Assembly (NCBI RefSeq): GCF_009730915.1
Contig: NC_052478.1
Span: 9,471,552-9,535,551, forward strand
Reading direction: 5' to 3'
DNA from: Dioscorea cayenensis subsp. rotundata
Lineage: Eukaryota; Streptophyta; Magnoliopsida; Dioscoreales; Dioscoreaceae
Length of the DNA stretch: 64,000 bases
Below the pieces are notes generated by a model that did not search any database, was not told where the DNA came from, and was given only the letters and a program-made list of their open reading frames with translations. Shown one piece after another: positions 1 to 64,000 of this stretch. How positions within the stretch are numbered: the first letter of the stretch is position 1; each line of letters opens with the position of its first letter. The translations under genes and the position numbers were made by a program.

Positions 1-1181
1 CTCGCTCTAATAGCTGTTGCAGGATGTCGAGACGTGCCATCACCTCAGCATGCTACGCAGCCTGTGTCGCTCGAACCTTTGTAATCTTGGTCCGTAATAC
101 ACCTACAACACTCTCAAGCCTCTCAAAGAGTTCATAAGCTTGAGATGAGGAGAACATGTGCACTGGTGGTGGCTCCTGTGCTGCAGGGGTGCCTCGGCCT
201 TTATATACTCTGGCTGAGGCTCCTGCGCTGGCTGAGACCCCTCGGCGGTGGCATCCTCTCCCTCAACTATCTCAGGGGTAGGCGTAGCCAATATATACAC
301 TCCAGGCTTGTATCTGTGCACCAACCCCATCAATCTCATGGTATCCAAGCTAAGGAGTGAAGGAATAATCGTCTTCTCGGCCTCACGTATGGCATTCAAC
401 AGACCCATGCCCATGATGAGCTGGTAATGTACGGTCCTGAGAATATGACACCAACTCTGATATACTAGCCCTGGTGGTGCAGATACTCGGCTAGTATGTG
501 CCCCAAATGAATCAGCTGACACTGTACCATCGAATGTAGATATAGTAGCTCCTGCCGGCTCAGGACTCCAATACAATCACCATGGTCATTCACCGACCTG
601 CTCCAAATGGCGTGAAGATAACGATATACAGGTTGGGAAAGGCATGTGGCCTTTGACACCCCTGGCTCGTATTGTCCCCAGCCACATAAAGTGCTATAAG
701 CTCTCTAAGGAGTCAACATACCAGAGTAGTCGGTCGTAAGGTGCACGTACTCCTCAGTGGCCGTAAAAGTCTCATTATATAGGCCCAACAGGATCGAAAA
801 CTGAGTGATGCTCATAACATAATGATGTCCAAGTACCCTTGATTGTATGGCGTCAACACTGTCAAATCTGGCGTAGGATCGGTCAAACTCGAATGATGAC
901 AGAATATCAAGTGTAAGTGCACGGATAGCTGGCTCCCTGATCCACAATAACTGCCTCCAACCACCCACTAATACGAGATCCTCAACCTCATCAGCTAACT
1001 CATCTCCCTACTGTATTTTCCACAACATATTCATGTCTAGGAAGCAAGACTATCCAAACCTAAGCTTCGATGGCCTCTCAAATCAGACGTGGTGCTCGGG
1101 GATAGCAAATCGCATATCCTTCGGCTTAGGGGATAGCTCACGTGGATGCTTGTCAGCTTGTTTCTTCGACCGGGGTGCCAT
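1..1181 (-). pseudogene. Athila ORF-1-like protein, element B copy, partial and broken
   Basis: The minus strand from an ATG at 1181 starts MAPRSKKQADK, matching MVPRSKKQADK of the element A copy at 13543. The best conserved block (968-705) reads GGWRQLLWIREPAIR, then FRV/SRVLGHHY and FSILLGLY. This resembles the Arabidopsis retrotransposon ORF-1 (Athila) or 'putative plant transposon protein' domain. In-frame stops include a TAG just before GDELADEV, also present in copy A, and a TAG at 707-705 where copy A has CAG. The reading frame runs off the window at base 1. The biochemical function of this family is not established. Confidence 0.7.
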
Positions 1182-1239
1182 ATCTGCAAAAATTGAAGAA
1201 GAATCAATCAAAGAAGCTCACAGAGTAACATTGTAGGAA

Positions 1240-2240
1240 TCCACACAGTTGTGTGAAAATTCTACACGCCCATGTGGATCCACGGGATGTGAAAACCGTA
1301 CGGCCCTTGTGCCAAATTTTCAAAAATACAACATCAAATCATTTCTAACTCTTTCTAAGAATGTATAGACCATCTAATCATAGAAACAAAGCAGCATTCA
1401 CCATTTAAATCAAATAAAATCAAGTAATGGTGAAGAAAAAAGAGAAAGAAAGTTTACCGACGAGATGAAGATGAAAACCTTGAAAATCGGCCAGAAAACT
1501 CAAGTAAACCTCTCTAAATCGACGGTGCATGGTAGGAAGAATGAGTGAGTGTGTTCTCTGAGCGATTTGGAGTGTGAAGGTGAAGAAACATGAAGAGATT
1601 TTAAAGAAAACCCGCCACTCTTGGTGTTCTGTACATCCACACGGGCGTGTGAAAATTACTCACGCCCGTATGACTCTAGAGGAGAGCTTCACAAGGCAGA
1701 AACATGCCCCTGTGTGCTCTCGGGATAGCACACTTTATCTCTAAACACGCCCACATGGGCGTGTGGAAATTCTCCACGCCCGTGTGCCCGACCCACAGAG
1801 GCACCCACACGCCCCTGTGGCTTGTCTGTCCAACCGAAAAAAATTCTAAGTGTTCCGCATGTCCCTGTGGAAATTCCACACGGGCATGTGGATATTCACA
1901 AGAGTACTCACAGGGACATTCACACGCCCCTGTGTCCTCTCTGGATGGAGGAGAACTCTCTGTAGGAATTCACACTGGGGTGTAGCAATCACCTATGCCG
2001 GTGTGTAGTTCACAGGGTCAAACACAGGGACAGACACACGCCCCTGTGTCTTCTTGAGATAGCTCTCTGAACCTTTGCAGAGAAACACACGCCCGTGTGG
2101 AAATTGCACACGGGCGTGTGACCGTCACAAGGTCATTCACAAGGGCAAACACACACCCCTATGTCTTGTCGGGATGAGCTCTGAATGCAAACACAAGCTT
2201 GTGTGGAATTTCCACATTGCCGTGTGTTTTCTCTGTATTA
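1240..2240 (-). repeat. GC-rich hairpin array in the spacer of element B
   Basis: This 1-kb stretch is packed with imperfect palindromes built on CACACGGGCGTGTGG and CACACGCCCGTGTGG, joined by short linkers of the GGAAATTCC type. A second palindrome class is ACAGGGGC paired with GCCCCTGTG. It sits where pol would be expected, between protease and the ORF-1-like gene. The open frames here are by-products of the repeats. Similar single units occur in the LTRs of the family. Confidence 0.8.
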
Positions 2241-2700
2241 CTAAGAAAAAAAAATCACAGACTTAGCAAAAAGTTCATGAACATTTACAAGTACTCAAAG
2301 CCTGTCTATAGTATGCAAAAGTAACCAGAGAAACATGAAAAACACGCTCAAACGACCAAGAAACTTCACCAAAACACATTTAAGCACATGAAAATAGCAA
2401 AGATCCACGAGAAAATAACAACAATAGAATGTAAAAGATCAAGACACCAACACTAAAGCTCTTATTTATGCAAATGCTAACTAAAACCTAGAAAAACAGT
2501 AATGACTTGGGTTATCTCCCAAGAAGCGTTTGTTTAATGTCACTTAGCTTGATTTTCCTTGCCTTACCTCACGGGGGCTCATAGATGAAGGTTTCCCTCT
2601 TACCCATGACCTGAAAGTATGATGAACGTAGTTTTTTGAAAGTAGAGGGGGAGTTATCGGATTTGTTACTACACAAGGGTCCGCTACCCTTACTCCGTTC
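2241..2700. other. Junction between spacer and gag-protease of element B, no gene seen
   Basis: This AT-rich stretch matches the part of element A just after its gag-protease stop (about 12170-12500). The conserved words GTGACGTTAAACAAGCGCTT and GGGAGGCAACCCAA of element A appear here as diverged reverse complements near 2510-2545. No coding potential was recognised. Confidence 0.5.
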
Positions 2701-5110
2701 TTACTCATCACCATTGGCCTTGGGCCGTTTCTTCTGACATCTCCTTGCGAGCTTCATCTTCCGGAGCATCTTCTTCATGATCCCCGGGGCAGGTTGTACC
2801 TTTTCCTCTAGACCAAGCATTAACACTTCTTCATCCTCCACTTCTTGGTCTAGCAACCCCTTATACGGGTCCGGATTTATCATTCCCTGCACATATTCAT
2901 CGATTACTTAAATGGGAGTGTCAAGAAAATAAAGAGTATCATCAGAATCGAGAGAATGTCGCATTGCTTCGATAAGACAGTACGTCAAATTATTGTCGCC
3001 AACCCTCAGTGTCAACTCCCCACCGTCCATGTTGATAAGGTGCTTTGAAGTGTGCAAGAATGGCCTCCCAAGTATCAAAGGAACATCTATATACTCATCG
3101 ACGTCCAACACTATGAAGTCTACAAGAAATATGTACTTATCGACCTTGAAAAGCACGTCTTCAATGATGCCCCTCGGATGTCTCACTGTCCGGTTCGCCA
3201 ATTGTAATGTCATCTGAGTGGGCCTAGGCTATCCCAAGCCTAGCTTCTGAAAGAAAGAGTATGGCATGACGTTGATATTAGTCCCTGAATCCGCCAATGC
3301 CATCTCTTCACCCATATTACCAATGTTGTACGGAATGATGAAGCTTCTAGGTCTTTCTTCTTGTTCGGTATATTCTTTTGCAAAACTGCCGAACAAGAGG
3401 CATCTAAAATCACCAATGCATTCTCCTCCAACTTCCTTTTGTTGGTCAAAAGATCTTTCAAAAACTTTGCATACCGAGGCATTTGGGACAATGTCTGCAT
3501 GAAAGGAATGTTGATGTGCAATTGTTTGAATAGACCCAAGAACTTCTTGTATTATTCATCATTTTGGGCGTTCTTCAATCTTGAAGGATAAGGGATTCTT
3601 GGCTTGTAAGGTGGGGGTGCCATCTCCTTCTCTTTGTTTAATCTCTCCTCAATCCCCACAACCTCGGGTCAACATCGGTCATCTCACTTGGAAGCCTACC
3701 TTCAACCTCACGACCACTTCTCAACGTGATTACCTTCACATGTTCTCTCATATTGGTTTCGGTGTTACTAGGCAAGCTTCCTTGTGGCCTCTCCAACAAT
3801 GACTTTGCAATTTGCCCCACTTGATTTTCTAGATTGTACAATGACACAGTGTGGTTGCGAAGTGTAGCTTTGACCGATTGGAATCTAGTATCCGATGATT
3901 GGATGAATCGTGTCAAAGCCTTCTCTAAGTCGGTCATTCGGGGTTTCTAAGCCTGAAACTCAATTCTCTATGTTCGGGGCTTATTGTTGTTGTGGGAAAC
4001 CTGGTGGTGCCATGGCCTTTTGTTACCCTTGATTATTCCAAGAAAAGTTCAGATGGCTCCTCCAACCAGGATTGTAGGTATTGCTATATGGATTTCCTTG
4101 GCCCCTCATCGCATTACCTATAAATGTGACTTTTTCCACCGAGGATATACCACCAATAGAAATAGGGCAATCGGATGGAGCATGGCCTCCTTTACATCTG
4201 GTACAATTCGTCACAACCGCCAATCTAGGAGAAGTTAGAGTGTCTAACTTCTTGCTGAACGACTCCACTTGGGCCGCTAACGATGTAACCTCATCAATCT
4301 CATGGAGACTGGCCACTTTCTTTTTCTCTCTTGCATTACATTGGTAGCTATTCAAACCCATTTCTTCAATCAATTATCGTGCTTCTCTGGGGGTCTTGCT
4401 ACCTAAGGTACCTACTGCTGCTGCATTAAGTCACTGCCTTGTGCTAGGGTTTAACCCATTGTAAAAGGTTTGAATAATCATCCACTCAAGGAAGCCATGT
4501 TCAGGACATTTCTGCAGGAGCTCCTTGAACCTCTCCTATGTCTCAAATAGAGACTCCAATTCCGTTTTCATGAAAGAGGATATTTTATTACTAAGCTTTG
4601 CAGATTTCCGGGAGGAAAATATCTGGCAAGAAAAGCTTCTACCATCTCCTCCCATGTAGTAATCAATGCTCTAGGTAATGAATGTAGCCATTGCTTTGCT
4701 CTCCCCTTTAAGGAAAATGGGAAGGTTCTCAACTTGATGGCATCGTTCGTACGACCATTGATTTTGAGCATGTCGCACACTTCCAAGAAATTCTTTATGT
4801 GACTGTTTCGATCCTCATTGGCAAAACCATTAAACTGTGCTGACTGCTATAACATGTGGATTAATTCTGACTTTAGCTCCAAATTCTGAGCCATAATCAG
4901 TGGCCACTAAATACTAGATTGTGTGCCCAAAACTGAGGGTCTGGCATAATCAAAGAGTGTCATTTGCTCATTCTGTTCTGCCATGTTATCAGACCCTCCA
5001 CCTTCTACTTCAGCTGGATTTAACGGTTCTTGTACAGGTTTTTTACCCCTTCTTTTAAGTGTTCATTCAAGTTCAAGATCTCCTTCAACTAATGTCAAAG
5101 GATTCCCTCA
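2700..5110 (-). pseudogene. gag-protease polyprotein of element B, degenerate
   Basis: Broken reading frames on the minus strand give a Ty3/gypsy Gag. The retrotransposon gag domain is at 4786-4568 (FSLKGRAKQWLHSLPRA, ARYFPP). A zinc knuckle with CX2CX3HX4C spacing (CTRCKGGHAPSDC) follows at about 4210-4170. An aspartic protease with active site ALADSGTNINVM lies near 3300. The conserved flap-like block VPLILGRPFL and the tail DGGELTLRVG are at 3213-2908. The polyprotein stops near 2700 without any pol domain. Frameshifts and stops separate all the blocks, so it cannot make a full protein. The gag ATG is missing because the LTR is fused directly to codons equivalent to about residue 4 of copy A. 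Confidence 0.85.
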
Positions 5111-5111
5111 G

Positions 5112-6705
5112 GATATTGCTCCCCCTAGACTTATCACTTCAAGTGCAAGACCAACTATTATGTCTCCTAAATGATGCTTAATGAGTCGTGGAAATCTTAA
5201 AATGCACCGTCCCAAACCTAAGGTCAACCGTGACTAACTCTACACTACGCCCCGGTAGAGAAATTGCTAAATCTCAACACCTCACACTGTGTATAGTTGC
5301 AAGAAGCTCTAGGGATTCCAAGTGATAAATCCTATTCCTATGTATAGATCTAACCCTTTGGTCCAGGCAAAAGATCCCTACTCACAATTAAGCCCTAGGT
5401 GCTAAAGTCACTTCAATGCTTTACTCTGTTGCTCATGCAACTAAGCCCCAGCGGAGTTCATCCTTTAGCCCTTCACTCTAATGTGACCGCAAAGAACTCT
5501 TGGAACATGGAGGTAGGATAAATCACACCGGAAGGGAAAGGGCACACTCCGCTACCTCTCGACTCACCCTCTTAACCCTCTCTAATCTAGTATTGTCTAA
5601 CCCTCATGGTGTGTTAATCATCCACAAAGGCTACCAATATGGATTCTCAACCCTAGTGTCATTCTAAGGGAGAAATCAGTCAACAAGCATTCAAGATTGG
5701 AACTCAATTAAATACATCAATTAAGGAAAACATAATAAAAGTTCAATGAAACAATAACATCCTAGGCTTTACAAGTCCAAGTACCCACCAGGGGCTTTAG
5801 CTCTCCATGGAGAAAGATACAATCAATAATGAAATCGAAAGTAAAAACATGTAATCAATGAGAAAACCCCCTCGGCATTCATGTCGATGATCTTGTGGAG
5901 TAGCCTCGTCTTTTCCAAAGGTCCCCTTGTTAAGCCTAGGCACACCTCGCGCGAATCGGTGCCGACAAAAGCTCCCCCAATAACTATCTTCCAAGAGAAA
6001 CGTGGTGTCAAAGCCTTAGAACCACTCAAAAAACCTTGCCAAAGCCACTCTAAACCCTAGCTTCAAGCCTCTCAAAAGATGGAGGAAAGATGGAAAGAAG
6101 GATTCTGAAATCAGGCTGAATCACGGCATTAAATTGAGCTGGAATCAGGAATCCACACGGGCGTGTGGAATTTCCACACGCCTGTGTGAATCTGGGAGAA
6201 TCTGAATTTCGGCGGTCTGCGAACAGCAACTGCTACAGTAAATTGCTACATCGATTTGATACAATACTTTGCCAAAAAACATTCCTGAATTCACAATTTT
6301 CATCGAGGCAACACAAACGGCCACACTTCTATGCCGAAGATCGCATCATTTTTTCAAGTAAAAGCACATTTGACGGGAATCTTGCTAACTTTGCACAAGT
6401 CGTAACACATGAGTGTGACTGCCATTGTGCCCCTCCAATTTACATAATCCACTGATCTCAATGGAGGTTGGCACACACTCATATGTCTTCGAGCACAACT
6501 TCCATCTTCTCATGTGTTCACTTTAAGATTCCATCAACGCAATACATTCACAATCTACTTTGGCTCCTTTCTTCTCTATTTGGCTCCACAACCCTATATG
6601 CGCAACAGAACACAAAAACACATGCATTAGCGATAAAATCTTATGAAAGTAATGCTCATCGTAAGAAAAGAATACTTTGTATTCTTAGTACACAAACACT
6701 TATCA
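5112..6705 (-). repeat. 5' LTR of element B (3' end deleted)
   Basis: The LTR begins on the minus strand at 6705 with TGATAAGTGTTTGTGT and runs down to about 5112. It carries the family landmarks: a CACACGGGCGTGTGG palindrome (6156-6187), the inverted box around CTCCATGGAGA (5800-5817), the GGACCAAAGGGTTAG word (5353-5367), and a GTCTAGGGGGAGCAATAT block that is the last LTR-like sequence before gag codons begin. Compared with the element A LTRs about 240 bp of LTR end are missing. Confidence 0.85.
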
Positions 6706-6897
6706 AAATGCTACCCGCAAAGATCACTATCCTCTATCCTTCATGATCAGATGCTGGAACAGTTGTCTGGTCACCAATATTATTATTTCCTTGGTGGGAT
6801 GTTTGGATATCTTTCGATTCCAGTCACTCCTAAGGATGAAGAGAAAACCACATTCACCTGTCCATATGGTACTTTTGCTTACATGTTTATAGATTGA
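6706..6897 (+). pseudogene. Ty3/gypsy reverse transcriptase fragment
   Basis: After LTR B the plus strand encodes ATRKDHYPLSF and then, after a one-base frame change, DQMLEQLSGHQYYYF, SIPVTPKDEEKTTFTC and PYGTFAY. These are the conserved RT blocks of Tat/Athila-type elements (consensus ATRKDHFPLPFIDQMLE and EKTTFTCPYGTFAYRRMPFG). The match ends at FAY, before the catalytic YxDD motif, and the next sequence is unrelated. Element B inserted just upstream of the ATRKDH block. It is the only Ty3/gypsy RT fragment I found in the window. Confidence 0.8.
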
Positions 6898-7842
6898 ATC
6901 ATAAACATAAACAATGTATTAAACCAAATCAAGCATTAATAGATCACATGATCATCCCAAGGTTCACCAACATGTAATGGCCTTGGGGTTTAAGTTCTTA
7001 TGATAATGAAGTGCAAAGCAAGATTAAAGGGGAAATAAAACAAATAAATCATAAAATCTCCTTCTTTCTTCGAAATCCTCTTGAGTTGATGAAGCTCTCC
7101 CCCTTTCCTCCTACAAAGCTCAACAAGATGAGTGATGCCGTATTGAATCTCTCCAAGTGGCCTAGCGTGATGCTTAGATGTTGGCTTGATCTCTCCCAAA
7201 CTCAACTAGAAATTCTCTCAAATTGCCTAAAGTACCACTCAAGGGGCGACCAAAAGATAGAAAAGCCCCCTCTCAAATCCTAGAGTCAGTCTTTTATAGC
7301 CCAAAAATCGGGCATCTATGAATAGTTCTTCTGCGGGCGCATGAATTGTTTGCACAGCTCTGAGAGCGCTCCATGTGGTATCTCATGCGAGTGCATAAGT
7401 GTTCTCACGCCTTTCAACCTGTTCGGTGTGGGCACATGTGAGAGCAGCACAAAATTCCGTGTGGTGCTACAGTACTGCTATAGTGAATATGCTGAGTGAA
7501 TATGATATAGTACTTCTCTTTAAAACTCGCCCATTTCACCTCAAAAACACTTTGCAATGAGTTCTTAAGCCCCAGTCATCTTTTCCATGCCATGTGGATA
7601 ATAATATACCAAATTGAGCCTAAAATGGGCATTGGTCCATAAAAAAATACATTCAAAGTGTGTAAAACAATATAATGAAAATATGCACATTTAGACACCG
7701 ATCAATGTATACACATGGAAATCTAAGTGGTTCATAACATCCATGAGTTGAGTTTATGGATGGGCTTGAGTGGCTATATATGTGTATAATATATACATTG
7801 ATATATATATAACTCAACTTATATATACCCACACACACACAC
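6898..7842. other. Unassigned flank between elements B and A
   Basis: No gene was recognised. The part at 6960-7600 has LTR-like composition and ends in an AT and CA microsatellite (7785-7842). It could be a remnant LTR of another Ty3 family in minus orientation, because words such as TCTTTTATAGCCC and AATCGGGCATC resemble those near the start of LTR transcripts. No termini could be defined. Confidence 0.35.
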
Positions 7843-9464
7843 TGATAAGTGCTTGTGCGATATGAATGCGAAGCGTTCTTTCCTTATGTTGAGCATTACT
7901 TTTCTCGGGTTTTTACACTAATATGTGTATTTTTATGTTACTTTTATGCAGGTAGGGTTGTGAAAGCAATTATGAAGGAAAGAAGCCAATGTGGATCACA
8001 ATGCACCGATTTTGGAGGAAATCTTGCTAAAGTTCAAACGCGAAGATATAAGTCGGGTGCGAGATGCTAGAGTGTGTAGCAGTTACTGTTCACAGCCGGC
8101 CGAAAATGACAGTTTCAGAGAATCTGCACGGGCATGTGGAAATTACCCACGCCCATGTGGAAATTCCAAAGGGGCACCCACAGGGGCGTGTGGATTCCCG
8201 ATTCCAGCCCTATTTAAAGCCGATTCAACCCCGATTTTAGCATTCTTTTCTCCATCTTTTCCCCAACTTGAGAGAGGGTTTCGGCTAGGGTTTTGAGAGG
8301 TATTGGATAGGGTTTTGGAGAGGTTCTACGGCTCCGACATCGTCATTCCTTTGGAAGGAGGTTGGTAGGGGAGCTTCTGTCGAGGCGTATCCTATACCGG
8401 ACAAGGGAATCCTTGGACGATGAGTAGAGGACTTTCCACAAGACCATCGACACGACTATCGAGGGGGTTTCTTTATGGATTCATTGCTTTTACATTCTAT
8501 TTCTTTGATTGTACTTAGCTCCATGGAGAGCTAAACCCGTACTGGGTACTTGGGTGTTTGTGAGCCCTAGGATGTATTTGTTTCATTGAATCTCTTTATT
8601 ATGCTTTCAATTAATTGATGTTTGTTGTGAGTTCTAACCTTGAATGCTTCATTGTTCGAACATTTCCCCTAGAGTGACACTAGGGTTGAGAGTTCTTGTT
8701 GGTAACCTTGTGAGTGAGTGACACACCACGTGCGTTAGACAAAGCTAGGTTGGAGAGGGTTGAGAGAGTGAGTCGAGAGGTACTGGAGTGTCCCCTTTTC
8801 CCTCCGGCGTGATAGATTCTACCTCCGTTCCTCGAGTTCTTTACGCCCATAATAGAGTGAATGGTCTAAGGGGTGACCCTCCGCTGGGGCTTAGTTGCGC
8901 GTGCAACGGAGTAAAGCATTGAGGTGATCTTAGTATCTAGGGCTTAATCGTGGTTAGGGACCTTCCACCTGGACCAAAGGGTTAGGTCTATAATTAGGAA
9001 GAGATTTATCACTTGGATTCCCTAGAGCTCATTGCAACTCTATTCGAGTGCGAGGTTGAGAGGTTATCTAATCTCTCTTCCGGGACATGTATAGAGTTAG
9101 GCATAGTTGACCTTAGATTTGGGACTATGTATTTAAGGATTTCCACGACTCACCATTGCATTGATTAGGAAGCATAATAGAGGGTTCTTGTACTTGAAAC
9201 AATTGTCCTAGGCGGAGCATTATCTGAGTACCCCATCTTTATCGATTGCCTTACCTCCTCCTTTACTCGTGCTCTCTTACTTGTTGTTTTTACTTTTGAG
9301 AATTGAATCATTGTCACACTTATCACTACTGATCTTTCACATAGCTAAAAAGCGGATTAAGTGTTTTTATTCCCTACTCCCTGTGGATTCGATACCCGAT
9401 CATCCGGGATTATTACTTTGACAAACCCGTGTACTTACGGGATATACGCAAGGGGATCTTGTCA
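7843..9464 (+). repeat. 5' LTR of element A
   Basis: It starts TGATAAGTGCTTGTGCGA and ends GGGGATCTTGTCA. It is 1622 bp against 1842 bp for the 3' LTR. The difference is mainly one deletion of about 216 bp after 8074, where GAGTGTGT joins AGCAGTTACTG. The deleted segment is present at about 16434-16650 in the 3' LTR. Elsewhere the two LTRs are nearly identical by eye. Confidence 0.92.
8211..8219 (+). promoter_or_regulatory. Probable LTR TATA box
   Basis: TATTTAAAG lies just after the GC-rich palindromes and before the TTTCTCCATCTTTTCCCCAAC tract. The same arrangement occurs at 16788-16796 in the 3' LTR and in diverged form in the solo LTRs (TATTTAAG at 60712 and TTTAAAAG near 30144). It is therefore a good candidate for the LTR core promoter. 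The start site is not shown. Confidence 0.5.
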
Positions 9465-9470
9465 AGTTTT

Positions 9471-9490
9471 TGGCGCCGTTGCCAGGGACT
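9471..9490 (+). promoter_or_regulatory. Primer binding site of element A
   Basis: TGGCGCCGTTGCCAGGGACT begins six bases after the LTR end. This is the TGGCGCCGTTGCCGGGGA type of primer binding site typical of Athila/Tat elements, reported for Athila-group elements as complementary to the 3' end of tRNA-Asp. It supports placement in that lineage and the strand of the element. Confidence 0.85.
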
Positions 9491-9614
9491 AGGCGTTTAG
9501 AGATACTTTGCACTTTGTTTTCTTAGCTATTTCACCATACATTCTATTTCATATCTTCTTATTCTATCATTGTTCTGATGTCTTTTTCTTTCTTTTTGGG
9601 TGCAGCTCCAGGTT

Positions 9615-12167
9615 ATGACCCGAGGGAATCCTTCAATATTGATTGAAGGAGATCCTGAGCCTGAACGTACACTTAGAAGAAAAGGGAAAAAACCTGTGCA
9701 AGAATAATCTAATTTAGCTGATTTGGAAGTGGAAGAATCTGAAAACATGGCAGAACAGAATGAGCGACAGCGAACATTATCCGATTATGCTAGACCTTCA
9801 GTGTTGGGGACACAGTCGAGTATTGTGCGTCCCCCGATTACAGCTCAGAACTTCGAACTGAAGGCTGCATTCATCCACATGTTGCAGCAATCTGCACAAT
9901 TCAATGGTTTGGCCGATGAAGATCCAAACAGTCATATAGAGAGCTTTCTTGAGGTGTGTGATATGTTGAAGATAAACGGGTGATCGATGATGCAATCAAG
10001 TTGCGAGCCTTCCCATTTTCCCTAAAGGGGAGAGCGAAGCAGTGGCTACACTCATTACCTAGAGCGTCAATTACCATATGGGAGGAGATGGTAGAAGCTT
10101 TTTTGGCCCGTTATTTCCCTCCCGAATAATCAGCAAAGCTTAGGAACAAGATCTCATCCTTTGCTCAGTTGGAATTGGAGTCTCTATTCGAGACATGGGA
10201 AAGGTTCAAGGAGCTCCTGAGAAAGTGCCCACAACACGGATTCCCGTAGTGGATGATTCTTCAGACCTTTTATAATGGTTTGAATCTGAGTACAAGGAAA
10301 CTCTTGGATGCGGCAGCAGGAGGTACCTTAGGTCGCAAGACCCCCGATGAGGTCCGTCAGTTAATTGAAGAAATGGGATTAAACAGCTACCAATGGAATG
10401 CTAGGGAGAAGAAAAAAGTGGCCGGTCTCCATGAAATAGATGCGGTAACTTCATTGGCGGCTCAAGTGGAAAATTTGAGTAAGAAGTTAGATCTTCTAAC
10501 TTCAAATAGAGTGGCAGCCGTGACTAATTGCACCGGGTGTGGTGGAGAACATGCTCCCTCCGATTGCCCGATCTCTATCGGTGATGTTTTTTCGGTGGAG
10601 AACGTTGATTTTGTAGGTAATGGCATGAGACCTCAAGAAAACCCATATAGCAATACCTACAATCCGGGTTGGAAGAATCATCCTAATTTCTCATGGAGTA
10701 ATCAGGGTCCACAAAAGGCCATCGGGCCACCGAGTTTCCAACAATAACAACAAGCCCCTCGGTGAAAAACAGAGTCTCAGGTTTGGAAACCCGAATGAAT
10801 GACTTAGAGAAGCACTTGACTAGATTTGTGCAATCTGCAAATACAAGGTTTGAATCAGTCGAGGCTACACTTCGCAACCACACTGTCCCTTTGCATAACC
10901 TTGAAAATTAGGTGGGGCAAATTGCGAAGTCTCTCTTTAAAAGGCCACATGGAAGCTTGCTGAGCAATACAGAGACCAACCCTAGAGAGCACGTGAAGGC
11001 GATCACTTTGAGAAGTGGTCGTGAGGTTGAAGTTATGCTTCCGAGTGAGAAGCCAAAAGAACACGCACCCGAGGTTATAGAGGTAGAAGAGGGAACAAGC
11101 AAAGAGAAAGAGGTGGCACCCCCACCTTTCAAGCCAAGAATCCCTTATCCCTCTAGATTGAAAAATGACCAAGGGGATGAACAGTATAAGAAGTTCCTGA
11201 GTTTGTTCAAGAAACTCCACATCAATATTTCTTTTGTTGAGGCATTGGCCCAAATGCCTAAGTATGCGAAGTTCTTGAAAGACTTGTTGACTAACAAGAG
11301 GAAGTTGGAGGAAAGTGCTTCAGTGATTTTAGATGCTTCATGCTCGGTGGTATTGCAAAAGAACATGCCGAACAAGAAGAAAGACCCGGGAAGCTTCATC
11401 ATTCCTTGTAATATTGGCAATCTAGGTGAGGAATTGGCATTGGCGGACTCAGGGGCCAGTATCAACGTTATGTCATACACCTTCTTTCAAAAGCTAGGCT
11501 TGGGCGAGCCTAGGCCTACTCGGATGACTTTGCAACTAGCGGAACAGTGCGACATCCGAGAGGCATCATTGAAGACGTGCTTGTCAAGATGGACAAGTAC
11601 ATTTTTCCGGTTGACTTTGTAGTGCTAGACGTCGATGAGGATGCAGATGTTCCTTTGATACTTGGGAGATCGTTCTTGCGGACTTCCAAGGTATTGATTG
11701 ACATGGATGGCGGAGAGCTAACTTTGAGGGTTGGAGATGACAAGCTCACATACCGCCTTGCTGAAGCCATGCGGTATTCTCTTGATTTTGATGATACTTT
11801 ATACTTTCTAAACACTACTGATGAGATTGTTGATGAATACATGCAGGAAATGTTCAATCCGGACCCATACGAGGGTTTGTTCGACCAAGAGGAGGATTAT
11901 GAAGAAGTAATGATGCTTGGTTCGACGGAAGAAGTACCATCTACCCCGGTGATCTTAAAGAAGGTGCTCCGGAAAATGAAGAGGGCTAGGAGACTTCACC
12001 GGAAACACTCCAAGGCTATTGGAGACGTCTGTAAACCAAAGGAGTTGGATGAACCATCGCTAGATGGTCCGAAGCCTGATAATTCACCCTCTATCCTCAG
12101 GAGACTTTGCACATCATGCTTTCAAGTCATGGGTAAGAGGGCAACCTTCATCTATGAACCCCCGTGA
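9615..12167 (+). pseudogene. gag-protease polyprotein of element A, broken
   Basis: From the ATG at 9615 (MTRGNPSILIEGDPEPE) the frame encodes a Ty3/gypsy gag domain (about 9850-10350: DPNSHIESFLEVCDM, FSLKGRAKQWLHSLPRA, ARYFPP, QTFYNGLN). A zinc knuckle CTGCGGEHAPSDC follows at about 10530-10570. An aspartic protease has the active-site Asp at 11446 (ALADSGASINVM) and VPLILGRSFL at about 11650. The tail, rich in acidic and then basic residues, ends at TGA 12165. Disruptions are TAA 9705, a frameshift near 9982, TAA 10127, TAG 10247, TAA 10745, a frame change near 10900 and a 5-nt deletion near 11545 relative to copy B. No RT follows the protease. Confidence 0.9.
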
Positions 12168-12500
12168 GGTAAGACAAGGTACGTCAAGCTTAGTGACGTT
12201 AAACAAGCGCTTCTTGGGAGGCAACCCAAGTGTGTACTATTTCTTATCTTCTAGTTTAGTTTGTTTACATGAATAATTTGTTAAGTGTTGGTGTCTTGCT
12301 TTTTAGATGCTTTTGCTGAGATTTTCTTGTGGGCTTTGTGTATTCATCGTGTGTTTTCATGTGGAATTGGCGAAGTTGTGTCGTTTGAGCTTTATTCCAT
12401 GTTTTTTACTGGTAAAACTTGCATACTAGGACAGGCTCTGAGTGTGTCACCATGTTCAGAAACTTTCTGCAGAGCCTGTAGGTTTTTCTAAGGCATCCAG
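12168..12500. other. Noncoding joint after gag-protease
   Basis: This short stretch starts with AAGACAAGGTACGTCAAGCTTAG and GGGAGGCAACCCAAG. Both words recur in element B on the other strand. It is a conserved non-coding joint of the family. Nothing else is recognised in it. Confidence 0.5.
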
Positions 12501-13100
12501 TGAAAACGCACGGGCGTGGATTTATATTGCGAGCTAATCCAGAGAAGGCACAGGGGCATGCGGCTGCCCCTGTGAACGACCATGAGAATATCGCACGCCC
12601 GTGGGTAATTTCCCCACAGGCGTGTGATTTCCTGCAGAGTTTGTCAAATTATCCCGAGAACGCACAAGGTCGTGAACTCGCACCTGTGGACGACCTTGTG
12701 AAAACCGCACGGGCGTGGGTAATTTCCACACGCCCGTGCGAATCTCTGCAGAGGAGCTCTTGCCATCCTGAGAAGACACAGGGGCGTGCGCTTGCCCCTG
12801 CGAGTTGAGATTATGAATGTCCACGCCCATGCGTAATTGCCGCACGGGCGTGCGAAACACTTAGGAGATTTTCTCGGATGTCCAGAGCAGTCACAGGGGT
12901 GTGCATCTGCCCCTGTTGGTTGGGCGCACGGGCGTGCCTAATTTCTGCACGCCCGTGGAGGGGCGTTCAAAGATTGTGCGAGTTTCTCCCGAGAGCGCAA
13001 AGGGGCGTGCATCTGCCCCTGTGGAGCTCTCTTAATGAGGCACACGGGTATGGGTAATTTCCGCATGCCCGTGTGGATGCACAGAACGCCAAGGGGTGCG
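12500..13100 (+). repeat. Tandem array of ~106-115-bp units, each with two GC-rich stem-loops
   Basis: Hairpins of the class CACAGGGGC...GCCCCTGTG begin near 12549, 12663, 12777, 12892 and 12998, giving spacings of 114, 114, 115 and 106. Between them lie inverted pairs CGCACGGGCGTG and CACGCCCGTGCG separated by about ten bases of the GGTAATTTCC type. At least five units are visible. The array occupies the place of pol in this family and is mirrored in element B. Confidence 0.85.
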
Positions 13101-13542
13101 ACTTCTTTTTAAAGAGGAGGCATTTCTTTCCTTGTTCACATCCTCTATTCCTCTGAGAACGCCCTCACATCATTCCCTAACGTCCTCGTGTCAATTTGGT
13201 GGAGTTATTGCAAGGTTTTCTGGCCGAATCTTAAGTTTCTCATCTCAACTCGTCGGTCAGCTCTCTTTTTCTGTTTTCTTGATTTCTTCGTCAATTCATG
13301 ATTTAATTCGATGAATCCTGTCAGACACTCTTCGCTTCTTCAATTAGGGGGATTAGTCATGTTTAGAACAAAGTTAGAAGTAGTTGTAAGATTTATTTTT
13401 GGATTTTTAAGGCGCGGCCGTGCGGGGTTTTCATGCCCTGTGGATCCACACGGGCGTGCGGAAATTCCACACGATCGTGTGGAATTCTACAGTAATGATT
13501 TATCATCTTGTTTGACCGATTTCTTCTCAAATTTTATAGATT

Positions 13543-14904
13543 ATGGTACCCCGGTCAAAGAAGCAAGCTGATAAGAGGCCGCGTGAGTCATCTTCCGAGT
13601 CTGAGGACATGAGTTTCACCATTCCGGAGCACAGGGTTCGTTTTGAGCGGCTGTCGAGAGTTCATTTTGGACAAACTCGATTCCTTTATACGAGTATACT
13701 GAGAGATCTGCAGTAGGGTAACGAGTTGGCAGACGAGGTCGAGGATCTCGTATCGGTAGGTGGTTGGAGGAAGTTATTGACTATTAGAGAGCCAACTATA
13801 CGAGAGCTCGCACTGGAGGTCTTGTTATCATTTGATTTCGACAGATCCTATTCGAGCTTTGATAGTATTGATGCCATTCAGTTCAGAGTATTTGGACACC
13901 ACCATATCTTGAGCGTTACTAAGTTTTCAGTTCTTCTTGGCTTGTATGAGGAGGCATTCACAGACACTGAGGAGTACTCTCATTTATCGACTGATTATCC
14001 TTGAGCCTTGACCCCACAGAGAGCTTACAGAGTGCTATGTGGTCAGGGTCAGTACGAGCCGGGGGTGTCCAAGGCCACGTGCCTTTCCCGACCTGCATAC
14101 AGATATTTACATGCCATCATGAGTAGGTCGGTGAATGGCCGTGGTGACGGCACTGGTGTTCTGAGCCGACAGGAGCTTCTATACTTGTACTCGATGGTGC
14201 AGCGCATACCGATTCACTTAGGACAAATCATCGCGGAGTACATTAGACATCAGGGGCATTATGCCAGATTGGGAGCGATTTTCTCGGGCCCCTACATTAC
14301 TAGATTAGTGCTGGGCATGGGTCTTTTGGATGCGATTCGTGGGACTGAGAAGACGAGTATACCTACCCCCCTGAGTTTAGAGGCACTGAGATTGATGGGC
14401 ATGGTCCGTAGAGTTTGGACAGGGGTTTATGTGTTGGTGCTACCAGCTCCAGAGATAGTTGAGGGTGAGGGTGATCATGCCGAGGCTTCCTAGCCTGCTC
14501 CCCAGCCTCAGTCAGCACCGATGGAGACTGAGGCACCTTCGGCGGCAGAGGACGCTCCCCCCGTACGTATGTTTTGACCATCTCGAGCCCATGATCGCTT
14601 CGAGAGGCTCGAGAGTGCGGTGGGAGTGATACGAACAGAGGTGGCTGAGGCTCGAGCAGAGATTGCCAATATTAGGGCTACACAGGTTACTCAGTACACA
14701 GAGTTCATAGCACATTTTGATGTATTACAGCAGATCTTAGTGCGAGACGTCGTCTCTTCATTTGTCTTTCGACCGAGGACTCCTCAGCCCCCCTCGGCAT
14801 CTCCTGCACCCCCATGTCCTATACCAGCACCGGTGGATCCACCTATGTTTCCCCCACCACCAGCAGTAGCAGAGGAGCCGACAGAGCGTGACACCGACAT
14901 TTGA
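13543..14904 (+). pseudogene. Athila ORF-1-like protein of element A, four in-frame stops
   Basis: A single frame of 453 codons from ATG 13543 to TGA 14902 is interrupted only by stop codons (TAG 13714, TGA 14002, TAG 14491, TGA 14575), with no frameshift. The N-terminus is basic (MVPRSKKQADKRPRE). The central domain (GGWRKLLTIREPTIRELALE, FRVFGHHHILSVTKFSVLLG) resembles the Athila ORF-1 domain. A coiled-coil-like stretch (about 14600-14740) and a proline-rich tail (PPPPAVAEEP) follow. The TAG at 14491 is CAG in copy B, and the TAG at 13714 is shared by both copies. The protein's role is unknown; being in all copies without pol suggests it, or its RNA, matters to the family. Confidence 0.75.
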
Positions 14905-16160
14905 CTTTATTTTTCTGCATTTTCTTTATTTTGCATTTTATTTTAGACTTGTTCACTCAGAAAGGATTCTCCTTCTGAGTTTATTTTCATTTTGCATCTC
15001 GAGTTGTATTCATTGTCTATCTTTTATATATACTCGAGTTATTTTTTGTTTTATTGAGCTTTACTGAACCCTCTCGTGTATGCGTGCAGATGGTCTTGTC
15101 ATCATGGGAATTGAGACTCTGTCATGGGCACGGCCAAGGTGCTTCGGTACTTGCCCGTGTGAGCTTCACAACCCGTCGGAACATTACTCCCAAGGACTTA
15201 GCCCCATCAAACACGACACTACGAGTTAGGGGAGTGTTGTTTTGATTGCTTCTTCCACATATATTCTTCATCGATATACATTATGAGTGAGCTTGCATGT
15301 GTACATTGGGGACAATGTACAACTTAAGTGTGGCGGGCGGGGGAGGGGGAGTTTCATAGTGCACATATCTTTTATATTAGTTTTGATTGTTATACATGCT
15401 CACATAACTAATGGCGGTTCACCTTAGTTGCAATGATTGTATTCTTGAGTTTAGGAGAATTTTTAACATTGAATATCTTCATGCTCTAGTTTTATTTGAA
15501 TTTTTAGGAATTTTGCCCGAATTACACTCAGTGCACTACTCACTCTTTAAACTCTATTGGAAACTCATGTTCGATGTTAAAGGGACTAGTTATAGTTGTT
15601 TCTTGTGTTAAATTCTGAAAAAAAAAATGAATGATGAAAAGAAGGAACAAAATAGTTTTCTTGTTTGTTTTGCATTTTGGGTGGAAAAAGCTACCAACTA
15701 TGTAGTATGAAGATACTCTCATAAGTCAGATACTAGTTATGCCCTAATGAGAGAAAGAGCTATCTCAGAGGATGAGTGAAAGCTACCACTCCGGTAGAAA
15801 GAGCTACCACCTCGAAAGTGTGAAAGCCACCTTAGCGGCCACTTGGTAAAGGGCTACCTTAGAGAATGTGTGAAGCTACTACCATCTTTAAATTTTTGTT
15901 ACTTTCTTGCTGTAGATAAATAAGTCCCTTATACTTAGAGATTTGAGGAGTATACCTTGGGTTGACTTGAGTGAGTCCACACACTTTCACGATTTTGGGT
16001 TTGTTGTCCTTTTTTATTCAAGTTTTAACTAGAGCTTCGATCTTTCATAATTAGTGTTGAAATTTCCCTTACTTGTAGAATGCTCTCTTTGTATACTTTG
16101 GTGAACCTAAGGCCAAGTACTTTCAATATTTTCTTTATTGATGCACAGAATGTTTAATTT
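14905..16160 (+). other. 3' noncoding region of element A
   Basis: No coding region was recognised. It contains an irregular series of AGCTACC and GGTAGC motifs with GAAAGAGCTACC spacing (about 15690-15890). It also has a GGGGACAATGTACAACTTAAGTG tract near 15310, a diverged echo of the polypurine tract region (TTAAGTGTGG shared with 16182). This layout is common in the long 3' untranslated region of Athila elements. Confidence 0.55.
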
Positions 16161-16161
16161 T

Positions 16162-16199
16162 TGCTTGAGGACAAGCAAAAGCTTAAGTGTGGGGGAGTT
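16162..16199 (+). promoter_or_regulatory. Stem-loop and polypurine tract of element A
   Basis: TTGCTTGAGGACAAGCAA (16162-16179) is a perfect 7-bp inverted repeat around AGGA. It is followed by AAGCTTAAGTGTGGGGGAG, the polypurine tract that primes plus-strand DNA, ending at the 3' LTR start. The order and spacing match Athila/Tat elements. Confidence 0.8.
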
Positions 16200-18041
16200 T
16201 GATAAGTGCTTGTGCGATATGAATGCGAAGTGTTCTTTCCTTATGTTGAGCATTACTTTTCTCGGGTTTTTACACTAATATGTGTGTTTTTATGTTACTT
16301 TTATGCAGGTAGGGTTGTGAAAGCAATTATGAAGGAAAGAAGCTAATGTGGATCACAAAGCACCAATTTTGGAGGAAATCTTGCTAAAGTTCAAACGCGA
16401 AGATATAAGTCGGGTGCGAGATGCTAGAGTGTGTGCCAACCTCCCCGTATTTGATTTTGCACAACCATTTGGAGGGGCACAAGGGCAGTCACACTCAAGC
16501 ACTCCGACTTATGCACATAGAACAAGATTTCCATCAACTTATCCGTCATTGAAAAAGCAAAGCGATCCACGGCATAAACGTGTGCCCGTTTATGTTACCT
16601 CGATGAAAAGTGGATTCGGGAGTAATTTTGGCAGAGTAATGTAGCAGGCACTGTAGCAGTTACTGTTCATAGATGTCCGAAAATGACATTTTCAGAGAAT
16701 CCGCACGGGCGTGTGGAAATTACCAACGCCCGTGTGGAAATTCCACAGGGGCACACACAGGGGCGTATGGATTCCCGATTCCAGCCCTATTTAAAGCCGA
16801 TTCAGCCCCGATTTCAGCATTCTTTTCTCCATCTTTTCCCCAACTTGAGAGAGGGTTTCGGCTAGGGTTTTGAGAGGTATTGGCTAGGGTTTTGGAGAGG
16901 TTCTATGGCTCCGACATCGTCATTTCTTTGGAAGAAGGTTGGTAGGGGAGCTTCCGTCGAGGCGTATCCTATACCGGATAAGGGAATCCTTGGACGACGA
17001 GTAGAGGACTTTTCACAAGACAATCGACACGACTATCAAGGGGGTTTCTCTATGGATTCATTGCTTTTACATTCTATTTCTTTGATTGTACTTAGCTCCA
17101 TGGAGAGCTAAACCCCTACCGGGTACTTGGGTGTTTGTGAACCCTAGGATGTATTTGTTTCATTGAATCTCTTTATTATGCTTTCAATTAATTGATGTTT
17201 GTTGTGAGTTCCAACCTTGAATGCTTGATTGTTTGAACATATCCCCTAGAGTGACACTAGGGTTGAGAGTTCTTGTTGGTAATCTTGTGAGTGAGTAACA
17301 CACCACGAGCGTTAGACAAAGCTAGGTTGGAGAGGGTTGAGAGGGTGAGTCGAGAGGTACAGGAGTGTCCCCTTTCCCCTCCGGCGTGATAGATTCTACC
17401 TCCGTTCCTCGAGTTCTTTACGCCCATAATAGAGTGAATGGTCTAAGGGATGACCCTCCGCTGGGGCTTAGTTGCGCGTGCAACGGAGTGAAGCGTTGAG
17501 GTGATCTTAGTATCTAGGGCTTAATCGTGGTTAGGGACCTTCCACCTGGACCAAAGGGTTAGGTATATAATTAGGAAGAGATTTGTCACTTGAAATCTCT
17601 AGAGCTCATTGCAACTCTATTCGAGTGCGAGGTTGAGAGGTTATCTAATCTCTCCTCCGGGACATGTATAGAGTTAGGCATAGTTGACCTTAGATTTGGG
17701 ACTATGTATTTAAGGATTTCCACGACTCACCATTACATTGATTAGGAAGCATAATAGAGGGTTCTTGCACTTGAAACAATTGTCCTAGGCGGAGCATTAT
17801 CCGAGTACCCCATCTTTATCGATTGCCTTACCTCCTCCTTTACTCGTGCTCTCTTACTTGTTGTTTTTACTTTTGAGAATTGAATCATTGTTACACTTAT
17901 CACTACTGATCTTTCACATATCTAAGAAGCGGATTAAGTGTTTTTATTCCCTACTCCCTGTGGATTCGATACCCGCTCATCCAGGATTATTACTTCGACA
18001 AACCCGTGCACTTGCGGGATATACGCAAGGGGATCTTATTA
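16200..18041 (+). repeat. 3' LTR of element A
   Basis: The 1842-bp LTR starts TGATAAGTGCTTGTGCGA and ends GGGGATCTTATTA, a mutated form of the 5' LTR end TTGTCA. It keeps the roughly 216-bp block missing from the 5' LTR (GCCAACCTCCCC to GGCACTGT). Landmarks are the CACACGGGCGTGTGG palindromes (16703-16745), a TATTTAAAG box at 16788, the CTCCATGGAGAG box (17096-17107) and the GGACCAAAGGGTTAGG word (17549-17564). Confidence 0.92.
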
Positions 18042-18078
18042 CACACACACACAGATATATATATATATATATATATAT
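18042..18078. repeat. (CA)n(TA)n microsatellite, target site of element A
   Basis: CACACACACACAG followed by (AT)n directly flanks the 3' LTR, and TATATATACCCACACACACAC flanks the 5' LTR at 7820-7842. The two halves were one microsatellite before element A inserted. Confidence 0.85.
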
Positions 18079-18868
18079 AACTTAAAGTGGTCCCACATTT
18101 AGGTCGACCATAACAACATAAACATGGAAACTAATCGGTTCTCACATATCCTATCTTTGAGCTCGAGGACAATCTCTTTACCTAGGTAGATAATAACGAT
18201 GTGCAAGATGCACTCATAGGGAGGAAATAGGCAAGGAGACAATTTAGGAGTTGAAGTTCACCAAGATAAATGAGTTTATTTCGGCAATGTTTATCTTCTT
18301 TCGGCAATAGTTATCTTATTTAGGAAGTTTAGTATTCTCGTAAACCTATTTTTAATAAGAGGATAAGTTAACATATTTCTATTCTATTTTATTCCTAAGA
18401 ATTCTATATAATAAACCTATTTAAAGGGCATTACAAGTAATAAAAAGGCAATCATATTTTTCTTTCAAAAAAATTATATTGTTTACAGAGAACTTGACAA
18501 GGAACAAGTTTTCTAGATAGCAACCATAGTGTATGGTGATGGGAATAATTCTAACAAAAGGAAAGGGGATTTTCTTGTGAGTTGTCCCATGACTAGACCC
18601 TACGCAAAAACTCATATAAAAATCCTCACGTGATCTTCAATGAATCTTCATCATACAAATATAGTCTTCAAACTATCTTTAATCAGGTATATAGTATTCA
18701 ATAAACCTTCAACATAATCCTTAATCAATTTGAACCTTTAATTCAATTTGGCACTCACTCTATTTAGCTTCAATCAAATCTCATAGCTATGTCCAAATAT
18801 AATTCCTTGAATCATACAACTATTCAATTAAATAGCAAACCTCATAAATAACTCCTGCCTTGAAATAA
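18079..18868. other. AT-rich flank, no gene seen
   Basis: This was continuous with 6706-7842 before element A arrived. No frame, terminus or motif that I recognise is present. Confidence 0.5.
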
Positions 18869-19860
18869 TGATAAGTGCTTGTGTATAAGTTATACGAAGT
18901 ATACTTTTCTTACACTAAGCATCACTTTTATCATATTTTATGACTCATTCGTGTGTATTTGTGTTCTTTTGTGCATTTAAGGTTGTGGAGACAAGTTTGA
19001 AAAGTAGGGAGCAAAAGTAGATTGTGGAGGCGATTGTTATTGGAATTCTTGTATCGAACAAGGGTCAAAGCACAAGTTGTGATCATAGACATGTGGCTGT
19101 GTGCCAACCTCTAAAATGCTCAAGTGAATATACAAATTGGAGGGGCACAAAGACAGTTACACTCATGTGTTCCAACTTGTGTAACATTTCAAGGAGCTTC
19201 ATCAATGTGGTTTAATTGAAGAAGAGGCATGATCTACCGCATGGTTGTGTGCCCAACTTAGTGGCCTCGATGAAGAAAATGAATTCGGGAGTATTTTGGC
19301 AAAGCACCGTAACAATTACTGTAGCAAAACACTATACCAGTCACTATTTACAGCGCGTGGGAAAACATAACCTGGAAATCCACATGCCTGTGTAGATGCC
19401 CGATTTCAACCCTATAAATACCATTTTGAGAGTTTTGTTCGGGAATCTTTTTCCTATATTTTACCTATCTTTTGGGGCAAGCGCAGCTAGGGTTTAGAGA
19501 GGCTTTTGCTTGGTTTTAGGAGCGGTTCTACGGCATTCGACATCAAGTTCCTTTGGAGGATAGCTATTAGGGGAGCTTTCGTCGGCATCGATTCAGAGAG
19601 GTGTGCCCTACGCTTGGCAAAGGAGTCCTTGGAGAAGACGAGGCGGCTCCTCAAGACCATCGACACGAATGACGAGGGGGTTTTTGCTATGGACTGCTTG
19701 CATCTACTTTTGATTTCATTGTTGATTTTATATTGCTCCATGGAGAGCTAAACCTTAGTGAGTGCTTGGACTTGTAAACCCTAGGATGATTTTTTTTCAT
19801 TGACTCTTATTATACTTCCTTTAATTAATGTTTTAATTGAGTTCCAATCTTGTGTGCTTA
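18869..19860 (+). repeat. LTR of the same family, 5' part only
   Basis: It starts TGATAAGTGCTTGTGTATAAG and shows the family order: ACTGTAGCAA repeats (19308-19345), CTATAAATACC (19411), the GGGGGAGCTTTCGTCGGCA-type block, and CTCCATGGAGAGCTAAAC (19737). It stops after GAGTTCCAATCTTGTGTGCTTA, where an LTR in opposite orientation begins. Confidence 0.85.
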
Positions 19861-21678
19861 ACTGGGAGTAGGGAATAAAAATACCAAAATTGCTACTTAA
19901 CCAAGTGAAAATGAATAACTATTGTGTTGATAAGATGTAATGTAAACAGAAATAAAAGAAACAAGAATGAGAGGCACAAGTAAGTGAGAGGAAAGGCAAT
20001 CGATAGAAGTGGGGTACTCAGACAATTCTCCCCCTAGGACTAATGTTTCAAGTACAAGACCTACTATTATACTTCCTAACTAATGCTTAATGAGTCAAGG
20101 AAATCCTAAAGCACACAGTCCCAAACCTAAGGTCAACCGTGACAAACTCTACACTATGTCCCGGTGGAGAAATCGCTCAGTCTCAACACCTCACACTGTG
20201 TAAAGTTACATGAAGTTCTAGAGATTCCAAGTGATAAACCATATTCCTATGTGTAGATTTAACCCTTTGGTCCAGGCGAAAGACCCCTAGTCACAATCAA
20301 GCCCCAGATACTAAAGTCACTTCAATGCTTCACTCTGTTGCTCATGCAACTAAGCCCCAGCGGAGTTCATCCTTTAGTACTTTACTATATTGCGACAACA
20401 AAGAACTCTAGGAAATGGAGGTAAGATAAATCACACCGAAGGGGAAAGGGGACGCTCTACTACCTCTTGACTCATCCTCTCAACCGTCTCCAATCTAGTG
20501 TTGTCTAACCCTTATGGTATGTCACTCATCCACAAAGGTTGCCAAGAAGAACTCTCAACCCTAATGTCACTCTATGGGAGAAATCATTCAACAAGCATTC
20601 AAGATTGGAACTCAATTAAAACATCAATTAAGGAAAGTATAATAAAAGGTCAAAGAAACAATAGCATCCTAGGGTTTACAAAATCTAAGTACCCACTAGG
20701 GGGTTTAGCTCTCCATGGAGCAAGATACAATCAATAATGAAATCGAAAGTAAAAACAAGTAATCCATAGGAAAACCCCCTCGGTATTCATGTCGATGGTC
20801 TTGTGGAGTAGCCTCATCTTCTCCAAAGGTCCCCTTGTCCGTCCTAGGGCACACCTCGCCGGATCGATGCCGACGAAAGCTTCCCCAATAACCTTCTTCC
20901 AAGCGGAGCGTGGAGTCAAATCCATAGAACCACTCAAAAGACTTGCCAAAAGCCTCTCCAAACCGTAGCCGATGGCCTCCTAAAAGATAGAGAAAAGTTG
21001 GAGAGAAGGGTGAAAAGATTCCCCAAAAATCAGGCTGAATCACAGCTTAAATAGGGTTGGAATCGGGCATCCACATGCCCCTATGGATTCTCCACACGGG
21101 CCTGTGGAATTTCCACTCGGGCGTGGAGAATTTCCACACGCCCGTGTGGATTCTCTGGAAACCTGATTTTTCTGCCGGCTGTGAACAGTAACTGCTACAT
21201 TGTATTTCTACAGTGATTTACTTCGTTAACCTACTATAATGCTCTACCAAAACAGTCCTAATTCCACATTTTTCATCGAGGCAACATAAACATGCACAAG
21301 TTTATGCTATAGATCGTAACTCTTCTTTGATCAAAGTCCTCATTGGTGAAGATCTTGCTATCAATGCACAAGTCAGGATACGCAAATGTGACTGCCTTCG
21401 TGCCCTTCCAACTCATTGCAATGCTTTTACTACATGGAGGTTGGCACACATTCATGTATCTTAGAGCCCCACTTGTGTCTTTGCATTTGTTCCTTCCAAG
21501 ATTCCACCAAATTGTGCATTCACGATCTACTTTTGGCTTCTTTTCTGAATACTCAGCTTCACAAGCCTAAATGCGCAAAAGAACACAAATACACATGCAT
21601 TAGCGCTTAAACCTGATAAAAGTAATGCTCATCGTAAGGAAAGAACATTTTGAATTCTTAACACACAAGCACTTATCA
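19861..21678 (-). repeat. LTR of the same family in inverted orientation, last ~80 bp missing
   Basis: On the minus strand it begins TGATAAGTGCTTGTGTGTTA at 21678 and runs to GGTATTTTTATTCCCTACTCC at about 19863. The final segment with the AACCCGTGCACTTGCGGG block is absent. It is joined tail to tail with the plus LTR at 18869-19860. Together they form an inverted repeat with roughly 1-kb arms (18869-19860 against about 20690-21678). Confidence 0.88.
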
Positions 21679-21834
21679 CAACACATCCTCTGTGGAGAAT
21701 TTCCTCTCCGACTACTACTGCTATTGGTAGTTCTGATAATTCTATTGATAGAGAGGCCCTTATTATTGACCTTGATTCCAGGAAAATTTTGGATAATTCC
21801 TCTATCCTGAGTTGTAGGTACTACTACATGGGCT

Positions 21835-22868
21835 GCCTTAATTTCTCTGACCTCCACCGATATAATCAACTTGCTCTATAGGAGTAACTGCTGAGCTCAT
21901 AATCAGACACTGAGTTGCCACATGTCCTCCTCCAAATGTTTCACAGAAAGGAATAATTCTGGAGCTTGAATGGGCACCTAGACTATTACTCACTAGTAGA
22001 TCCAACTTTCTTGTGAGAGCATCCACCTTAGCTGCTAAGTAGATATCCGTGTCTATTTTATGTAATTCGGCTATTCTTGGTTGTATACCTCTTAAACTCC
22101 ATTATGATTCATTGTTGGAATATTCTCAAATAACTACTTTACCTTATCTGGATACTTATTACTCAATGATCCACTAATTGCGGCATCGCTGATCTGCTTT
22201 GTATGGTAGTTCAAGCTATTGTAAAAAAATTTAATTCTTATCCATGGGCTGCATCCATGATGAGGGCATTTCCTGATGATATCCTTGAACCTCTCATATG
22301 CTTCAAACAATATTTCAGATTCTCGATGCTTGAATGTTGAGATTTACTTTCTAATTTCGCTACCTTGCTAGGTGGAAAATACCGACTAAGAAACTTCTTG
22401 ACCATGTCCTTCCATGTCTTAATATATTCCAAGGGTAAAGAAGTGAGCCACCGATATGCCAACTCTCTCAAACTGAATGAAAAAAAACCTCAATCTAATC
22501 GCATCATCTGAAATAGTGCTCATCTTGAACATCGAACAAATTTGTAGAAACTTTAAGAGATGAGCATTTGGGTCTTCATCTGTCAGGCCATCAAAATGAT
22601 GTGAGTTTTGTATCACCCCAATAGTGTTCGCTTTGATTTCAAAGTTGTTTCCCATAACTGTTGGGGTTGGGACATTGAACTTCTCTCTTATGAATTGTGG
22701 CATGTCATACTTGGAAATCTTCCTTCTAGGTCCAGCCATAATAGCAGACTCTCTGTCCTCGATTTCAACCTCTACTTTAGTTGTTGAACTCTCTTGAAGC
22801 CTTCTCAATGAAGTTATCATGATCTCACTATCTCCTTCTATCAATCCCATAGGGTTAGCTCTCGTCAC
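21835..22868 (-). pseudogene. gag of a second Ty3/gypsy family (element D), broken
   Basis: The minus strand from ATG 22868 reads MTRANPMGLIEGDSE, paralogous to MTRGNPSILIEGDPE of element A. A matrix-like segment with FDGLTDEDPNAHLLKFLQIC and a gag core (LAYRWLTSLPLEYIKTW, SRYFPPSKVAKL at 22471-22238) follow. A remnant zinc knuckle CETFGGGHVATQC lies at about 21935, with its second cysteine replaced by phenylalanine. The frame shifts near 22470 and again near 22310. The remnant ends about 160 bp before the inverted LTR. No protease or pol follows. It is related to but distinct from the A/B family. Confidence 0.78.
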
Positions 22869-23007
22869 ATACAGTCACCTACATAGGATAATAGCAAGAA
22901 TGAATCAACAAAATAATAAAAGTAATAAAATATAATGAAAGGATACAACAAAGGAATAAATGACTAAAACACTAAGCTAGGAATTTTCATAAAATCTCTC
23001 AACTAGG

Positions 23008-23036
23008 TGCTCCCTGGCAAAGACGCCAAAAACTTG
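23008..23036 (-). promoter_or_regulatory. Primer binding site of element D
   Basis: On the minus strand TGTGTCAAGTTTTTGGCG is followed by TCTTTGCCAGGGAGCACC. This is the Athila/Tat-type site TGGCGCCGTTGCCAGGGA with a few changes. The LTR end is therefore at about 23037 and gag starts about 150 bp downstream, as expected. Confidence 0.7.
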
Positions 23037-24872
23037 ACACACACCCAACGCGAGTGGTTGAATGCGTGCAACTCCGTAAGTATTTGGGTGGTTAACTAAT
23101 ACTTTGTAAGTGAGGACGGAGGTTATATTCCTTAGGGAAAGGTAAGAGGCTCCTATTACTTCATTTTCGCTTTATCAATAGCCTAACATCTATGGCAATT
23201 TTATCTAGTGTTGGACTAGGGGAATCAGAGGCCTACTAGTCCCAATCTCTTGGCAACCAGGTCTGAAGCACTAGGAACTTAAGCTGGAACCTCTTCCAAG
23301 CCAACCTCTTATGTCCGCCTTAGGTGCATAATCTCTTAGTGCCTAATCTCTTAGTGCATGCATAGATCTAATAAAGCATAGGTGCTCTAATGAGTAGGAA
23401 TCTCTTCCTCACAACATTAACAAAATAATCAAGAAGCAAACATTCAATGAATCTCAAACAACTAAAAATAATATGTTACCAATGAAATTAATATTCACAC
23501 GTAAAATACTAAGTTCACACTTTTCAGGACAATCATAGTTAGGAAGCACACCCATGCTTCAGACCATGCTATTTTTAGGACTTAGAGAATTCAAACCCAG
23601 TTGCCTAAGCACAACCGTGATCAGAAGCACAGTCAACAAGCATGGGCATGCTTAAGCCCGTGCATTTTATTAGGACTGCACAAACCAGAGAGAACAGTTT
23701 CACTACCCCTACCACCAGTGTGTTGAGGGAATACTGTCGACAAGCATGGGCATGCTTGAGCATGTGCACTTTGCCAGGACTTTTATAGAGCCAAGAGCAC
23801 GGTTCTACTACTTCTTCCACCAGTGTGTTCTTAAAGCACGGCAATAAGCATGGGCGTGCTTAAGACAGTGCACTTTTTAGGAATCACACTGAGACTATCT
23901 TCAAGATACCTGGAAGAAAGCACGGTCAAAAGCACGACCAAGAGCATGGCCTTGCTCGCATCGGGAAAGGTGCTTTTAAGCCCTAAAGTTAGATTTTGGG
24001 GGAATCTTCTCTATTCTTTCTAAAGGCATAGGGTAGGGCAAAGCTTGGCATCATTCAGAGCAGAATCTGAATACCGGCAAGATCATCATAAAGCACTCTC
24101 CAACAAGTATTGTGAAGCAGGAAGGGAGTCCTATGGATAACATCTCTTTCTATTATTTCTTTTCTATGATGCATTGTAGAACCATGAGGATCTAACCGTC
24201 ATTCGTTGCCCCATATTATAAACCTTGACCTTTGATGTATTGAACTTAGTTGTTTTATTTATTGAGTTTCCTTGTGATCTCTTTTTTGTTTATATTATTT
24301 GTTCATCTTTGTGTTGATTACTTTGATGTTTGTATGTTGCAAAAATCAATGTGGGATTGCCGTTATCTGCATGAGCATTGATGTAGCGTGCATTGTCCCC
24401 TGTAGTTGCAATTGCAGTCAATAAGCATGTAACCTTAGTTGCATATCTGTTGTCTAGAGGATCATCTCTTGTTCCATCTAGCTAGGAAACACATTAGAGG
24501 ATGGGTTGAGTCCACTTTGAGCCCTTGAGTGAGGATGCACATTATCAAATCCTCTGTAGGTGGTCATCATTATCCAAGGAGATGTACATATAACTGTTGT
24601 CTAGTCAATACATCCGTTAAGGGGATTAGTCCGGGGCACTGTCCTTCCACTGATATCTTTTCAACCCAACCTTGTCTCTTTTTTTCTTCTCTTTTTGCAT
24701 TTCTTTTTTTTTTCTACATTAGTTTAAACCATTCTCTTGCATTGGCTACATATTAGAAAATGAACAAGTATCGAGAGCTATTCCAGAAATTGTGTATTCA
24801 ACTACCCGATCTTTTTTGTTATACTTTATTACTTGTACGATCCGTGCACTTGAGGTTATGCAAGGGGGCATA
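23037..24872. repeat. LTR-like DNA of element D family, probably two pieces in opposite orientation
   Basis: The left part (about 23037-23500) ends at the primer binding site of the minus-strand gag and is its LTR end. The right part (about 23500-24872) reads like a plus-strand LTR: palindrome-rich start, AGCCCTAAAGTTAG and TTTCTTTTCTATG blocks, and an end GATCCGTGCACTTGAGGT plus TGCAAGGGGGCATATCA. That end is comparable with ACCCGTGCACTTGCGGG and CGCAAGGGG of the A family. Exact termini and target duplications were not found. Confidence 0.5.
23636..23950. repeat. Three tandem ~104-bp units with AAGCATGGGCATGCTT palindromes
   Basis: Units starting near 23636, 23741 and 23844 share a palindromic CAAGCATGGGCATGCTT, a GTGCATTTT/GTGCACTTT word and a CCACCAGTGTGTT word. 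The palindromes sit in the same LTR position as the CACACGGGCGTGTGG units of the A family. Confidence 0.7.
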
Positions 24873-24989
24873 TCAGTTGAGGTTGAGAAGATCGCACGGA
24901 TGTCAATATGGTTCTGAATCTCTTCTTGCACCCTCCACTATAGATGTGTGTATGACATTTGCATTGCATGTGTAACTTAGGATTATTTC

Positions 24990-27900
24990 CTAATTTCCCT
25001 TTAAATCATGATCATAAATGTGAAATTATGTACAAAATCAAAGCTTACCAAACAATCATTTAAGTCAGTTTCAATGAGATCAAATGAATTATTGGGACTA
25101 ATTCATAGTAATCTTGCTAACTTTAGATCAACACCAAGTAGGGATGGAAAACATTACAACATTTTCTTCATTGATAATTATAGTAAATTTTGCTATGTTT
25201 ACTTGATTCATAGCAAAGATGAGGCTCTAGATATCTTTAAGATATATAAAGCAAAAGTGGAGAATCAACTTGAAAGAAAAATTAGGGGACTTATATTATA
25301 TACAAGAGGAAAGTATGAATTAAAAGCTTTCTCTTATTTTTGTGTTAAATATATTGTACATCAAACAACTACTTCATAATACCATAACAAAATTATTTAG
25401 CGAAACATAAAAATAGAACATTAAAAGATATGATTAATTCCATGCTTGAAAATTCAGAAATTGCAAACAATATGTGGGGTGAAGCTTTACTGCAAACAAA
25501 ATTTTATATCACATAAGAAGGCTAATAAATTTTTGTATGAAATCTAGAAGGGAAGGTTCCCACCTACAAAATGTTTAAAGCATTTGATTGTCTAGCAAAA
25601 GTTCAAGTTCTTGTAACTAAAAAGGCAAAACTTGGACCAAAAACTATTGCCATTCATATGCTATGTAAACAATAATGTTGTGTGTACATTTCAGGTTATA
25701 AAATTTGAAGTGTTAGATATACAAGTCAATACTATTATTGAGTAAATTGATATTGAATTCTTTGAGGAAATATTTCCTTTTAAAGAAAACATATCAAATA
25801 CAAATAAAAAATAACTCATAAGTGACAAAGTATTTACATGGAATCATCTTCTAGTGTAGAAGAAAAAAGAATTGGAACAAAGAAAAAGTTAGAGAATAAA
25901 AATTCTCATGACATTTGGACTAGAGTATCTTACTTTCCTAACCATAAATGAGTTATCAAATCATAAAAAGGCTATATCCTAGCCAAATGTTTTTTTTTAA
26001 AGGAAGAAATCGAAAGTGAAGCTGAATCAATCATGAAAATTCATACTTGAGAGTTAGTTGATTTACCACCAAGTAGTAAACCAATTCATAAATGGATATT
26101 CAAAAAGAAACTCAAAGTAGATGGTAGTATTGATAGGTATAATGCACATTTAGTTGCCAAGGGATATAGTTGGGAGAAAGGGTTAGATTATTTTAGCACA
26201 TACTTTCTAATAGCAAGGATAACATCTATTAGGATGTTAATTATTTTAGAAGTAGTTGATAATATGGATATGCATTTCATGGATGTTAAAACTATTTTTC
26301 TAAATAAAGAATTGGAAGAAGAAATATATATGGAGCAATCTGAAGGTTTAGTTGTCAAAGAAAAGAAAAGAAGTTATTGTAACTTATTAGGTGACTATAT
26401 GGACTCAAATAAGCACCTAAACAGTGCCATGAAAAATTATGTCATACCATAAAATCAAATGGTTTTTTTAACCTATAAAAGTGACAAATGCTTATACTAC
26501 AAAGGTAAAGTGTGTCATTGTATGCTTGTATGTTAATTATATGTTGATAAAAGGAACCATTAAGGATATTATAACTTCTACTAAAAGGCAAGGTTTTTGA
26601 ACCTAGACCAGACCGATTGGTAAGACTAGTAGAAATAGGAACCGGTCATCACTCCTATCCGGTTTTATTTTACTTGTTGATTCAAAGTTCACATAGTCAA
26701 ATCAAGTGAACCGGGTGGTTGGACCAAAACTAACTATACCCCACTTTTTAAATTTATGTTTTTTTTTTAATCTAAATACTTTTCAATGATGAAAAAAAAT
26801 CAAAGAGATTAATAACCCTAACCATAGAACAAGATCAAAGGAGAGAGAGGAACTGGACTTGGTATATGGGTGATCATATATCAAGTTAATCCTGAAGGGA
26901 TCAAGCCATCAAGATGAACGAGACTTCCTGATTGAGATCGTCATCATCCTCCCCGTTATTGAAAATCAACAATCAAAATAGAAATAGAGAGAGAAATATG
27001 GTAGCCACGAATAAGTAAAGAAGAGAGAGAAAGAGTGGCCAAGAGAAGAGAAGGAGTGAAATTCAAATTTGTAGGGTTAAAGTTCCTTATACGATGTATC
27101 TTGGCTTTCAATTGATGCGGTTATTTTCCATGGATTATTGTGATTATGATCCAATCACTAGGCATGGTGATTGGATTTAAGTGTTATATTAGCATATATC
27201 CAATTTGATAAAATAGTAAACTAAAACAATAACTTCAGTTGAAGCTTTACAATATATTGACCAAATCAATTCAAATATATTTTTTAGATGTATGATTTGA
27301 ATATTTTTATATTTTTTCAATATAATACCAATTTTATATTACCATTCAAATATATATAAAGATATATATAACATCATCTGGTCCAACTGGAATGTGTCAT
27401 CCAATCAGACCAACTGGCCCATGGCCCAAAGAGAGGTTAATTCTCTTCACGGTCCGGTTTTAAGAACATTGCTATAAGAAAGATATTCGATCAAATTTTA
27501 ACATGAAAGACTTAATTCTAGCATATATTATTCTTAGAATTCAAATAAAATAATTAATAATGAGTATGTACTAACTCAATTCCATTACATAGGATAATTA
27601 TTGAATAACAATTTGGTTAATTTGAATGCAAACCCTCATTAGCACCATTTGATCCAAATTCCAAATAAAGAAGAATGTAGGAAATGTAATATTTAAACTA
27701 GAATATTCTCAAATAATTGGGACCTTAATTTATGTCGTGAATGGTACCAAGTGGGATATAGCTTATTAAGTATATAGACTTAGCAAATATATAAATAAAC
27801 TTGGTTATGAACATTGGATTTCCTTAGGGTAGTGAGACATTTGAAACAAACAATGAATTATGGTTTTCACTATACAAAATATCCACTAGTGGTAAAAGGG

Positions 27901-28035
27901 TATAGTGATGCTAATTGGATTTCTAACAACATACAAACCAAATCAACTAGTGGGTACACTTTCATGCTTAGAGGTATTGCGGTTTCATGAAAATACACAA
28001 AGAAAATGTGTATAGCATGGTATTCCATAGGAAAA
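24990..28035 (+). pseudogene. Copia-type pol remnant (integrase, RT, RNase H), interrupted
   Basis: At 25008-25379 the frame carries a pre-integrase end (LCTKSKLTKQSF) and an integrase core (HSNLANFRSTPSRDGKHYNI, IDNYSKFCYVYLIHSKDEAL). At 26040-26450 a Copia RT is visible (HKWIFKKKLKVDGSI, LVAKGYSWEKGLDYFSTY, MHFMDVKTIFLNKELEEEIY). At 27480-28020 RNase H blocks follow (FNMKDLILA, EYSQIIG, EGYSDANW-like GIVMLIGF in a shifted frame, STSGYTFMLRG). Many stops and frameshifts make it non-coding. A hAT-like element (26589-27471) splits RT from RNase H, and an LTR fragment cuts the 3' end at 28037. Confidence 0.85.
26589..27471. mobile_element. Nonautonomous hAT-like element inside Copia pol
   Basis: Imperfect terminal inverted repeats are CAAGGTTTTTGAACC at the left and CAATGTTCTTAAAACC (reverse complement) at the right. 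Inside both ends lie GACCAGACC and GGACCGTG words. Eight-base flanks CTAAAAGG and CTATAAGA match at 6 of 8 positions, the duplication size of hAT elements. The Copia frame resumes just after the right end (KDIRSNFNMKDL). No transposase is encoded in the 883 bp. Confidence 0.65.
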
Positions 28036-28036
28036 A

Positions 28037-29050
28037 CATCCTAGGGTTTACAAAATCCAAGTACCCACTAGGGGGTTTAGCTCTCCATGGAGCAAGATAT
28101 AATTAATAATGAAATCGAAAGTAAAAACAAGTAATCCATAGGAAAACCCCCTCGGTATTCGTGTCGATGGTCTTGTGGAGTAGCTTTGTCTTCTCCAAAG
28201 GTCCCCTTGTCCGGCCTAGGGCACACCTCGCCGGATCAATGCTGATGAAAGCTCCCCCAATATCCTTCTTCCAAGCGGAGCGTGGAGTCAAATCCGTAGA
28301 ACCACTCCAAAGACTTGCCAAAAGCATCTCCAAACCCTAGTCGATGGCCTCCCAAAAGATAGAGAAAAGTTGGAGAGAAAAGTGAAAAGATTCCCCAAAA
28401 ATCGGGCTGAATTGCGGCTTAAATAGGGCTGGAATTGGGCATCCAGACACCCCTCTGGATTCTCCATACGGGCCTGTTGAATTTTCATTCGGGCGTGGGG
28501 AATTTTCACAAGCCCGTGTGGATTCTCTGGAAACCTGATTTTTCGGCCATCTGTGAGCAGTAATTGGTACAATGTATTGCTTCAGTGATTTACTACAGTA
28601 ACCTGCTACAGTACCCCGCCAAAACACTCCCAATTCCACACTTTTCATTGAGGCGACATAAACGGGCACACGTTTATGCCATAGATCGCAACTCTTCTTC
28701 GATCAAATTCCTCATTGATGAAGATCTTGCTGTCAATACACAAGTCGGGATACGCAAATGTGACTACCTTCGTGCCCCTCCAACTCATTGTAATGGCTTG
28801 AATACATGGAGGTTGGCACACATTCCCATATCTTAGAGCTCCACTTGTGTCTTCGCGTTTGTTCATTCCAAGATTCCATCAAATAGTGCGTTCAAGATCT
28901 ACTTTTGGCTTCTTTTCTTAATACTTAGCTTCACAAATTTACATGCCCAAAAGAACACAAATACACATGTATTAATGCTTAAACCTGATAAAAATAATGC
29001 TCATCGTAAGGAAAGAACACTTCGCATTTTTAACACACAAGCACTAATCA
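28037..29050 (-). repeat. LTR fragment of the A/B family (5' half)
   Basis: On the minus strand it starts TGATTAGTGCTTGTGTG at 29050 and stops at CCCTAGGATG near 28037, next to the Copia RNase H remnant. It contains the CTCCATGGAGAG box (28081-28092) and the conserved GC-rich block around 28140-28260. Only the first half of the LTR is present. Confidence 0.85.
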
Positions 29051-29551
29051 TGTCCTTTAGTACCTGCCATTGCCAATCAAAATAAAATTATAAAGTCATG
29101 CTTAAAGGAATTAAAAAACAATCTCGTTTAGATTGTAGGGTGTAAAATTATCAATTTATAATTTTACTTCATGGAATGCGTGAAATTGTAAATTGGTATA
29201 AGGTTTTTGTCTAAAGTTTAAATTTTGATTAAAGTTTGATGGGGTTAATAATTAATTACAATTATAAGGACTTTATGACAAAAGTGATTTTAGTTTCTTT
29301 AGGACTCATATTTCTAAAAGGACTTCATAATAAATAATGTTTATCATGTTTTATGAATTTTTATAAATATAACTTCTCTCTGACCCTAGAAGGCATCAAT
29401 TTTGATTCTCTGGTGAGATAAATCCCCAGTTTCTTTCTCCTTCTCTAACCCTGGCCAGTATTTGGAGAAGATGAGAAGATTGTTTTTAAATTCTAGCAAG
29501 TGATCTAGAGGTGTGGGACCTTTGTTCAGCGCTGGAAGATCTAGGACAATC
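29051..29551. other. AT-rich stretch, no gene seen
   Basis: No motif is recognised. A CTTTCTCCTTCTCTAACCCTGG tract near 29430-29453 is reminiscent of a transcript leader, but nothing supports a gene. Confidence 0.4.
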
Positions 29552-31410
29552 TGATAAGTGCTTGTATGTTAAGAATGCGAAGTATTTTTTCCTTGCGATA
29601 AGCATTACTTTTATCAGGTTTAAGGGCTAATACATGTGTATTTGTGTTCTTTTGCGCATGTTGGGTTGTGAAGCTAAGTATTAAGAAAAGAAGCAAAAAG
29701 TAGATCGTGAACGCACAATTTGGTGGAATCTGGGAAGCAACAAACGCGAAGACACAAGTGGGGCTCTAAGATACGCGAATGTGTGCCAACCTCCATGTAT
29801 TCAAACCATTACAATGAGTTAGAGGGACACGAAGGCAATCACATTTGCGCATCCCAACTTGTGCAATGATAGTAAGATCTTCACCAATAAACCCATTTAT
29901 TGAAGAAGCGACGCGATCTACGGCATAAACGTGTACCCATTTATGTTACCCCGATGAAAAGTGTAGTTTTGGGAGTATTTTTGGATGGTACTGTAGCAGG
30001 CACTGTAGTGAATCACTGTAGCAAATCACTGTAGTAATCAATGTAGCAGGTTACTGTTTATAGTCGGCCGAAAATCAGATTTCTAGAGAATCCACACGCT
30101 TGTGTGGAAATTCCCCACACCCATGTGGATGCCCATTCTAGCCCTTTAAAAGCCACGATTCAGCCCCAATTTCAGCATCTTCTTTTTCCTCTTTTCTCCA
30201 ACTTTTGAGAGGCTTGCGGCTAGGGTTTAGAGGGTTTTTGGCAAGACTTTTGGAGAGGTTCTATGGATTCGACACCATACTCCGCTTGGATGAAGGTTAT
30301 TGGGGGAGCTTTCGTCGGCACCGATCCTGCGAAGTGTGCCCTAGGCCGAACAAGGGGACCTTTGGAGAAGACGAGGCTACTCCACAAGACCATCGACACA
30401 ATTACCGAGGGGGTTTTTCTATGGATTACTTGTTTTTACATTCAATTTCATTTTGATTGTAACTAGCTCCATGGAGAGCTAAACACCTAGAGGATACTTG
30501 GATTTGTGAACCCTAGGATGTATTTGTTTCATTAATCTTCTATTATGTTTTCCTTAATTGATGTCTTTAATTGAGTTTCAATCTTGAATGCTTGTTGCAT
30601 GATTTCTCCCTTAGAGTGACACTAGGGTTGAGAGTCTACATTGGTAACCTTTGTGAGTGAGTGACACACCATGAGGGTTAGACATTGCAAGATTGGAGAG
30701 GGTTGAGAGGGTGAGTCGAGAGGTAGCGTAGCGTCCCTTTTTCCCTCCGATGTTATTTATCCTACCTTCACGTTCCAAGAGTTCTTTGCGGTCATAATAG
30801 AGTGAATGGGCTAAGAGATGACCTCCACTGGGGCTTAGTTGCACATGCAACGGAGTGAAGCGTTGAAGTGACTTTAGCACCTAAGGCTTAATTGCGACTA
30901 GGGGTCTTTCGCCTGAACCAAAGGGTTAGATCTATACATTGGAATAGGGTTTATCACTTGGAATTCATAGAGTGTCTTGCAACTCTACACAGTGTGAGGT
31001 GTTGATATTGATCGATTTCTCCGCCGGGACATAATGTAGAGTTAGTCACGGTTGACCTTAGGTTTGGGACCGTGTGTTTAAAGATTTTCTTGACTCATTA
31101 AGCGTCAATTAGGAAATATAATAGTTGATTTTGCACCTGAAGCAATTGTCCTAGGTGGAACAATATCCGAGTACCCCACATCTATCGATTGCCTTACCTC
31201 TCATCTATTTGTGCTTTTCTCTTTCTTTTTTCTTTTATTCTTGCTTTCATTACATTTTATCAACAAAATCATTATTCCATCTTCGCTTAGTTAGATAGCA
31301 ATCTTGGTATTTTTATTTCCTACTCCCTGTGGATATGATACCCACTCACCTGCGATTTATTACTTCAACAAACCCATGCACTTGCGGGTCACACGCAAGG
31401 GGCGTTGTCA
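29552..31410 (+). mobile_element. Solo LTR of the A/B family, perfect 5-bp target duplication
   Basis: The 1859-bp LTR starts TGATAAGTGCTTGTATG and ends GGGGCGTTGTCA. It is flanked by CAATC on both sides (29547-29551 and 31411-31415). Landmarks: ACTGTAGCA-type repeats (29990-30055), TTTAAAAG near 30144, CTCCATGGAGAGC (30467-30479), GAACCAAAGGGTTAG (30914-30928), and an AACCCATGCACTTGCGGG end block. No internal sequence follows. Confidence 0.92.
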
Positions 31411-34400
31411 CAATCCAAGGGACAAATTTAGCACATCAAAAGAAAAGACTTAAAACATTTAGAAGTAGTTTTCTAGATCTTTTTAATTAAATTAGGGTCT
31501 TCATCAAATCAATTAGTTGATATCGCAATTTTGTTTTGCTTCTTCATTCTTCTGATTGTTTTATACAATTTGGCAATATTTCTAACACATACATGTCTTT
31601 TCGAAGAGTTTGTTTAACAAAAAATAGAAATTAAAAAGTTATCTTCTATCTTGTAAATAAAGAAGATTACTGTCTAATTTGCACACACAAGACATTAAAG
31701 GTTAAATAATATAAAAATAATTCGTATCATTTAGAGAAAGAATATGTAACAATTCATGAAAATAAAAATCCATGGTGTAACAATTTTTGAATAGTTAGTC
31801 ATATCTTGGTGATTTGAATGGCCAATGAACTACACACATTGAATACGTGTGAATTCTATTTTAAGAGCATTACATTTTTGCAAGCTTCTATCAAAAAACG
31901 AGTTAGTTTGTACATATCTACTTTTATCTTTATGTTTTTTTTAGGCATTTGCATTTTTTTTTAAATATTCCTTTTTTATCTCAATAATAATCACCCATAG
32001 ATATGACATTACTTTCTAATTAGCATACCATCTCTTTGAAATACATAAGATGATTATTGAAAAGAAAAAATAAAATATGCAAGTAAGGCAATTAACTTGC
32101 TAATTAACATGACTATGACATTAAAAATTTTGATTGAGAATAGGGCTTGAGATGTTATTCTTAGTAGCAATTGATAGAGTAGGAGAAGAGGAGGAAAACC
32201 CCTACAAGAATCACAGATTTTGAACCCTATACAAAATGCAATCCATTCATATTGCTTTAATCACATATACAAATATTTTTCACATCAAATCCTCATACAT
32301 TGATTAAAATCCAAAAAAATTACCTCAAAAGAATGATTCAACCAATCAAAGTATAAAAACTCACCAATTAATTACAAGGAAAATGCTTTCATCCCTTGGT
32401 TTGACACTTTAGAAATGCCTCGAATGGAGAGATGCGAATTAGTAGAAATTAAACAAACCTCAAGGATAAGGAAACTACAACACTGAACCAAATTTAAATT
32501 AGGGCTTAGAAGGATTGAATTATAATCAAGCAAATTAAAGTACTGAACACATTCACATTTCTAGGGGAGAAAAAGAGTGAAGATACTAGAGATCATCCTA
32601 AAAAAACCATTATTTTTTAAAAAACTAGTGCTTGAAAAGAAAATTCACCTCTATTGGTTTTTCAAAAATAATAGTAGATTGTATAATCCACAACTTATTC
32701 CATTAAGTGGTGGATTATAAAATGCACCACAAATTTTAGTCACAATCGCTTTACTTTCTTCATAGTGCTTTGAATATATTATCTCATTTAAATCCTTGCA
32801 CAAAAATATGGACAAGAAGTTTGACAAATAATTCATGTAGCAAACCAACTGATAGATATATTTACTGACCTAATAGAATCACTAAATCTCCCAAGTCAAA
32901 GTAATACTCGACAAGAAAACCTATTGATGTAAACAAAACTAAATCATACTTAAATGTGGAAGATTAATTGGTTGCAAATATAAAATCTCTCGGAAAAAGA
33001 AAAAGAGAACTGATTAAGATAGTCATAATGTGAAGGCAAGTCCTTAAGAAAAGGTAACACTTCATAAAACCTTAAAACCGGCTTAGATAACTAAAAGTAG
33101 TCAAAATTAAAAGATCTCTATAGGTTAAGACAAATCTAGAAAGAAATGAAGCTGAAAAGCTATAGTTGTCAAGAACATTTTTACATTTAACACATCAATG
33201 GATATTTTCATTTCAATGTCTAGTGAGCAATATAAATAGGTTGTTAAGCTAATTCTGTTGAAGAAGGTAGATGTAAAAGTAATTGCATTCACAACAAGCT
33301 ACAAGGATTTTCGTGAATGCCTAATATTGATTATAAATAATCATATTAGCTTATGTTGGATGCAATCAGTCAAGCAGCTCATAAGAAACATGACATATGT
33401 TAAATAGATGCATTACAATATATTTATATGGCTCACTAGATATTGAAAATGAAAATCCCTCAAGGATTTTAAATGCTTAATGCATATAAAACTTCTCACG
33501 TAATTTGGTCAATATGTTTGGTGGGATTTGGAACTCCATGTAATTGGAGTTGCATGATCTTTGGAAATATTTTGTTGGTTGACTAAATTTGAAAAGCCGA
33601 AAGTAAATTGAAATCCAATGTTTTCTTATTTGGGGTGATTTTGGTTTACACTTAGTTTGGGCGTAAACCAAAATCCAAAATTCCAAATTCCCATATATGC
33701 CTCATGTGATTGTCACATGAGGCTTCGATCTGGAGATTACTAGATAGTCCATTGCATTGATCTCTAGCGATTATTGGCTTATTAGATGTAAAATATAATA
33801 ATTTAGTATATTATGAGGTAGCATATAGCATGGTGGATCTATATGTTCGTTTCAAAAAATTTTGGATTAGTTATGTTCCATAAAAAATGGGGTTTAGTTG
33901 TATATCCTTAATTTAAAAACTATTTAAATGTTTATAGCAATATTTAATCTTATGTAACTTACTTTTTAAAAGTTATATGTAAATTTTCTTTTTCCAATCA
34001 ATTTGAAATTAATTGTAATATATTTCAAAATTGCAAAATTTCACAATTTAGATAATTTTAAACTTTTAATTCAATTACCTCAAAATAAATAACTTTAATT
34101 TTTTTACACCCTAATGATCCCTTTTTTTTTTTGTATGAATACAATGTAGCTTAAACTTTTTATGTTTATTAGTATGTATCAATAATGTATGCGCGGAGCA
34201 AGAGCCCAACATGTTCTCCGGTGGGCCAAGTGTTCACCCACTTCAGAGTCTTCGCCTTTAGAGAAGAAAATGTGTCTACCCATGCTTCAAAATGTAAGGG
34301 CGCGCACCCTCCGTTTGCTGTTCGCCAAAGACGAGAGCAATTTTAAAAAAGTACATGTATAACTAGTTATAAAAGATTTTATCATAAGATTATATAATAT

Positions 34401-35679
34401 ATGTTATATATAACTTTTAGCCTAAATAAGTCATGAAAAAGGTATGTAATAATATTTACATAATATTTTATAACTACATAAATAATTTTTTTGTCACTAC
34501 AAAATTTTGATATTATACAATATATTTATTACAAATATTAGGCAAATAAAGTAAATTTAATATAATAAAAATATAATGGTATGTTAAATTAATTAAGTGT
34601 ATATATATATATATATTTATTAATTAATTAATTAATTAATTTATTTTATAGTTAATAAATGGTCACTAAGGTAGGGATAACCTCACAATAGGTGTCAATT
34701 TTCTTCAAATATATCAAACCAAGCATATGTTTTCCAAATCTATATTTATAAATCCCTCTACTCAAACACAAAATTCTCTAATCCAGTATTCTAGATACAT
34801 TCAACTAGACACTTGATTTGACTCTCCTTTATTTTCTAATACAAGAATTTGTGAATACATTGTAATTGAAAATCCCTTGTATTTTCAACTACATCTAATC
34901 GAACTCTACCTTAGTAAATATTTATTGAAAGAAGGATATAAAAATAGTTCAATTTCCTATTTATCTTTATAAGAGAGTCTTGGGATCTAAATTTGTTATA
35001 TTGTTATATATATTGATTATTTAAATGTTTCAGAAACAATAAAGTTTTGTTTCAATTTATGGATTGAGCATGTAATAAATGGAATATTTATTCATAAATC
35101 AACACACACAAAATAGATTTTCAAATTATTTTACGTGGATAAAGCACATCCATTGAATACCCCAAAGGTTTTGAGATTGCTTGATATAAATAAAAACCTA
35201 TTCCCACTTTAAGAAAATAGTGAAGAATTTCTTGTTCCTGAAGTACCAAATCTTAGTGCTATCAAGGTGCCAATGGATCTTACTAATATGTTGTACACCA
35301 AGCATTTTTTGTAAGCCTATTTGCATGATTTGGTTTGTCTCTAACGTGAAATTATTAAGGTGAAATTAAGTATATATTTCAAACTCTTTGAGAAATTGTC
35401 AATATGGGTTCACTGTATTCAAATAAATGTAGACCTCAACTAACTAGCCATCCAAATTCAAACAGAATATTCGCGCACAAGTTCGAGGCGGTGGGGGAGA
35501 TAGGCGGGCAGGGGGATATTTAGTGAAACAAACTATAAATTATAACCACTATTTCTTCATACTGAGATTTAATCCATGAAGGTAGTTGACAATATGTCTA
35601 ATTAATGTAGCATGCATAACTTAGCTAAAAGAATAATACTAAGGCAAGACAACATATTAAACTAATATTCGTTTCCAAG
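31411..35679. other. AT-rich intergenic DNA, no gene recognised
   Basis: Open frames here are short and AT-driven. A GC-richer patch at 34190-34330 (GCGCGGAGCAAGAGCCC, GGGCGCGCACCC) stands out but has no recognisable domain. TTGATATCGCAATTTTG at about 31519 recurs near 36064, hinting at two ends of a decayed Copia element, but this is weak. Confidence 0.5.
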
Positions 35680-35850
35680 CATGACTTTCAAAAGAATGAT
35701 GTCATAGATGTTTACAAAATTCATTTAAATAATAATTTGGCAGATTTGTTAACTAAAGTAATGCCCACTACAATGTTGGAGAAACTACAATACAAGATTA
35801 CAATGCATCAACTTAGAGAAATTAAGCAATATTATCATGAGTAAAATATA
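35680..35850 (+). pseudogene. Copia RNase H carboxy-terminal remnant
   Basis: The plus strand encodes KHDFQKNDVIDVYKIHL, NNNLADLLTKVMPTTMLEKL and REIKQYYHE before a stop. This matches the typical end of Copia polyproteins (N-x-ADxFTKxLP motif, here NNLADLLTKVMP). No upstream pol blocks adjoin it, so only the tail survives. The following sequence (to about 36300) may be its decayed 3' LTR. Confidence 0.65.
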
Positions 35851-37560
35851 AATTGCACTCTTTTCCCGTTAACCAAAGTTTTATTCCACTAGTTGTTTCT
35901 TAGTAAGGTTTTTAATAGGGTAGCTTACTATTTGTATTACAAGATGTAGACTTTTTTTTTCCTTCAATAAGATTTCGGGGAGTATTATAAATACAAGATT
36001 TATGTCGATGTACAAATATGACAAGATTGAGATTTTGTCTTTAGCAAGATTTAATGAGATTGATATCGCAATTTTGCCAAATTTATAGGATTAAGATTTT
36101 TAATTGATTGAAATATTTTTTTTTTCCTCTTTTGATTTTTGTTTTAGAAAGGCTTATAAATCGAGACTTTGAAAAAGCCTAGTCATAACCAATTAAACAA
36201 ATACATCCTCTTTTCTTCTGGCAGTTTTTTTTATTTATCTAGTTCTTTATTTCTCTCTCTTTAGTACAAGTATTTTGTAACAGAATTATCATTTTGTTAG
36301 TTTTTAACAATTAATAATATAAATGTAACTTTGGTAAAAGAATTATAAGCTATAAATTTAAGATAAAACAAAAATATTATCTTAGTAACAACCTCTGTTG
36401 CACTAATATTTAAAGGAAGGAGTTCGATGTGTATACAAGGTCTCAAACTAGCTTATATAGTTTTACTAAATGCCCTCGATCTCATCTACTCTTGAGAAAG
36501 AAAATAATTAAACAACAATTTTAGTTTGACAACTCAATAAATTACAAACAATTTAACTAAGCCATGCATGGTAAAAATGTTATAGAATTATTTTAAAATT
36601 CTCAATGTCAAAACATCGCATTTTACAGTATTTCATCTTATAACATAGTATAACAAACTAGTTTTCTAAAAATAATTACTATATTTGCAAATAAAACATA
36701 ATTGTAAAAAATCACAAGCCTTAAAAATACCATATTTCACATCAAAACACCTTCAGAGAATACTCAAAATATGCTAGAATTTCTTAAATCAAAGTTTTAT
36801 TGAAAAAAATTTCTCAAAACAACTATATTTTTATGAAATAAAATTTTTATCATAAAATATGTACTATGACCAAGTTAGTGCAATGGTAAAGACATCACAT
36901 AATCATATATCTAATTTCACTGCACTTAACTCCAATTATGCCATTTGTCACATATTATATTGACCATTAATATTTTACAAATGGTTTAATAGCAAAACTA
37001 GTTTCTAACATACAATATGTCAACACGGCGAACATGAGCCTCTATTAATAAGGTTTATTACATAGACAAATATGGAGATAAAATACCATAAAACACAAGC
37101 ATAATCTTAAAAAATCAGTTGCTCACAAGTCACATTTGTAACAACAAATTAATATCACAAGTGTACATTTGGAATAATAAATCAATAGTTAATAAGTTCA
37201 AATTTACAATAGCAAAGGGTGCACAACTTCACATTTGAAATAGTAACATAGTTAAAATATAGATTTATAAAAAAGATTTTAAAGAAATCTAATTCTTATA
37301 TATATTCACACCAATGAATGATAAACATGTTTTTTAAAACAAAAATTTACACAAAATCTATAATTTCAACATTTCTTCCACGCATGACCTAATAGGGAGA
37401 GTTTTAAATTCTTTATTTCTCCAAATAGGTTCTAATATCAAAACTAAATTATATAGTATATAATTTTTCATATAAAGATTAGTTAAATTAGAAGGAACTT
37501 AATTTACTTATGATCATGACTTACATTAAATGGTCAAACCACATAACTTATTAAACAATC
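35851..37560. other. AT-rich intergenic DNA, no gene recognised
   Basis: Nothing codes convincingly. The stretch after 35900 contains long T-runs and could include LTR remnant of the Copia tail before it. No termini could be set. Confidence 0.4.
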
Positions 37561-39092
37561 TGATAAGATCATTATTCTAAGTAACCTAATAAGATCGTTA
37601 TTCTTTTCATTATAGTTTGTTATTTTTTTGATATGTTTGTTAGTCTCTCTTGTAGTTTGTTATTCTTTGTATTGAAATTCAGTCTATTGTAATAAAGAAG
37701 GGATGGACAATTCATTATGGTTATAGTCCCACCTTTAGAGAATTTCTTACTATTTTGTTTAGGACCTACCATCAGTGCCAAAGCTAGGTTAATGGCAATT
37801 AACGAAGAAAGAAGCAAGATTTTATAAGCAAGTTTAGTAGGATTTCAAGACAACTTAGGCAAGATGGAGTCGAGTGTCAATGACAAACTGCATAAGCTTG
37901 AGGCGGCTATCCATCCACAAACTCTCTAGATTCTCACTCACCACCTTATTCATCAATAATGTCAATGATCAAAGAAGTCAATCCTCTAATGGATGTTTTG
38001 ATGAAAATATTGAAGAGGGATGTCAACTTTTCTCATCTAGGTTGGCAAAAGCTAGGATTTCTAAAATTCTCAAGAGACTGTCCAACATAATGGCTCAACA
38101 AGGTGGAACAATTTTTCGCATTCAAAAACACCCTTGAAACTCAAAAGGTGATATTAGCTTTCTTTCATCTTTGAGGAGAGGCAAATTAATGGTGACAATT
38201 GTTAAGCAGAACTTATGAAGGAGAAGGGAAGGATGTCACATGTGCAATCTTTGAAGAACAGCTACGGGCTCAATTTCGACCCACTAATTTTGAAAATTTG
38301 ATGAAGCTTTTTCTAAAGTGTCACAATCAGTCTCATACCAAGCTTACCAATAAGAATTTTAAAAGTTATTAAATCCCATGTACAGATAAACAAAAAGGCA
38401 TTGGTAGGAACATTTATGGGAGGCCTTAAACAAAAATTTTCAAAAGGGATTTGAATGTTCGAGCCCAAGATATTGAAAGAAACAATTAGCTTGGCACGAA
38501 TGCAAGATGAGTAATTAGCTTAGCAATAGAAATATGCAAGGTCACTGCCATCCAAGAACACTGAAGGTAACCTTTGTTTACGTATAAACACTAATCCGAC
38601 CTCTACCATACAGCAATTGGCTTAGGATGAGAAGTAACAATGACAAATTCAAGGTCTCTACTCAACCGTGATAACAAGTTCACACTGGGTCATAAAGTGC
38701 CGAAAACCACAACTTTTATTGCTAGAAGGCAAGCTCAATTCCAATATTGAAGAGGTTGAGAAGGAAACACTTGAAGATGCTACTTGGGAAAGTACTCAAA
38801 GTAAATAAGGGATAAATTCTTAAATTTGAACCTTGAGGACAAGTTTCCTCTGAGAGGGAAAGGGTGTTGATAAGTCCAATATTCCAGTTGGCCTATTAGC
38901 ATCCCAAGTTGTTACAATAACAATAAAGTTATTATAATTTATTATTTTGAGAAGTTTGTTTTATTGTCTGTGTAGTTTGTTATTCTTTGTATTTAAATTT
39001 AGTCTTATGTAATAAAAAAGGGTAAGTCAATTCATAATGATTATATTCTCACCTTGAGAGAATTTCTTACAGCTTTTATTAGGACCTAGTTC
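37561..39092 (+). mobile_element. Mini Ty3/gypsy element: short LTRs, gag piece fused to polyprotein tail
   Basis: Two related ~210-bp terminal segments are present, at 37561-37765 and 38868-39092. Both start TGATAAG and share TAGTTTGTTATTCTTTGTATT, GAGAATTTCTTAC and TTAGGACCTA. After the left one comes CCATCAGTGCC, close to the initiator-Met primer site TGGTATCAGAGCC. A purine tract GAGAGGGAAAGGG precedes the right one. The interior encodes gag-like MAINEERSK, KALVGTFMGGLKQKF and ISLARMQDE. It then goes directly to the usual polyprotein end (LEDATWES, LRTSFL region) with no pol. Stops are frequent. Confidence 0.65.
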
Positions 39093-39603
39093 CATCATGC
39101 TCTGCAAATATTTAAAACTAACTTAAGATTTGATTATGAACTACGCATAGTGAAATAAATTCATGAACTTCAAAATTTTTAATGAGCATATAAAGAATTG
39201 TTGTTTTCTAGTAATCCACAAGTCCAATTTTTGAGATCCAAGGCTTGTTTGAATGATCTTTGCATAAGCTTCCTAGCAATACCAAATCTACTTGATCGGA
39301 CAAGATTTTGGGTTTAATGATTGCTTTCAAACGGATACCAAATGCACTAATCTAAAAATTCTAGGCTCAAATATTATATAATTGATTCCAAAAATATATC
39401 TTCCAAATTATGCATGTTGACCAATACAAAATTCCCTAAATCATAGTAATATAAATGTCAAATTCCTTATAAACAATATAGACCTATAAACTTAACTGGC
39501 AAAGATGTGAGAAAGTTCTTACCTTCAAAAGATTCTTCGAATATAGATCTAATAAAATACACGAAGCATGAATATGTTGTTTCTCTTAAGAAAATAGAGG
39601 GGG
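39093..39603. other. AT-rich spacer, no gene seen
   Basis: No recognised feature. Confidence 0.4.
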
Positions 39604-40090
39604 TAAATTTTTCCCGTGAGTACCTAAGTTTGGCTTTATATCAGTTTGAGCACTAACTTTCAATTTGTATCAAAATGAGCACCAAATTTTAATTTCATTT
39701 CTCCAGCTGGATAATTGGGGATTTCCGGTGGATTTTTGGTGATGTAGACACTAGAAAGCTTGCGTGAATGACCTGGGTTCACGTCACCAACTCACCAACT
39801 AAGCCACTTAACCAATGTGGGTTTTTTTGGTCCACTTAGGACGTACACGTCAGCTTCACTCCCACCATCTTTTTTTTTTCCTCTCTCCTGAATACTGTAG
39901 CCCTGGTGATGTGGACCCAGGGCATCAATGAAAGCTTTTCGGCATCCACATCACCAAAAATTGACCGGAAATCCCCAATTACCCAACTGGAGAAATGAAA
40001 TTAAAACTTTGTGCTCATTTTGTTACAAATTGAAAGTTAATGCTCAAACTGATATAGGGCCAAACTTAGGTACTCACTAGAAAACTTTTG
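39604..40090. mobile_element. Mutator-type MITE with ~150-bp terminal inverted repeats
   Basis: The left arm (39604-39756) and right arm (about 39938-40090) are inverted copies. They share GTGAGTACCTAAGTTTGGC, ATATCAGTTTGAGCA, ACTTTCAATTTGTA, TTTAATTTCATTTCTCCAG and AATTGGGGATTTCCGG. Flanks TAGAGGGGG and TAGATGGGA match at 7 of 9 bases, the 9-bp duplication of Mutator-like elements. The 180-bp middle encodes nothing. Confidence 0.8.
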
Positions 40091-41210
40091 TAGATGGGAG
40101 AGAACAAATAAATTCTAAAATTTAGCATATCACCATAAAAACTTTTGAATAATTCTTGAAATTCTAAATATTTGTAAATAGATATTGAAATTCTCTTAAA
40201 TTAATTTAAAACTAGATATTGCAATAGGAGAGTGACAAGGGTTTTTCACAACAAAAGTAGATAATATCCATAACTTGATTAAATATTAATGGATTATGTT
40301 TAAAACTACAATAAATAATAAAACGTATAGGCTAAAAAAAATCCAAATATTTATAAAAAAAAACTGTGCTAAAATAATTGAACATCATAATTAAATTCCC
40401 AATTCACGTTTGCCACTCTAGAATTGAAGGGGTTCAATTATCACTAATTCGGTAACTCCTACTAACCTTTAGTTATGGAGTTGGACAAATATACCTAAAC
40501 TTAATAATTATCACCAGTTATGTACAAATCCAATTCCATGGTTGCTTAACAAAGCCATGATATAATTTCCAAAGGAAGATGTCATGGTTTGGCAAGGTGG
40601 CATGCTAACCAAAGCTATGAAGAAATTCATGCTTTGGATAGCAGGATAAAATAAACTCCATAAGGCTTCATTATTGTTTCAACAACTCCACTCTTGTTTC
40701 AACGACTCGAACTTATTTTAGAAAGTTGCAATGATATATACATGAAAATTAGAATAAGAAAGGTATTCTAGCCATTTGTTTTAAATGATCCATAGCCATT
40801 CTAGCATTTCTCTTTATGCTTTATTGCTACATCATGGAAAGTAGAAATGAATTCTGATTTGATAGGTGAAAGAGCATTCACATTTCTGATTTGCTTTTGA
40901 TCTGTTAGTTGTTGTTCTGGCTCTGGCTCCTAGAATTCTGTCAGTTACTTACAGTAGTGCCAACAAGTTCACATCCACTTTGCAGCTGAATGCTGGCTTT
41001 TCCTCAAAAAAGAAAAAAATTTAACTGAATACTTTCATTCTTTGATAACTCATTAATGCGAATTGCAAGTATAAGTGGTTGTAGTATCTCAACAAGTCCA
41101 ATACTACTTTGCAACTAAACAGATGATCTATCTACACTAACTACATTTACAATCACAAACATGGGATGACCTACCTATTCCAATCCTTACTGCTAGGCTA
41201 ATGAACATGT
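40091..41210. other. Upstream region of the TKPR1-like pseudogene, no gene seen
   Basis: AT-rich DNA. It is the likely old promoter region of the reductase gene at its right end. Pairs of related words (CCATGATATAAT, CATGGTTTGGC, CATGCTTTGG at 40555-40640) are not explained. Confidence 0.4.
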
Positions 41211-41213
41211 TCA

Positions 41214-41221
41214 TATATATA
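41214..41221 (+). promoter_or_regulatory. Candidate TATA box of the TKPR1-like gene
   Basis: TATATATA ends 39 bases before the ATG at 41261. This is a plausible TATA position with a short leader. Simple AT repeats are common here, so confidence is limited. Confidence 0.4.
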
Positions 41222-41260
41222 CATAGAAATTAAACTCAAGTTCCATATCTAATATCTAAA

Positions 41261-42550
41261 ATGGATCTGAATTCTAGCATGAATGGAAAGGTTTGTGTGA
41301 CAGGTGCATCAGGATTTGTAGCTTCTTGGCTTGTCAAAAGACTTTTGGAATCAGGATGTCATGTGATAGGCACTGTGAGAGACCCAGGTACAGTTATTAA
41401 TATCCTTTAATTTTCCTTACTAACCATGCAAAAGGTAATAACTATGAGATGGTTTATTGATTTCTTAGAAAATACCAAGAAAGTGTTGCATCTCTGGGGA
41501 TTAGAAGGGGCAAAGGCGAGACTACAACTAGTGAAGGCTGAGCTCACAATAGAGGGAAGCTTTGACAGTGCAGTCATGGGTTGTGAAGGTGTATTTCACA
41601 CTGCATGTCCTGTTGTTCAAGGGCCTATATCCGATCCAAAGGCAAGAAGTAGCAAACTTAATGAATGCATGAATGCATGAAAGGACGGTAATAACTTTTT
41701 AATTTCTGTACAGTTAGAAATCCTAGATCCTGCAATTAGTGGCACATTGAATGTATTGGGATCACGCAAGAAGGACACAAGTCTGAAGAGAGTTGTTTTT
41801 ACATCTTCTTCATCAACGATCAGAGTGATTTCAAACGTTGATCCAAATGTACCTTTGGATGAGTCATCATGGAGCGATGTTGAATTATGTGAAACACTTC
41901 AGGTGAACATGATCAACAGATAACTAATTAGCAGTTAAAATATCTGAAGACAGGATTGGGCTAACTCCTAATTAACTGCTTATTGCTGCATAGTTCTGGT
42001 ATGCATTAGCGAAAATGCAATCAGAAAAGGCAGCATGGGAATTTGCAAAGGAAAACAAGATAGACCTTGTGGTTGTCATCCCTTCATTTGTGATTGGACC
42101 TTGTTTGCCTCATGACTTGTGCTTAACTGCTTCAGATGTTCTTGGTCTTCTAAAAGGTATAGTAAGAACTCCTCTCAATTTTTTTTTACTATAAATCAAA
42201 AACATTTCTAATTAAATTGAATGAATGAATAAAAATATGATCAATGCTTGCAGGAGAAGCAGAGAGGTTCTCATTGTATGGGAGAATGGGTTACGTCCAC
42301 ATCGACAATGTTGCCCGTTGCCATATTTTAGTATTCGAGGACACCAGTGCCGAAGGGAGGTATCTTTTGTAGCTCAATTGTACTGGATAACCATGAGTTA
42401 GTTGCTCAACTTTCTGAAAGATATACATGGCTGCCCATCCCAAAGAGGTACTCTCTGTAATATTACATGGCCAATTTATATAGTTATATTATTTAAGTAA
42501 GCATACTCTTAGTAAGGTATTTGTTTTGGTTTTGCAGGTTTGAAGACTAG
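41261..42550 (+). pseudogene. TKPR1: TKPR1-like (tetraketide alpha-pyrone reductase / DFR-like) gene with one frameshift and a lost C-terminus
   Basis: Members of this NADP(H)-dependent short-chain dehydrogenase family reduce tetraketide alpha-pyrones for sporopollenin of pollen walls. Exons: 41261-41387, 41469-41641, 41714-41902, 41994-42156, 42254-42447, 42538-42550. The fold is clear: nucleotide-binding [10 protein letters not shown] near the N-terminus, [31 protein letters not shown], the catalytic YALAK (exon 4) with EKAAWEFA, and TASDVLGLLKGE, which favours TKPR1 over cinnamoyl-CoA reductase or DFR. Intron 2 begins AAAG|GCAAGA, a GC-AG intron. In exon 5 a run of four T at 42365-42368 has one base too many: it makes TAG, while the other frame continues SSIVLDNHELVAQLSERY to PIPKR. 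Exon 6 reads FED and then TAG, so about 45 usual C-terminal residues are missing. Family assignment is firm, orthology is not. Confidence 0.85.
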
Positions 42551-43105
42551 TATATTTATTTATACTAGTGACCTTCACATTGCTTTGAAGTCAATATTAC
42601 TTCTTCTGTTTAATGCTAATGTTATATATAAGCTTTACACATTATTATTAAAAAATTTTAAATCTAAAAAAGTTTATGACAAGATATTTTTATTTTAATT
42701 GAAATTATATGACTCTTATTAATGGATAGACATCTCTCTAAATAAGAAGAGCAGCAAAATTTAAAAAAAAAACAAATAATTAATATTTATAAAATTCTTA
42801 AAGGTGACAAATAATTTGAAAAGGCAATTTTTTTTAAATATGACAAGTACTATGAAATGGGGAGAGTAATAAGGTGGGCGAACCACAATTTAACATATAT
42901 TTAATAATTAATTTAAAAAAAAATTTAATATAAAACAATTTCAAGCAGCCACTAAAACCTAAAGGACACTGGATAAAAAAAATGATTTATTTAGTTCATA
43001 GGGTTTATAAGTAAATATATATTATATTATATTATTAATTAGGGCTATTTGCCATGATAGCCCCACAATCTATTTTAATTAACTAAATGACCCAGACCAG
43101 AATGA
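42551..43105. other. AT-rich spacer before the MULE
   Basis: Decayed 3' flank of the reductase gene and the target region of the MULE. No gene was recognised. Confidence 0.4.
43097..43105. repeat. Left target site duplication of the MULE
   Basis: CCAGAATGA directly precedes the left TIR. The right copy reads CCAGAAT at 48533-48539 and is interrupted there by a hAT-like element. After that element the sequence AGAATGACC follows, so removing it restores CCAGAATGA. Confidence 0.8.
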
Positions 43106-43828
43106 GCCTTTCTTTTTTTAAAATAATGCGTTTTTTTTTATTTAATTACGAAAATAGGTATATTTTAAATTATTTACAAATGTAGGTAAAACGGTAAGAT
43201 TGGTACCGGTTTTAATGTTTGGGGGTAGAAATCGGTATACTTCATACCGGTTTTAATGTATTTGGGTAGAAAATGGTATGAACCATACCGTTTTCAATGT
43301 TTCAATATTTTTTTAAAAAAAATTAAAATGGAAAACGGGATTTATCATCCCGTTTTCAGTGCTAATGATCCCGTTTTCACTGTTTTTTATTATTATTTTT
43401 TAATTTTATAAAATTTATCAATTTTAACTCTTTATTTTTTTTTAAATACATTTTTGTTTTAAATTTATTAATTTTTTGCATTTTAACCCACATTTCTTTT
43501 ATAATTAATTCAATAATTTATAAAATGGTTTTTTAAAACCAATTTTTTTAAGAAAAATTATTTAAAATTATTTTATTAATATTTTGATTATTATTAGAGT
43601 GATAATCATTGAAGTAGGAATTATTGAAAATTATTTTTATTATTATTTTTATTATTGTTGTTATTATTACTATTATAATTGGGAGAATTATTTTCAATTA
43701 TTTTGTTGAAGAAGGAATTATTTCAAATTATTTTGTTGATGATTTCATTATTATTAAAGAAGGAATTATTCTTAATTATTTTATTAATAATTTGAATTAT
43801 TGAAAATTATTTTTATTATTATTGATAA

Positions 43829-43873
<45 letters not shown>

Positions 43874-44055
43874 GGGAGAATTATTCGTAATTATTTTATT
43901 AATAATTTGATTATTATTTGGGAATTATTAAGGCATGAATTATTCAAAATAATTGTTAAAGTGGAAATTATTGAAATTATTTTTATTTATTATTTAAATT
44001 ATTATTATTATTTCTCCAACTATAAATATGTTCATCTAATCCAATACCCTCATCA
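43106..44055 (+). repeat. Left terminal inverted repeat of the MULE
   Basis: Contains GGTAAGATTGGTACCGG, ATACCGGTTTTAATGTAT and AACCATACCGTTTTCAATG words near the end. Long AT-rich repeats of ATTATT type (43560-44010) follow, then the TATAAATA box at 44021. All are mirrored in the right TIR. Confidence 0.85.
44021..44028 (+). promoter_or_regulatory. TATA box in the left TIR, driving MURA
   Basis: TATAAATA in the context CCAACTATAAATATG lies 37 bases before the first ATG of MURA (44058). The same context, TTCAACTATAAATATG, occurs inverted in the right TIR. Confidence 0.65.
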
Positions 44056-44057
44056 AC

Positions 44058-46071
44058 TTGAGAGTCTATCCAACTCATATGAGGGCATTAGATTTGGAAG
44101 CAATGTCAGCCCCAAAATTCTCAGGCCATCCTTTCTTTAACACCCACAGATGTGGAGGGGCAGTAACAGACAGAGAATTGTATGTAGGCATGCAATTCAA
44201 CACCAAAGATGATGCTGTCATTGTGATTAAGAATCACTGCTTGTAGAAGTCAGTGGATTACATTATGATCGAGTCTAATCCAACTCGTTATGTAGGAAGA
44301 TGCAACCTATATGGTGACTGATGTAGTTGGAGGGTTCGTGTATCATTTAACAAGAAGAAGCAGATTTGCCATGTTACAAAATATAATGGTCCTCATACTT
44401 GTGCGTCGGCAATGATCTCCCAAGACCATTCCAAGCTTGATTCCAATATGATTTGTCAACACATACAGGCTTTAGTTAAAGAGAAGCTGAGCATCAATGT
44501 ATCTATTTTAATAGCAGAGATCAAAAATCGATATGGGTATACTCTAACATATAGAAAGGTATGGATTGCCAAGCAAAAAGCAGTTGAAGCAGCATTTGGG
44601 AACTGGGAGGAGTCATATAATGAATTACCAAGATGGTTATCGGCTTTGGAGCAATTTTTCCCTGGGACAATAATTGATCTCCAAACTCAACCAGCGTATA
44701 ACGGGAACCACATGGTACGTGATAGTCATGTTTTTCACAGACTTTTTTGGAGTTTCCCTTCATGTGTGGAGGCTTTCAAATATTGTAAGCCAGTAGTGCA
44801 GATAGATGGCACACATCTTTATGGAAAATATAAAGGAACTTTGTTGATGGCAGTCGCTCAGAATGGCAACAAAAACATCCTTCCTATTGCTTTTGCTATT
44901 GTAGAAAGAGAGACTCTAGACGCTTGGAAATTCTTCTTAGAGCATTTGCGAGTGAATGTGACACCACAAGAACGAATCTGTTTCATCTCTGATAGTCACG
45001 AGGCCATCAAAGGAGCATTCCGAGCAATTGGTCGATCGATGCATCCTCCACATGCCTACCATGTTTATTGCATTAGGCATATATCCGCAAACTTCTTGTG
45101 TCGCTTCAAAAATAAAGAAATACAACGGGCAGTTTTAAATGCTGGTAAATTATAAACCATCTATTTACTACTTTTAACCATATATTGCTTTTTATTTTTA
45201 GTGTTGTCTTACAATTTTTATGGTGTTTAATTCAGGTTACTTAAAAACTACTCATGATTTTAACTACTGGTATGATCTGGTGCGAGAATATGACATAGAA
45301 GCGGCGAGGTGGTTAGACAATATACCACGAGAAAAGTGGGCTCAAGCCTTTGATACTGAAGGTCGAAGGTATGGCCATATGACTACCAATCTTGCTGAAT
45401 GTGTTAATTCAGTATTGAAAGGAACAAGGAATCTTCCTATAACAGCTTTAGTTAAATCAACATATTTTCGTTTGGCTGAGTTGTTCGTAAGGAAAGGTTT
45501 AATTGCACAAGTTCAAATCGCATCTGGTCAAATATTTTCAGAGTCACTAACAAAGATAATTCAAGAAAATCAACAATCAGCAAGTAGCATTTATGTTCGT
45601 CAATTTGATCATGAAGAAACTTCTTTTATGGTAGACAAAATGGCCCCACCACAATATGGAGGTGTTGCTGGTAGTTACCGCATTGATATGAGGGCACAAT
45701 GGTGCGATTGTGGTGAGTTTCAAACGCTTCATTTTCCTTGTCGCCATGTTATTGCCACATGCGCTTCCATTCATCTACATTGGCAGGAATACGTTGATGA
45801 TGTGTACAAGCTTGAGACAATTTTTAATGTATATCACAAAGAGTTTCAAGTAATATCAAATAAAGGATATTGGAACCCTTATAATGGTCCACGTCTATGC
45901 CCTAACCTTCTGATGAGAAGACCTTTGAAAGGACGCCCCAAATCCACAAGGATTCGTAACGAAATGGATATACGTGAAGGTGGTCAACCAAAGCGTTGTG
46001 GTTTATGCCATAATGAAGGACATAGCCGTAGGAATTGTCCTAATGTACCTAGTCCCAGTAGTCGGTCTTGA
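44058..46071 (+). pseudogene. MURA-type Mutator transposase, two in-frame stops
   Basis: The model is two exons (44058-45144, 45236-46071) joined by a GT-AG intron of 91 bp, giving 640 codons. Removal of the intron keeps NAG|YLKTTHDF in frame. Domains in order: Mu DNA-binding domain (about residues 40-115: ELYVGMQFNTKDDA, HVTKYNGPHTC); the MULE DDE core with first Asp at residue 250 (VQIDGTHLYGKYKG), second Asp at 312 (CFISDSHEAI) and Glu in NLAECVNSVLKGTRNLP; a SWIM zinc finger (CDCGEFQTLHFPCRHV); and a C-terminal zinc knuckle (CGLCHNEGHSRRNC). TAG at 44244 and TGA at 44319 interrupt the DNA-binding domain, so the full protein cannot be made without readthrough. A shorter protein from 44412 would keep the DDE core but lose DNA binding. 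Confidence 0.9.
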
Positions 46072-46177
46072 TATTGCAAAAATAGTATAGTTGTTGTAAT
46101 ATTTTACAATATATGTAACTGTTTTTTTTTCTATTGATAAATGATATGTAACTGTTTTTCATCTTATAATTGTATTG

Positions 46178-46179
<2 letters not shown>

Positions 46180-46222
<43 letters not shown>
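46180..46222. repeat. (AAT)n microsatellite
   Basis: About fourteen ATA/AAT units follow the MURA stop codon and separate it from the PMD gene. A second run lies at 46420-46443. Confidence 0.9.
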
Positions 46223-46223
<1 letters not shown>

Positions 46224-46260
46224 GACTGAAGTCACTAATAAAATCTTTAAAAATAAAAAA

Positions 46261-47130
46261 TTAATAATGAAAAAGTAGGTATCCCAAATAAAACTTAAAA
46301 AATAAAATAAAATCAACATAATTAATAATTAAAATTTTAATGAAAATGAAAAAGTAAATGTCCGAAAATGATAACGAAAAAGTAAGTGTCCCAAAAATAA
46401 AAAAATAAAATATTACAAATAATAATAATAATAATAATAATAATACACTTTTATAAATAATAATGAAATCACGTAAAAGTGGTAACCATTTCAAATGAAC
46501 CCTATTTTGGGACATATTTGGCATCAAGACACATCGAATGAGCTTTAGTATATATGCACGTGCACAATACTCAATCTGTTGTGCACTTGCATCATGCAGT
46601 AACATACCAAATGTTTCTTCAAGCCAAGTTAGGGTTATTGTTTGGCCTTTTCTTTGTTCAGGAGGCGGGATAACACCGAGCAACTCCTCACATAGATCAA
46701 TCCCAATGCCGGATGTTGGTCCAATAACTTCATTGCCATTAATAGGTAACCCAAGTAACAATGCCACATCCTCTAATGTAATTGTTGCTTCACCACAAGT
46801 CAAGTGGAATGTGTGTGTTTCTGGCCGCCATCTCTCCACTAATGCACTGATAAGACCAGAATCAATTTGAAAATGTTGAACTTGAGCTGCATGTGAAAAC
46901 CCGGCTTCTCTTAAAATATCCATGATTTGAGTCGGTAGTTCAGCAATAGAAATATGTCTACACCTTAGAACTTGATCAGGCTATAAAAAAACTTTTAAAT
47001 AATTAATTTAAAATAAATAATAAATAATAAACAACAAATAAAACACGGCCACATAAAATCTAAGCATTAAACTTACTTTCTCAAATAAAATTGATGATAT
47101 ATGTTCATTTTGATTTCGTACTAATGCCAT
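46261..47130 (-). CDS. Plant mobile domain (PMD) protein carried by the MULE, C-terminally truncated
   Basis: Two exons on the minus strand: 47130-47077 (MALVRNQNEHISSILFEK) and 46980-46261, joined by a GT-AG intron in phase 0 (FEK|PDQVLRCRHIS). Together 257 codons without a stop. Residues from PDQVLR to LKWLPLLRDF (46980 to about 46473) match the amino-terminal half of the plant mobile domain of MAIN/MAIL-type proteins. Key blocks are ALVERWRPETHTFHL, GEATITLEDVALLLGLPING and NRVHLKWLPLLRDF. After LLRDF the frame runs into AT-rich repeat DNA (LLLLLLL), so the usual second half of the domain is missing. PMD proteins act in silencing and meristem maintenance in Arabidopsis, and PMDs are also known in plant transposons. 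Function here is unknown. Confidence 0.8.
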
Positions 47131-47209
47131 TTAGAAAAATAAACTCAAATTGAAGAAGAAAAGAGAAAATAAGAGAAAAAGGAGATTTGGTGACAATGAA
47201 AAGAAAAAT

Positions 47210-47255
47210 GGCTTGATGAGGGTATTGGATTAGGAGTCATATTTATAGTTGAAGA

Positions 47256-47322
<67 letters not shown>

Positions 47323-48532
47323 CTATTAATAATAATAATTTAAATAATTTCTACTCTAACAATTATTTAAAATAGTTCCTGCCATAATAATTCCCAAATA
47401 ATATTAAAATATTAACAAAATAATTTGAAATAATTTTTTTCTTAATTATAATGAAATCATCAACAAAATAATTGCAAATAATTCTCCCTATAATAGTAAT
47501 AATTTACTACTAATAATAAAAATAATTATCAATAATTCCTACTTCAATAATTATCACTCTAATAATAATCAAAATATTAATAAAATAATTACGACTTTAA
47601 TAATAATTTTAAATAATTCCTACCTAAATAATTCCGACACTAACAATAATAATCAAATTATTAATAAAATAATTTGAAATAATTGAGAATAATTTTCCCA
47701 ATAATAATAGTAATAATAACAACAACAACAACAACAACAATAATAAAAAATAATTTGCTAATAATAAAAAAAAATTCTCAATAATTCCTACTTCAATAAT
47801 TGTCACTCTAATAATAATCAAAATATTAATAAAATAATTTAAAATAATTACCACTTTAATAATAATTTTAAATAATTCCTACCTCAATAATTCCCACACT
47901 AACAATAATAATGAAATCATCAACAAAATAATTTGAAATAATTCCTTCTTCAACAAAATAATTGAAAATAATTCTCCCAATTATAATAGTAATAATAACA
48001 ACAATAATAAAAATAATAATAAAAATAATTTTCAATAATTCCTACTTCAACGATAATCACTCTAATAATAATCAAAATATTAATAAAATAATTTTAAATA
48101 ATTTTTCTTAAAAAAATTGGTTTAAAAAACCATTTTATAAATTATTGAATTAATTATAAAAGAAATGTGGGGTTAAAGTGCAAAAAAATTAAGAAATTTA
48201 AAACAGAAATGTATTTAAAAAATAAAGAGTTAAAATTGATAAATTTTATAAAATTAAAAAAATAAATAAAAAAAACAATGAAAACGGTATGATAAATCCC
48301 GTTTTCCACTTTAATTTTTTTTTTAAAAAAATATTGAAACATTGAAAACGGTATGAATCATACCGTTTTCTACCCCCATACATTAAAACCGGTATGAAGC
48401 ATACAGTTATCTACCCCCAAACATTAAAGCTGGTACCAATCTTACCATTTTACCTACATTCGTAAATAATTTAAAATATACCTATTTTCGTAATTAAATA
48501 AAAAAAACGCATTATTTTAAAAAAAAAAGGCT
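47210..48532 (-). repeat. Right terminal inverted repeat of the MULE
   Basis: Inverted counterpart of 43106-44055, with the TATA segment at 47240, long AAT/ATA repeats (47260-48060) and the CGGTATGAATCATACCG and ACCGGTATGAAGCATAC words near the end. It is longer than the left arm by about 370 bp, partly from duplicated AATTATT-type blocks. Confidence 0.85.
47240..47247 (-). promoter_or_regulatory. TATA box in the right TIR, driving the PMD gene
   Basis: TATAAATA on the minus strand in the context CAACTATAAATATG is the inverted copy of the MURA TATA box. It lies 110 bp upstream of the PMD ATG at 47130. Both genes thus appear to use TIR promoters. Confidence 0.6.
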
Positions 48533-48539
48533 CCAGAAT

Positions 48540-49442
48540 TAGAGCTGTCAATTCGGGTTTGGCCCGTCAGGCCCGCCCCTGCCAATAAAATTGGGCGGGT
48601 CGGGTTAGTCATTTATAAGCCCGTCCTGAGGCGGGCTAAATGGGACCAACCCGCGGGCCATGAGTTGGGCAGGGGCGGGCCATGGGTTGAGGGCGGGTCA
48701 GCCATGCCCACCTATAATTTATATAATATATATATATATATTGATATTGACATAATATATAAAATATTGTTAAGGATTTAAATTGCATTTAATTATGTTT
48801 TAAAAGAAATATGCATGTTTAATTTTGTTGATGTGATGTGATGGTTAATGAAGTTTAATATGCATTTAATTATGTTTTTAAAAAGAAATATGGAGATAAC
48901 AACATATTTTAATGACTATTGATTTTGATGAATATTGTGATTAGTAATGGATGTTTTTATTTTTGTCTTTATTAATTTTTTGCTAAATTTTTGTTGATTG
49001 TAATGGATGAATGTTATAATTATAATAGATGTTTTTATCTTGTCTTTGTTGTTTTTTTTTATTTTTGTTGATTGTAAATTTGTAATAGATATTTTTTTAT
49101 TTAGAGATTTTTGTAATTATTGTTGATTTTTGTTAGGGTTTTGAATATTATAATGGATGTTTTTATTTTGTTAATTATTGTATGTTTTAATTTTTAATTT
49201 AGTTTTTTTATGAATTTATAATGAATGTTTCATATATTAAAAACATTTATAAAAAAATAAAATAAATTAATTATTTTAATTTTTAGTGGCCGGCCCGCCC
49301 TAACCCATAACCCAAAAACGGGTCGGGTTGGGTTGCCATTTTTGACGCCCGCCAAAATGGCGGGCCTCGCCCGCCCTCGCCAAATGGCGGGTTTTAGCGA
49401 GCCATGGACCCGCCCCTCGGCCACATTGTTTGATCGCTTCTA
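48540..49442. mobile_element. Nonautonomous hAT-like element with GC-rich ends, inserted in the MULE target duplication
   Basis: The left end TAGAGCTGTCAATTCGGG and right end (reverse complement TAGAAGCGATCAAACAATG) form imperfect inverted repeats. Both subterminal zones are rich in GGCGGGC and GGGCGGGT words (48555-48700, 49290-49430). The centre is AT-rich and encodes nothing. AGAAT is repeated on both sides. TAGAGCTGTCAA-type ends are known from hAT-related nonautonomous elements. The class is inferred because the flanking duplication seen is only 5 bases. Confidence 0.65.
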
Positions 49443-51960
49443 AGAATGACCAAGGCCATCGCATCATAAATCAACATCCAGGTGTTGACTGGATACTGAT
49501 TAGGCATTAAAAAAAAATAAAAATAAAAATAAAAATAAAAATAAAAAAAACTATGGCATTTTTCATTTTGGTTCTTTTTTCTTTTCAAATTATTAAAGTG
49601 CCTTATTTTTAATTTTTTCACTCAATTTTCTTTTAAAAATTTATTGTTATTTTTTAAAAATTTATTATCTTTAAAATCTGTTTATTTTTAAAGAATATAT
49701 TGTTAATATTATTATTTAAAAGAGCATAATTTTTGCATATATATATATATACATATGAAAAACGGTAAAAATATTAATCAAATAATTAAGCCACCTACTT
49801 AATAAATCAAGTCAACAACGGTCATATAGTCATATTCCCCCACGGGCCCCACACATGCTATTAAAAAAAAAATCCCAATAAATCCCCTATCCCTATCCCT
49901 ATCGTGTAACATGAGCCGCTGGTCATCCATCCCCACAATAAACCCGAGGCAAAAACACACAATCAATTCACATGGGGCAAGCGGTGGCAATTTACCGTCA
50001 AACAAAATTAATTGGGGGTTTTTTTGGCTAACATTGCTCTATATTTAAGAAAGAAAAAAAACTACCAAAATGGCGCTAGGCCCTTGTATACATATCCAAT
50101 CAACACATGAATATTTTTGTAAAGAAAAATTTTGCTAAATTACTATGTGGTTTGTCTATTTCTTAATTCGGATTTGTGATTTAAGTAGTAACACTTTAGT
50201 ACACTATAGTCTAAAGCGTTTTCAAAAAACTACCAAAATCCTTAACTCCTTTAATTTAAACATGAATTTATTTTTTTGTTGTTATTTACTTTACTAAATT
50301 ATGTACTAAGTAAGAACCATTCATGTTTACCCCCAATTATAATTTGATGGTTTTTAAATACTATACAAATAGACATGAATAGTTGTTAATAGTACATGTT
50401 TTAGTAATGTAAATAAAGGCAGAAAAATAAATTCATATATATTTTTATGCCATGTCAGTAAGAATGAAAGGAGATAAGTGTTTTATCAATTTTTTTAAAA
50501 ATAGTATAGAGTATAGGGTATTAAAATTTTACAATTCAACCACAAGTCTTGAATTTATAAAGATGCAAACCATAAGATATTTAAGTAAAATTGTCCTTTC
50601 TTATTAACTAAGAGAACATGGCATTTTTTTCATTTTCATCTTTCCTTTTTTTATAATTATTAAAATAGTCCTTTTTTCCGTTTTTTAACTTAATTTCTTT
50701 AAAAAATTATGATTGTTTTTTTAACTTGTTAATTTTAAAAAACATTTTTTTTAAATATATTATTATTAAAATAGAAAGTATTTTTTATATTTTAAATTTT
50801 TTTTAATTTTATTTCCAACTTATAATAATTCTTTTTTTTAAAAAAAAGAAGGTAACTTGAGATCCAATGGGTCATGTGTCACTGAGTTTGCACAACGGAT
50901 CAAGAGTTTAATCGAAGCCGAAGCACTGGTGTCGGATGGGCCGCCTTAGTTATGGTGATATCTCTGCCTTGGACCCTGCGGCCTCACTTGGCATCACATG
51001 AAAATCACAAGGGTCAAGTTTCTCTGAGTTTACATGGCAAGATCAAGAGTTTAAGTAAGGCATGATCGGGCAATTAAGTGATCTATCGGCGACGAGTAGT
51101 GGGTAGCCTAGGACTTATGGCCTCATTTGTAATCACATGAAACCCCTATGGATCAAGTTTCGGTGAGTTTGCATGGCTAGATCAAGAATTTGATTGGAGT
51201 ATGTTTGGGTAATCAAATGATTAGTTTTTAAATTTATGGTTAAATACAATTTTTTTAAATATGTAAATAAGTCATTTAAAAAAAAATTATAAATAAAATA
51301 AAAATTATAACATAAAAATGAACTAACTAGTGAAGAGGCCATGCTTACACTACAGGCTTTTATATATCAAACAAATTTGGTTTCAATTGTATATGCAAAT
51401 TGTTTTACTTTTGATGTTATTTTATTTATTAATAATTTTTAAATTTTTAACAAATTAACTAATTTTTCATTAAAAAATTGATAGTTCTAAAAATGTAATA
51501 AATATTCTATTTGTTGATAATTTTATGGTTAAGAAGATATTATAGCAAGCTCGAAAAAAAAATATGTAAAAATCATATATTTTGTAAAGATTTATCCATA
51601 TATGAATAAATTACAACATTTTTTTTTTTACATTTATGATAGGAATGTTGAGTTGTGAGCACCTTTGACACTATTTATGGATTTTTTTTTTGTAATTCAT
51701 TAATTTTGGATTCACCCACTTGGTTTATACTCTCAAGAAATGTTGAGATTTTTCAGCATTTTTTTTAGCATTGTGTGTAAGTCTTTTTCTTGTGTCTCAA
51801 TTCTCATTTGTAGTGTATTTTCATACTATAAAATTAAGAACAACGTATTAATTTTATTTCTTTACTAAGCAAGTGAAGTGAAGATGTTATTTGAGATAAT
51901 ATAAAATAATTATTCTAGCTAATTCATGCATGGAATAATTTACTGTTAGATTAAATTCAC

Positions 51961-51997
<37 letters not shown>

Positions 51998-52131
51998 GTA
52001 AATAAGTTTGTTATGCATTTAATTTTGTATTTATTAATTGATATGCAAGCATTACAATTATACCAAATTTGATTCTCTTTTGTGCTTAAATCATGCCTTA
52101 ATCATGCCTTAATAATAATAGTAAAGTCAAC
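49443..52131. other. AT-rich intergenic DNA, no gene recognised
   Basis: Contains an (AAAAAT)n tract (49508-49545), an (AAT)n run (51962-51998) and the imperfect triplication at 50870-51215. ORFs here are low-complexity. Confidence 0.5.
50870..51215. repeat. Imperfect triplication of a ~140-bp unit
   Basis: CACTGAGTTTGCACAACGG, CTCTGAGTTTACATGGCA and CGGTGAGTTTGCATGGCT each precede GATCAAGA and TTTAA/TTTGA. Words such as GGCCTCACTTGGCATCACATG and GGCCTCATTTGTAATCACATG link the units. Origin unknown. Confidence 0.6.
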
Positions 52132-52554
52132 TTAGAGCCCGTTTGGTACTTTGCATGGAAACACTTTCCATGCAAAGTATTTCCCTGCATTTACTTTCCC
52201 TGCAAAGTAACAAAACGTGTTTGGTATGATCCTTGAAAATTGCAATTGAAATACATGCAAAATGAATTCCTTTGTTTGGTATGAATAACCTTCCCATGCA
52301 AAGTTATGTCTATTCTCAATTTTACCCTTTAATAATAAAGAAGTAAATAAAACCATACCTTAAATACATGTTGTAAAAACAATACTGTCACATCTTAAAT
52401 AAACAATATTCACACAACAAGTAGTTCATTGTATTGTTAAAAATCATAATCCAAAATCAAAAGTACAACAAATTGGAAACAGTTCAGTTTGCAAAGTTCC
52501 ACAAAATGAAACTTGCACATACTACAAACAAAAAAGTAAAGGCTAAATGAACTA

Positions 52555-53667
52555 CTATATAACTCCATTGAGTACACTCTTCACATAAATCAACTTGGCT
52601 TTGTCATCTGAAAATAAAAAGGATGATTCAATCTTGTCTTTGTTAGCAGAAATTATGCCAATCGCACGAACTGCTTCTTCTTCAGTAAAACCATTGAGTT
52701 TTATTATGCTCTCATAAAGAAGTGTTCTTTTTTCCACATTTGCAATCAAATGTTGGAAATAGGTTGCCACTTTACCTATCTCTTGCTTTGTTCCATCACA
52801 AATATCATAAAATCTTTCCATATGCTTGGAGAATGTATCATCAACTTGATCCTTGGCCAATCCCTTTTTCTTTCCTTTCTTGGAAGGCACACTCGACTCA
52901 CCTTGCATTTGCAGTGGCACCTTCCTCTTTTTATAAGAACCAGACAAGGGATCATTGCATGCATTTTCAGATATAAAGGCACATTTATTCATATCTTCCA
53001 ACTCAACATCTACACCAAAATAGTTATTTTGGACCGTATTGGTCATTGATTTATGAGCTTCAGAAGCTGCTTTAGCTGCAGCAAATGTTGAATTCTCTCT
53101 TTCTATAGCTTCAACTGATTCACCTACAAATTCGGCTCCATCTCTAGTCGCTTAGTCTTTTCCAAATATGATTGCTAGCTCATTAAAATAAGGAAATGCC
53201 TTCTTTCTAAGACCCGAGGCATCTTTATGACTCTGCATATATAAATTGTTATCAGTAACATTGTACATAAAAACATAATTTTATAAAATAATTAGGGTAG
53301 GACTATTTCATACTACCTTAAGCCATGAAAACCACACATCATCATCACAAGTAACACATTGATTAGCTTCATCCCATCCAAACCTAGACTGACCCCGCAT
53401 CTCTTTAAGTTCTCTAAATTGTGCTTTAATTGTCCTCATCCTAGATTTAATATGAGGATCACCCATAATTTTGCAATTAGGTATCTTTTCAACCATCCAT
53501 TTTTGTAGTTGAGTTAAATACCCTGTCTTGAAGCCATTATCTGCTCTCCAACCTTGGTTCACAAGCTCTAAGCAACATTCAACCAAAACTTTATCCTCAA
53601 CTGGAGTCCATTGATGGTTGTTCCTCTTGTTAGTGCTTGCACCTATTGGATTTGTTAAATTCTCCAT
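52555..53667 (-). pseudogene. Myb/SANT-like accessory protein of the PIF element, one in-frame stop
   Basis: Exon 1 53667-53317 and exon 2 53232-52555, joined by a GT-AG intron (WLK|SHKDASGLRK), give 342 codons. Residues 19-117 form a Myb/SANT-like DNA-binding domain (QWTPVEDKVLVECCLEL, HIKSRMRTIKAQFRELKEM, DDDVWFSWLK). A basic linker (KKGKKKG) and a C-terminal helical region (EEEAVRAIGII) follow. In PIF/Harbinger systems this protein cooperates with the transposase for nuclear import and end binding. TAA at 53154-53152 splits the frame after FGKD. The rest is open to the natural stop at 52555. Confidence 0.85.
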
Positions 53668-54013
53668 CTAACATCAAACTTAAAAGTAAATATTGTTTTT
53701 GCCAAGGCTAGGAAGTAGAGGATCTCATATTATAAACAATTTAATAGATATATATATCCAAAATGAGAGTATATTAGCATAAGAAGAGAGAGTCTAATTG
53801 TCATAAGAGAGTTTGTTTTTCCATTATAAAAAATAACATAAATTGTCGAAAAAGACATTAAACATGGGCTAATAATTGCCACTGAAAAGTGAAAACCAAA
53901 AACAAAAAAAATTAATCTCCAGTTGCTTGATTCCTAGAAGCTTGCCATTCATTCCACATTTATTGATCCAAGTTGTCTCTAAAAGTTGACCACGCATTGG
54001 AGGTCTCAATGTA

Positions 54014-55317
54014 CTAGATACTTTGTGCATCAGACATAGGGTGAGAATCCATATATGACTCATCCAATTCTGCCTCCAGTGGATCAAGAGCCATCTCCCT
54101 CCTAATATGATTGTGTAGTAGTGCACATGCACTTATAATTCGCCAATGTGTTTTAACGGGATACCAAGACCTGTCCCTAAGTATTCCCCATCTCATTTTC
54201 AAAAGTCCAAAACATATTTCAATGACATTGCGCGCACTTGAGTGTTTGTAGTTAAATAATTCTTCTTGTGATCGAGAGAGATTGTTTTGTCTCCACTCAT
54301 TTAAATGGTAACGTTGGCCTCTATATGGAACTAAGAATCTCTCTTCATTCGTATAACCAGCATCACAGAGATAGTAAAAACCTAAAAACAGAAAGTCCTT
54401 TTAAGTTTTTTTAAATTAGATTGATAAATATTATACTAAGGCTTTACTAATTTAAGAACATTTGATATTATTACCTTGAGGAACTTTTAATCCATTTGGC
54501 CTAGAAATTGCATTTGTCAATACCCTAGAATCTGCTGCAAAGCCTTCCCAACCAGGCAATATGTATATAAATTGCAAATCTTATGAACACACACCAAGAA
54601 CATTAGTGGCAATTTCTCCTTTTCTTGTCATGTATCTAGGTTTTCCCACTTCCGGGACATTGACTTTAATGTATGTCCCATCTAAGGCACCTAAATAATT
54701 CTAAAGTTTAACATAAAACACATTAATTAGTATATCAAATAGTTCTAATGAATAAATGTTAAATTAAAGACATTTATATAAATTTCTTTTACCTTAAACC
54801 ATTTCCATCAAAAGTCTGTAGAATTCAGAGGTACAAGATCTGGCTTCTTAAATAGATCTTCATGTAACCTCAATATAGAGAGTAAGATAAGACCAAACTG
54901 TCTACTTATTGTCTCTCCACTCCTTACAAATTCTCTTTTCACAATTCTATTCTTAGCATGATGAGAAATGATGTAGAGAAACAAGGCAACCATTTCTTTA
55001 ATGTTCATATTTTTCATTGGGGCAAGCCTACCAATACTTTCAGACATATCACATAATTTGTAAAAGGCTGCTATATTCATCCTAATGTTCTCCATACATG
55101 TCAAATCTGAATCAAACACCATTCTTCTAAAATTTACTTGCCTAATGAGATGTCTTTCATAAGTATAACTTATCATTCTCTTTTGCTTTCTATTTTTCAA
55201 TCTTAAGCGGTAGAATTCCAACATTGAAGCAGTGACAACCAGTAGGTTATTGAGATGGAGAGCAACAGTATAAGCAACCAAGAGTGTTGCATGTTGTTCT
55301 TCTAAAATTTCATCCAT
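54014..55317 (-). pseudogene. PIF/Harbinger DDE transposase, premature stops
   Basis: Exons on the minus strand: 55317-54793 (from MDEILEEQHATLLV), 54700-54475 and 54381-54014, with GT-AG introns in matching phase. DDE_Tnp_4-type landmarks are present: HTH-like N-terminus (ENIRMNIAAFYKLCDM), first Asp in [16 protein letters not shown], second Asp in LCDAGYTNEERFLVPYRG, and Glu in NVIEICFGLLKMRW. C-terminal HNHIRREM and a decayed MWNEW end follow. Stops are TGA 54810-54808 (before WKWFK), TAA 54583-54581 (after GVCS) and TAG 54016-54014. Homology continues after the last one to about 53913, with further stops. All three catalytic residues survive. Confidence 0.88.
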
Positions 55318-55431
55318 TTCAGCAACTATAATAAAATTTATACCTATAAAAATGTATGACATAATCAAAGCCTTTAAAAAGATTGCTAAATTCAAAGCGT
55401 ACAACATAATCTCAAATAAACAAAAAAATAA

Positions 55432-55434
<3 letters not shown>

Positions 55435-55478
<44 letters not shown>
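55435..55478. repeat. (TA)n microsatellite
   Basis: About 22 TA units just upstream of the PIF transposase start, inside the element. Confidence 0.95.
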
Positions 55479-55479
<1 letters not shown>

Positions 55480-56669
55480 CATATAAATGTCATGTTTTGA
55501 TGAAATCAAATATTGTCATGTTGATATATAGAGGGTTCAAGAAATAGACTGTGCTTAATAGAAGCACACTAGTTAATCATGTAATTATGTGGCTATAAAA
55601 TATGTTTGCATCTTTATTAATACTTATTTTCTCATATCTATTATGCATATAGGCATTTAAATACTACTTCATATTGCACCCTTTAATTCACTAAGTTTTA
55701 ATATTAATTGAATTTTTCGTGTATTATTGTGTAAGAGAATCTATTACCGTAGTATTAGATGTTGTATTTATTTTGCACTTCAATTTTCTTCTTACTTTCT
55801 TGAGTTAGGTAATCTAAATATTATATTTTTGGCTAATTCTATAGCAAGATTATACATAACTTCTATTTACAATGATTTAACAGCATAAAAGAAAATATGA
55901 GAAACACAAGAAACCTAATGAACATCAATTGTTTTAATTTTAGCATCAACAAAAATAACATGATAATAGTATAAACAATCAAGAAATGGTGGACCTAATG
56001 AACCTAATGAACATCAATGAAATCAATTATTTTAATTTTAACTATGTTTTAATTTTCACATTAATCAATGGCATATATATAAATAAATTAAGAAAGTTGC
56101 TTATATACTAGACAAAAGTAGATATTTAATTCATGCTTTTCTATTATAAGAAATATGATTACCCGAACTTAATCCAACAGGCATGCTTCCTATATGAATT
56201 CTGGCAACCTTTTTTGGTGATAGATCTCACCTAAAGAAAAGGTTTTTAAATAAAAATCCATTATCAAGTTAAACAACATCAAAGGAAATATGAAAAGATT
56301 CTTAAAAAAATAACAAAAAATTAGATGACTTACTGAGATTGGCTTGCGCTAGGGTTTTGAAAAGGAAGATGGTGGAGAAGTTCTTCGCTATAGTTAGGGT
56401 TCTTAAAAGAAGACAGGACAGAAGAGAAGAATTTTAATGTTAGAAAAGGGTGAAATTGGAATTTTACTTGTCTCCCACTTTCCCACCCATGATGTAATCC
56501 GTTTCACACCCCCTCCCCCTGCGAATCCTTTTCGCTAGTCAAAGGGAAACTAATTACAATTTAACCATTACTTTACATGGTTTTTTTTCAACCAAACATA
56601 TGAAATCTTTTCACAACATCAACTTTCCAGGAAAAGTTGTTACTTTCCCCCATACCAAATGGCCCATTA

Positions 56670-57520
56670 GTATTTTAAGGTTTTTGTAGTGTGCTATATA
56701 TTCTGATATGCTAGGAAAGTTAAGTTCTGAGACTTGTTCATATGAATCTTCATATTTGTTCTTGTATTTTTAAGGTTTGTTTTTGTTTTGCATTGCATTT
56801 TGTATAACATTAACGCATTATTTGTTACTTTCTTTTGAGAATCTAATACTAAATTATAATGCCATAAATTTAATATGCAAGTCAGCATTTATCATGAAAG
56901 GAAGTTATAAACATAGGTTGAAATTTTAAGTGGAAAAAACTTGTCTATAATGGTGTTCTTAATATCTTTTTATCTAAGAAGAAATTTAATTGATCTAGCA
57001 GGTTTTAAGCTGGTCAGAGTTCTATTTTAGTTTCGGTGCAACTTCTTCATGGCATGGATAGAAGCCTCTATTTACTGTAGAATTCTAAATAATCAACAAT
57101 AATTGTCAAGAAATTAACATTTAGTAAATATTATTGACAAATTTGTAAACATTACTTCGAGTTTCTCAATTAGCTTTTTTGTGTTTGAAGTAAAGACAAT
57201 GATAAAAGTAATCACTGAATAAATTAGTCATGTTCTTTTCATAATTTTATATGTGTATGTGTACAATTGGAATTGAATTATTGGCTTGTTATGTATGCCT
57301 AATTATGCCCAAGTAATCACTTCAAAAAGTTCCTCAAAAGTGTCATAACCTCTTGTATAACCGCTAACATTCAAATGAGTCTATTTCTGTGTATTTTTAG
57401 TTATTTACTTCAAGAAAGTAAATATAATGATCAGTGAGAGGATTTATGATTTTGTGCATAATGAGTGATAAAAGAGTAAAAAAAATAAACAATGCTAAAT
57501 GGGCAAAGGTCTAGTGGGGG
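56670..57520. other. AT-rich spacer, no gene recognised
   Basis: No domain or terminus is seen. Confidence 0.45.
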
Positions 57521-59211
57521 TGATAAGTGCTTGTGTATTAGTAATACGAAGTATTCTTTTCTTACAATGAGCATTACTTTTATCAAATTTTATCGCTTAT
57601 ACATGTGTATTCGTGTTTTTTTAGCATGTAGGGTTGTGGAGACAAGTGTGGAAGAAAGAAGCAAAAGCAGATCGTGAGTGCACTTTGTTGATAAAATCTT
57701 GGAGTGAATAAACGTGAAGACACAAGTTGTGCTCAAAGACATATGAGTGTGTGCCAACCTTCGTTGTGCTCGGGTGAACATGCAAATTGGAGGGGCACAA
57801 AGGTAGTCACACTCATGTATTCTGACTTGTGCAATACTAGCAAGATTGTCGTTAAATATGATTTTATTGAAGATGCAACACCATCTACTGCATGGATGTA
57901 TACCCGTTCATGTGGCCTCGATGAAATTGTGGATTTGAGAGTATTTTAGTGGAGTACTGTAGCAGGTTAATGTAGCAAATTACTATAGCAGTTATTATTT
58001 ATAGGCCGCTAAAAAGTTGATTCCTGCAGATTCACACGGGCGTGTGGAAATTCCATATAGGTTTTTGGAGTGGTTCTACGGTCTTCAACAGCGCGTTCCT
58101 TCGGAAGATAGTTATTGGGGGAGCTTTCGTCGATATCGATTCGGCGAGGTGTGACCTAGGCTTGATGAGGGAACCTTTGCAGAAGACGCGGCTACTCCAC
58201 AAGACCATCCATATGGACACTAAGGGTTTTTATTCATGGATTGCATATCTTTACTCTTTATTTCATTATTCATTATATTTTGCTCTATGGAGTGTTAAAC
58301 CCCTAGTGGGTACTTGGACTTGTAAACTCTAGGATGATGTTGTTTCTTTGACCTTTTATTATGCTTTCTTTAATTGATGTTTTAATTGAATTCCAATCTT
58401 GAATGCTTGTTGAGTTGATTTTCCTTTAGAGTGACACTAGGGTTGAAAATCCATCTTGGTAACCTTTGTGGATGAGTGACACACCATGAGGGTTAGACAA
58501 TGCTAGATTGGAGAGAGTTGAGAGGGTGAGTCAAGAGGTAGCGGAACGTCCCCTTTCCCCTCCGGTGTGATTTATTCTACCTCCACGTTCCAAGAGTTCT
58601 TTGCAGTCACAATAGGGTGAAGTGCTAAGAGACGAATTCCACTGGGGCTTAGTTGCGCAAGCAACAGAGTGAAGCGTTGAAGTAATCCTCATTATCTGGG
58701 GCTCAATTGTGACTAGGGGTCTTTCGCCTGGACCAAAGGGTTAGATCTATATGAGGAAATAGGGTTTATCACTTGGAATCCCTAGCCTTATACAGTGTGA
58801 GGCGTCAAAACTGAGCGATTTCTGCGCCGGATCATAGTGTAGGGTTAGTCACGATTGACCTTAGGTTTTGGACCATGTGTTTTAGGATTTCCACGACTCA
58901 TTAAGCATCAGTTGAAAAACATAATGGTTGGTCTTGCACTTGAAACAATAATCCTAGAATGAACAATGTCCGGGTGCCCCAATTTCTGTCGATTGTCTCT
59001 CCTATCTTTTATTTGCGCCTCCTTCTTCTTTTCTTATTTCTATTTTCATTGATTTTGTTCACACCCCTATTGATTAATCTTCATTCTAGTCAAATAGCAA
59101 TCTTTGTGTTTCATATCACTATTTCCTGTGGATACGACTACCCACTCACCAGGGTATTATTACTTATACAAACCCGTGCACTTGCAGTTCACACACAAAA
59201 AGGCGTTGTAA
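57521..59211 (+). mobile_element. Solo LTR of the A/B family, GGGGG target duplication
   Basis: It starts TGATAAGTGCTTGTGTATTAG and ends AAGGCGTTGTAA, a mutated TTGTCA end. GGGGG flanks both sides (57516-57520, 59212-59216). Landmarks are the CACACGGGCGTGTGGAAATTCC unit (58034), the conserved GGGGGAGCTTTCGTCG block (58117), a degenerate CTCTATGGAG box (58284) and GGACCAAAGGGTTAGATC (58731). Confidence 0.9.
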
Positions 59212-59216
59212 GGGGG

Positions 59217-59332
59217 CACATAATAAATAGTGAAAAGAAGTTAGTTTTTTGTATTTTAAGTGATGCAAATGAAGAGAGGAGGTTGATTTACTTGCAATAT
59301 TGAGCGATAGGAAATGCATGTTTACACTAACT
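59217..59332. other. Remnant between solo LTR and LOG exon D
   Basis: This stretch should hold the LOG exon with the PGGYGTxEE motif, but nothing like it is readable. The LOG 3' exons were lost before or with the LTR insertion. Confidence 0.4.
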
Positions 59333-60029
59333 AGGCATAGTAATAAAGGCATTGAATGTATGCTCATCTATGCTTTTCTCTGGTGCATATTTGTAACTGG
59401 TTTTACTTCTCCTACAGTGACACTGGTGATCTAATATAAAAACCCAAATAAAATTAATAAAGAAAAATATTGTACCAAAGAATAACAATTAATATCTATG
59501 GTTTTAGTTTTTGTTTCTAAAGAGTTTCTAAAAAAAATCAATTATTTTCATACCTCTTTACCCATTAGAGTCTTGGGAATCACACTGACTAGATGGATAA
59601 AAAATTTGGTTAATAGCATAAGAAGTCTTTTATTAAATGAATGGACTTTAAATAAGTTTTTTTTAAAAGAAAAAAAGAATCGTAAACCATACCTAAGAAC
59701 ATGCCTTCCACCATTAAAGACGGTTTGAGAAATCAAGTTCATTAATCCAAAATTACCTCCTCCATATACCAAATCAATGTTTCCAACACCTAAAGGACCA
59801 ACATTTGCTAAGTTATTTCAAACATCTTCACTCATTAATTAATTTTTAAAAACATCAATAGAGTAAAAAGATAGAAAGAAAGAGAGAGCAATGAAAAGAG
59901 AAATGAAAATAAACCAAAAGAAAGAAGCCAAACCAGTTCATTGGCAAGATTAATGGTAGCATTCTGGTAACTCTTTTTCTTCCTTAGGCTGCTACCAAAA
60001 AAAAAATTCTTGAATTTGGATACATTCAT
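59333..60029 (-). pseudogene. LOG: LOG-like cytokinin riboside 5'-monophosphate phosphoribohydrolase, 5' exons only, decayed
   Basis: LOG enzymes release active cytokinin bases from nucleotides. Four exon-like pieces on the minus strand follow LOG order: A 60029-59934 (FKNFFFGSSLRKKKSYQNAT, cf. the CVFCGSSxGKKxSYQDAA block), B 59789-59693 ([27 protein letters not shown]), C 59584-59554 ([10 protein letters not shown]), D 59430-about 59333 (ITSVTVGEVKPV, NMHQRKA). Splice signals flank each (for example CTG|GTTTGG, TTAG|GTATGG, GAG|GTATG, ATTAG|ATCACC). Lesions: the cysteines of exon A are lost, one A is missing in exon B before NID, and exon D has a TAG after QRKA and a one-base shift before NAFITMP. 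The catalytic PGGxGTxxE exon is absent. It lies between two solo LTRs. Confidence 0.8.
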
Positions 60030-60124
60030 TCCCTCCTTTTTCTTTTGGCTTACTAACACTGCAAATTACAATAAATATATATATCATAAATTAAGTGGGA
60101 GAAAGAACATAATAATAATGAATG

Positions 60125-61977
60125 TGATAAGTGCTTGTGTGATAAGAATGCGAAGTGTTCTTTCCTTATGATGAGCATTACTTTTATCAGGTTTTAGCGC
60201 TAATACTTGCGCATTTGTGTTATTTTCATGCATATAGGGTTGTGAAGCCGAATGTTAAAGAAAGAAGTCAATGTAGATCGTGAACGCACTATTTGGAGAA
60301 AATCTTGAGAAGGGTCAAACGCGAAGACATAAGTCGGGTTCAAGATGCGAGAATGTGTGCCAACCTCCGTGTATTCAAGCTAGCACAAAGGTTTGGAGGG
60401 GCCCAAAGGCAGTCACATTTGAGTATCTCGGCTTGTGCATTGATAGCAAGATCTTCACCAATGAGGCTGGTTTTTGAAAAAAAAGAAAAACAATCTACGA
60501 CGTGAAAGTGTGCCCGTTGACGTTATCTCAATGAAAACATGGATTAAGGAGTGTTTCAGGTCGGTACTGTAGCAGGTACTGTTCATAGCCGGCTGAAAAA
60601 GAAAATTCCAGAGAATCCACACGGGCGTATGAAAATTATCCACGTCCGTGCGGAAATTCCACAGGCCCGTGTGGCAAATCCACAGGGGCGTGTGGATACC
60701 CGATTCCAGCCCTATTTAAGCCGCGATTCAGCCCCAATTTCAGGATTCTTTTCTCCATTCTTTCCCAAATTTGAGAGGGGGCTGCGGCTAGGGTTTTGAG
60801 AGGTATTGGCAGGGTTTTTAGAGAGGTTTTTTCGGCTTCGACATCGCGCTCCACTTGGAAGAAGGTTATTGGGAGAGCTTTCGTCGGCACCAATCTGGTG
60901 AGGTGTGTCCTAGGCCAGACAAGGGGACCTTTGGAGGAGACGAGCCTTCTCCACAAGACCATCGTCATGACTATCGAGGGGGTTTTCTATGGATTACTTG
61001 TTTTTACATTCGATTTCATTGTTAATTGTAACAAGCTCCATGGAGAGCTACCCCCTGGTGGGTACTTGGATTTGTGAACCCTAGGATGTATTTGTTTCAT
61101 TAAACCATCTATTATGCTCTCATTAATTGATTTTTATTTGAGTTCCAATCTTGAATGCTTGATTGATTGAATCCTCCCTTAGAGTGACACTAGGGTTAAG
61201 AGTTCATATTGGTAACCCTTGTGAGTGAGTGACACACCACGAGGGTTAGATAAAGCTAGTTTGGAGAAGGTCGAGAGGGTGAGTCGAGAGGTAGCGGAGC
61301 GTCCCCTTTCCCCTCTGATGTGATTTATCCTACCTCCATTTCCTTGATCTCTTTGCGGTCATAGTAGAGTGAATGGGCTAAGGGATGACCTTCCGATGGG
61401 GCTTAGTTGTAGAGGCAACGGAGTGAAGTGTTGAAGTGATTTTAGCACCTAGGGCTTAATTGTGACTAGGAACCTCTCACCTGGACCAAAGGGTTAGGTC
61501 TATTTCTAGGAAACGAGTTTATCACTTGGAATCCCTAGAACTCTATGCGATTCTATCTGAGTGCGAGGTGTTGAGATTGTTAGATTTCTCCTCCGGGACA
61601 TGGTATAGAGTTAGTCACGGTTGACCTTAGATTTAGGACCGTGTATTGAAGGATTTTCACGACTCATTAATGCATTAGTTGGGAGGCATAATAGTCGGTT
61701 TTGCACTTGAAACGATTGTCCTAGACGGAACAATATCCAAGTACCCCATTTATATCGATTGCCTTATCTCTCACTTACTTGTGCTTTTCTCTCTTGTTTC
61801 TTTTATTCTTGTTTACATTACATCTTGTCAACACAATCATTAGTCATCTTCAATTGGTTAAGAAACAACTTAAGTATTTTTACTCCCTACTCTCTGTGGA
61901 TATGATACCCACTCACCTGAAATTTTATTACTCGATAAACCCGTGCACTTGCGGGACATACGCAAGGGGCATTGTCA
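60125..61977 (+). mobile_element. Solo LTR of the A/B family, near-perfect target duplication
   Basis: The 1853-bp LTR starts TGATAAGTGCTTGTGTGATA and ends CGCAAGGGGCATTGTCA. The flanks are GAATG (60120-60124) and GAAGG (61978-61982), 4 of 5 identical. It has several CACACGGGCGT and CCCGTGTGG palindromes (60618-60700), TATTTAAG (60712), CTCCATGGAGAGCTA (61036-61050) and GGACCAAAGGGTTAGG (61483-61498). Confidence 0.9.
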
Positions 61978-63107
61978 GAAGGATAACCTAAAACTGTAAG
62001 AATGATATGCATTTTCATTGCCAAAAATACAATTGTTTGACAATTAAACAATAACAATAAGGAAGGATGAGCAAAAGGGGACTCTGGATGGATTAAAATT
62101 TACAAACATGGAGGGATTATATACCACGTTAAATCTAGGAGAGTGATGATGGTGTTGTTCGGGAAAATTACTCTAATTCTATTGGGTGGTTTTTTTATTT
62201 TTTTTTGTTGGGATAGCCACAAACACCGCATAAATGCATATATATATATTTAGAGAGAGATGGTTGGTTTGGGTTCTTCTTCTCTGATTATTCATATGGT
62301 TCTTCAAATGCCATTTTTCAGATATTATTTTTGCATCTTTAGTCAAAGATATAAATGTTGCTTTTGTAGGGTCTTCTTAAAAGAAGATCAAATTTGGTTT
62401 AGATTTGTATATTTTTTAATAAATAAATACATAAATAAATATCTTGTTAAATGTTTATTAAATTGGGTAATTTTGTTTTGTGGTCATTAGATGGTTGTTA
62501 TTAATAATGATGTGTAATGTAATGATGAGGGAGAAAATTGATAATGATGGGGAAAATTACTAAAAAAGAGGGAATAAAGTTTTTTTTAAGTATTAATTCC
62601 ATGAACTTTTTGATTAATTATTTTGTTATACAATTTATTTTTCAAATGCATTTTGTTGAATTATTGTACGATAATTGCATGGTGATATCATATCAGCCAA
62701 CTGTAAAAAAAAATGTACAATATAAAGAATGATATACAAAACCAATAAGTTTGTATTAGTTTATGAACTTTGATTAATTATTTTGGTGTATAAATAACTT
62801 TGTTGCCACCCTAATGGTTTAACATTGTCAACATTTGTTAATGCCACTTAAAATAATGTATATAGATTATCGTGTATATTATTCTAAAAAAGAAGAAAAA
62901 GATTGTTATGTCAATCATATTTTTTTAGTGTGTGAGAAAACAAGGTTTATTTTAGAGAAAAAAATAGTGAAGAAGACATCACATATATTAATTGATTTGT
63001 ATTCACTTATGGGTTTATGTGGATCTCAAAAAATCTTTAAGTTTCAATCTTATAACAGAACATCTTGTGTAATATAAGTCTATATATGAAAAATTATTAT
63101 TTTTTAA

Positions 63108-63206
<99 letters not shown>

Positions 63207-64000
63207 ATATTTGTGTGTTTTGGATACACAAATATTTGAGGTTTGTTGGGTTTTTATTACGAATTTTTAATAAAAAATAATATATATATATATATATATG
63301 AAAAAAATAGAACAAAATTAAAATTTAAAAAGGAAATATTTATTTATCTATTTAATTTTTAAAAAACAATAAAAAGAAATAACAAAAACCAAATTAAAAT
63401 ACACAAACATAAAGGATTTTTTTTTTTAGGATTGTAAATATTGTTTTATTCAAAATTATAAATAAAAATAAGAATTGGCATAGATAAATTTTTCATTTGG
63501 ATTAATATCTACAGTAAGAAATACAAACAACATACATATTTATAGTATGAAAGATAAGAAAATGGTTGTGGACAAAGTGTGAGAGAATAAAAGTTATTGA
63601 CAGTTTTTACGTGTAAAATTTAATATTTGGATTCAGATCGATAGCTATCTTCATTCGACTGTCTATACATATATTCTTTTAAGGTTATATTGGTATATGA
63701 TTCCAGCAAGAATAGGGTTACTAACAGAAATGGATTCATTATTTGCTATGGGCCTCACCTTTGATTGGATCTTGAATTCCTTGGCTTCAGCTGCAGTAAG
63801 GAAATTTCATTACTGATTATTAATGTCTTAAGATAGCTGGTGTTTTTTTGGCTTTGAGTGATTTGTTCTTCCTATTTTCCTTTAATATTAAATTATATAA
63901 TAAACATAATTTATATAGTATGTGGTTATATAGTTTTTTTTAGTGGATTTTGAATTTCAAGGATCTATTTATAAAGCCAAAAAGAGAAAAGAAATATGAG
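61978..64000. other. AT-rich intergenic DNA, no firm gene
   Basis: Open frames are AT-driven. A (TA)n tract lies at 63121-63200 and a short one at 63283-63299. A possible first exon at 63731-63796 (MDSLFAMGLTFDWILNSLAS before a GTAAGG donor) is listed as an unproven observation only. Confidence 0.4.
63121..63200. repeat. (TA)n microsatellite
   Basis: Forty uninterrupted TA units. The open frame of alternating I and Y across it is an artefact. Confidence 0.97.

Follow-up and report, generated by a model that had tools for sequence, protein, structure and literature searches.

A decayed Mutator-like element of yam with a plant mobile domain gene facing its transposase gene

Maize MuDR contains two genes, mudrA and mudrB, which are convergent and stand under arm promoters. 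Compared by description, the yam element studied here likewise has two convergent genes, but its second gene encodes a plant mobile domain (PMD). The available parts of Dupeyron 2019 (PMC6446971) report PMD in several plant groups of Mutator-like elements (MULEs), namely MULE-Monocots, MDR, MUDRAVI2 and MUDR, where it is sometimes, often or mostly antisense. These groups resemble the yam family in their SWIM-finger MULE transposase, in an opposite-strand PMD in many members and, where given, in 9-bp duplications; their TIRs reach up to a few hundred bases, whereas those of the yam element measure about 1 kb. MULE-Solanaceae_1, described in the same parts of that paper, has an antisense PMD and no TIR, like yam clade I, and differs by description in its host. 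Selection, co-divergence and loss are not analysed in those parts, and Dioscorea is not named. The convergent MULE/PMD arrangement is already published there, and the yam family is a further case.

According to the accessible text of Ikeda 2017 (PMC5418596), MULEs of grasses and Amborella have taken up PMD-C, for which an anti-silencing use was proposed. In those MULEs PMD is fused with the transposase, whereas the yam PMD is a separate convergent gene. Proteins with both PMD and MURA domains numbered 0 among the best 120 of 776 PMD homologues and 0 among the best 120 of 149 MURA homologues, length limits applying to both counts; with the genes on opposite strands and no listed homologue carrying both domains, a PMD-transposase fusion was rejected. 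Hosaka 2017 (PMC5735166), as far as available, describes a VANDAL/Hiun MULE whose trans-acting accessory gene encodes the anti-silencing protein VANC. VANC has DUF1985/DUF287, and neither was found in the PMD frame of yam relative L009 (Pfam, E up to 0.01; PMD alone was listed), so that membership of VANDAL was rejected. The literature at hand associates host PMD proteins with silencing and with gene expression, not with integration; MAIN and MAIL1 act in silencing.

Anatomy of the window copy

The window, a stretch of 64,000 nucleotides from yam (Dioscorea cayenensis subsp. rotundata), contains a MULE whose inverted ends are about 1 kb long and whose two genes face each other. Its features are as follows.

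43106..48532, MULE copy, with MURA (+) and PMD gene (-) convergent
43097..43105, no strand, probable 9-bp target duplication, left copy CCAGAATGA (8/9 vs 48533-48541)
43106..44063, + strand, left TIR, MURA side (inverted-repeat search and self-alignment; inner border approximate)
43188..43310, + strand, subterminal array of three tandem 41-nt units with palindromic cores (direct repeat family, sequence)
44021..44028, + strand, TATAAATA box of the MURA-side arm (sequence)
44070..45144, + strand, MURA exon 1 remnant with MULE domain (tblastn to residues 242-601 of L029 MURA; Pfam PF10551)
45145..45235, + strand, predicted MURA intron, GT..AG (reading-frame continuity)
45236..46071, + strand, MURA exon 2 with SWIM zinc finger (Pfam SWIM; tblastn 77% to L029 exon 2)
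46465..46980, - strand, truncated PMD exon 2, 172 codons alignable to relatives (Pfam PF10536, alignment, L009 gene structure)
46981..47076, - strand, PMD intron 1, GTAAGT..ATAG (comparison with 6 other long-TIR copies)
47077..47130, - strand, PMD exon 1, 54 nt, MALVRNQNEHISSILFEK (sequence and comparison)
47213..48532, - strand, right TIR, PMD side, with internal repeats inside (inverted-repeat search, self-alignment)
47240..47247, - strand, TATAAATA box in the arm on the PMD side; the PMD ATG lies 110 nt downstream (sequence)
48533..48541, no strand, probable target duplication, right copy CCAGAATTA (sequence)

By its MURA-type transposase the element belongs to the MULEs. Pfam identified PF10551 (E 2.8e-17) and SWIM (E 4.7e-6) in the window MURA, and a C-terminal CCHC-like motif was seen by eye in exon 2. 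The alignment by tblastn starts at residue 242 of L029, about 241 N-terminal residues being gone, and two stops interrupt the frame (44244-44246 and 44319-44321). PF03108, the Mut DNA-binding domain, was found by Pfam in L029 and not in the window MURA exons scanned. Compared with the L009 gene structure, the window PMD has lost the remainder of exon 2 as well as all subsequent exons, and its match to PF10536 (E 5.7e-37) reaches profile positions 1-141 of 347 only. With MURA lacking its N-terminus and carrying two stops, and PMD truncated, the window copy is dead. An earlier note, made from the letters of the window, did not mention this broken state.

The arms pair in blocks at 43113-43322 and 48317-48526 (90%) and at 43523-43755 and 47904-48136 (97%) by inverted-repeat search, and 43104-44009 and 47546-48533 join in a single gapped alignment at 80.5% across 1014 columns (E printed as 0.0). 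An inner block, 43998-44056, pairs with 47213-47270. From its sequence, the 41-nt subterminal array may be a transposase-binding array. Target duplications of 8-11 bp were sought by eye in 10 copies with both ends read, two of which represent one duplicated insertion: L026 has ACATTTTCA at both flanks (9/9), the window copy 8/9, provided its tips differ by one base, and L019 7/9, and none was clear in the remaining seven.

In both arms of the window copy CTAATCCAATACCCTCATCAA follows the TATAAATA box. The MURA-side box is exact in L009, L019, L022 and L023 and deviates by one base in L018 and in the C10, C903 and C12 copies; the PMD-side box is exact in L018 and the C10, C903 and C12 copies and reads TTTAAATA in L009 and L010. 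The inner arm blocks of the two sides differ from each other, yet each is similar between copies, at 98-99% for the MURA side in L009 and the C10, C903 and C12 copies and at 92-97% for the PMD side in six copies; in L022 and L023 the blocks drop to 74-89%. A 150-nt block common at 99% to the window, C10, C903 and C12 at first seemed odd; it is the MURA-side inner arm set against its own counterpart, not against the other arm. The TATA blocks would be candidate promoters of MURA and PMD.

Much of what the earlier note had proposed for this copy was recovered. The MULE with long TIRs is borne out by MURA domains and inverted arms, its ends at 43106 and 48532 agree with the flanking CCAGAATGA and CCAGAATTA, and the mirrored TATA boxes lie at 44021-44028 (+) and 47247-47240 (-). 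The PMD intron is conserved as well: intron 1 keeps its position, and its donor GTAAGT follows exon 1 in 7 of 7 long-TIR copies, the acceptor being altered in some. A full-length C-terminal half of PMD exists in the long-TIR relative L009, where a four-exon gene gives a 547-aa frame covering essentially the whole PF10536 profile (1-346 of 347, E 9.2e-87). A search of solved structures returned no match to this frame at E up to 1 and, for the window PMD piece, two weak matches (E 0.48 and 0.75) too poor to be of use.

Recurrence of the gene pair in the yam genome

PMD was found at most 10 kb from MURA in 80 of 139 collected loci, whereas mutually independent MURA and PMD loci would give about 0.8 such pairs. 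The MuDR-like convergent layout, suggested earlier for the window, recurs in 76 of these 80. These numbers are minima, and a PMD that went unscored may lie beside a locus called 'unpaired', since scoring covered the best candidates: for PMD exon 2 these were 150 of 843 and 150 of 831, for its last exon 138 of 315, and for MURA 140 of 3,085 and 140 of 3,119. Of the 152 PMD matches of one search, 150 were carried on. For the pairing count about 20 listed rows were omitted, all judged pieces of places already counted, and 12 of 143 rows of a further listing were added, the rest being judged the same places.

A MURA tree was built from 53 of the 139 loci, picked by coverage and match strength. In the clade of the window copy PMD is convergent in three of five rows and tandem in L009, whose element is nested or rearranged; in the fifth row a PMD lies 9.7 kb off and is divergent. 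C14_7411 was coded unpaired despite a divergent PMD at 9.7 kb, and C1_10330 paired although tandem, its element being nested or rearranged. The C10, C903 and C12 copies have common flanks and agree at 94% across about 11.5 kb, and were therefore counted as one insertion in a duplicated segment. No TIRs were detectable in clade I relatives.

PMD is not always present. Among the best-scored candidates MURA clades III (0 of 11 rows) and IV (0 of 7) are unpaired, and no PMD was found downstream of L035, L036, L037, L099 and L100 of these clades, which were read directly; at L038, also read downstream, the contig ends, and the best PMD match among the loci read had E 0.18. Family members lacking PMD, which the earlier note had regarded as fatal to its proposal, thus exist in the wider family, which can dispense with PMD. 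Four rows of clade III have end branches as short as 0.003-0.007, and the clade includes an open MURA exon 1 of 603 codons. A single PMD-less clade of III and IV was rejected (p-AU 0.0005, with 8 long-branch rows omitted from the 53), so that at least two changes in PMD presence are needed. PMD probably predates the separation of clades II and IV; clade IV would then have lost it, and clade III would either have lost it too or have branched off before it was acquired.

Selection on PMD and MURA

Majority codons, which smooth copy-level noise, were derived for MURA from 19 of 30 rows in clade I, 3 of 5 in II, 8 of 11 in III and 5 of 7 in IV, and for PMD from 23 of 26 clade I rows and 6 of 10 long-TIR rows; C10, C903, C12 and one of two L022 copies were omitted from the latter, C903/C12 being compared separately. 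Between clades I and II dN/dS was 0.066 (0.038-0.102) for PMD exon 2, below 1 as had been predicted, and 0.046 (0.031-0.093) for MURA, with synonymous sites near saturation and the upper bound for MURA at its cap. Differences by codon position were 25/22/100 and 40/20/118, respectively, and a frame-shifted control gave dN/dS of 1.7-2.6. The last PMD exon gave 0.215 (one clade II copy vs the majority of six clade I copies). Amino-acid identity between the two clades was 183/224 for PMD and 213/262 for MURA. Synonymous difference was larger for PMD between I and II than for MURA between II and IV in 98.1% of bootstraps, which disfavours a late PMD transfer from clade I to II (bootstrap 0.019).

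Because of the low ratio and the equal protein identity, PMD looks like an old second gene, once selected about as strictly as the transposase. Within clades the median dN/dS for PMD was 0.52 and 0.82, the latter for clade II, and the C903/C12 pair against other clade II copies gave 1.70 (0.69-14.1). The ratios within clade II fit decay after insertion, with no sign of current function. A Pack-MULE, that is, a host fragment without transposase, was rejected, the transposase being present and PMD having been under past purifying selection.

Possible role of PMD

We give about an even chance to the overall explanation that this is a decayed two-gene yam MULE whose old, selected PMD acted against silencing. 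MURA would be transcribed from the left arm and PMD, toward it, from the right arm; the PMD protein would influence host transcription and chromatin in trans, by mimicry or competition within the host MAIN/MAIL1/PP7L silencing module, and the genes of the element would stay expressed, as VANC achieves for VANDAL via an unrelated protein. This mechanism is plausible, if slightly short of an even chance.

A capture of host PMD by transduplication, Pack-MULE-like and functionless in the element, is disfavoured as highly improbable: MULEs are known to capture genes, the window copy is truncated and decayed and the within-clade medians are high, but the between-clade ratio, the same position and orientation in two clades and the four-exon L009 gene with its full profile speak against a passenger. 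If clades I and II had taken up related host PMD genes independently of each other, each in convergent position, the tree would require no losses. We consider such a double capture quite unlikely in view of the equal identity of MURA and PMD between these clades; moreover, among the PMD-search matches the stop-free distant match C19:5250637 is just 44-46% identical, and outside Dioscorea the matches listed show 35-51%.

A transposition helper analogous to maize mudrB, serving reinsertion or efficient transposase action, is unlikely. It would suit the strong past selection and the place of PMD, a second gene that is convergent and lies next to a TATA box in the arm, as with mudrB. Where available, Dupeyron 2019 (PMC6446971) also considers mudrB apparently required for integration. 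Against it stand clades III and IV without PMD, the former with short-end-branch rows, and the ties of host PMD proteins, in the available literature, to silencing and expression instead of integration. Since PMD-less relatives amplified, PMD would more readily have acted on expression than on the cut-and-paste reaction, and anti-silencing is favoured over a helper. The silencing role of MAIN and MAIL1 and the arm sequence common to both genes could also point to a self-limiting repressor or regulator of its own arm promoters (copy-number control); this is very unlikely, as between-clade selection was about as strong as on the transposase and, by argument, such a repressor would do little for the copy that carries it when the family has many copies.

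If PMD acted against silencing, it might even be a public good, supplied by clades I and II and exploited by clades III and IV, which dropped the gene; this is improbable and, if true, the yam genome would be a natural transposon producer/cheater system. In annotation, transposon genes can hide under the name 'serine/threonine-protein phosphatase 7 long form homolog'. To the PMD groups of Dupeyron 2019 and the anti-silencing proposal of Ikeda 2017 the yam family adds evidence that selection on PMD matched that on the transposase, together with PMD-less relatives in the same genome as natural controls, and these two make the counter-silencing idea testable.

Anatomy of the window element and its copies

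The MULE that an earlier note had placed at 43106-48532 of the window is real, with inverted arms enclosing a transposase gene (MURA) and a plant mobile domain (PMD) gene:

43106 to ~44063: left inverted arm (inverted-repeat search, self-alignment, sequence)
~47213 to 48532: right inverted arm (inverted-repeat search, self-alignment, sequence)
Between the arms, + strand: MURA-type transposase (PF10551, E 2.8e-17; SWIM, 4.7e-6)
Between the arms, - strand: PMD gene (PF10536, E 5.7e-37)

The mirrored TATA boxes described in that note are present: the sequence of both arms ends on the inside with CAACTATAAATATG, a few bases and then CTAATCCAATACCCTCATCAA, facing inward on either side, and these blocks are putative promoters. 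Three 41-nt units with palindromic CGGTAT/ACCGGT-like cores lie by each tip (43188-43310 and 48275-48420) and are candidate transposase-binding sites. A GGGCGGGC-rich repeat (48533-48720 and 49290-49430) abuts the right end and may be a small transposon that landed next to the putative target-site duplication. Elsewhere in the window, two long overlapping frames at 10912-12167 look by eye like LTR-retrotransposon gag/protease.

The window copy is dead. Its MURA is alignable only from residue 242 onward of the reference protein, taken from relative L029, and has two in-frame stops (44244 and 44319), while the match of its PMD to relatives ends after codon 172 of exon 2, later exons being gone.

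With the left arm as query, at least 89 matches were obtained in the genome of white Guinea yam (Dioscorea cayenensis subsp. rotundata), a monocot (584 Mb, 2,249 contigs), and 20 surrounding stretches were retrieved. Locus L018 (C20) has arms of ~1 kb, 72% alike, around convergent MURA and PMD; its MURA extends to the N-terminus, its PMD comprises exon 2 and, from the last exon, residues 1-96. Both genes contain stops. A full-length C-terminal half of PMD, sought by the earlier note, exists in L009 (C1), where the gene has an ATG, four exons and an open 547-aa frame spanning positions 1-346 of the 347 in the PF10536 profile (Pfam); all but one of its six splice sites are canonical, the exception being a CAT acceptor. 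The conserved intron holds on the donor side, with GTAAGT after exon 1 in 7/7 long-TIR copies compared (window counted), but the acceptor is changed in some. The 10.5-kb copies on C10, C903 and C12 (L012/L013, L014/L015, L016/L017), 94% alike over ~11.5 kb with common flanks, are a single insertion within a duplicated segment; PMD is present, and of MURA only the N-terminal part. They also enclose a frame resembling, by eye, a piece of PIF/Harbinger transposase. Four copies are palindromic derivatives: L022, L023 and L009 have PMD pieces in each half of the element, and L019 has the MURA start twice, once per half.

Compared with the window, the MURA-side inner arm block is 98-99% identical in L009 and C10/C903/C12, 94% in L019 and 83% in L018, and the PMD-side block 92-97% in six copies; the blocks of L022 and L023 reach 74-89%. 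Some copies have one base of the TATA box altered; in L018 and C10/C903/C12 this affects the MURA-side box, in L009 and L010 the PMD-side box.

Distribution of the gene pair

Protein searches using exons of the window copy and of L029, once merged, gave at least 170 PMD and at least 139 MURA loci, counts that are lower bounds since only best candidates were scored. PMD lies within 10 kb of at least 80 of the 139 MURA loci, against ~0.8 pairs expected if positions were independent, and was absent within that distance at 59, among the best candidates scored. The convergent layout seen in the window recurs at 76 of the 80 pairs; three are divergent and one is tandem (L009, where one element starts exactly at the break point of another's MURA).

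The MURA exon tree (53 rows) resolves four clades, which we name I to IV. Clade I is PMD-paired in 27/30 rows, and self-alignment of six members (L029-L034) found no TIR, L033 giving one 35-nt match; since this clade has the layout without detectable TIRs, the convergent pair is independent of long TIRs. Clade II, the long-TIR clade including the window, has 4/5 rows coded as paired, three of them convergent. PMD is not, as the earlier note had asked, always present in the wider family: among the best candidates scored it is paired in 0/11 rows of clade III and 0/7 of clade IV. Two clade III members read have TIRs of ~95 bp with MURA alone inside, and in three clade IV members read directly PMD was not found to ~2.9-3.2 kb past MURA. 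Clades II and IV group together (support 99 in the 53-row tree, 100/99 in a 45-row tree). III+IV as one clade was rejected (p-AU 0.0005, 45-row tree). In the PMD tree (36 rows) long-TIR and clade I copies are split with support 100.

Among public proteins of yam, P0001 (PP7 long form homolog) and P0003 (MAIN-LIKE 2-like) match the PMD carried by L034 and L032, both in clade I, and P0002 (L054/L086) appears to fuse PMD with MURA antisense (C5:15879730). Among the matches listed, most MURA homologues outside Dioscorea come from legumes, chiefly Arachis, and many PMD homologues are leguminous too, a hint that these plants may carry an equivalent two-gene element.

Selection and co-divergence

Between clades I and II, using majority codons of each and with synonymous sites near saturation, dN/dS is 0.066 [0.038-0.102] for PMD exon 2 (224 codons), below 1 as the earlier note had proposed to check, and 0.046 [0.031-0.093] for MURA (262 codons). 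Changes at codon positions 1, 2 and 3 number 25, 22 and 100 in PMD and 40, 20 and 118 in MURA; the same alignments in shifted frames give dN/dS of 1.7-2.6. The last PMD exon, compared between a single copy from clade II and the majority of six from clade I, gives 0.215 (first 130 residues 0.155, remainder 0.268). Protein identity is matched, at 183/224 (81.7%) for PMD and 213/262 (81.3%) for MURA. Late entry of PMD from clade I into II is unlikely, because its I-II synonymous difference exceeds that of MURA between II and IV (bootstrap 0.019). Part of this selection could have operated in host genes, should each clade have captured PMD on its own.

Within clades the median dN/dS is 0.52 (PMD I), 0.82 (PMD II) and 0.34-0.49 (MURA), and for PMD of the C903/C12 pair against the remaining clade II copies 1.70 [0.69-14.1], which indicates that copies decay after insertion and counts against current function.

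Possible role of PMD

We propose that PMD would be the element's second gene, old, formerly selected and read from its own arm. A part as transposition helper seems unlikely: clades without PMD have amplified, so that for the wider family PMD is probably outside the core reaction. Signs of that amplification are end branches as short as 0.003-0.007 on four rows of clade III and, in L035, an open MURA exon 1 of 603 codons, though exon 2 has a gap. Self-regulation is a still more doubtful reading. We favour, tentatively and at somewhat under even chances, interference of PMD with host silencing, since the host PMD proteins MAIN and MAIL1 function together with PP7L both in silencing and in gene expression, according to Ikeda 2017 (PMC5418596), Nicolau 2020 and a Cells 2021 review. 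Ikeda 2017 also suggests anti-silencing for MULE PMDs, which it describes as fusions in grasses and Amborella.

Dupeyron 2019 (PMC6446971) lists PMD in VANDAL (half of members, PMD and/or DUF) and also in MuDR-9_OS, MULE-Monocots, MDR, MUDRAVI2, MUDR and MULE-Solanaceae_1. In five of the groups listed the PMD is antisense in some or most members; by this list the MURA/PMD layout was already known. Among the papers listed in literature searches, no title or abstract opening reported selection on MULE-borne PMD. What is added here is the genome-wide count, the matching divergence, the purifying selection and the related clades that lack PMD.
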